A stretch of DNA of 50,528 nt, from positions 1-50,528 of the forward strand of contig JAGLOO010000059.1 in the NCBI GenBank assembly GCA_023138875.1, in the 5' to 3' direction. Below, one piece after another: positions 1 through 50,528 of the stretch. The stretch is from Bacteroidales bacterium (GTDB taxonomy: Bacteria > Bacteroidota > Bacteroidia > Bacteroidales > GCA-2748055). The notes under the pieces are model-generated. The model had not been told where the DNA came from. It ran no database searches and saw nothing but the letters and a program-made list of their open reading frames with translations. Position 1 is the first letter of the stretch. Every line of letters begins with the position of its first letter. A program made the position numbers and the translations under genes.

Positions 1-460
1 CGTGATCAAACATCCTGGATATCTTTTCAATATATCTGCCTGTCTTGAGCAGGAAACTGTCATCCAAAACCAAGCATCGGGGTGAGTTAGTATCACACTC
101 TCTGTGGGATGCTGCCAGTTTGATAGACTTCATGCTAAACAACCACAAAATCATCCTCCAGCATATCGTGGGGTTGTTCTTCAACCGGTAAAATACATCC
201 TTACGGGCTTTGATGTGATCAGCCATTGCACTACCGGTAAAAGAATGAACACTCTTCAAACCAAGAAAAGGCAAGCTAATCAGACAGGAAAAGATCAACT
301 CAAAGCTATACCCTCTCTGCTTTAACGGGGCAAGGCATTTGCAAACTGCCGAAAACGAAAAACTTTTCAAAGAACTCAAAATGAAATCCGGTTCAAGCCA
401 CCTGGGGGTAAAACCGTTTTTTAATTCTGCAATCTTATTGATATCTTTACTCTGCAGCAT
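1..460 (-). mobile_element. IS4-type DDE transposase, 5' part (cut by window edge)
   Basis: Reading the minus strand from the ATG at 460, the frame stays open to base 1, about 153 codons. The product starts MLQSKDINKI and contains RWLEPDFIL near residue 20, a hydrophobic FELIFSCLISLPFLGLKSVH segment, a YRLKNNP motif, and LVLDDSFLLKTGR near residue 135. That last motif looks like the first catalytic Asp of IS4-group DDE transposases, which commonly read LDD(S/T).LPKTGR. The rest of the gene lies outside the window, so it is unknown whether the element is intact. The family call rests on motif recognition only; the exact IS family is not established. Short forward-strand ORFs here are shadows. 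Confidence 0.7.
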
Positions 461-483
461 GATTGTTGTGTTTGGATTCACAG

Positions 484-510
484 TTAATATACTTTATATC
501 AGTATATTAA
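484..510. repeat. Perfect 10-bp inverted repeat upstream of the transposase start
   Basis: TTAATATACT at 484-493 and AGTATATTAA at 501-510 are exact reverse complements separated by 7 nt. The dyad sits about 25 bp upstream of the transposase ATG at 460, inside an AT-rich stretch that runs to the next gene at 600. It could be an operator, a hairpin in the transposase leader, or part of the insertion sequence end. The terminal repeat of the element cannot be defined from one end alone. Confidence 0.5.
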
Positions 511-599
511 CAAAACAATTGTGCTGCTTTTTTCTACTATATCTTGTTACTTATCAACATTTTAGAGAACTGGGAAACTTTAATATATTATAATTCTAA

Positions 600-3455
600 T
601 TATTGGTTAAGCAATAGATCCAGAGCATATTCTGGAAGCATTTCATGATTCCCTGTGAAAATTATCAATTTGATACCCCCATATTCTTTTACCAGGCATA
701 GATCCCTGTCTGCAATTTTACCATCACTATGAACGGGCCTTCGGTATTCAAGGAGTTCCAGCTTTTCTGCATCAGAGACAAACTTTGACAGATCGGTTAC
801 ATGCAGTTCAGCCAGCAGTTTATTATAGAAATTGATTGAATGTGTGATTGGGACACTTCCCTGGATTCCATCATAAATGCCTGCAAATATGTTCAATTCA
901 GTACCTGAAAGTTTATCTGCCGGGAATTCCCAGTAAAAGGGGGACCTTTCTTTTGCCTTCTCAGTGTTTAGTTTTCCATTTTCAGAATCAGTGCAGTTCA
1001 GAATGTCATCTGCATATCCATTGTTCCTGATGCGGCTTTGATCGTACCACGCTGGCAGATCAGAAATTGCAGCCCAGGCTGAAAACTTCCTGATAGGGTG
1101 CTTTGATTTCATAAACATACACAGAGTCGCATATCCACCCCCACTAACGCCAATTACAAAAATCTGTGTAGTGTCAACATTTGCATTGGAGATGGCATAC
1201 GAAATAGCTTCATCAATGTCATTGATAACCAGATCACTGCAGCAAGCTTCAAGGGTATGATTGGGGCCCCTGAAATCAGGATGAATATAATTCAGGTCCT
1301 TCGTTTGACATAATTCAGATAGTGGGTCTTTCTGGGTATAATCTCCGCTCCAGGTATGCAAACTTACAATCAATGGTTTTGGTTCAGCTGATTTGGTATT
1401 ATAAAAATATGCTTTCTGGATATGGTTATCCAGGGGAGATTCTATTTCAATAATATCAAAGTCACCGCTCCATACAGCCTCACTTGCCCGGACAGTTCTG
1501 AACGGTACTGCAGGCAGCCCTTCCTTGTTGTACAGATTCGCATCATCCGGATTGTCGGCCCACCCATAGCGGACTGCCACAGGATCCTTAATTAGATCAT
1601 TGTATACATAAACCTGATTGTCTTTGATAAATGCCCTGGCCCATCTGAATGTTCCATCCGCCCCGGCAATGGTGAAGCCTTTAAGGTATCCATACCAGTC
1701 TTTTGCTGCAAGACCGGACCCCACATGGTCGAATGTCAGGATGGCATGCTTTCCGCTAATTTCCATTTTCCTGAATAGAGGGCCTGAGTATACCAGCTCT
1801 TTTCCATATGCTATTTTCATTGCTGCGAGGGCCAGTCTTTTACCGACTTCCAGTTTATTGGGCGGGTGTAGGTTTTCCGCTTCTCCAATATCAATGGCGA
1901 CGGCCATTCCGGTTGCGGGAAGATCAAGCGCCATGGCCTGGGCTTCTCTCAATTCCGCCCAGTGGCTTTCCCCTGGCTGCTTCCTGGGATGCATGTAATT
2001 GGGCAGTTGTACAAACAGGTAGGGAAGATCAGCCTTTCCCCAATGCTGACGCCAGTCGGTAATTAGCATGGGAAATAAATCACCATATCCGGTGGGACGG
2101 ATGGTATTTGCTTCTCCCTGGTACCAAATAAATCCTTTGATGGAGAGATTGTGAAGTGGGTGGATCATACCATTAAAAAGAAGGGACGGATTTCTATCAG
2201 GTCCAATGATATCGGGGAACTTCACCTGGAGTCCATCCGGACTGATCCGGTACCTCCAGGTATCTGCAAGCGGAATTTCAAAATCTCCTGACACGATCCT
2301 GAAGTACCGGGGCAAACTGTAAAATCCACGACCTCTCCCGGTATTTGAAATCCGGATAGCAATTACATTTTGATCTTCCCGTAGCAAGTCGGATGGAACA
2401 TGATAAATCCTGTTCGTATATTGGTTCATAGTTGTTTGACCAACCAGATGGCCATTGACCCAAGTCATGTCAGAGTCATCTATAGGTCCAAGTTCAAGGG
2501 TTATACCCCGATTTGCCACCTCTTCCGGGAGATCGAAATTATACCTGAACCAGAGTACCCCTTCTATACTCCGGAGATCTGTACCCTTCCATTGCCGGGG
2601 CAGTGCCACATGGCCCCAGCCGGTCATTGAAAGCTCCGGGTCAGCCCAGTAAGCACTATCTCCGACTAATCCGGGAGCAGTACCTGTATGCCGATCCAGT
2701 AATGCCTCAATTTCTCTCTTTTTTAATGCTGTTGCGTTTTCGGGATCAAAACTTTCCAGATCCCCGGCTATGTTTGCGAATTCATCCAGGGTATACAGGG
2801 CTTTCCCGCTTGTCCACATCTCTATATTGGTCCCGCCACAACTGCTGTTAACCAGTCCGATCGGGATATTCAATTCCTTGTGCAACTCTCTTCCAAAATA
2901 GTATCCTGCGGCAGAGAACTGCCGGATGGTTTCCGGATTGCATTCATTCCAATTTCCGTCAGGCAGATCCTCTGCAGGAGCGTATTGAACTGTACAGGGA
3001 ACCTGAAAAATCCTGATTTCGGGAAAATTGGCTTTATCACATTCTGTGAGACTGTCAGGCAACAGGCTTAGAGGCCATCCCATATTTGACTGCCCGGAAC
3101 AGATCCAGACATCCCCAAAAAGGATATTTTTGAGTGTGATGCGATTGGTCCCCTGAATAATTATTTCATAGGGTCCACCCGCCTTCATAGCAGGAAGTGT
3201 CAGCATCCATTTTCCGTTCCTGTCTGCACGGATTGAGCGCTCCGTGCTGTTGAATGTGACCGACACTTTCTCTCCTTTATCCGCCCAACCCCAGAGCCTG
3301 AATTCCTGCTCTCGCTGGATCACCATATTACTTCCCAGGATTGCCGGGAGCCTGACTTCAGCTGATAAACTCTGGATCGATAGGTTGAACAGGAATGTAA
3401 AGAATAAATATTTTCCGACAGGGGAATTCACCAGTACCTTGGATTCAGTTTGCAA
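600..3455 (-). CDS. Secreted sialate O-acetylesterase fused to C-terminal alpha/beta hydrolase
   Basis: This is a 951-residue exported protein with a hydrophobic leader at about residues 12-33. Residues 34-660 form an SGNH/GDS sialate O-acetylesterase. The block I nucleophile is in GQSNM (Ser123), WYQGEAN lies at 444-450, and the Asp/His dyad is in DIGEAENLH (Asp522, His530). A beta-sandwich insertion at about 260-400 is usual for the family. Residues 690-951 form a second hydrolase with nucleophile elbow GVSGGGYA (Ser771), Asp862 in GIYDG and His937 in GNHEM. Stand-alone SASA proteins are near 650 residues, so this is a real fusion. The frame opens with TTG at 3455; a GTG eight codons later (3431) is an alternative start. 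It is the last gene of the fucose cluster, 210 bp after the permease. A role removing acyl groups from host or algal glycans is inferred. Confidence 0.88.
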   Translation of the reverse strand: MQTESKVLVNSPVGKYLFFTFLFNLSIQSLSAEVRLPAILGSNMVIQREQEFRLWGWADKGEKVSVTFNSTERSIRADRNGKWMLTLPAMKAGGPYEIIIQGTNRITLKNILFGDVWICSGQSNMGWPLSLLPDSLTECDKANFPEIRIFQVPCTVQYAPAEDLPDGNWNECNPETIRQFSAAGYYFGRELHKELNIPIGLVNSSCGGTNIEMWTSGKALYTLDEFANIAGDLESFDPENATALKKREIEALLDRHTGTAPGLVGDSAYWADPELSMTGWGHVALPRQWKGTDLRSIEGVLWFRYNFDLPEEVANRGITLELGPIDDSDMTWVNGHLVGQTTMNQYTNRIYHVPSDLLREDQNVIAIRISNTGRGRGFYSLPRYFRIVSGDFEIPLADTWRYRISPDGLQVKFPDIIGPDRNPSLLFNGMIHPLHNLSIKGFIWYQGEANTIRPTGYGDLFPMLITDWRQHWGKADLPYLFVQLPNYMHPRKQPGESHWAELREAQAMALDLPATGMAVAIDIGEAENLHPPNKLEVGKRLALAAMKIAYGKELVYSGPLFRKMEISGKHAILTFDHVGSGLAAKDWYGYLKGFTIAGADGTFRWARAFIKDNQVYVYNDLIKDPVAVRYGWADNPDDANLYNKEGLPAVPFRTVRASEAVWSGDFDIIEIESPLDNHIQKAYFYNTKSAEPKPLIVSLHTWSGDYTQKDPLSELCQTKDLNYIHPDFRGPNHTLEACCSDLVINDIDEAISYAISNANVDTTQIFVIGVSGGGYATLCMFMKSKHPIRKFSAWAAISDLPAWYDQSRIRNNGYADDILNCTDSENGKLNTEKAKERSPFYWEFPADKLSGTELNIFAGIYDGIQGSVPITHSINFYNKLLAELHVTDLSKFVSDAEKLELLEYRRPVHSDGKIADRDLCLVKEYGGIKLIIFTGNHEMLPEYALDLLLNQ

Positions 3456-3487
3456 AAACCAAAAGTAATGAAATTAGCTTTATTCTC

Positions 3488-3616
3488 TTATAATTCATCA
3501 ACGATTCCCCCTGTCAGTCGCAGAATTGCATTGTGACTTTCAATCACACTGAAGATTGCGTTCTGGTACTGTAGGGCAGCATTCAGGTAGATCTGTTGTA
3601 CATCCCTGTTATCCAT
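3488..3616 (-). pseudogene. Possible TolC-like outer membrane factor C-terminal remnant
   Basis: The minus strand encodes 42 residues from an ATG at 3616 to a TAA at 3488, containing YLNAALQYQNAIFSVIESHN and then ILRLTGG. The pattern (helix with paired aromatic and Asn residues, then L.LTG) resembles the last helix of TolC-type efflux outer membrane proteins. Nothing upstream continues the homology, because the frame closes before the permease gene. It may be the stub of a deleted efflux gene, or chance. It sits in the 210-bp gap between the permease and the esterase genes. Confidence 0.35.
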
Positions 3617-3665
3617 CCGACAGCTGTCCGGTCCCGTTCAGATGAGGTTCTAACCGGGACTGAAT

Positions 3666-5003
3666 TCAGGATACCTTGGCTCTCCTGCTGGTATACAAAG
3701 CATAATACGCAATGAAAACAAAACATAACAGCGGTACCAGGTATGCCATATTTATGCCAGATGGTAGTTGAAATGTTGAAACTGCATTATGTCTGTCAAC
3801 TACTGTAGAAACCAAGCCCTCTAACTGGGTAATGATGGCACCTCCAACAATGGCCATAATCAGACCTGAAGTAGCAATTTTTGTATCTTCCCCCAGACCT
3901 TCAACAGAGAGTCCGAAAATGGTGGGGAACATCAGCGACATGCATCCTGAAATTCCTACCAGGGCGTATACACCTGCCTGTCCTCCTACAAAAACGACCA
4001 CCAGGATAAAAGCAATTGCCAGGAAACTCATAAATGCCAGCAATTTCCCCGGTTTTATGAATCTCATAAGTGCGGTACAGATAAATCGTGATGCGACAAA
4101 TAATATGAGAGATGCAATATAATAGTTGGCAGCAATCTGTTCAGCCGTTTTCCCTGCCGGCAGCATAATCTCTTCCAGCCTGAGTTCCTGCATTGCATAC
4201 CGTATTGTGAATGACCATATACCGATCTGCGCACCTACATAAAATAGTTGGGCAATGACTCCCATTACATAATTTTTATTATGAAGCAGGCGTTTCAGGG
4301 TGGGTCCGAGGTCAACTTTCCCTGATCTGTCACCGGTCCTCGGCATCTTAACAAAAAAGATCACGATCCAGAGAACCAGCAGCACGAAACCAATAGAAAC
4401 ATAGGTCATGGTTACTGCACTCAACTCACCCGTCTGTATGATCTTTAACTGCTCCGGATTCATGGAAGCTCTTTCAGCTGCTCCTGCCTTATTTAGCAAA
4501 GCCAGAATAAAGACCTGGCTCAGAAAAACTCCCATGATGGAACCGATGGGATTGAATGATTGAGCCAGGTTCAGTCGTCTGGTGGCAGTTTTCTCCGGAC
4601 CCATTGAGATGATATAAGGATTGGCCGCCGTCTCCAGGATCGAGAGGCCCCCAAAAAGAATCCAGAGTGCCCCGAGAAAATGAAAGTAACTCCCTGTATA
4701 TTTTGCAGGAAAAAAGAGGAAACAACCTATAATATAGAGGGCAAGTCCAAGTAGAATTCCTGATTTATAAGAGTATTTTTTTATATAGATAGCTGCCGGG
4801 AAAGCAAATATAAAGTAGCCAAATCCATATGCGGATATTTGAATCAGGGCGGTTCTTGAGTCAGACATGCTCATAATTCTCTTGAATGCCGCCAGCAGGG
4901 TGTCGGTCATATTGTTTGCAAGTCCCCACAAGAAAAACAAGGAAGTAATTAAGACAAATGGAATAATTATTCTCTGTGGTACAATTCTTTCTTTGCTTTT
5001 CAC
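3666..5003 (-). CDS. fucP: L-fucose:H+ symporter, MFS FucP family
   Basis: This is a 445-residue 12-TM major facilitator. The N-terminal FLWGLANNMTD (24-34) and ETAANPY (124-130) with following NLAQSFNPIGS are hallmarks of FucP. In E. coli FucP the protonation residues are Asp46 and Glu135; Asp34 and Glu124 occupy the same motif positions here. The gene follows the isomerase and lipoprotein genes on the same strand with a 41-bp gap. Together these genes import and isomerise L-fucose or a close stereoisomer. The start codon is GTG (5003). Related sugar specificities (glucose/galactose porters of the same family) cannot be excluded from sequence alone, but the neighbouring isomerase favours fucose. 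Confidence 0.88.
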   Translation of the reverse strand: MKSKERIVPQRIIIPFVLITSLFFLWGLANNMTDTLLAAFKRIMSMSDSRTALIQISAYGFGYFIFAFPAAIYIKKYSYKSGILLGLALYIIGCFLFFPAKYTGSYFHFLGALWILFGGLSILETAANPYIISMGPEKTATRRLNLAQSFNPIGSIMGVFLSQVFILALLNKAGAAERASMNPEQLKIIQTGELSAVTMTYVSIGFVLLVLWIVIFFVKMPRTGDRSGKVDLGPTLKRLLHNKNYVMGVIAQLFYVGAQIGIWSFTIRYAMQELRLEEIMLPAGKTAEQIAANYYIASLILFVASRFICTALMRFIKPGKLLAFMSFLAIAFILVVVFVGGQAGVYALVGISGCMSLMFPTIFGLSVEGLGEDTKIATSGLIMAIVGGAIITQLEGLVSTVVDRHNAVSTFQLPSGINMAYLVPLLCFVFIAYYALYTSRRAKVS

Positions 5004-5044
5004 GTCGCTATAATTAATGAATGTTATTTTTTTGTGTCAGGGTT

Positions 5045-6286
5045 TTAAAATGCATCCTCAATTTCCTTAAGGGATACTTTCAGAACCTCGATGGCGATCT
5101 TATCCAAAGATGATTCATCACCTTTAAAATGATAGGTTCGCTGAAGATGTGTATAAGAATCACCAGGATCAAGCGAGAGGGCAGGAGAGGAGGATTCCAG
5201 TTCATAAAATGGTCCCATCTGCGAACCATCTTCAAGCGGTCCGTCGTTGTACGAATTGAATGCGTCTCCTTTATAAGGATTCTCCTGCAATTCCCATGCA
5301 GAATTAACAAAGTCTGTATTGTTTTCCGGGAGCGGGCACTCGACTATTGTAAGAGCCTGGTTTTGTGAATCATAACTACCCATAAAACGCGCAGTCCTGA
5401 GGGGCGGAATCCCGATTTTCCCCCGGCTTTTTCCATCTGCCCTGAAAAACACTTTGTTGTCTGAAACCTTCAGCCTCTCGTCACTGATCTTTCCAAAATA
5501 GTCGTCATTGACTTCAGGTCCCAATTCACTGCTATCACCCTCTTTAACCGGAATAACAACCGTAACCTCCTGCGACGGAATCAGCATTCCAAGTATCCAG
5601 ATGGAAAGAAGACCACTCTCTTTTTCCCAATTTTTCTGTCCGGTGTTTATTATGGTATTTGAGGTTTCATATGCAACAACGGAACTGTTTTTGCTCGATA
5701 TATTGAGATATTCATCAATTTGATTTCCGGAAAGCAGGATCACATTCCGCAAAACCTCCAGATTGAATACTATACCTGAATAATTTTCCAGTGTCATCTC
5801 TTTTTTCAAGCTTGCCATGGTCTCATTGTGAGAGACCAGTTCAAATGGTTCGGTGTCGATAGGAGCAGGCACATACCAGTTGTCAAATACAAAATCAGTT
5901 CCTGCTTTAAAGTAAACAGAAAACTGTCCCCCTTCAGGCCCAATCCAGAATCTCTCTTCTCCCCCAATCGGATTAAAATGTTCAAGGGTTTCTCCGGATT
6001 CGATCAACTCGTAATTCATCCATCCAAAACTAAATCCATTTTCACCTTCACATGTAGAGGTCATTACACGACCCTGATATGCAGGAACGAGTGCTATTGC
6101 TGATTCGCCGTCCTTTAACTCGATAACATCCTGGTGCTTTCCTAAAAACTGACTGTCATAACCATAAGTACCTTTGTCTAATTCTTTCATATCTTCCTTA
6201 TTACTCCTGGTTCCTTTTTGATTGCATCCTGTGAATATAATACCAATGAACAGGAGGCTGATAATTTTAAAGATTATTGGTCTCAT
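5045..6286 (-). CDS. DUF6786-like lipoprotein of the fucose cluster
   Basis: This is a 413-residue lipoprotein. The leader ends in the lipobox IIFTG-C, making Cys21 the lipidated residue. The mature part begins with an aldose-epimerase-like opening (residues about 50-130: DVIELKDGESAIALVPAYQG, then NPIGGEERFWIGPEGGQFS). This arrangement resembles the DUF6786 family, which has a galactose-mutarotase-like look. A role as a periplasmic or surface mutarotase or sugar-binding protein is inferred from that resemblance and from its place between isomerase (11 bp upstream) and permease. Catalytic residues could not be assigned. The family name is from recall of the motif pattern. Confidence 0.7.
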   Translation of the reverse strand: MRPIIFKIISLLFIGIIFTGCNQKGTRSNKEDMKELDKGTYGYDSQFLGKHQDVIELKDGESAIALVPAYQGRVMTSTCEGENGFSFGWMNYELIESGETLEHFNPIGGEERFWIGPEGGQFSVYFKAGTDFVFDNWYVPAPIDTEPFELVSHNETMASLKKEMTLENYSGIVFNLEVLRNVILLSGNQIDEYLNISSKNSSVVAYETSNTIINTGQKNWEKESGLLSIWILGMLIPSQEVTVVIPVKEGDSSELGPEVNDDYFGKISDERLKVSDNKVFFRADGKSRGKIGIPPLRTARFMGSYDSQNQALTIVECPLPENNTDFVNSAWELQENPYKGDAFNSYNDGPLEDGSQMGPFYELESSSPALSLDPGDSYTHLQRTYHFKGDESSLDKIAIEVLKVSLKEIEDAF

Positions 6287-6297
6287 AACTCGTTTTT

Positions 6298-8085
6298 TTA
6301 TTTAAAACCGTATAATGGTCCGTAAGCTGCGCAGGCCCTGTAGTCTGCTCCCTCTTTCTCTTCTCCGAAGGCGGCCCAGGCTGCAGGACGGAAAATTTTG
6401 TCTGAAGGGACATTATGCATGCATACAGGGATCCTGAGTATGGAAGCAAGCGTGATCAGGTCTGCACCAATATGTCCAAAACTGATTGCTCCGTGGTTGG
6501 CCCCCCAGTTGGCCATGACACTGTAAACATCGCTAAAGGCTCCGGCTCCTGTAACTCTTGGTGCAAACCAGGTTGTGGGCCAGGTTGGATTCGTTCTCTC
6601 ATCCAGAATTTTATGAATATCATCGGGCAATTCAACGGTCCATCCTTCTGCAATCTGCAGAACCGGTCCGGTTCCTTTTACCAGGTTTATGCGTGACATT
6701 GTAACCGGCATTTCGCCTGTGGTTTTAAACTGTGATGAGTAACCACCTCCGCGGAAGTATTCCCTGACAGCCTGCGGCCACAGGGTATTATCAAGGCATC
6801 TTTTTACATCATCCTCTTTAATCTTCCAGAAAGGTTTCATCACAGGATTGCCTTTGTCATCCCGTTGTTGACCGGTAGCATCCAGAGTTGTAGAGCCAGA
6901 GTTTATCAGATGGATGATCCCATTGGCTGCTTTGCCCGATAATGCTTTACCGGTAACCCGCTTTACAGCTTCCGGACTCCAATATGTCCTCACATCCGAA
7001 AATATCTGGGCGGTGTTGGATACAAGGTGCCCAAAAAGCATCGACACCCCGTTCAGACTGTCATTTTCTGTTGCAAAAATGAAAGCCTGCCTGATCCCGT
7101 TCCAGTCGAATGAGGAATTTAATATTGCTTCTGTAAAATCACCATTCGGTTGATAATCTGTCCACTGACGTTGCCCCTGGAATCCACCCATAATAGCATT
7201 CCTGCCAAGTCCTTCTTCACGGTATCCCATTTCAGTAAGCACGGGATTACCTATCATTATATCCCTGCAGATCAATGTCATCTTTACAACTGTCTCCCAT
7301 TCCAGTTTTTTCCTGTCATCATCAGCACGGTTTTCGGGACTGTTATGATCTTCTCCTTCTTTACAGTTGGATTCTGTCCAGATCATTGCCTTATTATATT
7401 CCTCCTTATCATAGATATCTTCGTCGATACGGCGCAGAACTTCAGTAGAGTCGATAAATTCGGTGCGTATACCGAGGTAATCCTGGAAAAAGTTGGGATC
7501 AACCATAGAGCCGGCAATTCCCATGGAACTATATCCTATGGATGCATATGACTTTCCTTTCATCAGTGCCACGGCCATTCCGGCCTTGACAAATCGAATG
7601 ATCTTCTCCTTTACGTCCTCTGGAATTTCAGTATCTCCTGCATCCTGTACATCCCGGCCATATATGCCGAATGACGGGAGTCCTTTTTGTGCATATCCTG
7701 CAAGAGCAGCAGCCAGGTATACTGCTCCCGGCCTTTCTGTCCCGTTAAAGCCCCAGATGGCTTTCGGAATCAGGGGATCCGTATCCATCACCTCGGTGCC
7801 ATAACACCAGCAGGGGGTCACGGTCAGGGAGACACCCACTCCTTCATGCTGAAACTTGTCAGCACACATGGCAGCTTCCGCTACACCACCGATGCATGTA
7901 TCTGCAATCACGCATGTCACTTTTTCCCCACTGGGAAAACGCACATTATCTTCCACAAATTTCGCGGCCGATCTGGCCATATTCATCACCTGCTCCTCAA
8001 GTGATTCTCGAACTCCCCGCTCGCGTCCGTCTATCACTGGACGAATTCCTACTTTGGGCAATTGCCCTATTAATCTGTTTGACAT
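6298..8085 (-). CDS. fucI: L-fucose isomerase
   Basis: This 595-residue protein converts L-fucose to L-fuculose (and D-arabinose to D-ribulose) in the cytoplasm using a divalent metal, usually Mn2+. The length matches E. coli FucI (591). The N-terminal [20 protein letters not shown], the central [10 protein letters not shown] and [10 protein letters not shown], and FSDVRTYWS are typical. Glu340 and Asp364 fall where E. coli has the metal ligands Glu337 and Asp361; a C-terminal [13 protein letters not shown] segment supplies the third ligand region. The ATG at 8085 lies 58 bp after the LacI regulator, and the stop is 11 bp before the lipoprotein gene, consistent with one transcript. No fuculokinase or fuculose-phosphate aldolase is present in the window, so the downstream steps must be encoded elsewhere. 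Confidence 0.95.
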
Positions 8086-8143
8086 ATTTGATGAATTAGT
8101 TTGTTATTCGTTTCTACATATTATTGCTTTTCCATTGACCGGT

Positions 8144-9166
8144 TCAACAAGACTCCCTCACAATCAGTTTTCCTGGCAATGATATCCGTTCTGGTTTACT
8201 TTCGGTCTTCCCCTCAATTTTCCGGGATAAAATATTGATGGCTTTTGCACACATCAATTCAATGGGTTGTTCCACACATGTAATTCCTGGTTTTGCCACC
8301 TGAAAAGCTTCGGGATTATCAAAACAAACAATTCCGATATCTTCTGGTATGGTAAGACCGACTTTATCAAAATATTTCAAACTGCTAATTCCAAGTTTGT
8401 TATTTGCAAAAAAGAAGGCGTCACAACCATTTTCCAGGGCCTGCTTCAGCATTGCCTCAAGCCGGGTATCTAATTGATCAAAATCAACCTCAAAAATAAA
8501 ATCCTCTACCGGGTAGTTTAAGCCTGAATCCTTAAGAGCTGTTGTATACCCATGCATCCTATCCTTGATATTTGACAGATGTAAATCATTGGCAAAGGCA
8601 GCAATCTTTCCATATCCTTTTTTTATTAAGAGACTGGTAAGCTGATAGCTTCCCAGATAATTATCAGAAACGACCGCATCCTCATCTACTCCTTCACAAT
8701 AACGGTCAATAAAAACAAAGGGTATGGACTGCTCCTGGAGAGATAGTAAGAAGCTTTCACTTTGAAATACGGGAACGATTATCATACCATCCACCTGGCG
8801 TGAGGCAAACATATTAACCAAATTTTCAAGTTTTTCGGGATTTTCATCCGAGCTTCCGAACATCACCTGGTATTCCAGTTTTGCTGCTTCATTTTCAATA
8901 TACCTGGCCATTTTGCCGAAAAACGGATTTGAGATATCTGCAACAAGCAAACCAATTATTCCTGATTTACCAGTCCGCAGGCCTCTTGCAAGCTGATTTG
9001 GCCGGTACCCAAGTGCTTTTGCTGTTTCAATTACCTTGGCCGCCAGTTCATCACTGATCCTGCGTTCTTTACTCTTCCCCGATAGAACAATTGAGACAAG
9101 CCCTATTGAAACATTTAGCTTATTAGCTATGTCTATCAGCTTTACCTGTTTCTGTGGCATCGACAT
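8144..9166 (-). CDS. LacI-family transcriptional regulator of the fucose cluster
   Basis: This is a LacI/GalR-type repressor of about 340 residues. The N-terminal helix-turn-helix (VKLIDIANKLNVSIGLVSIV) is followed by the hinge-region consensus GYRPNQLARGLR and a periplasmic-binding-like sugar domain starting IIGLLVADISNPFF. The longest frame opens at a TTG (9187), but that codon lies inside the -7 box. The ATG at 9166 (MSMPQKQ) or 9160 is a better start. It is the first gene of the cluster. A LacI-type palindrome, AAACGTTT, overlaps the promoter, so autoregulation and control of isomerase, lipoprotein, permease and esterase is likely. Fucose, fuculose or a phosphate derivative is the inferred effector. 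Confidence 0.9.
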   Translation of the reverse strand: MSMPQKQVKLIDIANKLNVSIGLVSIVLSGKSKERRISDELAAKVIETAKALGYRPNQLARGLRTGKSGIIGLLVADISNPFFGKMARYIENEAAKLEYQVMFGSSDENPEKLENLVNMFASRQVDGMIIVPVFQSESFLLSLQEQSIPFVFIDRYCEGVDEDAVVSDNYLGSYQLTSLLIKKGYGKIAAFANDLHLSNIKDRMHGYTTALKDSGLNYPVEDFIFEVDFDQLDTRLEAMLKQALENGCDAFFFANNKLGISSLKYFDKVGLTIPEDIGIVCFDNPEAFQVAKPGITCVEQPIELMCAKAINILSRKIEGKTESKPERISLPGKLIVRESC

Positions 9167-9184
9167 CCATTTGAATTGGCTCAG

Positions 9185-9220
9185 CAAATATAGAACTTTA
9201 TATTATTTGCTCAAACGTTT
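9185..9220 (-). promoter_or_regulatory. Promoter and LacI-type operator of the fucose cluster
   Basis: On the minus strand, TTTG (9212-9215) is separated by exactly 19 nt from TATATTTG (9185-9192). This matches the Bacteroidota sigma-ABfr consensus TTTG-N19-TAnnTTTG. The 8-bp palindrome AAACGTTT at 9213-9220 has the central CG of LacI-family operators and overlaps the -33 element, an ideal place for repression. Transcription would start near 9178, leaving a leader of only about 12 nt before the ATG at 9166. Confidence 0.75.
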
Positions 9221-9488
9221 TACTAGAAAATATAAGATTTCTACTTTACAGACAAAAGAATAGCAGACTACAGGGCAATCTGCTCTTTTAAAACTGGATC
9301 AAAAAATACAAAGGAAGTGCCTGTTAAATGAACCACGCAAGGGAGACCTGGATGTTTCATATCAGGAAATCGAGGTAAAATATCTTGTTCCCTGGTAAGC
9401 CCGGATCAGGCCTTTTCAACAGGAGCTGAACCTGGTATCGGGACAACCTCATCTCCTACTGTGTGGACCTCAGAGTCAATCCTGGAGA

Positions 9489-10709
9489 TCAGGCTACGAA
9501 TGTAAAGGCCTTTCCAACCTTTCCGGCCCGGCCAGTACGCCCGATACGGTGTATGTAACTGTCGTGTGTCATGGGTACCTGATAATTTATAACATGGGAA
9601 ACATCTGATATATCCAGGCCACGGGAAGCCACATCTGTTGCCACCAGCACACGAACGCGTCCTTGTTTAAATGCCTTTAACGCAGACTGCCGGGCGTTCT
9701 GGCTTTTGTTGCCATGAATCTGATCTGCCGGGATACCTGATTTATTCAATTTGACACATAGCTTGCTTACCCGGTGTTTGGTTTCCTCGAATAATAACAC
9801 TTTTTTGAAATCATCCTGAGATAACAATTCGTGCAGCACCTTGAACTTGTCCTCACCAGGTTTCAGGCGAATGATGTCCTGGTCTATGGTATCAACAGGA
9901 CGATCCCCGCTGCTTACCTTTACGGTAACAGGATTTCGAAGAATGCTGTTAATCATTGATTGTTGCGATTTATCAAGGGTGGCCGAAAACAGCATGGTTT
10001 GGTTGCGCTGATGCATACCGTTAAGAATGCGTTTCACATCATGAATGAAACCCATATCGAGCATGCGGTCAAACTCATCCAATACCAGCGTTTTAAACTT
10101 ACTCAGATCAAGCGCTTTTCGATTTGTGAGGTCAAGCAACCTGCCCGGTGTTCCAATGACAACATGACTCGGTCTCCGAAGCTTTTGCATGTCTCTGTTG
10201 ATATTGGTACCCCCGATGAAGCATGCGCTATATAATCCAAGTCCCTTGGTCATGCTGCGAAACTCTTCTTCCACCTGCAGGGCCAATTCCCGGGTGGGCA
10301 CCACAACAAGTGCATAAGGATTCATTCTGTTATGAAGGAGTTGTTCTATGATAGGTACCAGGAATGCTCCTGTTTTTCCGGTTCCCGTTTGCGCAATGCC
10401 TAACAGGTCCTTGCCTTGCATTAATGCTTCCAATGTTCTGTCCTGAATCTCAGTAGGCCTTTCATACCCCTTTTTCTTAAGACATTGCTTAAGTTTCAAA
10501 CTAATGGGTAATTCATTGATAAGGCGATCTGCTCTAAAGTCCCTTTCTACCGCCTGGGTTGCTTCTTTAACCAGAAGAGAAGGATCGAGGGTTGATGTTT
10601 TTAAACCCGGCCTCGAAGACTTTCGGTAGTTGTTATACGAACCGGAGTGCCTGTATTTCACTGGTGTTGGTTTATTTCTTTGTTTGTTTTTAAATGTTGT
10701 ATTACTCAT
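9489..10709 (-). CDS. DEAD-box ATP-dependent RNA helicase (RhlE-like)
   Basis: This 406-residue helicase unwinds structured RNA. In order it has a basic N-terminal tail (1-60), Q motif GYERPTEIQ (about 81-89), Walker A AQTGTGKT (about 106-113), PTREL, TPGR, motif II as DEFD rather than DEAD (about 211-214), SAT (about 242-244), VATDVASRGLDI and HRIGRTGRAG (about 387-396). The stop comes immediately after GKAFTFVA. The minus-strand +1 frame then stays open for 30 more codons to a TGA at 9406, encoding SRIDSEVHTVGDEVVPIPGS, which looks like the usual RhlE-type C-terminal tail. A single-base frameshift may have trimmed the protein. All catalytic motifs precede it, so activity is probably kept. 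Confidence 0.92.
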   Translation of the reverse strand: MSNTTFKNKQRNKPTPVKYRHSGSYNNYRKSSRPGLKTSTLDPSLLVKEATQAVERDFRADRLINELPISLKLKQCLKKKGYERPTEIQDRTLEALMQGKDLLGIAQTGTGKTGAFLVPIIEQLLHNRMNPYALVVVPTRELALQVEEEFRSMTKGLGLYSACFIGGTNINRDMQKLRRPSHVVIGTPGRLLDLTNRKALDLSKFKTLVLDEFDRMLDMGFIHDVKRILNGMHQRNQTMLFSATLDKSQQSMINSILRNPVTVKVSSGDRPVDTIDQDIIRLKPGEDKFKVLHELLSQDDFKKVLLFEETKHRVSKLCVKLNKSGIPADQIHGNKSQNARQSALKAFKQGRVRVLVATDVASRGLDISDVSHVINYQVPMTHDSYIHRIGRTGRAGKVGKAFTFVA

Positions 10710-10870
10710 AAAATTAATTTTGCGCAGCCTTGGAAGGCTGCAATAACATATATAGGCGAACTTTGATGAGTTCGCTGGCCTTAGCTGAATCAGAAAAAAA
10801 AGAGAGGGGTCCCGATAGATGGGAAAACTGCCTTATAAGAATGTCGGCTAAGAAATTTCGACAAAGATAA
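10710..10870 (-). promoter_or_regulatory. Structured leader and promoter of the helicase gene
   Basis: Upstream of the helicase ATG, two perfect hairpins stand in tandem: GCAGCC/GGCTGC at 10724-10741 (extendable to 8 bp) and GCGAACT/AGTTCGC at 10756-10775. A TATCTTTG box matching TAnnTTTG lies at 10862-10869 on the minus strand, giving a leader of about 145 nt. Long structured leaders are common on cold-inducible RNA helicase genes, where helicase or temperature opens them. That function is inferred. The -33 element is weak. Confidence 0.5.
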
Positions 10871-10958
10871 TAAAAAGCCTGAGAAAAAAGACTCTTGTAT
10901 CTTGCCCTGTTCTAAGACAGTCTCTGTTATATTTATCTACAACTATAATTTTTGAGAT

Positions 10959-12271
10959 ATGAAAACTTTGAATGTTTCACTATTTGTTATCCTGTTGAAT
11001 CTTATTTGGTAGTGGGTGTTCCCCGACTCCTTCCAAAGATTATCCTGTTCAGCCGGTTTCATTTACATCCGTAGAAGTGTTGCCGGGATTTTGGTATGAC
11101 AGGATCGAAACAAACCGGGAAGTACCATGCCATATAATTTTAAGAAATGTGAAGAGACCGGTAGAATCAGCAATTTCGCCAGGGCCGGAGCCCGATCCAC
11201 AACTTAGTAAATATCTTGATGATGTGATTCTTAATATTGCTGCAGCTCAGGAAGATGACGGATATCTGTACACTATCAGAACGATAGATCCAACAAAACT
11301 ACACAAGAACTGCGGAGAGGAGAGGTGGTCCTATTTGGATCATTCACATGAACTATATAATGTCGGGCATATGTACGAAGCGGCTGTGGCTCATTTTCAG
11401 GCGACCGGAAAGAGAACCCTTCTTGATGTAGCGGTAAAAAATGCTGACCTGATTTGTGAAGTTTTCGGACCTGGCAAAAACATGGGGGTGCCGGGTCATC
11501 AGGAAATCGAAATCGGCCTGGTAAAACTTTATCGGGTTACAGGTGATGAGAAATATTTGAATCTCGCACAATTTTTTATCGATCAGAGGGGAAATGCCGA
11601 AGGTCATAAGCTTTATGGATCATATTGTCAGGATCATAAACCCTTTGTTGAACAGGGAGAAGCAGTGGGACATTCCGTCAGAGCAGTATACCTTTATACT
11701 GGTGCTGCCGATGTCGCTGCACTTGTTGACAATCAGGAATATATTGAAGTTTTAGAGAAAATCTGGCAAGACATGGTTTATACCAAAACGTATCTTACAG
11801 GTGGTATTGGGGCTGAACCAAAACACGAGGGATTCGGACCCGCATATGAGTTGCCCAATGGTTTTTAATCAATCATTCAATATTAAACAACAATCTGAAA
11901 ATCCGGATACCTGCATGGAATAGAAATCAGGTACTGCCTGGAGATTTGTATTCTTATTTGACTGAACGAGATGAGAAAATATCCCTGTCGGTAAACGGAG
12001 ATATGCAACAGGTCGATGTTGAAAACGGCTATCTGATTTTGGACCGGGATTGGGAGGGGAACACTTCAATAATATTGAATATGGATATGCCGGTTTTCAG
12101 TATGAGTATGACAATGAAGTGTTAAACGGATTAGGTGTTTTGAAGGGGAGTGTTTTAAGAGATAGAAGTGCCCAACCATTCGATTTTAAAGCGATTCCCT
12201 ATTATGCGTGGTCTCACCGGGGAGTTGGTGAAATGGCCGTATGGTTTTCTTTGGCAGAAGGGCACTTCTAA
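10959..12271 (+). pseudogene. Decayed GH127 (beta-L-arabinofuranosidase-like) lipoprotein gene
   Basis: Fragments of a GH127/DUF1680 glycosidase lie in three frames. The gene opens with ATG at 10959 (MKTLNVSLFVILLN) and meets a stop after 17 codons. A shifted frame supplies a lipobox-like GSGCSPTPS, then SFTSVEVLPGFWYDRIE. The main fragment (to 11868) has the characteristic YLDDVILNIAAAQEDDGYLYT-type stretch, HELYNVGHMYEAAVAH, GHSVRAVYLYTGAADVAALV and YLTGGIGAEPKHEGFG. About 40 residues are missing after ILRNVKRPVE. The family motif with the catalytic Cys region (YELPN..AYCETCA) is cut off right after YELPN. A later fragment (from about 11890) reads LKIRIPAWNRNQVLPGDLYS, and the end reads FKAIPYYAWSHRGVGEMAVW. 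Intact relatives exceed 600 residues; this locus spans 1.3 kb. It is dead through several indels. Confidence 0.88.
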
Positions 12272-12289
12272 ATTTAAAAAACTCACCTT

Positions 12290-13336
12290 TTATTGTTTAA
12301 TGATTTTTTCTTTCACAACATTGCCATCTTCAAATCCAACCTCTATTAAATAAACTCCTTTTGGATACATATTTAAATCAATTGTTTGCTGATGCAGTTG
12401 TCCTGTTTGTGAAATGGCTACATCCAATTGCTGACCAGTTATTGAATAGATGCAGACACTATTAAACAATTTATCTGTTTTAATTGTCACCCTCTCTGTT
12501 GCAGGATTTGGAAATATTTCAAGATGATAATTTGCCCGGTCTTCAATTCCCGTTGAATAATTATGATCAACAAGGTATCTTACATTATAGCCGGGTAACC
12601 AATCAATTTCTAAAATAATCATCACAGGAACTTTAATGTTTGGTGCATACCACTCATGTTGAATTTCAGTGAATGGTTCGTCTGGAACCCATCCCTCTCC
12701 AGTATAATCATACCAGGAATAATCTATTCTTGTTCTTTTTACCCGCAATACATTTTGAAACTCCCCGGCAGGTGTTGTAATTGTACCATAAGCATCAGCC
12801 TCAACTGTTACTATTGATGAGTCGCGCCAAAAGTAATACCCCTTATCAATATAATACATCAAAAGTTCCCAGGTATCATCGAAACTGTCACCATATGTAA
12901 AAGGGAATTCAAGTGCTGTTGCGTTGTCTGAATAAGGTGTAAAACTATTGTTATTTGTTCCAAGGAATCCCATAGCAAGTAGATTCTGTGATGTGTTATT
13001 GCAGTCGTAATACTGATAAGGACCAAAATTCGGGTTATCCAGATTCCTGATACAAATATTAGCGTTTGTAACGGCGGCCGAATCGGCAAAAGCTGTTGTT
13101 GATGGATCAACACAAATAGCACTATTCCCTTCATAATAGGTGCCTGCTGATATATTACCAAAATCCCATGTAAAATTGGCCCCTCCGGGGCCGGGATCAA
13201 TATTTGGCACATCCAGATATCCATCATATCGATAGGTATCACCGATTTTAAAATTCAGATCGCTGGTAAGTACAGTTTGTGAAAACAGAGCCTGTAACGT
13301 AAATAATGAAATAATAACTAGTGTAATTTTTTTCAT
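12290..13336 (-). CDS. Secreted protein with T9SS C-terminal sorting domain
   Basis: This is a 348-residue exported protein of unknown function. A signal peptide (1-20, MKKITLVIISLFTLQALFSQ) leads into an all-beta body rich in Asp, Tyr and Asn. The last ~80 residues, from YHLEIFPNPATERVTIKT to the closing YPKGVYLIEV...VVKEKIIKQ, are a type A Por-secretion sorting tail. The protein should therefore be exported by T9SS and anchored or released at the surface. It lies 62 bp downstream of the beta-propeller lipoprotein gene on the same strand. The 36 nt before its start codon repeat the sequence found before that lipoprotein gene. No catalytic motif was recognised. Confidence 0.85.
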   Translation of the reverse strand: MKKITLVIISLFTLQALFSQTVLTSDLNFKIGDTYRYDGYLDVPNIDPGPGGANFTWDFGNISAGTYYEGNSAICVDPSTTAFADSAAVTNANICIRNLDNPNFGPYQYYDCNNTSQNLLAMGFLGTNNNSFTPYSDNATALEFPFTYGDSFDDTWELLMYYIDKGYYFWRDSSIVTVEADAYGTITTPAGEFQNVLRVKRTRIDYSWYDYTGEGWVPDEPFTEIQHEWYAPNIKVPVMIILEIDWLPGYNVRYLVDHNYSTGIEDRANYHLEIFPNPATERVTIKTDKLFNSVCIYSITGQQLDVAISQTGQLHQQTIDLNMYPKGVYLIEVGFEDGNVVKEKIIKQ

Positions 13337-13395
13337 TTTGAATAATTTCTAATGATTTTATTTAATGCACCTTTTAAGTCAGGAGATTGAGTCAG
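13337..13395 (-). repeat. Duplicated, degenerate tail of the upstream small ORF
   Basis: The 59 nt directly before the T9SS gene start repeat, with few changes and one internal deletion, the segment 14428-14508 before the lipoprotein gene. Both copies carry the stretch that encodes ALNKII(K/R)NYSK just before the downstream ATG, plus a segment corresponding to TDSIS. In this copy a stop replaces the codon after DSIS and roughly 15-20 nt are lost. It is a remnant of the small Lys-rich ORF at 14424-14567, duplicated together with the start region of the following gene. Confidence 0.65.
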
Positions 13396-13398
13396 CTT

Positions 13399-14415
13399 CT
13401 AATTTCCATTCCACAACTGCCAGTCGGGAGCACCAAAGTGCAAGCCATTGTCTTGATGGGATGCAAGCATTTTATAGGTACCGCTAATTTGGAATTGGTC
13501 ATTCGACACAGTAAAATCAATCACGTAAAGATCTCCTCCTCCCGGCTCATATTTATTGAAGGTAATTTTGTTTTCGTTGGGAGATGTCCACAGGCTTTCT
13601 GTGTGTAATCCTTCAACGGTTAAGTGACTGGTGATGTCAACAATTGCTTTGCTGTTCACATGCAGGGCTTTCACTTTAACAGCCGTGCCTTCTGTTAACA
13701 AAAAGATGAGAAATTCACCATCTTTAGTCCAGCATATGTCTTTGTAATGGGTTTCTTCCACCGGCACATCGTAGAGCACCTGTTTGTTTTGACCATCGTC
13801 ATCCATGATGACTATTGAATTGTGCGGATGATTGGATCCAACTTCCCGTAAATGGCAATCGAAAGCTATTTTTGAGCCATCAGGTGACCATGCCGGATCG
13901 TAGGAAGACCATATTTTGGTTGAAACACCCTGACAGTCAACAATTTCATTTGAAAATGACAATCGTTCATATCCTGTACCATCCTCGTTAATCTTGTGAA
14001 TGTTGTCATCCGACAATTCATTTACATTTTGTGCGCTAAATACAATTTGAGGGCCTGCAAGTGAAATATCTACAAACATAACATCCCAGTCTTGCTCGCT
14101 TGTTACCTGAAAAAGATTTCCGCCGGTTTCCCGGTCACAGGTGTAAATAACCTTAACAAAAGTTCCCGATTCTTCTTTGCTGACCACAATAGCTTTTTTG
14201 CTTTGAAAACCAAGTGCCAGACTGTTTACAGATTTTACATCCGGTTGCACTTCGGCACGAATTGTTCCTGTCGAAGGAGATACGATTACGTATTTTCCTG
14301 TTGTTGCAGTGGCAATAATAAGAGAATCGTCGATAGGGTCTTCATTTGCTTCACATCCAACAATCGCGAAGATTGTGAAGAGCATGAGGAAAGAGATTTT
14401 CGTGATTTTTTTCAT
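13399..14415 (-). CDS. TolB/PD40-type beta-propeller lipoprotein
   Basis: This is a surface or periplasmic lipoprotein of about 338 residues. From the ATG at 14415 the leader MKKITKISFLMLFTIFAIVG ends at a lipobox Cys. The body has PD40/WD40-like blades, the clearest being SYDPAWSPDGSKIAFDC, ICWTKDGEFLIFL and LWTSPNENKITFN. Such propellers usually bind proteins or glycans; no substrate is evident. A slightly longer frame begins at 14427 and overlaps the stop of the preceding small ORF by 4 nt, which could allow translational coupling. The internal ATG gives the more normal signal peptide. The neighbours are the Lys-rich small ORF upstream and the T9SS protein downstream. Confidence 0.78.
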   Translation of the reverse strand: MKKITKISFLMLFTIFAIVGCEANEDPIDDSLIIATATTGKYVIVSPSTGTIRAEVQPDVKSVNSLALGFQSKKAIVVSKEESGTFVKVIYTCDRETGGNLFQVTSEQDWDVMFVDISLAGPQIVFSAQNVNELSDDNIHKINEDGTGYERLSFSNEIVDCQGVSTKIWSSYDPAWSPDGSKIAFDCHLREVGSNHPHNSIVIMDDDGQNKQVLYDVPVEETHYKDICWTKDGEFLIFLLTEGTAVKVKALHVNSKAIVDITSHLTVEGLHTESLWTSPNENKITFNKYEPGGGDLYVIDFTVSNDQFQISGTYKMLASHQDNGLHFGAPDWQLWNGN

Positions 14416-14423
14416 AGGTATAA

Positions 14424-14567
14424 TCATTTTGAATAGTTTTTAATGATTTTATTTAATGCATCCTTTTGATGCTTTATTTTCTTTTTGAGTTCGGAGATTG
14501 AATCAGTTTCAGTTTTCTTTTTCCTTGACCTCTCTTTTTTAACTGTATTTTGATCTTTCTTTTTCAT
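14424..14567 (-). CDS. Small Lys-rich hypothetical protein
   Basis: From the ATG at 14567 this ORF encodes 47 residues, MKKKDQNTVKKERSRKKKTE, then TDSISELKKKIKHQKDALNK and a short tail. It is strongly basic with a heptad-like helix at the C-terminus, has no signal peptide and no recognised family. Support for it being real comes from its position, in line between a regulator and two secreted-protein genes, and from the partial second copy of its 3' end at 13337-13395. Its stop lies 8 bp before the lipoprotein ATG at 14415. It may be a coupling leader rather than a functional protein. Confidence 0.45.
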   Translation of the reverse strand: MKKKDQNTVKKERSRKKKTETDSISELKKKIKHQKDALNKIIKNYSK

Positions 14568-14616
14568 ACAATCATCTTCAAAATTTGCATAGTGAAAAGT
14601 ATGTGACCTCAAGGGG

Positions 14617-14683
14617 GTTACAAAATATTACAGGTCGTAAAAAAGTAACATGAAAGGTTTCAAAAAGTCACAGTCCTTGTAAC
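14617..14683. promoter_or_regulatory. Possible regulator site between small ORF and TPR regulator genes
   Basis: GTTACAA (14617-14623) and TTGTAAC (14677-14683) are inverted copies. Between them lie two related half-repeats, AAAAAGTAACATGAAAGG and a diverged AAAAAGTCACAGTCC. The cluster of GTTAC/GTAAC words in a 105-bp gap just upstream of the small ORF suggests a binding region for the adjacent LuxR-type regulator. No experimental motif is known to me for it. Confidence 0.3.
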
Positions 14684-14717
14684 TAATTGAAACTATGCGA
14701 GATAAAGTCGGAATTTG

Positions 14718-16547
14718 TTAAATCTTCATCAGGAACGGAACCAGTTTATCGTCAGACGAAAGGCTTAACTTTTTTCTTAAACGATAGCGTGTGGTCTTAA
14801 TGCCTCCTTCTGATTTAAAAGTAATAGAAGCAATTTCTTTTGTGGTCAGGTTCAGTTTCAGAAGGGCTGCTGTTTTTATTTCTGTTGCTGTCAGATCAGG
14901 GCATATTTCAAGTAACTTATCGTAAAACCCTGAATGTATATTCTTGAAAATCTTTTCAAATTCATTCCAGATATTTTGTTTTGTTTGATTTTCAAGTTCA
15001 TAAATTATTTCGTTGATGTTTTTTGATTCTTCCGGATTTTTATCAATTGTACTTTTAAAACTTCCTAGTTTTTCAATAATGATCGAAATGGTATCATTAA
15101 ATCGAAGCATTTCTAAAGCCTTTGAAGCCAGCTCCCTGTTTTTCGACTCCAATTGTTCCTGCAATATCAGTTTTTCTTTTTCAATGATCTCACTTTCCTG
15201 GGTATGAATGATGTGTTCCTGGTCTATTAGCTTCTGTTGCCGGTTTAATGCTATTGATTTAAGTCTGAACATGAAAAATAGCAGGACAATAACTCCAACC
15301 AAAACAGTGATCAGGATAGTTAATAAAACATTATTCTTTCGTTGAATCTTGCTTTTACCTTTAAGCAATCTTATTTCATTATCCTTTCGTTCCGATTGAA
15401 ACTTTGCTTCAAATTCGGTCAGTAATCGCTCTTTGTCGGCAGTGAATAAGCTGTCCTGTAAAGTTTTGTGTTTCAATAAGTATTCATGAGATTCTTTATA
15501 GTTTTTATCATGAAAAGATATGTCAGACAATATTTTATACCCATCACTGATTAGGGATGGATTGTTTATTCTTCTGGCCATTGACAAGGCGCTCTCAGCG
15601 AGATTGAAGGCATCGGTTTTCCCCTGGTAATTTCGGGCAATAGCCAAACGAAAATTTGTGATACATATCCCTGTTTTTTCGTCAAGCTTTTCAAAATTTT
15701 CAAGCGCAGTTTGTAATGATTCTTCAGCCAGTTTGTAATCACCCATATTAATTAATAAGACACCTATATTGTATTTTGAGGATGCGATGCCCCTGTCCAT
15801 CTTTAGTTCAATTCGTATTTTCAGTGCTTTGTTGTGATAGATCAAAGCTGAATCTAAATCCTTCAGTTTCTCAAAAGCAATTCCCATCTGATTTAATACC
15901 GATGCTTTGCACGTACTATCGTTAGTTGATTCTATTTGCTTCAGTGCCTCCCGAAAATATACTAAAGCTTTCTCAGGATCATCCCTGTTTAATGCAACTC
16001 CTCCCATGCTGTTGAGGCAAACTGATTGAAGCTTTATATTTTGTGTTAACTCAGCTATCTTATTTGCCTCGTTGTACATGCTAAAGGCGTCAATATAGTC
16101 GCCCCTGATTTTATATATTTCACCCTTCGCGAAATAGCAGAAAGCTAAAGCGTCAGGATCATTTAATGCTTCGAGAATTCTTTTTGCTTTGTCCAAATAT
16201 CTAATAGCAATGTCGTACTCATCCTTATAATAATATACTCTGCCTTGCCATAAAAGGCTTAGTCCAATTCCTTTCGGGTAATTACCAGTAGTTGAGATGG
16301 TGAATGCCTCCTGTAAAAGGATCAGGGCTTTTTCATTATCTACACTGCAATAATACTCACCTAATTCAATTAGTGTATTTACTTTTACAGTATCATCGGG
16401 CAGGTTTAATAACTTGGTTTCAAGTCGCTGAATTTTGTCTTCCGCAAATATATTTTGAACGTTAAACAGGACTAGGAGAACAATTAATAAACACTCTTTG
16501 GAGAAATAGGAAACTGATTTTCTAAATGGAGTTGGATTTTTGTTCAT
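14718..16547 (-). CDS. TPR protein with transmembrane helix and C-terminal LuxR-type HTH
   Basis: This is a membrane-bound regulator of the architecture common in Bacteroidota. From the ATG at 16547 (MNKNPTPFRKS) it has about 609 residues. A signal peptide is followed by 7-8 tetratricopeptide repeats (about 35-370; e.g. GLSLLWQGRVYYYKDEYDIA, SVLNQMGIAFEKLKDLDSAL) outside the membrane. One TM helix follows (about 406-427, NVLLTILITVLVGVIVLLFF), then a coiled coil, and a cytoplasmic LuxR/GerE-like helix-turn-helix (LTATEIKTAALLKLNLTTKE followed by IASI and RYRLRKKLSL). An upstream in-frame ATG at 16601 would add 18 residues before the signal peptide and is less likely. It lies directly upstream of the small ORF, lipoprotein and T9SS genes and probably controls them in response to an external ligand. 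Confidence 0.85.
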   Translation of the reverse strand: MNKNPTPFRKSVSYFSKECLLIVLLVLFNVQNIFAEDKIQRLETKLLNLPDDTVKVNTLIELGEYYCSVDNEKALILLQEAFTISTTGNYPKGIGLSLLWQGRVYYYKDEYDIAIRYLDKAKRILEALNDPDALAFCYFAKGEIYKIRGDYIDAFSMYNEANKIAELTQNIKLQSVCLNSMGGVALNRDDPEKALVYFREALKQIESTNDSTCKASVLNQMGIAFEKLKDLDSALIYHNKALKIRIELKMDRGIASSKYNIGVLLINMGDYKLAEESLQTALENFEKLDEKTGICITNFRLAIARNYQGKTDAFNLAESALSMARRINNPSLISDGYKILSDISFHDKNYKESHEYLLKHKTLQDSLFTADKERLLTEFEAKFQSERKDNEIRLLKGKSKIQRKNNVLLTILITVLVGVIVLLFFMFRLKSIALNRQQKLIDQEHIIHTQESEIIEKEKLILQEQLESKNRELASKALEMLRFNDTISIIIEKLGSFKSTIDKNPEESKNINEIIYELENQTKQNIWNEFEKIFKNIHSGFYDKLLEICPDLTATEIKTAALLKLNLTTKEIASITFKSEGGIKTTRYRLRKKLSLSSDDKLVPFLMKI

Positions 16548-16727
16548 TGCTATTAGTAAATATTTACCCGTCTCTATTTTCAGTGAAAAAAAAATTACCA
16601 TCTAAGGTAGTACAAAGTTCAAACAAAATGTTTCTGTTGATTTTTCCTTCAGTTTCCGGATGCTTTTCTGTTTTTCCGGTTTTTACCTTACCTTTTGGAA
16701 TTAACCTTCTCTTAAGATTATGCGCTA

Positions 16728-18905
16728 ATGAAAAACATACTGCTTTTTTCCCTGATCTTCTTGTTGACCTTTCTTAAACCGGTACAATCCCAGGAGGATC
16801 TTAATTTATTTGACTTCTGGAAGTATTATTCCGATGTGGAGAACTCTATGTATAAGAGTTCCTGTTCGCTGGCTTTTAAGCAACTACAGGAAAGAAAAAC
16901 TGCAATTGCGCAGTTGCATACAAAAAATGACTACTTAGTAAGGCAGGATTTTGTAAAAAATAAGTTGTTACAACTTATGGGGCCTTTGCCGGAAAAAACG
17001 CCATTGAATGCGCGCGTTACCGGGGTGATTAAGAAAAAGGATTACAGGGTTGAGAAGGTTATTTATGAATCTATGCCGGGATACTATGTAACAGCTGCCC
17101 TTTTTTTGCCTGAAAAGCAAAAAGGGAAAGCCCCGGCTGTCATTTATGCGAGCGGGCATACCTCAAATGGTTTCCGAAGTGAAACCTATCAACATATTAT
17201 CATTAATCTGGTAAAAAAAGGTTTCGTTGTTCTGGCATTTGATCCGATCGGACAAGGAGAGCGGTTACAATATTATGATGAAAAGGAGGGGAGATCCCGT
17301 TTTGGTCCTACTGCAGAACACTCCTATCCCGGGGCGCAATGCTATATTTCCGGATATTCCCCTACTAAATATTTCATATGGGATGGCATCAGAAGTGTCG
17401 ATTACTTACTTTCCCGGAAAGAGGTGGATCCGAAAAGGATTGGTATGACCGGAAGGTCGGGTGGTGGTACCCAGACAGCCTATACAGCCGCTGTTGATGA
17501 CAGGATATTAGCTGCTGCTCCTGAATGCTTTATTACAAGTATGGAATATGTATTGAAATCAATCGGACCTCAGGATGCCGAACAAAATCTGGTTCATATG
17601 ATCAGTGAGGGGATTGATCACGCAGATCTATTGGAGGTCAGGGCGCCCAAACCCTGCTTAATGATCACAACCACCCGTGACTTCTTTAGTATTCAGGGTG
17701 CCAGGGAAAGCTTCAGTGAAGTGAAGCAGTTTTACGAGATACTTGGAGCCGGAGACCATATGAGCATGGTTGAGGATGATGATGGTCATGCATCAACAAA
17801 AAAAAACCGTGAGGCCATGTATGCTTTTTTTCAAAAGTATCTGAACAATCCCGGCAGTCCGGCTGATATCGACGTGGAGGTTTTGGAGGAGAAGGAATTA
17901 TGGGTGACAGAAACCGGTCAGTTGGCAACATCACTGAAGGGTGAGACGCTCTATTCTTTAAACAAAAAAAATGTTGAGAATCAAATCGCAAAGTTAAAGT
18001 TTATTAGAGACAGTGAGGATTTTGATGAGCATATTATGAGGGTAGGAAATGAAGCAAAACAATTGTCAGGATTTGAATATCCCAAGGATTATGGGAAGGC
18101 TGTATTTTCAGGCCGATATGTGAAAAAGGAGTATGTTGTGGAAAAATACCTGATCCCGGGGAGTGGCGATTATATGTTACCTGCAGCTTTGTTTATGCCT
18201 GTTGAAAAATGGAAAAATGAAGTTGTTCTTGTATTGGATGAGCAGGGAATGGAACACACCGCCAATAAGGATAGTCTGGTGGTACATTCAATGCTGAAAC
18301 AGGGCTATGCCGTATTGCTTTTTGATGTTCCGGGCATTGGTAGTTTGGGGCCCGGTTATTTGAAAGGAGACGCCTATATTGAAAATATATCATTCAATCA
18401 GTGGTTTGCAGGAATTCTAACCAGTAAGTCTGTTGTGGGAATGAGGGCTGAAGATATCCTCAGGATAAACCATTTTATTAAAACCGATATTGGAGAATTT
18501 GAGACAATTTCAGCGCTTGCATCCGGGGTAACCGGTAGTGAATTGCTGCATGCGGCTGTTTTCGATAAGACCATTCAAAAAGTATGCCTCATAGAGCCTT
18601 TAGTAAGTTATGCAGATGTTGCACTTTCCCATGAATATTCACCGGAATTTATTCCATCGACCGTGGCAGGAGCGATTGAGCAATATGATCTTCCTGACCT
18701 CATGGCGGCTCTCTGTCCCCGGAAAGTTTTGATTGTTAACCCCCGCATTGGAAATGGGGATCCTGCAGGGGATGGTAAGAAATTATGTTATCTGACTTAT
18801 CCGAAAATTGTATATACCCAAAAGGGTGTTGCAGACAACTTTAAGCATTCCGTTGTGGGAGAAGAACAGTTGATTCATGAACAAATCATTAAGTGGTTGA
18901 AATAA
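16728..18905 (+). CDS. Secreted alpha/beta hydrolase (acetyl xylan esterase-like), two domains
   Basis: This is a 725-residue exported protein (signal peptide 1-21). Residues 25-370 form an esterase: VIYASGHTSNGF, FDPIGQGERL and the nucleophile elbow GRSGGGTQ with Ser244. The acid is probably in TTTRDFF (near 320) and the His in DDDGHAS (near 350). It resembles the AXE1/acetyl xylan esterase-like hydrolases found in polysaccharide loci. Residues 450-725 repeat the hydrolase topology (ALFMPVEKWKNEVVLVLDEQ, AVLLFDVPGIGSLGPGY), but the expected nucleophile site reads ASGVTGSE and a catalytic triad is not evident, so this half may be structural or carbohydrate binding. The metallophosphoesterase gene follows after 1 bp, so the two are co-transcribed. 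Confidence 0.85.
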   Translation: MKNILLFSLIFLLTFLKPVQSQEDLNLFDFWKYYSDVENSMYKSSCSLAFKQLQERKTAIAQLHTKNDYLVRQDFVKNKLLQLMGPLPEKTPLNARVTGVIKKKDYRVEKVIYESMPGYYVTAALFLPEKQKGKAPAVIYASGHTSNGFRSETYQHIIINLVKKGFVVLAFDPIGQGERLQYYDEKEGRSRFGPTAEHSYPGAQCYISGYSPTKYFIWDGIRSVDYLLSRKEVDPKRIGMTGRSGGGTQTAYTAAVDDRILAAAPECFITSMEYVLKSIGPQDAEQNLVHMISEGIDHADLLEVRAPKPCLMITTTRDFFSIQGARESFSEVKQFYEILGAGDHMSMVEDDDGHASTKKNREAMYAFFQKYLNNPGSPADIDVEVLEEKELWVTETGQLATSLKGETLYSLNKKNVENQIAKLKFIRDSEDFDEHIMRVGNEAKQLSGFEYPKDYGKAVFSGRYVKKEYVVEKYLIPGSGDYMLPAALFMPVEKWKNEVVLVLDEQGMEHTANKDSLVVHSMLKQGYAVLLFDVPGIGSLGPGYLKGDAYIENISFNQWFAGILTSKSVVGMRAEDILRINHFIKTDIGEFETISALASGVTGSELLHAAVFDKTIQKVCLIEPLVSYADVALSHEYSPEFIPSTVAGAIEQYDLPDLMAALCPRKVLIVNPRIGNGDPAGDGKKLCYLTYPKIVYTQKGVADNFKHSVVGEEQLIHEQIIKWLK

Positions 18906-18906
18906 T

Positions 18907-19674
18907 ATGAAAATTCAGTATTGTTCCGATTTACATATCGAGTTTCCGGAAAATTTAAGATTTCTTAAAAAAAATCCAATTGAGCCTGTTGGAGATATCC
19001 TGGTATTAGCAGGAGATATTATTCCTCTGAATCTAACTAAGATGTACCGCACATTTTTTAAAAAGCTATCTGCACAGTATTCTGCAATTTACTGGCTTCC
19101 AGGCAACCATGAATATTACCGGAGTGAGTTTGACAATTCTTATCAATCCTTTTGCAAAGAGATATTTCCCAATGTTTTTCTGGTCAACAATCATACAGTA
19201 GAATTCAATGAGGTAAATCTGATTTTTACAACCCTGTGGGGAAATATCAGTCCTCAAAATTCACGGTTGATTCAGAAATCGGTTTCCGATTTCCATGTTA
19301 TGAAATGCAATAACGAATTATTCAATATAAGTCATTTCAATTCAGCTCATGCAGAAAGCTTTCAATTTATAAAGACAGAACTGAATAGAAACAGGAATGA
19401 TAAATATGTGGTTGTTACCCACCATGTACCAACCTTGTTGAATTATCCTGAGAATTATAAAGACAGCCCTATTAATGAAGCTTTTGCTGTTGAATTATTT
19501 GATTTTATTGAACATAGCGAAGTAAGTTTTTGGATATATGGGCATCATCATACGAATGTGACTGAGTTTTCAATAGGGAAGACAAAATTAGTCACCAATC
19601 AATTGGGCTACGTAAGAAGCAACGAGCAAAGTGGATTTAAAACAAATGCCGTGATTAATACAGACGATATATAA
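18907..19674 (+). CDS. Calcineurin-like metallophosphoesterase
   Basis: This 255-residue cytoplasmic protein carries all five metallophosphoesterase motifs in order: D-x-H at Asp8/His10 (CSDLHIEF), GD in LAGDIIPL (Asp37), GNHE in WLPGNHEYY, THH in VVVTHHVPT and GHHH in WIYGHHHTN. These bind a two-metal centre that hydrolyses phosphomono- or diesters. The substrate cannot be told from the sequence. The start codon lies 1 bp after the stop of the esterase gene, so translation is likely coupled, though no biochemical link between them is obvious. It converges with the deacetylase gene, with only 14 bp between the two stops. Confidence 0.9.
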   Translation: MKIQYCSDLHIEFPENLRFLKKNPIEPVGDILVLAGDIIPLNLTKMYRTFFKKLSAQYSAIYWLPGNHEYYRSEFDNSYQSFCKEIFPNVFLVNNHTVEFNEVNLIFTTLWGNISPQNSRLIQKSVSDFHVMKCNNELFNISHFNSAHAESFQFIKTELNRNRNDKYVVVTHHVPTLLNYPENYKDSPINEAFAVELFDFIEHSEVSFWIYGHHHTNVTEFSIGKTKLVTNQLGYVRSNEQSGFKTNAVINTDDI

Positions 19675-19688
19675 GATGACAGCACTGT

Positions 19689-22115
19689 TCACTCCGCTAG
19701 TAATCGGAGTGTTGCCACAGGATTTCCGGAATCGATCAGCTGAAGGATATAGAGGCCGGGGGCAAGATTATTCCGGACAAACCGGTGAGAGTTACTCCCG
19801 GACTGCCTGATATCTCTCACTTTCCTGCCATACATGTCGAGAACAAGGATACGCAGCTTTGAGTCAGCAGATCCTTCAATTGTGAGCATGGTTTCATCCC
19901 TGAAAGGATTTGGATGTGCCAGCAGGCATACCTTCCCTGAAGGGTTGGTTATTTCCGTAGTCCCGGTACCGGATTTGATGCCTTCGTACACATGGATCAC
20001 CCTGGTATCATCCGGGAGGCAGTTAAACAGGAGGTAATTTCCTCTTTCATCCGGGAGGATGCTTGCGGTAAAAAAGGAATCACCAACACCAAGACTTGCT
20101 ATCTCCCCAGCCCAGGAATCGGGCAGACGGATCTTCAGGGTCAGTTCTACATTAAAAATTGAGTCCGCAAGGCCATCGCTGGCAACGAAAGAGAATTGGC
20201 CCGGTGCTGCTTCCGATTCCCCTGTTTCAACCCGGATAATCTTCAATGCGTTTCTCTCCCGGATGTACTTGTAGATCCTTTCATGGGTATCAATCCAGAC
20301 ATCCCTTCCGCTCACTGACTGGATTGTCTCACGAAACAGATCAAAGCTGTAGGAGTAGATCAGGGAATCTTCATCGAAGGGCTCATTCAGGATGTCATGG
20401 TACATCAAAGGAAGATAATAGCCATAGGTTTCTGCAATACTGACCAGGCCATCTACGAAGGCCGGAGAGCTGCTGCTCAAAACAGGCCAGGATCGCAGGG
20501 CAAAGAAATCATAGGGTGTGGCCAGATTAAAGCCGAACTGGCTGCTTCGCGCAGTATAGAAGTATCTGGAAATATATTCCAGAGTTTCATATCGAAAACT
20601 GCCGTAGGGGATAGACATTGAGAAGGTTTGCTGGTCAAAGCGTTGGTTGAGCAGATTAACGGAATTCGCAAGTACCTCGGTAAGGGTTCCATAATTCTGG
20701 TTTGCCGTGAGAAGGCCGAGGTTGGAGTGATTAGTGGTATGTGATCCAATCTCAAAGCCCCTGTTCCGGTATTTTCGTATCAAACTGGTTCCTGCAAGCG
20801 GTGCATCATAAATACCAACTGTATCAGTTAATATATAGAAGGTTCCCCTCAGACCAGCAGAATCGAGCTCAGCAGCTCCATTTTCAAATGCACCCTGGTA
20901 GCCATCATCAAATGTAAAGCTTATTGCCCCTTGCCTGTCATCCTTCCAGGTCGTGGCGGTAACCAGGGGATGATGGACAAAAATCCCCCCTTGGACTGTG
21001 GAAATGGAATTGAACGAAAAAACTGCCGGATCCGACCCATAATGGTTTTCAGGGGATTTAAAGCCAATTGCCTCACTTTCAAGAACGAGGATCTCTTGCT
21101 CCCCCGTTCCTGGATTGTCATAAAATAAGGCAAGATCGGAACCCAAATTCCCTGCATACTCCCCGGCCAGTGCATGTTTCACATGTGAGAATTCTAATGC
21201 TGAAGCAGGTGTAGTAAAATAAATCCCGGGGGTGATCTTGCCGGATCCGGAACCTTCAAAGACCGGAATGCTATGGTTTTGGCTTAGCGGATCTTCATTC
21301 AGTACGGCAATGTCCGTATATCCATCCAGGTTATAATCCCCCGCCAGAGCAAATTTCATGGCTGAAAAATCATAATCCTGTTTGATCCCATTGTAAATAT
21401 CTGCAAGCAGTGTAAAGGCATTTCCATTGGATTCGAAAAGGAAAATGGACTGCTTCGTGTCCGGTGCTGTTCCGAAATAATTATAAAACACGGCTACATC
21501 AGGCATTCCGTTCCCATTGAAATCGCCGGAGCAGGCAAAACTGAGTGCTGTGAAATTAAATTCGTTCCTATTGGTGGTATAGTAAGTTTTTGCTTCGGAA
21601 AAACCGGAACCGGTTGATTCCAGGACAAAAACTGATTGCAGCTCTGAAGAAGGATCGTTGTAGAAAAGCGCGATATCAGCCAGCCCGTCCTGGTTGTAAT
21701 CAGCCGCGACCGAAAAATCAACAAATCCAAAATCCATCAGAGAGTCCAAACTGGAAAACCATGTTCCTGAAGGAATCAGTATGTCGCCCGCAGACCGGCA
21801 GACCATGATCACAGAACAGGTAAAATCCGGATTCATGTTCGGAGCGTATTGCAGATCATAAAAAATTGCGATCTCATCGAGTCCGTCCCCGGTGAAGTCC
21901 CCGGTGACAGTGAGTTGTGGGTAACTCTCTGGCAGGTCCACTGCCCTTGCGGTGAAAGCGTCATCCATTTTTGAAAAACCTTCACCCGGATTTTCAAACA
22001 GGAGATGATGGACCAATTCATCATCCGTACTATAGATAGCGGCGATATCTGTCAACTGCCCATGAGCATGGACAAAAACAAGTGTACAGATAAGCAACTG
22101 GCAGAACAGTCTCAT
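19689..22115 (-). CDS. T9SS-exported polysaccharide deacetylase with FG-GAP/VCBS-like repeats
   Basis: This 808-residue protein starts with a signal peptide (1-20). Five FG-GAP/VCBS-like repeats follow (about 70, 140, 205, 265 and 325), each ending in a motif such as DGLDEIAIFYD, DGLADIALFYND or DGYTDIAVLN; these normally build a beta-propeller. A NodB-type carbohydrate esterase 4 domain spans about 393-600, with TFDDGY (401-406) and metal-binding HTTNH (459-463), and PYGSFR further on. A beta-rich segment precedes a T9SS sorting tail (about 735-808: AHPNPFRDETMLTIEG to LAPGLYILQL). The enzyme should deacetylate an N- or O-acetylated polysaccharide at the cell surface. The combination of repeats and NodB is less usual than either alone. 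The gene stands alone, 58 bp downstream of the DeoR gene. Confidence 0.88.
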   Translation of the reverse strand: MRLFCQLLICTLVFVHAHGQLTDIAAIYSTDDELVHHLLFENPGEGFSKMDDAFTARAVDLPESYPQLTVTGDFTGDGLDEIAIFYDLQYAPNMNPDFTCSVIMVCRSAGDILIPSGTWFSSLDSLMDFGFVDFSVAADYNQDGLADIALFYNDPSSELQSVFVLESTGSGFSEAKTYYTTNRNEFNFTALSFACSGDFNGNGMPDVAVFYNYFGTAPDTKQSIFLFESNGNAFTLLADIYNGIKQDYDFSAMKFALAGDYNLDGYTDIAVLNEDPLSQNHSIPVFEGSGSGKITPGIYFTTPASALEFSHVKHALAGEYAGNLGSDLALFYDNPGTGEQEILVLESEAIGFKSPENHYGSDPAVFSFNSISTVQGGIFVHHPLVTATTWKDDRQGAISFTFDDGYQGAFENGAAELDSAGLRGTFYILTDTVGIYDAPLAGTSLIRKYRNRGFEIGSHTTNHSNLGLLTANQNYGTLTEVLANSVNLLNQRFDQQTFSMSIPYGSFRYETLEYISRYFYTARSSQFGFNLATPYDFFALRSWPVLSSSSPAFVDGLVSIAETYGYYLPLMYHDILNEPFDEDSLIYSYSFDLFRETIQSVSGRDVWIDTHERIYKYIRERNALKIIRVETGESEAAPGQFSFVASDGLADSIFNVELTLKIRLPDSWAGEIASLGVGDSFFTASILPDERGNYLLFNCLPDDTRVIHVYEGIKSGTGTTEITNPSGKVCLLAHPNPFRDETMLTIEGSADSKLRILVLDMYGRKVRDIRQSGSNSHRFVRNNLAPGLYILQLIDSGNPVATLRLLAE
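19690..19711. terminator. Hairpin at the convergent gene ends
   Basis: CACTCCG (19690-19696) and CGGAGTG (19705-19711) form a perfect 7-bp stem with an 8-nt loop, overlapping the stop codon of the deacetylase gene and lying 16 bp past the phosphoesterase stop. No run of U follows on either strand, so a true intrinsic terminator is uncertain. Confidence 0.35.
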
Positions 22116-22173
22116 ATTTCTTTTACAATAAACACAGGTAATTATTCGTAAATATGATAATAAAAGTTTCCTT

Positions 22174-22920
22174 TTAAGCTAAAATCAAATCAACTCCCGC
22201 TTTTTTCAATTCATTTTGATACATAGAACTTAGATCGTTGTTGGTAGCAATGTGATGAATGTCTGCCGGAAAGCAAATATTGGTAAGCTCTGTTTTTCCG
22301 AATTTACTTGAATCGGAAATAATAAAAACATCCTGTGCTTTTTGAATGATATAACTTGAAATTTCGGCCCTGAAAAGATCACACAGTGTAAATCCGGAAT
22401 CGGTAGTGTATCCATCAATTCCAATAAAAGCTTTATCAATGTTTATCTGATCAATACAGGTTTTGGTCATTTTCCCCACCAGGGTTTCACTGTCGTGCTG
22501 GTATATACCACCAAGAATTATAATATTGGCTTGTTCATTTTTTCTGAATTGCCGGGCGATGTAAACATTGGTGGTAATAATGGTAACTTTTTTGATCTTC
22601 AGAAGTTCACGTGCCAGAAGTACATTTACCGAGCCTGATTCAATCAGGATTGTTTCCCCTTCATTTACACAGGAAGAAACCTTTTTGGCAATCCTGAGTT
22701 TCTTTTCATAATTAACTCCCAGCCGGTTCACAAGATCGTCTGCATCTTTTAATACTGCACCGCCATGAACGCGCTTTAAAAGACCTTCCCCCTCCAGGAA
22801 ATTCAGATCCTGCCGGATGGTAACCGATGAAACACTCAGTATTTCAGAAAGAGTATTTACAGAGGTCTTGTCGTTTTTTCCCAGGATCTCAAGGATCCTG
22901 TTTTGTCTTTCATTTAACAT
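22174..22920 (-). CDS. DeoR-family transcriptional regulator
   Basis: This 248-residue regulator has the DeoR N-terminal winged helix (NRILEILGKNDKTSVNTLSE, VSSVTIRQDLNFLEGEGLLKRVHGGAV). The C-terminal sensor domain with DEFECT-like sequences (TILIESGSVNVLLARELL, KAFIGIDGYTTDSGFTL) belongs to the phosphosugar isomerase fold, so a phosphorylated sugar is the likely effector. It is the last gene of a four-gene operon (activase, glycyl radical enzyme, ROK kinase, DeoR), with 3 bp separating it from the kinase. That context makes the kinase product the best effector candidate. Confidence 0.93.
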   Translation of the reverse strand: MLNERQNRILEILGKNDKTSVNTLSEILSVSSVTIRQDLNFLEGEGLLKRVHGGAVLKDADDLVNRLGVNYEKKLRIAKKVSSCVNEGETILIESGSVNVLLARELLKIKKVTIITTNVYIARQFRKNEQANIIILGGIYQHDSETLVGKMTKTCIDQINIDKAFIGIDGYTTDSGFTLCDLFRAEISSYIIQKAQDVFIISDSSKFGKTELTNICFPADIHHIATNNDLSSMYQNELKKAGVDLILA

Positions 22921-22923
22921 AAT

Positions 22924-23883
22924 TTACTCCAGCGTTAAAGCAGCCGCCCCGATAACTCCGGCATCGGCAGCGATATTTGAAACCGTTATTTCAATGGGGT
23001 CAAAAATCATATCGCGGGCTAATTCGTAAAAAGTCGATTTTATTTTGTTCAGATAGGATTCTCCCCAATTGGTCAGTCCTCCCCCCAAAACAATGAGTGG
23101 TGGATTCAAAGCCTGAAAAATGTTATAAATTCCTAAACCTACATAATAGCCACAGTCAGATATGACCTCTTTGGACACAGGATCATCCATGTCAAGGCCT
23201 TGTTTCAGAACCTGTCCACTCATTCTTGACATATTAAAATCTGGCGGCAGATTTAGCCGGCTTTTTTTACCCTCCTTTAATTTTTGTTCAAAAAGATAGG
23301 GCAGTGCCATACCACATGCACATGCCATTAGACAGCCACGGTTGCCACAGGTGCAGGTCAGCTCACTGTCTGGTTCCACAATCATGTGACCAAATTCTCC
23401 TGCAGTTCCTGTCATACCACGATAAAGCTTTTTGTTTATAATAATACCGGCCCCAATTCCTGTACTTATGGTCAGAAAAACCATATCATCAAATCCCTGT
23501 CCGGCACCAAACTTATATTCACCAAAGGCCTGGGCATTAGCATCGTTGTCCAGGATTACAGGTATTTTAAAATGGGATTGGACAGCTTCACGAAGCGGAT
23601 AATTTTTAAATCCTTTCAGGTTGGAAGTGGTTAAAATTACTCCATCACGAAAACGGATGTGGCCTGCACAACCCATTCCGATTCCTGGAAGGTCAGATTC
23701 CTGCAGGTCATTTCTTCTAAGTATCTCTTTGATATTTTCAGCTACCATTTTAATCCGGCCTTCTTCGTTTTTATCAACATGGTCACAGCTATAAATTTTA
23801 TCCAGGATTTGTCCTTTTTCGTCAACCAGGGCTATGGAACACTTGGTGCCACCTATATCGACACCGCATAAAGTTTTGCTCAT
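22924..23883 (-). CDS. ROK-family sugar kinase
   Basis: This 319-residue cytoplasmic kinase has the N-terminal ATP site CGVDIGGTKCSIALVDEKG, the sugar-binding LDNDANAQAFGEYKFGAG with its conserved Asp, GHMIVEPDSELTCTCGNRGC with the ROK zinc-binding Cys cluster and His, and LNPPLIVLGGGL near the end. There is no DNA-binding domain, so it is an enzyme rather than a NagC/XylR-type repressor. It sits 8 bp after the glycyl radical enzyme and 3 bp before the DeoR gene. It probably phosphorylates the sugar or sugar alcohol on which the radical enzyme acts. Specificity within ROK kinases (glucose, fructose, GlcNAc, ManNAc, anhydro sugars) cannot be read from motifs. Confidence 0.92.
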   Translation of the reverse strand: MSKTLCGVDIGGTKCSIALVDEKGQILDKIYSCDHVDKNEEGRIKMVAENIKEILRRNDLQESDLPGIGMGCAGHIRFRDGVILTTSNLKGFKNYPLREAVQSHFKIPVILDNDANAQAFGEYKFGAGQGFDDMVFLTISTGIGAGIIINKKLYRGMTGTAGEFGHMIVEPDSELTCTCGNRGCLMACACGMALPYLFEQKLKEGKKSRLNLPPDFNMSRMSGQVLKQGLDMDDPVSKEVISDCGYYVGLGIYNIFQALNPPLIVLGGGLTNWGESYLNKIKSTFYELARDMIFDPIEITVSNIAADAGVIGAAALTLE

Positions 23884-23891
23884 GGGATTAA

Positions 23892-26309
23892 TTAGCTTAG
23901 TGAGTGTTCGGTTCTTGAAATAATATCATCCTGAGTATCGGGTGCCAATGTTGTGAAAAATGCGGAATATCCGGCTACCCTGACTATGAGATCCCTGTAT
24001 TTTTCCGGGTTCTTTTTAGCGGCAAGCAGTGTTTCTTTTGAAACGATATTGTATTGCACATGCCACCCTTTCAAATCTTCAAAAAAAGTGCGTATGATCG
24101 AAATCAATTTTTGTTTGTCGGAATCTTTCTGAATCGTGGCAGGGGATAATTTCTGGTTCAACAGCACCCCACCCATGATTTTTTCCGTAGGTAACTTTGA
24201 GACTGATTTAAACGCCGCAGTCGGTCCCAGCATATCTGTCCCCGAAGATGGCGAACTTCCCTCGGCAACCGGAGTAAACGCTTTTCTGCCGTCGGGTGTG
24301 GCCGGAACAACAGCTCCGCTGGGAACATTGGCTGAAATACTGGAGGTTCCAGCATAATATTTACATCCGATAGGGCCACGGTTGTACCGGGTGGTATGAT
24401 ATTTCTCAAGTTCGTCGATAAATTCCATGTAGGCATCTCTTAAAAGGAGATCCACATAATCATCGTCATTCCCGTATTTCGGCACAAAATTCAATAATAG
24501 TTGCCGGATTTTTTCACCATCCTCTCCTTCGAAGTTGTTTTCAATGGCAATTAAAAGCTGTTCTTTTGTTATTTTTTCTTCTTCGAAAACCAGTTTTTTA
24601 ATGGCTGCCAGTGAATTCCCCAAATTCGCAATTCCAACCTGCAAACCAGAAATAAAATCGTATTTCGAACCACCTTCCTTAATGGTTTTACCCCGGGGAA
24701 TGCAACTGTCTACAAAAGCAGAACAGAGGATGTCCGGAACAATCTCTTCGAGGGCAGTATCAACAGCAGTATCAATTTCAACCGTTTTCCGGGTATAATA
24801 TTTTATCTGATGTTGCCACGCCTTAAATACATCTTCAAATGAATTAAATTCGGCAAAATTCCCTGTGCCTTTTTTAAAGACTATACCTGACTGCTTGTCA
24901 AGTCCGTCATATAACGAGGCCAGGAAAACCCGCATCAGGTTCAGAAAACTCATTCCGGTACAACGGTAACCCCATTTCCCCGGTACAGCAATTTCAATAC
25001 ATCCGATTGCAGAGTAGCTATAAGCATCTTCCGGTTCAACCCCAATTTTAATTAATCCGGGAATTACGATTTCATCGTTGTTAAAGGAGGGCATGCCAAA
25101 TCCCTTTTCAATGATCCGCGTGCACTCCAACATGAAATCATTGTTTATCTTCTTATGGAACCGTACTGAAAGGTTGGGTTGGGTAAGTTTCATTTTTCCA
25201 ACCGAATCGAGAATAAGAAAACTCAAATCATTTACAGCATCCAGCCCGTCAGTTGTTTGTCCGCCTATGGTAACGTTCTGATACAGCGGTCCGCCGGCAG
25301 AGAAACGGGTATGTGACCACGGACGAATTTTATTAATAGAAAGCAATTTGATCCAGGTATTTTCTAACAGCTCTGATGTAAAATCCTCAGAAATATATCC
25401 TGTGATTTTATCATTTTGATAAAAAGGGAAGAGGTACTGATCCATTCTTCCCAAGGAGACTGAATGGCCATTACTTTCGATTTGAAGAACAAGCTGCACA
25501 AAATAAGTGAGCTGCAGTGCCTGATAAAAGGTTTGAGGGGGCTTTTCTGCAATGACTTCACAATGGTTAGCGATCAACAACAGTTCCTTTTCTCTTTGTT
25601 TGTCCTGTTCTTTTTTACTGAGAGAAAGAGCTAAAGTCCTGTATCTCCGAATAAATACTTGGAACGCTACAATGGAAATAGTTAGCGCCGTATAAAAATG
25701 GTCTTTTTTTACTCCTTCCTGTTCGAATCTTTTAACCTGTTGATGATATTGTTTAATTTCCTGAAGATATCCACCTAGCCCTATCGATAATATTTTGTAA
25801 AAATCAACTGCAATATGAGCATCTCCGGAGGTGAGGTTGCCAGTAGCTTTAATAATGGCTGAATCCTGCAGGTTTCGTAATTCCTGCGACATGATTGCCC
25901 TGCCACGATCCCAAAGTACTTTCCCTTTCCACCATTTTGCAATTTCAAGCAGTTCCTTTTTATGTTCAACTGTTATAAAAAAAGCATCTCCAGGGCGCTT
26001 ATCCAGTTCATCCATTTCCCGGGGTAGCCAGTCAACAGCATATTCAGGAAAAATAGGGGCCGCCCTATGCTGCGATGATTGGTTTCCCACAATGAGTTCA
26101 CCATCATCAATAAAAACGGTCATTTCATTAAGGGTTTTTTCAAGTGCCAGTGCCCGTTTTATTATGACTGGTTGATCATCATTCTCCTGATAAATTTGGG
26201 TATAAAACTTTGCCCTTTCTGTACAAACCGATGGTTTTGTGCTTAAAACCTTTTCACGCAGAGCCCATATTCTTTCCGTTACCGTTGTCGATTTCTTTTC
26301 AGTGATCAT
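23892..26309 (-). CDS. Glycyl radical enzyme (pyruvate formate-lyase-like; PflD/YbiW clade suspected)
   Basis: From the ATG at 26309, 1 bp after the activase stop, this encodes 805 residues (a longer frame from 26351 overlaps the activase). The thiyl-radical Cys lies in AIGCIEIAVPGKW (Cys437 from this start) with the usual following Glu two residues later. The radical-bearing Gly is in RVAGYSAFF (Gly780, 26 residues from the end). A PFL-like N-terminal domain (WALREKVLSTKPSVCTERA) is present. The Cys-x-Glu pair marks eliminases/C-O lyases rather than pyruvate formate-lyase, which has adjacent Cys-Cys. E. coli YbiW and PflD, as I recall, open anhydrohexitol 6-phosphates to 1-deoxyfructose 6-phosphate. 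The neighbouring sugar kinase and the PflC-like activase fit such a role. Other GRE lyases are possible. Confidence 0.85.
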   Translation of the reverse strand: MITEKKSTTVTERIWALREKVLSTKPSVCTERAKFYTQIYQENDDQPVIIKRALALEKTLNEMTVFIDDGELIVGNQSSQHRAAPIFPEYAVDWLPREMDELDKRPGDAFFITVEHKKELLEIAKWWKGKVLWDRGRAIMSQELRNLQDSAIIKATGNLTSGDAHIAVDFYKILSIGLGGYLQEIKQYHQQVKRFEQEGVKKDHFYTALTISIVAFQVFIRRYRTLALSLSKKEQDKQREKELLLIANHCEVIAEKPPQTFYQALQLTYFVQLVLQIESNGHSVSLGRMDQYLFPFYQNDKITGYISEDFTSELLENTWIKLLSINKIRPWSHTRFSAGGPLYQNVTIGGQTTDGLDAVNDLSFLILDSVGKMKLTQPNLSVRFHKKINNDFMLECTRIIEKGFGMPSFNNDEIVIPGLIKIGVEPEDAYSYSAIGCIEIAVPGKWGYRCTGMSFLNLMRVFLASLYDGLDKQSGIVFKKGTGNFAEFNSFEDVFKAWQHQIKYYTRKTVEIDTAVDTALEEIVPDILCSAFVDSCIPRGKTIKEGGSKYDFISGLQVGIANLGNSLAAIKKLVFEEEKITKEQLLIAIENNFEGEDGEKIRQLLLNFVPKYGNDDDYVDLLLRDAYMEFIDELEKYHTTRYNRGPIGCKYYAGTSSISANVPSGAVVPATPDGRKAFTPVAEGSSPSSGTDMLGPTAAFKSVSKLPTEKIMGGVLLNQKLSPATIQKDSDKQKLISIIRTFFEDLKGWHVQYNIVSKETLLAAKKNPEKYRDLIVRVAGYSAFFTTLAPDTQDDIISRTEHSLS

Positions 26310-26310
26310 C

Positions 26311-27201
26311 TCAACCCCCAATTTTAGTTTGTAATCCTTTTGATTGTGCAAACTGAATATATGGTTCTAACTCTGAATCCTGAACCTGCTTTTTATGACC
26401 AAAAGTGTAGTCCATGCCCAGCGATTTGTATTTTTCAACTCCGAATGTATGATAGGGCAGAAAATGAATCTCATTGACATTTTTTAATGAAGAGACAAAT
26501 TCAATCATCTGTTTTATTTCCTTTTCAGAATGATTAAAACCGGGAATCACCGGAATGCGAACGATTACCTGTGCATCAGCATCTATGAGTTTAATCAGGT
26601 TGTTCAATACCAATTCGGAGTCTCCCTGTACAAAGGATTTGAATTTATCCTGATCAATATGTTTCAAATCTACCAGGAAAGTACCGACCAAACCTATACA
26701 TCTCGCCACACTTTTCCAGTTCACATGAAGTGATGTTTCCATGTTTACGTTGATGTTCCTGCCCTTAAGTTTCTGTAGCAAGGTTATAAATTCTTCGCCC
26801 TGAGAAAGCGGCTCTCCCCCTGAAAGGGTTACTCCTCCGTTGTTCCGGTAAAAAGGGGAGTCTTTCTCTATTTCAGTTAGAAGTTCATCAACACTTTTGG
26901 ATTCTCCGGATATGGTTAATGCTTTCGACGCGCAAATATCCCTTAATTTTTCAGGTCCAGTTATAATTTCACGGTCAATCTGAATCCCATTATTATTGAT
27001 CCGGGTAATGGCTCTATTATCAGCCTTTATGCAATCCCCAAACCCCCTGCAACTCTTTTTATCGTACATAACGCTGTAACCGAAAGACTGACTTTCCGGA
27101 TTACTGCACCACTGGCAACGAAGCGGACATCCTTTATAAAAAATAATGGTTCGGATACCGTCGCCATCGTGAGTAGAAAATCGCTGAATATTAAAGATCA
27201 T
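26311..27201 (-). CDS. Glycyl radical enzyme activase (radical SAM), PflC-like
   Basis: This 296-residue radical SAM protein installs the glycyl radical on the enzyme encoded just downstream. MIFNIQRFSTHDGDGIRT opens the protein as in E. coli PflC. The SAM-cluster motif is CPLRCQWCSNPE (CxxxCxxC), followed later by GGVTLSGGEPLSQ (GGE motif) and VDLKHID. The auxiliary ferredoxin-like insert (about 47-100) is degenerate: only three of the usual eight cluster cysteines appear (SCRGFGDC, DICASKAL). Similar erosion occurs in PflC. The gene is first in the operon; its stop and the next start are separated by 1 bp with a G-rich stretch before the ATG. The TAnnTTTG box lies about 32 bp upstream of the ATG. 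Confidence 0.92.
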   Translation of the reverse strand: MIFNIQRFSTHDGDGIRTIIFYKGCPLRCQWCSNPESQSFGYSVMYDKKSCRGFGDCIKADNRAITRINNNGIQIDREIITGPEKLRDICASKALTISGESKSVDELLTEIEKDSPFYRNNGGVTLSGGEPLSQGEEFITLLQKLKGRNINVNMETSLHVNWKSVARCIGLVGTFLVDLKHIDQDKFKSFVQGDSELVLNNLIKLIDADAQVIVRIPVIPGFNHSEKEIKQMIEFVSSLKNVNEIHFLPYHTFGVEKYKSLGMDYTFGHKKQVQDSELEPYIQFAQSKGLQTKIGG

Positions 27202-27232
27202 ATACGATTTACAATTTGATTCTTCCGAGAAA

Positions 27233-27264
27233 CAAATATAATAAGATTTCGAATGAAAGTGAAA
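27233..27264 (-). promoter_or_regulatory. Promoter of the glycyl radical enzyme operon
   Basis: On the minus strand TATATTTG (27233-27240) matches TAnnTTTG, with TTTC, one base off TTTG, 20 nt upstream (27261-27264). The activase ATG is 32 bp downstream. A plus-strand TAAATTTG box at 27362-27369 serves the opposite direction, so the 205-bp gap is a divergent promoter region. Confidence 0.55.
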
Positions 27265-27406
27265 TGTCTTTCGTATAAAATACCGTGGGCAATCAGATTT
27301 ATACTTCCTTTTTCAGAAGTACAGCAATTCCCTGTTGAAGAAATGAGATACAAATAATTGGTAAATTTGCAGTATCAGCGCCAATGTATAACCATTATTT
27401 CATAGG

Positions 27407-27598
27407 GTGACAAAGCTTATAATCATCACCATTCTTGTTTTAGTTTTAAATATCCCGTTCGGGTATTGGAGGGCTAATGTCAGCCGGTTTTCCACACAGT
27501 GGTTCCTGGCCATACACATACCGGTACTTTTTATTGTTGCTCTCAGGCTTCTTTCCGGGATCGGATTTAGCTGGTATACCTATCTTTGCATGTCTTAG
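27407..27598 (+). pseudogene. Truncated small integral membrane protein (PFGYWR type)
   Basis: A GTG start at 27407 opens 63 codons with two hydrophobic stretches (LIIITILVLVLNIPFGYWR and FLAIHIPVLFIVALRLLSGI). The LN.PFGYWR...F..QWFLAIH.PV pattern recalls a small conserved membrane protein family usually near 90-100 residues. Here the frame ends after WYTYLCMS, and the 3' end overlaps by 4 bp the end of the convergent T9SS gene, so the last membrane helix appears lost. A TAAATTTG box at 27362-27369 could drive it. It may be a short but functional variant. Confidence 0.5.
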
Positions 27599-29358
27599 CG
27601 TGCTATTACAAGTTTACGTGTGCCTTTTATTGTGCCATTATTCGTTAACTGACAATTATAAATACCGCCCGGAATGCCGGAAAGATCCAACTCAATCTGG
27701 TGTTTTCCGTGAGGCAAAGTACCCAGATCATGATGATATACTACCTGACCTTTCAGATCTACGATTGTCAGAGCCATGCTTTCTGACGACTCAACCTGAA
27801 AGCTGAATGTGGTAGACGCTGAAGCTGGATTGGGATAGACACTCAAGTCCTGGCCAATAATCTCATTTTCATTAATACCGATAGTGCTTTGAGCAGTAAA
27901 ACTGATACAATTACCATAAGCAGTTCCTGCACTGTTGGAGGCATAGGTTCTTGCATAATATGTATCTCCCTCTGTCAGACCGGTCAGTGTGACTGTAAAC
28001 TCGCCTGTTCCAGTTCCGGAACCTTCCGCATTATCGTCAGTAGTAGGATTGTGATATGTAGCCCAGGTAATTCCCCTGGAGGTTACATCAGCACCACCAT
28101 CTTCGATTACATATCCTCCCAAAGTCACACTTGTAGCTGAGTTGCCGCCTGCAAATACAGTGGTTACCGTTGGAACACTTATTACACCTTTATTAACGAG
28201 GTAGGCTTCCCTGACTGACTTCTTTATGATATCTCCCTGGATGAATTGCATGAGTATGAAGTATAAAGCAACCTCAGAGACCTCTGCCGGGGTTGAATTC
28301 AATAATGATGGTTTAAGTATGGAATTGACTTCATGCCATATGCTTTGGATATCATTATTTACATAAACCCTTGCTGCACTTTTCAGCATATCAGCAGATG
28401 TGGATTCTTCCGTATCCATGATAGATAGTATTGCTCTGAACATACGCACATCCACACTATCTACAAAAAATGGATCTTCCAGATCAAGGATTCCATAACT
28501 GGCCATACAACTGTCCAAATCCTGACTGAATTCTTCAAAATCCTGATCATCCACATCACCATAGCTTAAGGATATCAAATAACCGGGATAGGTAGTTTTT
28601 ACAATATTGTAGGTGCTGTTTCCATCCGACCTATAATGATCGATAACAGCCATCCTGAGTTCTGAGTTTTTTATCAGTTCAAGGCCATTCATGAATGACA
28701 ATAGTGAATTTGCGCCAATTATGCTATCATAAGGAGTTTCTTCCAAAACGGATATAGCATCATCATAACATGAATCGAAATCTATACTTTCAAATTCATA
28801 GGTACCCAATACTGTTACCAGTGTATCCATATATGCCTCCACATATGCATCCTCATAACCCAAGGCGTTCAACATAACTAATAACCAGGGATGCTTATTG
28901 TTAAGAACCTGGAATGCAGAAGGGTTTTCAGCACTGATATATGCAGCTTTTTTTTCACAGTCAACTACAACACCCATATTGTAACAAGTAATTTTCTCCT
29001 CTTCAGTTCTATAATAAGTAGTTACGGATTTCCCGTGTTTAATTCCATTTACCATATTAACTTTTTCAGTGAAATCACCCCAACGTTGTTCAGTATTAAC
29101 ACTTATCACAATTGGACCATGCCATCTATTGTAATCGTCACGTTTTCCCTCAGTAGAATAGCAATCATAATCACCTTCCCAATATTCTTCTACAATAACC
29201 CCATCGCCACGATCGATAGTAATTTTTTCATTTTCATTCACCCCTGCAAAATAATCCAACATTAGTACAGAACCTGCAGCCAATAATGTAAAAATCCCTA
29301 TAACCACCACCGACAACATTGATTGCCAAAATGATTTCTTAAACAAATACTTTTTCAT
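27595..29358 (-). CDS. Membrane-leader secreted protein with fibronectin-like domain and T9SS tail
   Basis: This is a 587-residue protein. The N-terminal hydrophobic segment (about 14-36, SMLSVVVIGIFTLLAAGSVL) serves as signal or anchor. Residues 40-130 have YDCYSTEGKRDDYNRWHGPI and NMVNGIKHGKSVTTYY, reminiscent of MORN-like repeats. Residues 150-390 are helical and unassigned. A fibronectin-III-like module (about 405-490) contains TWATYHNPTTDDNAEG and YYARTYASNSAGTAYGN. The last 80 residues (LSVYPNPASASTTFSFQV to IPGGIYNCQL) are a T9SS sorting tail. It overlaps the upstream VanZ-like gene by 20 bp, so the two are co-translated. Function unknown; the N-terminal anchor together with a T9SS tail is odd. 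Confidence 0.82.
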   Translation of the reverse strand: MKKYLFKKSFWQSMLSVVVIGIFTLLAAGSVLMLDYFAGVNENEKITIDRGDGVIVEEYWEGDYDCYSTEGKRDDYNRWHGPIVISVNTEQRWGDFTEKVNMVNGIKHGKSVTTYYRTEEEKITCYNMGVVVDCEKKAAYISAENPSAFQVLNNKHPWLLVMLNALGYEDAYVEAYMDTLVTVLGTYEFESIDFDSCYDDAISVLEETPYDSIIGANSLLSFMNGLELIKNSELRMAVIDHYRSDGNSTYNIVKTTYPGYLISLSYGDVDDQDFEEFSQDLDSCMASYGILDLEDPFFVDSVDVRMFRAILSIMDTEESTSADMLKSAARVYVNNDIQSIWHEVNSILKPSLLNSTPAEVSEVALYFILMQFIQGDIIKKSVREAYLVNKGVISVPTVTTVFAGGNSATSVTLGGYVIEDGGADVTSRGITWATYHNPTTDDNAEGSGTGTGEFTVTLTGLTEGDTYYARTYASNSAGTAYGNCISFTAQSTIGINENEIIGQDLSVYPNPASASTTFSFQVESSESMALTIVDLKGQVVYHHDLGTLPHGKHQIELDLSGIPGGIYNCQLTNNGTIKGTRKLVIAR

Positions 29359-29827
29359 GATTATCCGGTTTAATTATTTTTATTCCAACTATGATTCCAA
29401 GAGTAAGCCCTGCCATTCCAAAAGCAATGTCTTGAATACAAAATGTTCCACGAATGATCCCAACATATTGAAGAACTTCAAAACCCAGCACCAGGATGGG
29501 AATGCTGGCCATCCAGAAATATCTTGCCCTGGATTTACTTCCCAACCAGATACTGGTGATGATCAAAGCATAAGCAAATGCCCACAATCCATTGGGCAGG
29601 GAAAAAATAATCCAATCCGGAAGATGCAGGCTTAGAGAAGGGGAATGATGCCTTGCCAGGCTGAACAAATTGTCTAATCCAATAGTACTGATCCAACCAT
29701 CGAAAACATGTTCTGAAGTTCGAAGGAAAATGTAGATGATTCCGCCCATTGATAATGCTAAGGCAGATAGAAAGATGTATAATCTACTGGGACAATTCGC
29801 TGAAAAAAAAAGCAGTTTTTTATTCAT
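29339..29827 (-). CDS. VanZ-like integral membrane protein
   Basis: This 162-residue protein has about four membrane helices (roughly 15-35, 68-90, 98-120 and 127-150). The pattern DWIIFSLPNGLWAFAYAL, VLGFEVLQYVGIIRGTFCIQ and DIAFGMAGLTLGIIVG fits the VanZ-like family, in which an E..Q....RG...DI..N..G motif is typical. Family members occur in glycopeptide resistance and in many unrelated settings, so no function can be given. Its 3' end overlaps the following T9SS gene by 20 bp. The start at 29827 is an ATG in an AT-rich leader. Confidence 0.68.
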   Translation of the reverse strand: MNKKLLFFSANCPSRLYIFLSALALSMGGIIYIFLRTSEHVFDGWISTIGLDNLFSLARHHSPSLSLHLPDWIIFSLPNGLWAFAYALIITSIWLGSKSRARYFWMASIPILVLGFEVLQYVGIIRGTFCIQDIAFGMAGLTLGIIVGIKIIKPDNHEKVFV

Positions 29828-29968
29828 CTTTCAAATCAAGCTCATTTTCAATTGATCGAAATCTATGTCAGAAAAAAAGGATTTCAAAAAAAAATAAGTT
29901 ACGAAAAAAATTGATAACAAGCAGGTTGACCTTCTCCCGAATTTGACTATGTTGGTTTTTACCAGTGC

Positions 29969-30028
29969 GGATCGGAGACGATCCTTAAACTGTGCCATGC
30001 GCTGTGATGTGTCATCATTACACATCAC
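29969..30028 (+). promoter_or_regulatory. Two dyads upstream of the NRAMP-like/oxoprolinase operon
   Basis: GTGATGTGT (30004-30012) and ACACATCAC (30020-30028) form a perfect 9-bp inverted repeat with a 7-nt spacer, 37 bp before the transporter ATG at 30066. A second dyad, GGATCG/CGATCC with a 4-nt spacer, spans 29969-29984. The first has the length and spacing of a dimeric regulator site (GntR- or Lrp-like), but could also be a leader hairpin. No regulator gene adjoins the operon. TATATCTTTA (30035-30044) is a near match to the -7 box. Confidence 0.5.
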
Positions 30029-30065
30029 CAATTTCTATATCTTTACCAAAATTATCAAAATCGCA

Positions 30066-31301
30066 ATGAAGTTCAGGCTCCGCTCCATAGGCCCCGCCGC
30101 CCTTGTAACAGCAGCATTCATCGGCCCGGGTACCATCACCACCTGTACTCTTGCCGGCGCTGGCTACGGATACGCCCTGCTATGGGCCCTGCTCTTTTCT
30201 GTGATCGCCACCATAGTGCTGCAAGAGATGGCAGCACGATTGGGTATTATCACCAGAAAAGGCCTCGGTGAGGCACTGAATGCCCAGTTTCATACTGGTA
30301 TAGGACGTGTGATATCGGTTTTGCTGATTCTTTCAGCCATCGGTATTGGTAATGCAGCTTATGAGACCGGTAATATTCTGGGCGGAGCATTGGGGCTGGA
30401 GGCGCTGTTTGGAGATGTCTCCCTGTTTAACTCCGGCGAATTCAGTCTCAGAATATGGGGCCCTGTGATCGGAATCATTGCCTTTGTATTATTATTACTG
30501 GGCAGCTACAAAAAACTTGAGAAAGTATTAGTAGCCCTGGTCATTCTGATGAGTATAGTATTTCTTGCTACTATGATCTCTCTGGCACCTCATCTGGGTG
30601 AGATTGTGAAAGGATTATTTGTTCCGCAAATACCCAAAGGAGCAGTTCTTACAGTGGCCGGATTGGTGGGTACTACGGTAGTGCCCTATAACCTTTTTCT
30701 GCATGCTGCCCTCGTTCAGGAGAAATGGAAAGGCAAAGGTGATCTGAAAGCGGCCCGACTGGATATCTGGATTTCCATTCTGCTGGGTGGGCTGGTATCT
30801 ATGTCTATCGTAATCACTTCTGCAGCAGCATTTTTTGATGCCGAAAAAGATATACAGAATGCTGCCGACCTGGCCGTTCAACTTGAACCAATTTTGGGCA
30901 ATTGGGCCACCGGATTTATCGGTATAGGTTTGTTTGCTGCCGGATTAACCTCAGCTATTACCGCTCCACTGGCCGCTGCCTATGCTACCTGTGGTATACT
31001 GGGCTGGAAAAAAGATCTTAAATCGAAAAAATTCAGGATCATATGGATGGCGATTCTGGCTATCGGCATCGTATTATCGGCCATAGGATTAAAACCTGTG
31101 CCGGTAATTGTTTTTGCCCAGGCCGCAAACGGTATATTATTACCCATTATCGCCATCTATCTCCTCTGGGTGATGAATGATAAAAAACTACTCGGGGAGC
31201 ATCATAACCGTTTGTCATTGAATATTATAGCGGGTCTGGTGGTTTTGGTTGCAATCTTTCTTGGACTCAGAAGTATACTCTCAGTTTGTGGAATCATTTG
31301 A
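30066..31301 (+). CDS. NRAMP-fold transporter lacking canonical metal-binding residues
   Basis: From the ATG at 30066 (MKFRLRSIGPAALVT) this encodes 411 residues with 11 helices. The longer frame from TTG at 29943 has a polar leader through the regulatory dyads and is unlikely. Family features are LAGAGYGYALLW, LQEMAARLGI, YETGNILGGALGL and VPYNLFLHAALVQE. The metal-binding motif of helix 1, DPGN in MntH, reads GPGT; the helix 6 motif, usually AxxMPH, reads TTVVPYN. Asp, Asn and Met ligands are thus all replaced, so Mn2+/Fe2+ transport is unlikely. It ends 20 bp before the fused 5-oxoprolinase gene, suggesting uptake of 5-oxoproline, a hydantoin or a related amide coupled to protons or Na+. 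That substrate is inference from context. Confidence 0.85.
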   Translation: MKFRLRSIGPAALVTAAFIGPGTITTCTLAGAGYGYALLWALLFSVIATIVLQEMAARLGIITRKGLGEALNAQFHTGIGRVISVLLILSAIGIGNAAYETGNILGGALGLEALFGDVSLFNSGEFSLRIWGPVIGIIAFVLLLLGSYKKLEKVLVALVILMSIVFLATMISLAPHLGEIVKGLFVPQIPKGAVLTVAGLVGTTVVPYNLFLHAALVQEKWKGKGDLKAARLDIWISILLGGLVSMSIVITSAAAFFDAEKDIQNAADLAVQLEPILGNWATGFIGIGLFAAGLTSAITAPLAAAYATCGILGWKKDLKSKKFRIIWMAILAIGIVLSAIGLKPVPVIVFAQAANGILLPIIAIYLLWVMNDKKLLGEHHNRLSLNIIAGLVVLVAIFLGLRSILSVCGII

Positions 31302-31321
31302 TCAGATAGTCTGTAAATTTT

Positions 31322-34300
31322 ATGTATACACTCAATATCGACACCGGGGGCACCTTTACCGATTGCATTGCAAGCACTCCTAAGGGCAAAATTCTCCGTC
31401 GCAAAGTGCTCTCAAGCTCGTCTCTTCGTGCGAATATTACCCGTGTGGTCTCTTCCACAGAAATCGAAATATCATCGAACTGGGGACTCACCACCGACCT
31501 TTTTATTGGATATAGCTTCCGATTCCTGGAAATCGATCATAAGCCGATAATAATAAAACAATTCAATCCACTCAACTACCGGATGGTACTTGAGTCAGAC
31601 CTTCCGGATCATCTGAAAGGAAGGTGCCCGCTTTTTGAGATCACGGCCTATGAGGAAGCCCCGGTTTTGTGTGCGAGGCTAATCACTGAAACACCACTTG
31701 ATCAGCCCTTCCCTGAAATGGAAATTCGTCTTGGATCAACGAAGGGAACCAATGCCTTGCTCGAATACAAAGGAGCCCGAACTGCCATGCTGGTAACAAA
31801 GGGATTTAAGGATTTACTGGCAATCGGCAATCAGCAACGTCCGGATATTTTTGCCCGGGAGGTAATAAAACCACCGCCATTGGCCGAGCTGATCATCGAA
31901 GTGGATGAAAGACTGGATGCTACGGGAAAAGTATTGCAAATTCCTGACCAGACCTCCATACGGGAGGCTGTAAAAACCATACGGCAGGCGGGAATTACGA
32001 CGGTTGGAGTAGCGCTCATGCATTCATGGATAAATAGTGCTCATGAGGAGCTGGTTCGCAGCATTATTATTGATGAGGGATTGCAATATATTTCGGCATC
32101 ATACCAGCTGTCAGGATTGATTAAGTACCTGCTTCGAATGCAAACCACTGAGGTGAATTCTTATTTGTCACCCATCATTGATCGGTATATCAGGCAGATT
32201 AGTGATAAAGTACATGGTAATCGTTTCTGGGTAATGACCAGCGCCGGGGGACTGGTAAAGGCTGATCATTTCATGCCCAAAGACAGTCTCTTGAGCGGAC
32301 CAGCGGGTGGGGTAGTGGGAGCGGTTGCTATGGGTATTGAGGCCGGCTTCGATAAGATTATAAGTTTCGATATGGGCGGTACCAGCACGGATGTGTCGCG
32401 CTATGACAAGGAATTGGAGTATAGCTTTGAACTCAAGGTGGGGTCGGCGAATATTCACAGTCCGGCGCTCACCATTGAAACGGTGGCTGCAGGAGGAGGA
32501 TCGGTGTGTGGCTTTGATGGCTATAAGCTGGTGGTAGGTCCTGAAAGTGCCGGGGCCATGCCAGGGCCGGCCTGCTATGGTGCAGACGGACCTTTGAGCA
32601 TTACCGATGTGAACCTGTTATCAGGACGATTGGATCCCGGACAATTTAATATCCCGGTATACCCGGAGGTTGCAAAGGCGAGACTCAAAGATATACAAGA
32701 TGAGATAGCCGAACGGTCGGGAACCAGGCCTGATGAAAACTACCTGCTCAACGGCTTTCTCAGGATAGCCAACGAAACCATGGCGGGTGCCATAAAGAAA
32801 ATCTCAACCGGAAAAGGATACAATCCAGCTGAATACGCCATGGTAGCTTTCGGTGGTGCCGGCGGTATGCATGCCTGCAGCATAGCCGGATTACTTAATA
32901 TCAGCAAGGTTCTGATTCCCGAAAATGCCGGATTACTTAGTGCATATGGCATTGGAGAAGCTGTGATCGAACGTTTTGCGGAGAAACAGGTTCTGAAACC
33001 TCTCAATAACTCTAATAAACTAGCTGATCTTCTCCCGGTTCTTGAAGAAGAGGCGCTCAGAAAGCTCTTTGCAGAAGGTGTCAATGAAAAAGAGGCCATG
33101 ATTCGCAGTCGACTGGTATTCTTACGCTTCATGGGCCAGGAATCTACCATTGAAGTAAGCTGGAGCTCACAAGAGCAAATTATCAAGGATTTTCGTTCAG
33201 CGTATACAGCTGTTTATGGTCATTGGAGTGATGAGCGAATTGTGGAGATTGAATCAGTCAGGGTGGTGGCTTCATCAGTAAAAAAAGAATCGCAGATCCA
33301 TGATTTGGATACTAATGGTAAAGATGCTCTCCCGGCCTACCAGAATGATCAGGGATATCCGGTATTCATACGAGAACACTTAAGTCCCGGAGATCAGACT
33401 TTTGGGCCTGCTATTATTCTGGATCCTTACAGTACCACCTTCTTAGAGAAGGGATGGAGCTGCCGGATGAATGGGCAGGGAACCCTGGTAATCACTGATG
33501 AAAAGAAGACAGCGAAAAGCCAGGACGAAAACCTGACACCTGAGGCTGAACTTGAGCTATTCTCTCGCCGTTTCATGAGCATAGCTGAAAATATGGGCGC
33601 CATGTTACAGCACACCTCTGTATCGGTGAATGTAAAAGAACGTCTCGATTTCTCATGTGCCGTAGTTGATGCGAATGGCTATTTGGTTGCCAATGCCCCT
33701 CATATCCCAGTGCATCTGGGTAGTCTGGGCATTTGTGTGCGAAGCCTGTTGCCACATTACGATTTGCAGGCCGGAGACACCCTGGTCACCAATCATCCGG
33801 CATACGGAGGTTCACACCTCCCTGATATCACACTGGTTAGTCCGGTTTATACACAAGGGGGCGAAAAAATTGGTTTTGTAGTCAACCGGGCCCACCATGC
33901 AGAGATTGGTGGTATTAGTCCTGGATCAATGCCCCCCGGAGCCCGATCACTGGCTGAAGAGGGTGTGATAATTAATCCTTTCTACCTTGTTAAAGGAGGA
34001 AAGGCCGATTGGAAAGGCATGGAGGAAATACTTACGAAGACAGTATTTCCTACCCGGGGCATTGCTGAAAACCTGGCCGACCTCAATGGTGCACTTGCAG
34101 CCAACAGAAGAGGAGCCACTGAACTGCTTGCTCTCGCTGATAACTATGGCATTGAGAAACTCGCAAAATTCATGATGCTCCTGAAAGAGCATGCCACTCG
34201 AAAAACCATAGATACGATTCAAAATTATCCAATACAAAACGGATTTGCCCGTGAATACCTTGATGATGGTACTCCTCTGGAGGTAAAACTCATCCGTCAG

Positions 34301-35080
34301 GAAGAAGGCTTTTTATTTGATTTTACCGGAACAGGAGGCGTACATCCTGGCAATCTCAATGCAAATCCAGCCATAGTACATTCTGTAATCATGTATGTTC
34401 TCAGGTTGTTGTTGAAAGAGGATATCCCCCTGAATGATGGTATGCTGGCACCCATAGAAGTAATTTTGCCTGAAGGAATGCTAAATCCGCCGTTCCCGGA
34501 TGATCCATTTCAATGTCCTGCGCTGGTAGGAGGCAATGTAGAAGTCAGTCAGCGCCTCACCGACACCCTGCTCAAAGCTTTGAAGCTACAGGCTGCCAGT
34601 CAGGGCACCATGAACAACATTCTGTTCGGAAATGACAGTTTCGGCTACTACGAAACCATTTGCGGAGGCTGTGGTGCCGGACCGGATTTCGAAGGAGCCG
34701 ATGCCGTTCATCATCACATGACCAACACCCGGATCACCGATCCCGAAATCATGGAACACCGCTACCCGGTGCGATTAGAAAGATTTGAGATCCGGCATTC
34801 CTCAGGAGGAAAAGGCCAATACCAAGGTGGTAATGGAGTGATACGTGAGATTCGTTTTCTTGAAAAAATGGAACTCTCAGTGATTACCCAGAGAAGAAAA
34901 AGTGGTCCTTATGGAATGGATGGAGGAGGAGAAGGCAAGCCGGGGAAACAGAAAGTAGTAAGAGCAAGCGGGTTACATACAGTCTTAGAATCTGTCAGTT
35001 CCACCTCAATCGATCCTGGAGATTTGTTGGTTGTTGAGACTCCCGGAGGAGGCGCCTGGGGGGTGGCGAAAGAGGAATGA
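31322..35080 (+). CDS. Fused 5-oxoprolinase/hydantoinase (HyuA-HyuB type)
   Basis: This 1252-residue cytoplasmic enzyme is of the eukaryote-like fused type (mammalian OPLAH is near 1290). Residues 1-720 are the HyuA half, with ATP-binding DTGGTFTDC (about 7-15) and FDMGGTSTDVSRY (about 348-360). Residues about 735-1245 are the HyuB half, with NHPAYGGSHLPDITLVSPVY, RAHHAEIGGISPGSMPPGAR and RHSSGGKGQYQGGNGV. The reaction is ATP-dependent opening of 5-oxo-L-proline to glutamate, or of a hydantoin to an N-carbamoyl amino acid. An N-terminal insertion of roughly 60 residues (about 38-110, containing NWGLTTDLFIGYSF) interrupts HyuA soon after its first phosphate loop and looks beta-rich. The gene follows the NRAMP-like transporter by 20 bp. 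Confidence 0.9.
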   Translation: MYTLNIDTGGTFTDCIASTPKGKILRRKVLSSSSLRANITRVVSSTEIEISSNWGLTTDLFIGYSFRFLEIDHKPIIIKQFNPLNYRMVLESDLPDHLKGRCPLFEITAYEEAPVLCARLITETPLDQPFPEMEIRLGSTKGTNALLEYKGARTAMLVTKGFKDLLAIGNQQRPDIFAREVIKPPPLAELIIEVDERLDATGKVLQIPDQTSIREAVKTIRQAGITTVGVALMHSWINSAHEELVRSIIIDEGLQYISASYQLSGLIKYLLRMQTTEVNSYLSPIIDRYIRQISDKVHGNRFWVMTSAGGLVKADHFMPKDSLLSGPAGGVVGAVAMGIEAGFDKIISFDMGGTSTDVSRYDKELEYSFELKVGSANIHSPALTIETVAAGGGSVCGFDGYKLVVGPESAGAMPGPACYGADGPLSITDVNLLSGRLDPGQFNIPVYPEVAKARLKDIQDEIAERSGTRPDENYLLNGFLRIANETMAGAIKKISTGKGYNPAEYAMVAFGGAGGMHACSIAGLLNISKVLIPENAGLLSAYGIGEAVIERFAEKQVLKPLNNSNKLADLLPVLEEEALRKLFAEGVNEKEAMIRSRLVFLRFMGQESTIEVSWSSQEQIIKDFRSAYTAVYGHWSDERIVEIESVRVVASSVKKESQIHDLDTNGKDALPAYQNDQGYPVFIREHLSPGDQTFGPAIILDPYSTTFLEKGWSCRMNGQGTLVITDEKKTAKSQDENLTPEAELELFSRRFMSIAENMGAMLQHTSVSVNVKERLDFSCAVVDANGYLVANAPHIPVHLGSLGICVRSLLPHYDLQAGDTLVTNHPAYGGSHLPDITLVSPVYTQGGEKIGFVVNRAHHAEIGGISPGSMPPGARSLAEEGVIINPFYLVKGGKADWKGMEEILTKTVFPTRGIAENLADLNGALAANRRGATELLALADNYGIEKLAKFMMLLKEHATRKTIDTIQNYPIQNGFAREYLDDGTPLEVKLIRQEEGFLFDFTGTGGVHPGNLNANPAIVHSVIMYVLRLLLKEDIPLNDGMLAPIEVILPEGMLNPPFPDDPFQCPALVGGNVEVSQRLTDTLLKALKLQAASQGTMNNILFGNDSFGYYETICGGCGAGPDFEGADAVHHHMTNTRITDPEIMEHRYPVRLERFEIRHSSGGKGQYQGGNGVIREIRFLEKMELSVITQRRKSGPYGMDGGGEGKPGKQKVVRASGLHTVLESVSSTSIDPGDLLVVETPGGGAWGVAKEE

Positions 35081-35105
35081 AGTAATGACAATGAAACCAA
35101 TGATC

Positions 35106-35903
35106 TCAGTAATATAAATAAAATTCCGCACCATTTCGGGGCGTTAGATATCTCTCTTCAGATGTGACCATTTCCCACCAGAAGTCATTACTATCAGTCC
35201 AATTAGTTTCTAAACCCTCATCGAGATCGGCAGACCATGTACCATGAATTATCAAATTTTCACCAGAAGTGTGTACTGTTCCGTCAATGTTATAGGTAAC
35301 CCAATTCAGGGTAAGATTATAGTCTATCTCCTGAATACGTAACTTACCATATCTGCCCTCATTCGTTCTAAACAGGATAATAGTTCCCACAAGAATTTTC
35401 CTATTTAGATTATCGCTGCCATCGATACTGGCAGTGCTAAGCTGAACACTTAATATGTGGTATAAATGAATATCATCAAATGGAAGCTTAGGAAAAGCTG
35501 AGCCAGATGTAAAAGAAACCACTCTTCCGAATTCTGTTCCAGCCCTCGTTTCTGCATATGTTCTGACATAATACTTCGTGCTTGGAGCAAGAACGGTTAT
35601 TACACTTGAATAGCTGCCGTTTGAATCTCTGTTTCCCAATTGGGTTACAGGCCCTTCTAAGATTGAATTTCCTTCAACAGACCATTGGAACCCATGTTGA
35701 GTAATCTCTTCTGCCCCGATATTTACTATAGTTCCTATCAACTCGTAATTTCCTGCTGAAAGAGGTTCTATCGAATCCGTGGTGATTACAAAGATTGATT
35801 CCGGATCAAAGCGTTTGCATGCATTAACAGAGAAGAGAAGAAATATCATCCCAATCAGTATTGGACCCACTTTTGAACATCGTATTTCTTGCAAATTGGT
35901 CAT
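35106..35903 (-). CDS. Lipoprotein with fibronectin-like domain, caspase operon
   Basis: This 265-residue protein has a basic N-terminus and a lipobox LLFSVNAC (Cys29). Residues 40-135 form an Ig/fibronectin-like module ending YYVRTYAETRAGTEFGRVVS, the same motif style as in the T9SS protein at 27.6-29.4 kb. The C-terminal part (140-265) is beta-rich with several Trp residues (HGTWSADLDEGLETNWTD) and no known motif. It is the last gene of a three-gene minus-strand set, starting 13 bp after the caspase-like gene. Function unknown; a surface adhesion or binding role would fit. Confidence 0.72.
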   Translation of the reverse strand: MTNLQEIRCSKVGPILIGMIFLLFSVNACKRFDPESIFVITTDSIEPLSAGNYELIGTIVNIGAEEITQHGFQWSVEGNSILEGPVTQLGNRDSNGSYSSVITVLAPSTKYYVRTYAETRAGTEFGRVVSFTSGSAFPKLPFDDIHLYHILSVQLSTASIDGSDNLNRKILVGTIILFRTNEGRYGKLRIQEIDYNLTLNWVTYNIDGTVHTSGENLIIHGTWSADLDEGLETNWTDSNDFWWEMVTSEERYLTPRNGAEFYLYY

Positions 35904-35916
35904 GCCTGTTTATATC

Positions 35917-37065
35917 TCATTTCTTTTTCAAGAAGATAAAGTCACCCCCTTCATCCCCAACATTCCTTATTTCTCCGTATTGTGGAATCGCATCGCTGTT
36001 ATTGATCACTGCAATCCTGAAACTACTAAAGAGTTGCTCGGATGATAAATAAGCATCCTCATTCTCAATTAATCGTTCAAGCAGATATCGGGTGAAAGAA
36101 CTTCGATCCGGCACTTCGGTTAAAGTCCCGCTTGTCATCGCCTTGCGACTGGATAATTCATAAAGCACCTCATATGCCCTATCCTGTTTTGGGAAACCAG
36201 ATCTTGTTTTGAAGATTGAACCTGCAAAACATGCATCTGTAATCAAAAGAGTATGTTTGGAATCAATAGTCTTAAGGTAATCCACCAGCGTACTGTTGCG
36301 AAACCAGTTTGCCGTGCTTGTCAAGTTTGCGTTGGTTGGCAGCCAATAACCAACATTTGCCTTCTCATCCCACGTTCCATGGCCTGCATAGAATATAAGT
36401 ACATTATCATTAGGAGTAACCTTACTTGCCAGATCATCCAATGCGTACACTATATCATTTCTTTTGGCATTTGTAAGAAGTATGATATCGCTGCTATGGA
36501 ATGTATATTGAGATATCAGTGTATTGTAAATCCTTTTCGCATCTTTGATCGGATTCTCCAGATTATGCAGGCTGGGATCACTATACTTGTCTATCCCTAT
36601 AATCAAAGCATAATACTTTGCCTCCTCTAAGATTCTATCGGCAAGTGTTACAACAGGAGGGATGTACTCTATTGTAACGAATTGTTCCTGCAGGTTGTCG
36701 ATATTATCAACAGCCACAAGGCGTACCTTGTTCTCACCAGGAGAAAGTTTAAGTCTTGATGAAAAAATCCCTGTTTCATTGATAGTCCTGATATCAGAGT
36801 TGACAGAAACAAACTTGACACCACTTTCATCATTAACTTCCCCAATCAAATCGATTTCTTCAGCAGCAGTTCGATAAACCATGTCTCCTGAAATATCGGG
36901 AGTCATTAGCTTTATAGTGGGAGGCTGAGTATCCGGAAGATTGTTTATCAGAATCCTGACCTTGTTACTTTCAACCTCCTGGGAGAAGGAATAACTATAT
37001 CCCCAGATCATCGCAATCATGACCAGGACGAACACCCTTGTACTATAACCAGTTTTTTTCATCAT
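35917..37065 (-). CDS. Secreted caspase-family (C14) cysteine protease
   Basis: This 382-residue protein has an export signal (about 8-29, VFVLVMIAMIWGYSYSFSQ). An Ig-like domain (about 45-140) contains IDLIGEVNDESGVKFVSVNS and LSPGENKVRLVAVD. The C14 caspase domain (about 150-382) begins YYALIIGIDKYSDPSLHNLE, has catalytic His229 in YAGHGTWDE and Cys279 in ITDACFAGS, so the dyad is intact. Most bacterial caspases studied act inside the cell in defence or death; this one is exported, so it should act in the periplasm or at the surface. The genes before (6 bp) and after (13 bp) encode exported proteins too. The target is unknown. Confidence 0.88.
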   Translation of the reverse strand: MMKKTGYSTRVFVLVMIAMIWGYSYSFSQEVESNKVRILINNLPDTQPPTIKLMTPDISGDMVYRTAAEEIDLIGEVNDESGVKFVSVNSDIRTINETGIFSSRLKLSPGENKVRLVAVDNIDNLQEQFVTIEYIPPVVTLADRILEEAKYYALIIGIDKYSDPSLHNLENPIKDAKRIYNTLISQYTFHSSDIILLTNAKRNDIVYALDDLASKVTPNDNVLIFYAGHGTWDEKANVGYWLPTNANLTSTANWFRNSTLVDYLKTIDSKHTLLITDACFAGSIFKTRSGFPKQDRAYEVLYELSSRKAMTSGTLTEVPDRSSFTRYLLERLIENEDAYLSSEQLFSSFRIAVINNSDAIPQYGEIRNVGDEGGDFIFLKKK

Positions 37066-37071
37066 TAGTCT

Positions 37072-37938
37072 TCAGAATCTATAACTCATACTAACTAAGG
37101 GTACGTTTGAAACAGGATCCAGGTTACACTTGAAAGATAGTCCCCGTGCTTCACTGTAAAGCGGAAGTTTCTTAAGATCCGAGGTGCCTGCTATTGTCCA
37201 TATAATATCAGTTACCCATATCCCGATTGCAGTGTATGCAAATAGTTCAGATACGTTATCCTGACGTACTGAATTATTAAACGCTTCCTTTATATCATTG
37301 GCATCATCAAGGTCATCAATGCTATTCATAGTGTTGACAGCCTTTCGATTTAACACAATGGAACCCGTAATGAAACCATATCCGGCTGCTCCACGGATCC
37401 AGTGTGGATTTCCCGTCACACGTGATAATCCTAAACCAGGTATGAGCAGTGACTGTAATACCAAAGCCGTACGGTTATAGCTAGTTGTTTTACCTTCAGT
37501 TACGGGTTCGATTATACTGATGTCTTTCTCTGGTCCCGGATCGCTGGAATCATCAGTCTGTTCATTCAACTGAGCTATCTCTGGTTCAGGGGGGAGGATC
37601 ACCTCAGCATTTAACTTCACATATAGATATGCATTGATGAAAATGTTATCTGCCTCAAGATTCCATGTGATTTGCTTATTTCTTCCGCCATCTTCAACCG
37701 GACCAATATCTCCGTCTAGTGCACTGGCATTTACCGGATTTCCATCTTCATCAGTTATTTCTATACCAATGATATACTTTTCGGATGGATCGCTGTTTAA
37801 CAGGTCATATGAAATGTGAAGAGTGTTATCCCTTATCTCAAGTTTTGGATCCGATATCTTTACAGCTGTTTGAGCATAACATGCTGGACCCATCAGGAAA
37901 ATGCCAAAGAACGACAAGCATAGAATGTTTTTTCCCAT
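37072..37938 (-). CDS. Exported protein of the caspase operon, beta domain plus two hydrophobic segments
   Basis: This 288-residue protein has a signal peptide (1-22, ending GPACYAQ). Residues 25-115 form a beta-sandwich-like region (LEIRDNTLHISYDLLNSDPS, then KQITWNLEAD). A low-complexity acidic linker follows, then helices at about 157-200 (ALVLQSLLIPGLGLSRVTGN, GAAGYGFITGSIVLN) and 236-256 (YTAIGIWVTDIIWTIAGTS). The LIPGLG...G element resembles that seen in DUF5683-type membrane proteins. It is the first gene of the operon with the caspase-like protease and may hold that protease at the membrane. Function otherwise unknown. Confidence 0.7.
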   Translation of the reverse strand: MGKNILCLSFFGIFLMGPACYAQTAVKISDPKLEIRDNTLHISYDLLNSDPSEKYIIGIEITDEDGNPVNASALDGDIGPVEDGGRNKQITWNLEADNIFINAYLYVKLNAEVILPPEPEIAQLNEQTDDSSDPGPEKDISIIEPVTEGKTTSYNRTALVLQSLLIPGLGLSRVTGNPHWIRGAAGYGFITGSIVLNRKAVNTMNSIDDLDDANDIKEAFNNSVRQDNVSELFAYTAIGIWVTDIIWTIAGTSDLKKLPLYSEARGLSFKCNLDPVSNVPLVSMSYRF

Positions 37939-38040
37939 TATCAGATCCGTTTTCAGTTTAATCGGTAATCAGACACATTGATATCTCAACTCAATATTGA
38001 CAACCTGACTGATAAATATAGTAAGTGATGGAATAATACA

Positions 38041-38048
38041 CAAATATA
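38041..38048 (-). promoter_or_regulatory. -7 element of the caspase operon promoter
   Basis: TATATTTG on the minus strand matches TAnnTTTG and lies 102 bp upstream of the first gene's ATG. No clear TTTG is found 19-21 nt upstream. The gap 37939-38168 separates this operon from the divergent repeat-protein gene and holds no gene. Confidence 0.45.
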
Positions 38049-38168
38049 AGCAAATCCATATTTCCTCTTAAAAAAAATGATACCAGGTGTGATTTTAGTT
38101 CCATTTTACTATGGACTCCAATGTCAAAATTTCATATTTTTATTCTATCAAAGCAAAAACTCAGCCTT

Positions 38169-40247
38169 ATGTCAACAATTACAAAGATTTTTTCAATCCT
38201 GTTTACAACCCTGACGGTACTCAGTTTTCAACCTGTCCATGCCCAGGACAAATTATCCTGGTTAGATGATTATACCGGTGATATGCAAATTGGTAGTGAA
38301 ACCTATCGATATAATTTCACCAATATAGAAGGCAATGATTGCAAACTTAAATTTGAAGAACTGGTTACTGATAAGAAAGGCTCTACAGAGACACATTCCT
38401 GGATCTTTTATCTTTCTGATATTGATCCTTCTGCGATCAGTTTTAAAGCAAAAGGTAAATCCATCACCATCTCTATGGAAACTCACCAATCTCAAAAATT
38501 CATTTCTTATTATGAAGAAGGAGAAATCGATGAGTACACGGAAGAAATAAAAATAACAATGAATGAGGTAGATATGACAAGGTCCTTCATTGAAACCATT
38601 AAAGAAAACATCACCAATTGTAAAGAAACACAGGTAGCATGGGAAAACCGGGATCAGGCATTTGCATGGCTGGTGAACAATATTGAAAAAGCCACAGATG
38701 AGGAAATTGAATGGGATCAAAAATTTGAGCTGGGTAGTCGGATTTACCTGGTTGATTTTCAGGCAAATTCTGTTAACGAAAAAGGCGAACAGGAATTGTT
38801 TAGTTATATATTGGACCTCAGCGATATTAATCCATTGGCAATTAACCTGAAAATTTCCGGAAAATCGTTTTTTATAGAGGTACCTGTTAAAGAAGGTAAA
38901 AGATTCATAAAAGTTAAATCTCCAACCGGAACTGAATTCACAAACAAACTGCTGATTTATGCAAATGATATTGAGTTGGCAAGGCAGATAGTCAATGCAT
39001 TAATCTATGTGGTTAAAAATACCACGCCTGAAAGGCCTCAATGGGATTCCTACAGTGCTTCCCTGGGATTTGTGAAAGATAATTTAGGAGAGGTCAAAAT
39101 TGATGATGAACTGTTTTCCAATAGTATTAACTATGAAGCTTCACCATCCGGTTTGGTAAATTTAGTGATAGGGAAATCAGATTCCAACGGTACTCCTGAG
39201 AGTGTAAAATGCTCGTTCTACCTGACAGATGTAATGGATAAAGTAAGACTTGAGGTTTCAAAGTACAGCATCACTATTGAGATTGAGACAAAAAACAAGC
39301 GTGACTTTATTCGTGAAATGACTGATGAAAAAGTAACGGATTACTCCTCAACTCTGGATTTCCATGTTTCTGATATTGACATGGCCAGGGATATTCTCAA
39401 TGCATTTGAGTACGCCATCCGCAACAGCGAAGAAAAAATAGAAGAATTCAGTAACATCAGCGATGTCGGTTCATGGTTTTCAGAGAATATTGGTACAATA
39501 GAAACTGACGGGGATAAATATGAGCAAAATCTGAGTATCAAAAAGGTGAATGAAAATCAACTGATTATAGAAAAGAAACTGACCGAAGCTGATGAAGGAA
39601 GCACTGAAACCAGTTTCATTCTATACCCTGAAGATATCAGTCTGGATGAACTGGAAATAAAAGTAAGCGGTAAAAAGCTTACCGTACCCCTGGAAACGGA
39701 GAAAGGCAAATACATTAAGAAATTTGAGAATGGTAAGCTTCAGAACTTTTCTGGTATTACTGAAATATTGTTTTCTGATCCACTGGTAGCTAAAAATTTC
39801 ATCGCAGCCATCCGTTTTCTGAAAGCAAATTCTGTGGTTGAAGACAGAGCAGCTATGAACAAGGACGAAGCCATTGCTTTCCTCTCCGGGAATATTCAAA
39901 ACATAGATTTACCGGATGAACAATATGAACAAAAATTAGAGGTCAAGGATGAGGGAAATTGCAAAATGAGCTTTACACGTGTGGAAACTGATGATAAAGG
40001 CGCCAGTGATGAATACATCTACGAGTTCAATATTGCCGATATTCATCCAGGCAGTTCAGAACTTTCCGTGAAAGGAGAAATCATTGAAATTAACCTGGTT
40101 ACCCGAGGAAATGAGAAGCTAATCAAACCATACGAAAACGGGGAAGCAGGAAATTTCGTTGATGATTTTGCCATTTACGTGGATGATGTTCTGCTTGCAA
40201 AGAAAACGCTGGCAGCATTTGCTGCGCTTTCGGAGGGGTGTAAGTAA
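38169..40247 (+). CDS. Secreted protein of five ~130-residue tandem repeats, unknown family
   Basis: From the ATG at 38169 (MSTITKIFSILFTTLTVLSF, signal peptide ending VHAQ) this encodes 692 residues. A start at 38121 would add 16 residues. The mature protein is five related units, at about 28-155, 159-289, 290-424, 426-559 and 562-690. Each reads roughly: W/F..N...I..D...Y.......L.......D.KG..E....F.L.DI.P....LK.SGK...I.....K.FIK..E.G....F.....I...DI..AR....A..Y....N. Examples are YLSDIDPSAISFKAKGKSIT and LDLSDINPLAINLKISGKSF. I recognise no family. The design suggests a periplasmic or surface binding array. The HprK-like gene starts 11 bp later. Confidence 0.8.
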   Translation: MSTITKIFSILFTTLTVLSFQPVHAQDKLSWLDDYTGDMQIGSETYRYNFTNIEGNDCKLKFEELVTDKKGSTETHSWIFYLSDIDPSAISFKAKGKSITISMETHQSQKFISYYEEGEIDEYTEEIKITMNEVDMTRSFIETIKENITNCKETQVAWENRDQAFAWLVNNIEKATDEEIEWDQKFELGSRIYLVDFQANSVNEKGEQELFSYILDLSDINPLAINLKISGKSFFIEVPVKEGKRFIKVKSPTGTEFTNKLLIYANDIELARQIVNALIYVVKNTTPERPQWDSYSASLGFVKDNLGEVKIDDELFSNSINYEASPSGLVNLVIGKSDSNGTPESVKCSFYLTDVMDKVRLEVSKYSITIEIETKNKRDFIREMTDEKVTDYSSTLDFHVSDIDMARDILNAFEYAIRNSEEKIEEFSNISDVGSWFSENIGTIETDGDKYEQNLSIKKVNENQLIIEKKLTEADEGSTETSFILYPEDISLDELEIKVSGKKLTVPLETEKGKYIKKFENGKLQNFSGITEILFSDPLVAKNFIAAIRFLKANSVVEDRAAMNKDEAIAFLSGNIQNIDLPDEQYEQKLEVKDEGNCKMSFTRVETDDKGASDEYIYEFNIADIHPGSSELSVKGEIIEINLVTRGNEKLIKPYENGEAGNFVDDFAIYVDDVLLAKKTLAAFAALSEGCK

Positions 40248-40258
40248 TATTTCCGATT

Positions 40259-41088
40259 ATGGCGGGAGGATTTACCATTAAACCTGGTCGCAAGGATCGT
40301 TCTTGCCATCAGTTTCAACTATTCCGGCGTGCCGATTCTTTGTATTTGCGAACCAATGAGATACTCATTGGAAAATGGAGCCTGAGCGAAGAACATTTGT
40401 TTATGGGTAAAGTCTTTTTGGAGCTTCTGAATAAGGCATATCATAAAGAGGAAAACGATTGGATGGCTGTGATGCATGGCTCTGCCATAAGTGATGGAAA
40501 ACACAGCATCATTCTCACAGGTGATTCAGGTAAAGGGAGAAGCACCACACTGGCAGTAATCCTGGCGAATGGATTCATATTTATGTCCGATGATTTTGTG
40601 CCAATTGAATCAGTGACTGGAGAAGTATATCAGTTCCCAACTGCGATTTCAGATAAGAGGGCGCAGTGGAAACGCTTCAATCAATATTCCCCGCACTTCT
40701 GGAAGCAGAAGAATTTTATTACAAGGAGTTCGATAAAAAAGTACGATATCTGTCGCCCCTTCTTTCCAAAGAACTCCTTCATCAAAGTCGCCCGGTTAAA
40801 GCCATGGTGTTCGTGAATTTTGAACCTGGCACAGAATTGGAAATAAGCAGAAAGCCGAAACCCGAAGCCATACAGAATTTGATTACCGAATCATGGATAT
40901 CCCCTCGCTATGAAAATGCTGAACGCTTTCTCGATTGGGCAATATCCATGCCTTTCTTTCAGCTAAACTATTCTGACAATCAACATTTGAAGAGAATCCA
41001 ACACTCTTTTCATGAAGCCTATGTGCTCGCGGGATTCAACATAGAGGTTCAACAGACATTCCATCCCGAAAATCCGACAGTTCAGTAA
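40259..41088 (+). pseudogene. HprK-like P-loop kinase gene with a frameshift
   Basis: Two overlapping frames encode one protein. Frame one (40259-40816) gives SEEHLFMGKVFLELLNKAYH, a P-loop SIILTGDSGKGRSTTLAVIL (about 83-102) and FMSDDFVPIE; after ISDKR it derails. The other frame continues from about 40662 as GAVETLQSIFPALLEAEEFY and runs to 41088. The pattern (P-loop, DDFVPI, FP.AIS, then ..P.L) resembles HprK/P-related kinases of Bacteroidota. The break lies in the AGAGGGC stretch near 40657-40663. The P-loop reads GDSGKGRST, so the Walker lysine is Arg, which also argues against normal kinase activity. A sequencing error or programmed frameshift is possible but would not restore the Lys. 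Confidence 0.65.
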
Positions 41089-41151
41089 CTCTTTTTTGAA
41101 GAACCAGGTCAGATGCTTCAAATTTGCAGAGTTGTACCAAAATAACACGCT

Positions 41152-43338
41152 GTGAATCTGAAGCATATAAAATACATTTGTTTCTCTACCCTGACTCTCC
41201 TCCTGACCCATAACCTGGTAGCCCAAAGCCCCATTACAGGCATAGTCCTGGATGAGCAGGGGGAACCGCTAGTGGGTGCTAATATCTATCTTACAGGTAC
41301 TTACGACGGGACGACCAGTAATAGCAAAGGCCTGTTCCAACTATTTACCGATGAATATGGGAACCAGGTACTTCGCATTGATTTTGTGGGTTTTGAACCC
41401 TATACCCATGAGGTTACGCTGAATGGAACACCCATACAGCTATCTGAGGTTACACTTAAAGAGTCATTTAACGAACTCACCGCGGTGACCATCACTGCCG
41501 GTACATTTGAGGCCGGTGATAAGAAGAAATCAATAGCACTGAGTTCCCTGGATATGGTCACCACCGCAGGTGCTGCCGGTGATGTATTCGGAGCGTTGCA
41601 GGCCCTTCCCGGGACAACCACCGTGGGAGAATCGGGTAAACTGTTTATAAAAGGAGGAGACAGCCGCGAATCCAGGACATTTATTGACGGTACTCTGGTG
41701 TATGTTCCTTACAGCTCCTCTTCACCAAACAACTCCGTACGCGGCAGGTTCAGTCCCTTTATGTTTAGCGGGACCATGTTTAGCACCGGGGGATATTCGG
41801 CTGAATTCGGACAGGCCTTATCCTCTGTCCTCTCACTGCAGACCAATGCCATGCCTGTACAAGACCATCTGAATATATCCCTTTTGTCTGTGGGCGCTGA
41901 ACTGGGAGGGACCAAAACCTGGGAGAATGCTTCTGTGACCTCGTCCATCAACTATGAAAACCTGTCGCCCTACATGAGGCTTTTCCCACAGTACAGGACT
42001 TGGGAAAAGGAGCCCCAGGGCCTTTCAGGGGATGTCAGCTTCAGGTTGAAGACAGGGAAATCGGGCATGTTGAAATTCTATGCCAATGCCGGCAAATCCC
42101 GGCTTACCATAGTGGAAAACAACCTGAATAATCCCGGAACAACCTATACATACAGCCTGTTGAATGACAACTACTACATCAATGGTTCGTGGATTGGGGA
42201 GATTGCCACCGATTGGATTATGACCACAGCATTTTCTTACACAAACAATACAGATGACGTGTCGATTGATAGCCTTCAATTCAATGAGCAGCTCACAGGC
42301 ACCCATGCCAAAGTGATGATCAAACACAAGCTGAATGAGCGGACAAAGATCATTGCCGGAACAGAACTATACACCAAAGAGTACCGTGTAGAGTTTCCAT
42401 TCCAGGAGCAGTCAACAGGCACCCATGAATTTGTGAATCATACGCTAACCGGATTTCTGGAAGGTGAGATATATGCCTCATCGAAATTCATCACCCGCCT
42501 GGGTACAAGGTTCGAATACTCAGATTACCTGGGAAAGGCAAGCCTGTCACCCAGGATCTCCTCTGCCTATATACTGAATAAAAAAAGCCAGGTATCGCTG
42601 TCCTACGGGTGGTTCTTCCAGGATCCGGAAGATGAATTTCTCCTTTACACCAACAACTTCTCCTTCGAGCGTGCTGACCATTATACCCTGAATTTCCTGA
42701 TGAACGGGGATAGGCGGATGCTACGCACCGAATTGTACTATAAAGATTATAAACAACTGGTAAAATACCAGATTAGTGAGACCAATGAATATAACTACAT
42801 TGACAACAGCGGGTATGGCCATGCATGGGGAGTGGATCTGTTCTGGAGAGATCGGAAAAGTGTGAAAAACGCGGAATACTGGATCTCCTATTCCTACATC
42901 AATGCCCTGAGGAATTATCTCATTTTTCCTTACGAAACAGTCCCTGATTTTTCGGCCAGCCACAACCTGACCCTGGTTTACAAACACTGGTTCAGCAAGC
43001 TGAGATCGCAGATAGGTGGCACCTACAGGTTTACCTCCCCCCGATACTACAACAATCCAAATCTTGAAGCATTCAATAGCGAAAAAACCATGCCATATCA
43101 ATCCCTGGATGCAAACTGGAGCTATCTGCACAAACCCAATGTGATCTTCTATTTCTCCGTGTCAAATCTTTTGGGATTTGAACAGGAGTTCGGTCATAAA
43201 TATGCATCCATTCCTGACAGTGAAGGTGTGTATTACAGTGCCCCAAAACTGCCGGGCTCCAGGAGATTTTTTATCATGGGATGCTTCATTACCCTTTCAA
43301 AAAGTGGTGAAATCAATCAAATAGATAAAATCAATTAA
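41152..43338 (+). CDS. TonB-dependent receptor with N-terminal carboxypeptidase-like domain
   Basis: This 728-residue outer membrane receptor has a signal peptide (1-25) and an N-terminal carboxypeptidase regulatory-like domain (27-105: ITGIVLDEQGEPLVGANIYL, with VLRIDFVGFEPY). The plug region follows (about 112-225: DVFGALQALPGTTTVGESG, GKLFIKGGDSRESRTFIDG) and a beta-barrel to the end. It lacks a SusD partner, so it is not a standard Sus pair. The start codon is GTG at 41152. Its C-terminus (EINQIDKIN) runs into a 9-nt tandem repeat that continues past the stop. The next genes, in the same direction, encode a periplasmic TPR protein and a LytS/LytR-type pair, an arrangement seen elsewhere in Bacteroidota. 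The ligand is unknown. Confidence 0.9.
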   Translation: MNLKHIKYICFSTLTLLLTHNLVAQSPITGIVLDEQGEPLVGANIYLTGTYDGTTSNSKGLFQLFTDEYGNQVLRIDFVGFEPYTHEVTLNGTPIQLSEVTLKESFNELTAVTITAGTFEAGDKKKSIALSSLDMVTTAGAAGDVFGALQALPGTTTVGESGKLFIKGGDSRESRTFIDGTLVYVPYSSSSPNNSVRGRFSPFMFSGTMFSTGGYSAEFGQALSSVLSLQTNAMPVQDHLNISLLSVGAELGGTKTWENASVTSSINYENLSPYMRLFPQYRTWEKEPQGLSGDVSFRLKTGKSGMLKFYANAGKSRLTIVENNLNNPGTTYTYSLLNDNYYINGSWIGEIATDWIMTTAFSYTNNTDDVSIDSLQFNEQLTGTHAKVMIKHKLNERTKIIAGTELYTKEYRVEFPFQEQSTGTHEFVNHTLTGFLEGEIYASSKFITRLGTRFEYSDYLGKASLSPRISSAYILNKKSQVSLSYGWFFQDPEDEFLLYTNNFSFERADHYTLNFLMNGDRRMLRTELYYKDYKQLVKYQISETNEYNYIDNSGYGHAWGVDLFWRDRKSVKNAEYWISYSYINALRNYLIFPYETVPDFSASHNLTLVYKHWFSKLRSQIGGTYRFTSPRYYNNPNLEAFNSEKTMPYQSLDANWSYLHKPNVIFYFSVSNLLGFEQEFGHKYASIPDSEGVYYSAPKLPGSRRFFIMGCFITLSKSGEINQIDKIN

Positions 43339-43383
43339 ATCAATCAAATCAATCAAATCAATCAAACCAATCAAACCAATCAA
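43312..43383 (+). repeat. 9-bp tandem repeat spanning the receptor stop and the next start region
   Basis: Eight 9-nt units lie head to tail. Units 1, 4, 5 and 6 are ATCAATCAA; unit 2 is ATAGATAAA, unit 3 is ATCAATTAA (with the receptor stop TAA), and units 7 and 8 are ACCAATCAA. The first three units encode INQ, IDK, IN-stop. The array ends 2 nt before the ATG of the next gene (43386), occupying the place where a ribosome binding site is expected. Changes in copy number would alter the leader length but not the receptor frame, because the unit is a multiple of three. Confidence 0.85.
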
Positions 43384-43385
43384 TC

Positions 43386-44030
43386 ATGAAAAAAGCAATC
43401 TTAATTATCTGCGCAGTTTCCATGGCCGGCACCTTGCTGGGTGCAAATGAGAAGTACTACCAAAAAATGGGGGAGACACTTGGTCAATTCAATTCCTGTA
43501 CTACCATCGATGATTTCCAGGCACTTGCCAATACCTTCAGGAATATTGCCAATATGGAAACAGAGGAGTGGCTACCCCTGTACTATGAAGCTCAGTGCTA
43601 TATTCTCATGAGCTTTATGGACAATTCGGGAGCTCAGGCCAAGGATTCTTACCTTGACCAGGCCAATGCCTCCCTCGAGAAAACGCTGGAAATGGCCCCC
43701 GGGGAATCAGAGGTTTATGCTCTTCAGGCTCTCTATTATACAGGTCGGCTGGTCGTAAATCCGCCTGCCCGTTCCATGGATACAGCCCCTCTGGTAAGTG
43801 CTGCCATCGGAAAATCATTAAGCCTGGATCCCATGAATCCCAGGGCAAAATACATCCGGTTATCCAATGATATCGGCACCGCCTCCTACTTTGGCTCCGA
43901 CACCGGACCCTATTGCCAGAGCGCCCGGGAATTGCTTGAAAGATGGGATTCATACCCCGTGAAGTCTCCCATTCATCCAGTCTGGGGAAAAAAGAGGGTG
44001 GTGGAAATAGTTGAAGCATGTGGTAAGTAA
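43386..44030 (+). CDS. Exported TPR-like protein partnered with TonB-dependent receptor
   Basis: This 214-residue protein has a signal peptide (1-19, MKKAILIICAVSMAGTLLGA) and a helical TPR-like body: EEWLPLYYEAQCYILMSFMD, ANASLEKTLEMAPGESEVYA, AAIGKSLSLDPMNPRAKYIR. The pattern repeats the A..SLEKTLE.AP...E.Y.L signature of TPRs. Proteins of this size follow receptors of this kind elsewhere and may dock to the plug or carry the signal to the sensor kinase; that is inference. The repeat array directly upstream replaces a normal Shine-Dalgarno. The sensor kinase gene begins 32 bp downstream. Confidence 0.78.
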   Translation: MKKAILIICAVSMAGTLLGANEKYYQKMGETLGQFNSCTTIDDFQALANTFRNIANMETEEWLPLYYEAQCYILMSFMDNSGAQAKDSYLDQANASLEKTLEMAPGESEVYALQALYYTGRLVVNPPARSMDTAPLVSAAIGKSLSLDPMNPRAKYIRLSNDIGTASYFGSDTGPYCQSARELLERWDSYPVKSPIHPVWGKKRVVEIVEACGK

Positions 44031-44062
44031 TCACCTCAAAAGATTCTATCTTGTACTTTGTG

Positions 44063-45109
44063 ATGAATTTATCCTATTTCAGCAAAAATTCTTTTGGCAG
44101 GTTTATACGAAATCTGACCGGCAGTCTTTTCCTGGCACTGGTAATCGCCCTGGTGAATATTGAAGGAGCTTCTCAAAGTTTACACCACTTTTTGATTGCC
44201 TATAGCTGGGCCTTTGCAATTTGCTATACTCAGTGGATAGGTCATACCTTTCTCTTTGAGGTGCTTGACAAAAAATATCCATGGCAGGATTACCCTGTCA
44301 GGAGAGCTGTTTCCGGTAGTATAACCATCATTGTTTATTCCGTTTTCGCCTACCTGGTGGTTTCGGTGATCATGGCACGCATAGTCTATGGAGAATTGCC
44401 GGATAATCCGTTACGGTGGGGTTTCCGGACAAGTTATTTTGCCGTGATCGTATCCTTTACAGTTTCCATAATTTTCCTGGCTATTGGATTCTTCAAGTCA
44501 TGGAAACAATCTTTGCTTGAGGCAGAAAGATTCAAGGCAGAAATGCTGATGTACAAGTATGAATCTCTTCAAAACCAGATCAATCCGCATTTTCTCTTTA
44601 ACAGTTTCAATGTGCTGAGCGATCTGGTATATGCGGACAGCCAGAAGGCCGTCAAATTCATCAAACAGATGAGCCAGTTGTTCAGGTACGTTCTGGACAG
44701 CAGGGACCGGGAGCTTGTCCCCATTACAGAAGAGCTAGAGTTTATTTCATCTTTTGTTTACCTGCTTCAGACCAGGTTCGAGCATAAATTGTCCATTGGC
44801 CTGGCAGTGAAAGCTGAACCGTATGAAATGATTGTGCCCATGACCATGCAGCTCCTTATCGAAAACTGTGTGAAACACAATGAGATTTCCGCTGCAAAAC
44901 CCCTGACAATCAGAGTGACAAGGAGTAACAACAGCATTACGGTTATGAATAACCTCCAGGTGAAGCAGCCTGGCCATGGGTCTACTTCAACCGGATTATC
45001 CAACATCAGGCAGCAATACAGTTACTTTACAGACAGAGAGATCATTGTTGAAAAAACCGGGGAACACTTTTCGGTGGAGGTGCCTGTAATAAAATCCATG
45101 AAGAAATGA
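44063..45109 (+). CDS. LytS/YehU-type sensor histidine kinase
   Basis: From the ATG at 44063 (MNLSYFSKNSFG) this encodes 348 residues; a TTG at 44051 would add four. Four membrane helices (about 18-35, 42-60, 85-107 and 122-145) precede the His_kinase domain. The H-box is LQNQINPHFLFNSFNVLSDL with His176, and the ATPase N-box is LIENCVKHNE. The GXG region reads GHGSTSTGLSNIRQQYSY. It autophosphorylates in response to an unknown stimulus and passes phosphate to the response regulator encoded next. The ends overlap by 4 nt, so translation is coupled. Confidence 0.92.
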   Translation: MNLSYFSKNSFGRFIRNLTGSLFLALVIALVNIEGASQSLHHFLIAYSWAFAICYTQWIGHTFLFEVLDKKYPWQDYPVRRAVSGSITIIVYSVFAYLVVSVIMARIVYGELPDNPLRWGFRTSYFAVIVSFTVSIIFLAIGFFKSWKQSLLEAERFKAEMLMYKYESLQNQINPHFLFNSFNVLSDLVYADSQKAVKFIKQMSQLFRYVLDSRDRELVPITEELEFISSFVYLLQTRFEHKLSIGLAVKAEPYEMIVPMTMQLLIENCVKHNEISAAKPLTIRVTRSNNSITVMNNLQVKQPGHGSTSTGLSNIRQQYSYFTDREIIVEKTGEHFSVEVPVIKSMKK

Positions 45110-45855
45110 ATGTGCTGATCCTTGAAGATGAAACCAGGGCTTCCAGTCACCTGCAACGATTGATCCAGGTAGTTGCCCCTGAAATGAGGATTGTGGCAGT
45201 TTATGAAACAGTCAGAGAGTCTGTGGAATACCTGCAATCAAATCCTCCTTTATCCCTGGTGTTTTCAGATGTCCAACTGGCGGATGGATTGAGTTTTGAG
45301 ATCTTCAGGCAGGTGGATCTACAATGCCCGATCATTTTCACTACGGCCTATGATACATACGCCATCGAGGCATTCAACACCAATGGAATTGACTATTTGT
45401 TGAAACCCATAGAAGAGGAGCGGTTAAAACAGGCCATAGACAAGGCCAGAACGTATTCTGCCCGTATCGACCTGAATAACCTGCTCCACCTCACGCAGCT
45501 GGCTCCCTCGAAAAAAACCAAATCCAGGTTTATGGTCAAAGTAGGAGAGAGGATAAAGAGCATTATGGTGGAGGATATCAAGGCTTTTTACAGCTTTGAC
45601 AAAGCCACCTACCTGCATACGGTGACCGACCGAAACTACATCATCGACTATTCGCTCGATGAGCTCCAGTTATTGCTGGACAGCCACAGGTTTTTCAAGA
45701 TAAACAGAAGGTACATTGTATCCATTGATGCCTGTTCACAGATCTTTGCCTGGTCCAACAGTCGTCTGAAACTAGTCATTTCGGGTATTGACGATCACAA
45801 AATCGTTGTTGCCCGGGAAAAGGTGCAGGATTTCAAGCAGTGGCTTGACCGGTAA
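45106..45855 (+). CDS. LytTR-family response regulator
   Basis: This 249-residue protein has a receiver domain (1-120) with acidic residues in ILEDET, phospho-acceptor Asp55 in LVFSDVQLADG, conserved Thr in FTTAYDTYA, and Lys in DYLLKPIEEERL. A LytTR DNA-binding domain follows (about 140-245): RFMVKVGERIKSIMVEDIKA, YIIDYSLDEL, FFKINRRYIVSIDACSQIF. Such regulators bind pairs of imperfect direct repeats. It is the last gene of the receptor, TPR, kinase and regulator run; the next gene begins 150 bp later. Confidence 0.94.
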   Translation: MNVLILEDETRASSHLQRLIQVVAPEMRIVAVYETVRESVEYLQSNPPLSLVFSDVQLADGLSFEIFRQVDLQCPIIFTTAYDTYAIEAFNTNGIDYLLKPIEEERLKQAIDKARTYSARIDLNNLLHLTQLAPSKKTKSRFMVKVGERIKSIMVEDIKAFYSFDKATYLHTVTDRNYIIDYSLDELQLLLDSHRFFKINRRYIVSIDACSQIFAWSNSRLKLVISGIDDHKIVVAREKVQDFKQWLDR

Positions 45856-46005
45856 CCATGATTCATGGTTTTTATTACGCTATGTATTAACTCTTTCAAT
45901 AGCTAAATTATCCGTGTCCGGGAAGCTTTTCACAGATACAATTTTTATCAAAAATCTTACTGAAATAACTTAACTTTATTAAGTTTATCCTTTAATTGAA
46001 ATCAA

Positions 46006-47865
46006 ATGGCAAGAGCCCTGAACATTACTGTCATGGCGGTTCTGATCCTGCATTTTTGCAGTTCAGCCGCACTATGCCAACAGCATACCCTTACCCAGCT
46101 AACTTTCAGTGATTCCACACACGACGGCTATCCGTACTGGTCACCCGATGGGGATTTTATTATCTATTCCTCGGGGACCGGGTCCTCCTGCATGACCATG
46201 AAAATACCTTCGCAGGGAGGAACCCCTGAACTGGTCACAGAGATCTTCGCTCAGCATGCCAGATGGTCACCTGCAGGAGATTACATAGCCTTTGACGGTG
46301 ATTTCGGCACCATGATGCAGATGATCCCGTCCTCCGGTGGTACACCGATACGAATCGATCCTGACACCATTCCCATATACATGAGCGGTATGCCCGTCTG
46401 GTCACCCGATGGCAGAAATATTGCATTTAAGTCCATGTTCACCATCTATATCATGGACCTGGAGACAGGATCCGTCTCCCCATTGTACCGGCCGGAGAGC
46501 AAGAATGCCGTACCCTATGACTGGTCGCCTGATGGCAGTAAGCTTCTGGTTGATGTAAGGGATACGGTGGACAGGTCCCAATCGGATATCTGGGAAGTGC
46601 CACTGAATGGTTTACCCAGGCAGATCACATTCTTACCTGGCAGACAGGTTAAACCCTCGATTTCCCCTGACGGTTCCAGGATCGTCTTCACATCGGACCA
46701 TGGCGGCAATGCAGATATATGGATCATGCCGGCAGCAGGGGGTGATCCTGTTCAGCTCACCTTTTATAATGGGAACAAGGATAATCCGGGACTAGATGTT
46801 GAAAGCAGCTGGTCCCCGGACGGAAAATCCATTGCCTTTTCAAGTACAAGGAATGACATGTGGGCGATCTGGAAAATGGACATTGATCTGGAATCTATCA
46901 TGAACAATCTTATCGAGCCGGTGCGCTACTCGGTTTTATATCCGGTGATCGATACCGGAACCATACCCGTTTTTCCGTTTTTACTGAACGAGAATCCGAT
47001 GCAGCCTTCCCCCGCAGAAAGCTGGGACGGCAGGGAATTTGTTCTTGTTATGACAGGGGATGACGCATATGCATGGTTTGATGCAACGGCTGAAAACGGA
47101 GATTCACTGAATTATAAGAAAAGGATGCAGGGAAAGGGGAACCAGGTGCTGGCTGATAAAGCCGATTTTCCGGCTTTTGCTTCCTTGGGCATTCATGCTG
47201 AGGAGGAGATCAGGAATACCAGATCCATCACCGGCAGGTCCGTTTCCCGGATCACTGTGGACGGAAGGCCCGGTGGATCTTCGGGCGCAGGTTTTATGGC
47301 AGCGGATGAGACAATCCTGTCGGTCATCATGAGTGACAACCTGATGGTTCAAAAACTGGGATTGAAACATCCCGACCTGGCACGTCCCCTGTTGCATCTT
47401 TGGAATATCTCCAATTCCGGAGAAAGGTACAATGAGCATGCACCCCCCGAGGAGAAGGTCCATCTTCAGGGTCTTATTTACAGGGGCAAGGAAATAGGGA
47501 TAAAGATCTCTGGCGGTCGCGGATGGCAGGAGTCAATATTCAATGATGAGATCCTTGGCAGCTACCATCTTGAAGCCTGGCGGGATCTGGATCCCGGTGA
47601 AGAGGAATTCCTGGAGGAGCAATACGGTAGCCTCCCGGAAAATGAGCTTGAAGAATTGAGAAGAATGATCAGTACCCTGCATACAGGTGAGATGGTACCC
47701 TACTATATCAACCGTTATGGTTTCTATGAGGGCCATACTGATTTCAGGGCTGAGCCCCTGTCCATTGCATTTATATTCGGTATCCGTTCCCTGGAAGAGA
47801 TCCACCAGGCTTCCGGGGGCGATCTTTATGCTTACCTGACCAAGCATTTCACTCAAAATCCCTGA
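46006..47865 (+). CDS. Exported PD40/TolB-like beta-propeller protein
   Basis: This 619-residue protein has a signal peptide (1-25, ending SAALCQQ). Residues 30-305 hold six PD40 blades with WSPDG-type turns: YPYWSPDGDFIIYS, ARWSPAGDYIAF, PVWSPDGRNIAF, DWSPDGSKLLV, SISPDGSRIVFTS and SSWSPDGKSIAFSS. Residues 330-619 form a separate domain with GRPGGSSGAGFMAADETILS and NSGERYNEHAPPEEKVHLQG, unlike any family I know. Propellers of this kind bind other proteins or sense peptidoglycan-associated partners. The methyltransferase fusion gene follows after 5 bp, so the pair is co-expressed. Confidence 0.82.
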   Translation: MARALNITVMAVLILHFCSSAALCQQHTLTQLTFSDSTHDGYPYWSPDGDFIIYSSGTGSSCMTMKIPSQGGTPELVTEIFAQHARWSPAGDYIAFDGDFGTMMQMIPSSGGTPIRIDPDTIPIYMSGMPVWSPDGRNIAFKSMFTIYIMDLETGSVSPLYRPESKNAVPYDWSPDGSKLLVDVRDTVDRSQSDIWEVPLNGLPRQITFLPGRQVKPSISPDGSRIVFTSDHGGNADIWIMPAAGGDPVQLTFYNGNKDNPGLDVESSWSPDGKSIAFSSTRNDMWAIWKMDIDLESIMNNLIEPVRYSVLYPVIDTGTIPVFPFLLNENPMQPSPAESWDGREFVLVMTGDDAYAWFDATAENGDSLNYKKRMQGKGNQVLADKADFPAFASLGIHAEEEIRNTRSITGRSVSRITVDGRPGGSSGAGFMAADETILSVIMSDNLMVQKLGLKHPDLARPLLHLWNISNSGERYNEHAPPEEKVHLQGLIYRGKEIGIKISGGRGWQESIFNDEILGSYHLEAWRDLDPGEEEFLEEQYGSLPENELEELRRMISTLHTGEMVPYYINRYGFYEGHTDFRAEPLSIAFIFGIRSLEEIHQASGGDLYAYLTKHFTQNP

Positions 47866-47870
47866 GATTA

Positions 47871-49430
47871 ATGAAAGCCATAACCATTCTATCTATTGTT
47901 GCTACGACATTATGGATGAGCCCGCAGGGCTTTTCGCAGGAGAGGCAGCATGAAGTTGACTCATTAATCGTCCTCTTTAAGAGTGCGGGTCGCAACTGGA
48001 ACATACTTGCCGATCAATTTATCGCGATAGGTGAACCCTCTGTGCTGCCTCTCATCAGCGTGCTTCAGGACAGCACCCAGACGCAGTGGACAAGGCGAAT
48101 TGCCGCCATGACCCTGAATGACATTCATTCCCCAACATATATTGAACCGGCATTGAAGTTGCTTATGGACAGGAGTGAGACACGTGAACTGCGTAACCAT
48201 GTCACCAACGGACTGAAAGGACATGATCTTTCCCATGTTTCAGATGAGCTTTGGAAGATTTTCCAGGAAGAAGAGAATGTTTTTTTCAGGTTGAATATAG
48301 CAGGTATCCTAAACACCAGCGATCCTTTTCTTGCATACCAGGCGTATGACGAACTATACCTCACCAGTGAAGGATATTGCAAGCAACAGGCACTGAAAAA
48401 CATGGTCAGACTGAGGCCCCAGGAATCTGCAGACTTGTATATATCGGCTCTACAGGCTGACGATTGGATGACTGCCAACCTGGCCATGGACAGCCTTGTG
48501 GCAACCAACCATTTTACTCCCGGAAGAATCATCCGGCTATATCACAGGGCGGGCACACCGGAAATTGTGCGATGGCGGATCATCCATGTAATGGGACAAC
48601 GGCCGGAAAAGAATTTTCTGAATCTGCATCTTGAAGCACTTTCGGACCCGGACTGGCTTGTTCATAACGAAGCTGCACTGGCTTTATCCCGAATGCCCCA
48701 TGATCAGGTACTGCATGAAATGAGGTATCTGAAGCAGTCGGGTGATAATAATTTGGTCCGCAGGGCAGGGTGGGTGATAGGCCAGTTTGTAGAGGAATCC
48801 AGTCAGGAATTTGCCCTCATGCAGCCTTTTGACGGCTATCCCATGCTGGAAGATGTTGAGGAAATCAAGGAGGTGCTGAGAGACAAATGTGTGGATACCA
48901 TCACATTCAGGAAAGGTGAAATTATCGCGGATGTTGGAGCCGGGAACGGTTATCTGGAAGCGATGCTATCATTTTTCCATGATGATCTTACATTTTATAT
49001 TCAGGACATTGATTCGGCTGTATGTAATCCAAACAGCATTCGGGAAGTAGTCGACTTTTACCAGGAAGTGAACGGCCGGCCCTTTACCAACAGGTTTATT
49101 GCGGTAAACGGAACGGACACAGACACCAATCTGCCCGATCAGGTTTTTGATAAAATACTGATGTTGTGGACATACCAGTATTTGAAGAATCCCCGTGAAT
49201 TTATTACTGGTCTGAGGCAAAAGCTAAAAAATGATGGATTATTTTATGTGATCAATCCGGATCAGGATTATGAATACGGAAAGTTGCTTACTATCGAATA
49301 TGGATGGAACATGGCAACGGTCGACAGGGAGATCTCTGATATCATTAACTGTGGATTTGAACTCGTAGGAATCGCGAGGAATTACGATAATGACGAGCTG
49401 CCTTATATTATGGTTTTTAAAAAGAAATGA
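47871..49430 (+). CDS. HEAT-repeat protein fused to a SAM methyltransferase, with export signal
   Basis: This is a 519-residue protein. The N-terminus MKAITILSIVATTLWMSPQG, ending FSQ, has the look of a signal peptide. Residues 30-320 are HEAT-like helical repeats (PSVLPLISVLQDSTQTQWTR, DWLVHNEAALALSRMPHDQV, LVRRAGWVIGQFVEES). Residues 335-519 are a class I methyltransferase with motif I ADVGAGNGYLEAML (about 353-366), acidic FYIQDIDSA and LPDQVFDKILMLWTYQYLKN. A SAM enzyme with an export signal is odd, because SAM is cytoplasmic; either the leader is uncleaved or the enzyme uses no SAM. It starts 5 bp after the propeller gene and ends the co-oriented set. Confidence 0.82.
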   Translation: MKAITILSIVATTLWMSPQGFSQERQHEVDSLIVLFKSAGRNWNILADQFIAIGEPSVLPLISVLQDSTQTQWTRRIAAMTLNDIHSPTYIEPALKLLMDRSETRELRNHVTNGLKGHDLSHVSDELWKIFQEEENVFFRLNIAGILNTSDPFLAYQAYDELYLTSEGYCKQQALKNMVRLRPQESADLYISALQADDWMTANLAMDSLVATNHFTPGRIIRLYHRAGTPEIVRWRIIHVMGQRPEKNFLNLHLEALSDPDWLVHNEAALALSRMPHDQVLHEMRYLKQSGDNNLVRRAGWVIGQFVEESSQEFALMQPFDGYPMLEDVEEIKEVLRDKCVDTITFRKGEIIADVGAGNGYLEAMLSFFHDDLTFYIQDIDSAVCNPNSIREVVDFYQEVNGRPFTNRFIAVNGTDTDTNLPDQVFDKILMLWTYQYLKNPREFITGLRQKLKNDGLFYVINPDQDYEYGKLLTIEYGWNMATVDREISDIINCGFELVGIARNYDNDELPYIMVFKKK

Positions 49431-49662
49431 CTTCCCTGGTGAACAGAATTACCAATAAAATAAAAATTCACTTTTAACTGGCTCTACTGATTTCACTTCA
49501 ACTGTAACAAATAGTAAATAATTGCGTAAAAATATACCTGGGTGGGTAAAGGAAAATAGAGTGAACTCACAGGTATTTCGTCTTTAAATTTTGCGTAGTA
49601 ATCATAAATGTGGAGAAAACATTGGAATATTCCACTCTCTGTGAAAAACAAAAATAATCGTC

Positions 49663-49785
49663 ATGAAAAAAGCAGTAATTGCAGTAATCATCATTACATT
49701 TGGCATAATAATGAGCTCATGTAATAAGCATTCATGTCCCGCTTATTCACAAAAGGATACTGAACAAACTGAGAATTCCGGTTAA
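49663..49785 (+). CDS. Small lipoprotein (40 residues)
   Basis: MKKAVIAVIIITFGIIMSSC is a complete lipoprotein signal, with Cys20 as the lipidation site, followed by a 20-residue tail NKHSCPAYSQKDTEQTENSG. Short lipoproteins with a CPAY motif and a Thr/Glu-rich tail are common in Bacteroidota. No function is known. The start is the ATG at 49663. The 232-bp gap before it holds no ORF with a recognised product and includes an AT-rich stretch. Confidence 0.7.
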   Translation: MKKAVIAVIIITFGIIMSSCNKHSCPAYSQKDTEQTENSG

Positions 49786-49799
49786 TCTTTAACGATTAT

Positions 49800-49976
49800 C
49801 TATATTAAAGGAATCCCTTCTTTTTTTACGATCTGAAGCAGGGGTGAGACATCGTCTTGATTGAAGCGGGAAAGGCCGACAGCAAACCAAAAGCTAAATC
49901 ATCAGATCTTTCATCAAATCTTCTGGATACCAACATCACATCAATATCACTCTCCTCATGTTCTTCCTGTTTTCGT
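49800..49976 (-). pseudogene. Decayed MNT-type nucleotidyltransferase remnant
   Basis: One minus-strand frame gives EEHEESDIDVMLVSRRFDER, the metal-binding S-D-I-D motif of nucleotidyltransferases. Another frame gives VGLSRFNQDDVSPLLQIVKK followed by EGIPLI and a stop at 49800, the usual C-terminus of small nucleotidyltransferases. The two frames join near 49880, with about 15-20 residues missing between. The N-terminal GSYA(R/K)G glycine motif is absent upstream. It is therefore a deleted and frameshifted gene fragment, possibly related to the antitoxin remnant beside it. Confidence 0.6.
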
Positions 49977-50114
49977 CACTTCTTTTCAGATGTCTTTTTA
50001 AGTCATAGATAATCAGCGTTATAAGTTCTCGGTATTGGAATTTTCGGGTGTCCCATTATCTTGTATGCGTGTTTGTCCGGGAGAAAAGAACAAGAGCGAG
50101 ACGGTAAGCGTTCA

Positions 50115-50164
50115 GATCATATCTTACAGATCCTTGCGTACGGATCATAGTTTACAGATCCTTG
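50115..50164. repeat. Two imperfect direct repeats, 28-nt period
   Basis: GATCATATCTTACAGATCC at 50115 and GATCATAGTTTACAGATCC at 50143 are copies with two mismatches, each followed by TTG. They lie between the two decayed gene fragments and have no evident function; only two copies exist. Confidence 0.5.
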
Positions 50165-50180
50165 ATAAGAGCAGTGGCTG

Positions 50181-50415
50181 TTATTGTGTAGCCAATACTT
50201 CCAGATCCGCATTAAAAGGAATAATATGGTAATTGTCCCGGACTATTTTACTTAGCATACCCTTCAACCATCTTATCGACCATCTTTGCAAGTATCCTGG
50301 CCAGATGAACACGGTTCTTCTCCGGAAATTCCCGCGCTACATCCTGAAATGTAAAACCAAACATATTTCTGCTTGAAAACTGCTTAATAATGCTCCAACT
50401 CAATTGACTACTCAT
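50181..50415 (-). pseudogene. AbiEi-like antitoxin remnant, frameshifted
   Basis: A minus-strand ATG at 50415 opens a 55-residue frame with FGFTFQDVAREFPEKNRVHL and ARILAKMVDKM, which then derails and stops at 50248. In another frame the sequence continues as GMLSKIVRDNYHIIPFNADL, then EVLATQ and a stop at 50181. The winged-helix region followed by (K)GML.KI.R..YHIIPFNAD fits the N-terminal antitoxin domain of type IV AbiEi-like proteins of Bacteroidota, which is normally about 190-280 residues. A single frameshift near 50262-50275 and loss of the rest make it a pseudogene. No AbiEii toxin is in view, but the window ends 113 bp upstream. Confidence 0.6.
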
Positions 50416-50528
50416 GGAAAAGGGATATCGTTAGTTTGCCGATAAACCAAACTCAACTGTAATGACAAGGAATTATTGTGATATTTATTTTAAAAAAAGC
50501 TCTATCTGCTGCGCCTAACTTTAGTAGA

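What the first reader, a model, noticed from the sequence alone, without database searches (positions are those of the whole stretch)
22174..27201. Candidate anhydro-sugar radical pathway: activase, glycyl radical enzyme, ROK kinase, DeoR
Seen: a tight operon (gaps of 1, 8 and 3 bp) with a CxE-type glycyl radical enzyme, an activase starting MIFNIQRFSTHDG like E. coli PflC, a ROK sugar kinase and a DeoR regulator. Known, as I recall: YbiW and PflD of E. coli cleave 1,5-anhydroglucitol and 1,5-anhydromannitol 6-phosphate to 1-deoxyfructose 6-phosphate. Inferred: here the kinase makes the phosphorylated anhydrohexitol (or a related sugar phosphate) and the radical enzyme opens it. In E. coli no dedicated ROK kinase is fused into such an operon, so this would be a self-contained version. 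The aldolase is not in the window.
Basis: partly seen in the sequence, partly recalled or inferred. Interest (0 to 1): 0.75.

Follow-up and report, generated by a model that had tools for sequence, protein, structure and literature searches.

The report
Kinase-fed version of anhydroglucitol pathway
A four-gene bacterial operon appears to phosphorylate and then split the sugar 1,5-anhydroglucitol with a radical enzyme, using its own dedicated kinase in place of the sugar-import system that E. coli uses for that step.

Summary
In detail: a tight minus-strand operon of activase, glycyl radical enzyme (GRE), ROK kinase and DeoR regulator. The GRE is a YbiW relative (57% identical to E. coli YbiW; about 1020 bits to solved YbiW, next enzyme 640), not PflD or a diol dehydratase. 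Three lines not in the finding tie it to the E. coli system. (1) The DeoR protein resembles YciT, which a published ChIP-exo study places upstream of ybiUVWY and fsaA. (2) The palindrome CTTTCATTCGAAAG stands in the E. coli ybiY-fsaA gap and, exactly or nearly, upstream of 21 of 35 kinase-type operons. (3) All 44 GRE-linked ROKs aligned carry Met where ROK kinases carry a sugar-contacting Glu, against 0 of 38 unlinked ROKs; this suits a substrate without a 1-OH. Kinase and GRE occur together in the genomes sampled. Verdict: new variant of a known pathway with a predicted new kinase, 1,5-anhydroglucitol 6-kinase. All function is inferred from sequence.

The parts
26311..27201 (-). Radical SAM glycyl radical enzyme activase, YbiY-like
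   Evidence: TIGR02494 324 bits, above cut-off 174; a homologue directly precedes the GRE in 73 cases among the related loci
23892..26309 (-). Glycyl radical enzyme, YbiW clade; predicted 1,5-anhydroglucitol-6-phosphate ring-opening C-O lyase
   Evidence: 57% identity to E. coli YbiW, 39% to PflD; 1020 bits to YbiW structures 8yjn/8id7, 1022 to 6xs4, next 640; inside the 80-row YbiW clade
22924..23883 (-). ROK-family sugar kinase with Met in place of the Glu of CxCGxxGCxE; predicted 1,5-anhydroglucitol 6-kinase
   Evidence: PF00480 227.7 bits; Met in 44 of 44 GRE-linked ROKs against 0 of 38 unlinked; co-occurrence with the GRE
22174..22920 (-). DeoR-family regulator related to E. coli YciT
   Evidence: best NCBIfam model is YciT, 226 bits, below its cut-off of 450; 45.7% over 208 aa to YciT, 23-31% to AgaR, YgbI, CsqR and part of SrlR
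27246..27259 (-). Predicted operator CTTTCATTCGAAAT (1 mismatch to CTTTCATTCGAAAG); near edge 44 bp upstream of the activase start codon
   Evidence: with up to 2 mismatches to CTTTCATWYGAAAG such a site is upstream of 21 of 35 kinase-type activase genes (dinucleotide shuffles: mean 0.65, largest 3 of 35) and, without mismatch, in the E. coli ybiY-fsaA gap
27268..27281 (-). Second, weaker operator-like site (ATTTTATACGAAAG, 2 mismatches), 22 bp from the first
   Evidence: two sites 22 bp apart are also seen in L008, L018, L030 and L038

Best explanation
The operon is a PTS-independent version of the E. coli anhydroglucitol pathway. 1,5-anhydroglucitol (AG) enters unphosphorylated by a transporter not identified here. 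The ROK kinase phosphorylates O6 with ATP to give AG6P; its Glu-to-Met change removes the side chain that would contact the missing anomeric hydroxyl. The YbiW-type glycyl radical enzyme, activated by its radical SAM partner, opens the ring of AG6P to 1-deoxyfructose 6-phosphate (DF6P). The YciT-like DeoR protein controls the operon through the palindrome in front of it, probably sensing a sugar phosphate of the pathway. DF6P must then be used by an enzyme that in this genome is not a recognisable FSA. Shown by sequence: gene content, relatedness, co-occurrence, the Met signature, the shared operator. Inferred: every substrate and reaction, transport, the effector, and the step after DF6P.
For: GRE in the YbiW clade: YbiW 1020 bits, glycerol dehydratase 640, PflD 518; tree; 241 positions conserved in at least 79 of 80 clade members, 150 of them shared with PflD; YbiW and the window share GKWGYRCTGMSF where glycerol dehydratase has GWHDSAFF. 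YbiW acts on AG6P according to review PMC12441222, passages read. Kinase-GRE link: of 198 genomes of the order, 3 have the GRE (at least 1500 bits, next 539) and the same 3 have the kinase (at least 558 bits, next 159), adjacent on one contig; of 395 of the phylum only this genome has the GRE at E up to 1e-200, and the next kinase is at 180 bits. Met signature: 42 of 42 plus 2 of 2, against 36 Glu, 1 Thr, 1 Gln in 38 unlinked ROKs. That Glu is listed among the ManNAc-coordinating residues of human NanK, and the ROK motif is given as CxCGxxGCx(E/D) (PMC5458393, passages). Regulator: YciT peaks upstream of ybiUVWY and fsaA; ybiV, ybiY and fsaA change on yciT deletion (PMC8464067, passages); shared palindrome. 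Of loci L052-L082, 30 of 31 carry FsaA divergently beside the activase and none has this ROK.
Against: No TAL_FSA protein in this genome nor in 10 other of the 33 non-proteobacterial genome handles searched. No GldA match (no positive control). No linked transporter. The Met has one origin in the tree (44 linked rows, 42 of them different, on one side of a branch, support 89), so it counts as one event kept, not 44. Which atom the Glu touches is recalled; the ROK glucokinase structure papers were not held. The DeoR scores below the curated YciT cut-off. 5 of 25 kinase-type loci with a DeoR gene lack the palindrome, and 9 of 232 unrelated upstream stretches have one. The GRE tree is a FastTree with long-branch warnings. 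The E. coli function rests on a review; the primary paper was not readable.
Confidence: 0.75

Rival explanations
1. The operon acts on a different anhydro- or 1-deoxy-hexitol (1,5-anhydromannitol, 1,5-anhydrogalactitol or similar): kinase and GRE work in the same way, on another isomer.
For: 57% identity to YbiW does not fix the stereochemistry; the missing FSA leaves room for another product; the Met signature only says that the reducing end differs.
Against: It groups with YbiW and not PflD, the anhydromannitol enzyme; regulator and operator match the ybiW-fsaA system.
Confidence: 0.15
2. The kinase phosphorylates an ordinary hexose and is only a neighbour; the GRE receives AG6P made as a by-product by promiscuous hexokinases, so the operon is a repair system for a toxic side product.
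For: AG6P is described as toxic in human cells (PMC12441222, start of abstract and passages); the best general model for the kinase is ROK glucokinase, 230 bits, below its cut-off of 260.
Against: Co-occurrence and a Met at a position that is Glu in 36 of 38 unlinked ROKs do not suit a glucokinase; the gammaproteobacterial YbiW loci lack exactly this gene.
Confidence: 0.07
3. The GRE is a diol dehydratase or another known GRE (glycerol, propanediol, choline, hydroxyproline, isethionate) and the kinase serves a different route.
For: All match the same Pfam domains, and NCBIfam names the subfamily formate C-acetyltransferase/glycerol dehydratase.
Against: The equivalog models listed are missed by wide margins (HypD 558 against a cut-off of 1100, CutC 496 against 1050, HpsG 586 against 1000); 380 bits separate YbiW from the next solved enzyme.
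Confidence: 0.03

Closest known systems
E. coli YbiW-YbiY-FsaA anhydroglucitol pathway (with YciT)
   Same: Related GRE (57%), activase adjacent, YciT-like DeoR regulator, the same 14-bp palindrome in front
   Different: E. coli phosphorylates AG by the PTS (PMC12441222) and has fsaA next door; here there is a ROK kinase gene and no FSA in the genome
E. coli PflD-PflC-FsaB-GldA-Frw cluster (1,5-anhydromannitol 6-phosphate)
   Same: Same enzyme family and reaction type
   Different: 39% identity, PTS genes in the cluster, different conserved stretches
ROK glucokinases (for example 3vgk, 2qm1, 3vov)
   Same: ROK domain, DxGxT, ExGH and zinc cysteines
   Different: Met replaces the Glu of CxCGxxGCxE; below the TIGR00744 cut-off; the unlinked ROKs listed are 26-35% identical
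Listeria ROK kinase 4htl (deposited as beta-glucoside kinase)
   Same: Also lacks that Glu: Asn172 at the position (PMC5458393). Its substrates have a blocked 1-OH (recalled)
   Different: Residue is Asn, zinc site not seen, substrates are beta-glucosides (recalled)

Membership tests
YbiW-type GRE | Thiyl cysteine with Cys-x-Glu and glycyl loop RVxGYxAxF | tested here: met
   GCIE and RVAGYSAFF
YbiW-type GRE | Closer to YbiW than to GREs of other known reactions | tested here: met
   1020 against 640 bits; in the YbiW clade, support 99
YbiW-type GRE | Stretches conserved in the YbiW clade | tested here: met
   GKWGYRCTGMSF, ESNGHSVS and TSGDAH shared with YbiW. That they line the substrate site is inferred; the YbiW complex was not examined
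YbiW-type GRE | Ring-opening of AG6P | not testable with these tools
   needs an assay
ROK family | ROK domain, DxGxT, catalytic Asp, ExGH | tested here: met
   PF00480 227.7 bits; motifs
ROK family | CxCGxxGCx(E/D) | tested here: not met
   Cysteines present, last position Met in 44 of 44 linked copies. It is described as a ROK-domain protein of a divergent branch
ROK glucokinase (TIGR00744) | Score over 260.35 | tested here: not met
   230.2 bits
YciT-type DeoR regulator | Curated model NF040887 over 450 bits | tested here: not met
   226.2 bits, still the best model
YciT-type DeoR regulator | Closer to YciT than to other E. coli DeoR paralogues | tested here: met
   45.7% against 23-31% for the four compared
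E. coli-type anhydroglycolysis | FSA aldolase for DF6P | tested here: not met
   no PF00923 match in the genome; 10 of 14 control genomes positive
E. coli-type anhydroglycolysis | GldA-type hydroxyacetone reductase | tested here: inconclusive
   no match, but no positive control was run

The most novel reading that the evidence does not exclude
A branch of bacteria (Bacteroidota, Spirochaetota, Planctomycetota, Bacillota) runs a PTS-free and mostly FSA-free anhydroglucitol catabolism with a new kinase, 1,5-anhydroglucitol 6-kinase, recognisable by GCxM, and a still unknown enzyme for 1-deoxyfructose 6-phosphate, under a YciT-type switch whose operator has been kept across phyla.
Probability: 0.45. 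Interest if true: 0.65.

Novelty: new variant of a known kind. Interest (0 to 1): 0.52.

Why it matters
The anhydroglucitol pathway is described from E. coli, where the PTS does the phosphorylation. This predicts how bacteria that import the sugar unphosphorylated enter it, gives a one-residue signature (GCxM) for finding the kinase, and gives the E. coli regulator YciT, published as an osmolarity regulator with an 'uncharacterized pathway' among its targets, a concrete pathway. A kinase that takes 1,5-anhydroglucitol and not glucose would be useful for measuring this clinical marker (my inference). The missing aldolase opens a testable question.

Tried and rejected
I first guessed that 830-aa and 386/384-aa neighbours in L004 were a GH31 glucan lyase and anhydrofructose reductases, which would have completed the route from starch. 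Pfam shows DNA gyrase A and TPR proteins, so this was dropped. GH31 in this genome: two adjacent partial matches in one open frame of 596 aa; not pursued as a lyase.

Aldolase: no PF00923 in the genome. Of 38 genome handles, 27 have a match: all 5 gammaproteobacterial ones and 22 of the 33 others (G176 and G200, the genome of L005, show the same match and look like one genome). I took 24 stretches from 20 of those 22 (not G199, nor G200 again; for some genomes not every match). An FsaA homologue over 100 bits in an open frame of 225-275 aa is found in 3 of the 20 (G221, G211, G225); in the others FsaA scores 66 bits or less, or nothing. The long protein in G176 stands beside a KduI/IolB protein and a TPP enzyme, probably an inositol cluster; G209 is the only other with the IolB-like neighbour. 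In G221 one FSA lies near a piece of another GRE, not followed. Two PF01791 proteins of this genome read by eye as deoxyribose-phosphate aldolases. FsaA and FsaB have no homologue (phmmer, E up to 1e-4) among the ORFs of the kinase-type loci; GldA, GatY, GatZ, FbaA, FbaB and YbiV have none in any of the loci.

Transporter: ABC importer genes lie near the GRE in some Spirochaetota loci and a GntP permease in L007; none is linked here. The operator by window scan alone is not significant (1 found, 0.75 expected at up to 2 mismatches); the case rests on position and conservation. The tree label 'FSA_gamma' was given by locus number and includes L051, not shown to be gammaproteobacterial. L045 was left out of the trees and counts because its GRE was hidden by a longer antisense ORF. 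The structure-prediction tools were not used.
Full report
Observation. The GRE has GCIE and RVAGYSAFF.

Which GRE. Against all solved structures the GRE scores 1020-1022 bits with YbiW (8yjn, 8id7) and with an entry named Formate C-acetyltransferase (6xs4); then 640 with glycerol dehydratase (1r8w), 557 with 9rco, 543 with diol dehydratase and 518 with PflD. Identity to E. coli YbiW is 57% and to PflD 39%. The NCBIfam equivalog models listed for other reactions are all below their cut-offs. In a FastTree of 85 rows rooted on PflD the window protein falls in an 80-row clade with YbiW (support 99; long-branch warnings concern the outer rows). 241 positions are the same in at least 79 of 80 clade members, 150 of these also in PflD. 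A review (PMC12441222, passages read) states that E. coli YbiW and PflD cleave AG6P and AM6P to 1-deoxyfructose 6-phosphate after phosphorylation by the PTS; the primary paper (Ma et al., its reference 82) was not held (looked up under a DOI from memory).

Neighbourhoods. 80 loci were fetched with the GRE as query (154 relatives were found, the best 80 kept). In 41 a ROK gene of one homologous cluster lies near, in 37 directly after the GRE on the same strand; in L033 and L035 it is on the other strand, in L048 six ORFs upstream, in L012 one small ORF further. These loci come from Bacteroidota, Spirochaetota, Planctomycetota (one) and Bacillota (three). Of the 31 loci L052-L082, 30 carry an FsaA homologue beside the activase in divergent orientation, the exception being the short contig L054, and none has this ROK. 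So kinase and PTS look like alternatives for the same step (inference).

Co-occurrence. In 198 genomes of the order, GRE matches of at least 1500 bits occur in 3 and the kinase at 558 bits or more in the same 3, on the same contig next to each other; the next GRE is at 539 and the next kinase at 159 bits. In 395 genomes of the phylum only this genome has the GRE at E up to 1e-200, and the next kinase is at 180 bits. The pair is rare but tight. The three genomes are of one order, two of one genus, so these are not independent events.

The Met signature. ROK kinases carry CxCGxxGCx(E/D); the Glu is among the residues listed as needed to coordinate ManNAc in human NanK (PMC5458393, passages). In the window kinase the motif reads CTCGNRGCLM. 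All 42 rows (window plus 41 loci; recounted) have Met, as do the two orthologues. L028 and L029 are identical, as are L005 and L132, so 42 of the 44 differ. Of 38 unlinked ROKs taken from the list (mostly its top, the rest chosen by hand further down), 36 have Glu, 1 Thr, 1 Gln, 0 Met. In this genome three paralogues could be aligned there and have Glu; five did not align in that stretch. The linked ROKs form one side of a branch (support 89), so the change probably arose once and was kept, including in Clostridial copies only 35-37% identical to the window's. That this Glu contacts the 1-OH is recalled; in the structurally related MurK an Asp recognises the C1 hydroxyl (PMC10465942, section 8, part 1). 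One ROK in PMC5458393 with another residue there (Asn172, 4htl) is deposited as a beta-glucoside kinase, whose substrates also lack a free 1-OH (recalled).

The regulator. The DeoR protein is 45.7% identical to E. coli YciT over 208 aa, and 23-31% to AgaR, YgbI, CsqR and part of SrlR. DeoR genes next to ybiW in the Enterobacteriaceae loci are 73-81% identical to YciT. In E. coli K-12, YciT ChIP-exo peaks lie upstream of ybiUVWY and fsaA, and ybiV, ybiY and fsaA change expression on yciT deletion; the authors proposed an osmolarity role and called the pathway uncharacterized (PMC8464067, passages). The palindrome CTTTCATTCGAAAG stands in the E. coli ybiY-fsaA gap without mismatch. Allowing 2 mismatches to CTTTCATWYGAAAG, it stands upstream of the activase in 21 of 35 kinase-type loci with enough upstream sequence and in 26 of 31 loci numbered L050 or above. 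Controls: mean 0.65, largest 3, of 35 in 20 rounds of dinucleotide shuffles, and 9 of 232 upstream stretches of other genes. Among kinase-type loci it is in 20 of 25 with a DeoR gene near and in 1 of 10 without; that one contig (L038) ends 761 bp past the GRE. Sites without a visible DeoR gene also occur in L006, L031, L060, L068, L070 and L072. In the window it is at 27246-27259 with 1 mismatch. The consensus was read off the kinase-type upstream regions, so part of their excess is by construction; E. coli and the loci from L050 on were not used to make it.

What is missing. No TAL_FSA protein in the genome. Of 33 non-proteobacterial genome handles, 22 have some TAL_FSA protein and 11 none; of 20 genomes whose match was looked at, 3 have a clear FsaA homologue. 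So an FSA is present in some kinase-type genomes and not in most. No match to GldA (no positive control). No plausible transporter among 32 of 33 window ORFs of 150 aa or more. An assembly gap (completeness 99.64%) cannot be excluded.

Literature. Searches for 'glycyl radical enzyme' with 'anhydroglucitol' (0 papers), 'anhydroglycolysis', 'glycyl radical' with 'YbiW' (3 papers, one relevant), and 'anhydroglucitol kinase' among six terms (0 occurrences in the 25 papers listed of 49) found no report of this kinase in the held library. Subscription papers are not held, so a mention in the primary paper is possible.

Conclusion. A new variant of a known pathway: YbiW-type anhydroglucitol breakdown fed by a dedicated kinase. 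The strongest new points are the Met signature, the tight pairing, and the regulator with an operator shared across phyla.

Noticed in passing
E. coli K-12 NC_000913.3, ybiY-fsaA gap (L085:6012-6143) and yciT (L138:4598-5347): A perfect palindrome CTTTCGAATGAAAG lies in the ybiY-fsaA gap; YciT-like genes sit next to ybiW in other Enterobacteriaceae. YciT may be first of all the anhydroglucitol-pathway regulator.
   Followed up: partly
window 26311-27201 and activases of related loci: The 70-residue insert counted after the radical SAM motif has 3 cysteines (3 in 28 of 40 activases of loci numbered below L050, one of the 40 being L002 of the second GRE) against 6 in YbiY; an auxiliary iron-sulfur site may be reduced in this branch.
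   Followed up: no
G000:C78:47315-49675 (L002): A second GRE (33% identity) with its own activase; matches of 31-39% identity occur in all 67 of 198 genomes of the order that have any match at E up to 1e-100.
   Followed up: no
whole genome G000: No TAL_FSA protein at all, so no recognisable transaldolase, although a congener (G007) has one. Either a gap or a pentose route without transaldolase.
   Followed up: no
L024, L025, L027, L028, L029, L032, L034, L036: A Bacteroidota subgroup with activase-GRE-ROK but no DeoR seen beside it and no operator palindrome, as if regulator and site were lost together. The L027 and L032 contigs end within 1.6 kb after the GRE, so there the DeoR could be cut off.
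   Followed up: partly
L154 (G221:C48:33000-39500): In the Bacillota genome of L039 an FsaA homologue lies near a piece of another YbiW-like GRE (215 bits in a frame of 329 aa), some 20 kb from the kinase-linked one if C48 is the contig of L039 (both are 212,062 bases long).
   Followed up: no
window 600-9187: SASA esterase-like protein, MFS transporter, DUF6786 protein, L-fucose isomerase and a LacI-type regulator in a row; an unrelated sugar cluster.
   Followed up: no
window 35917-37065: Protein with a caspase domain (Peptidase_C14) and a glucodextranase B domain.
   Followed up: no
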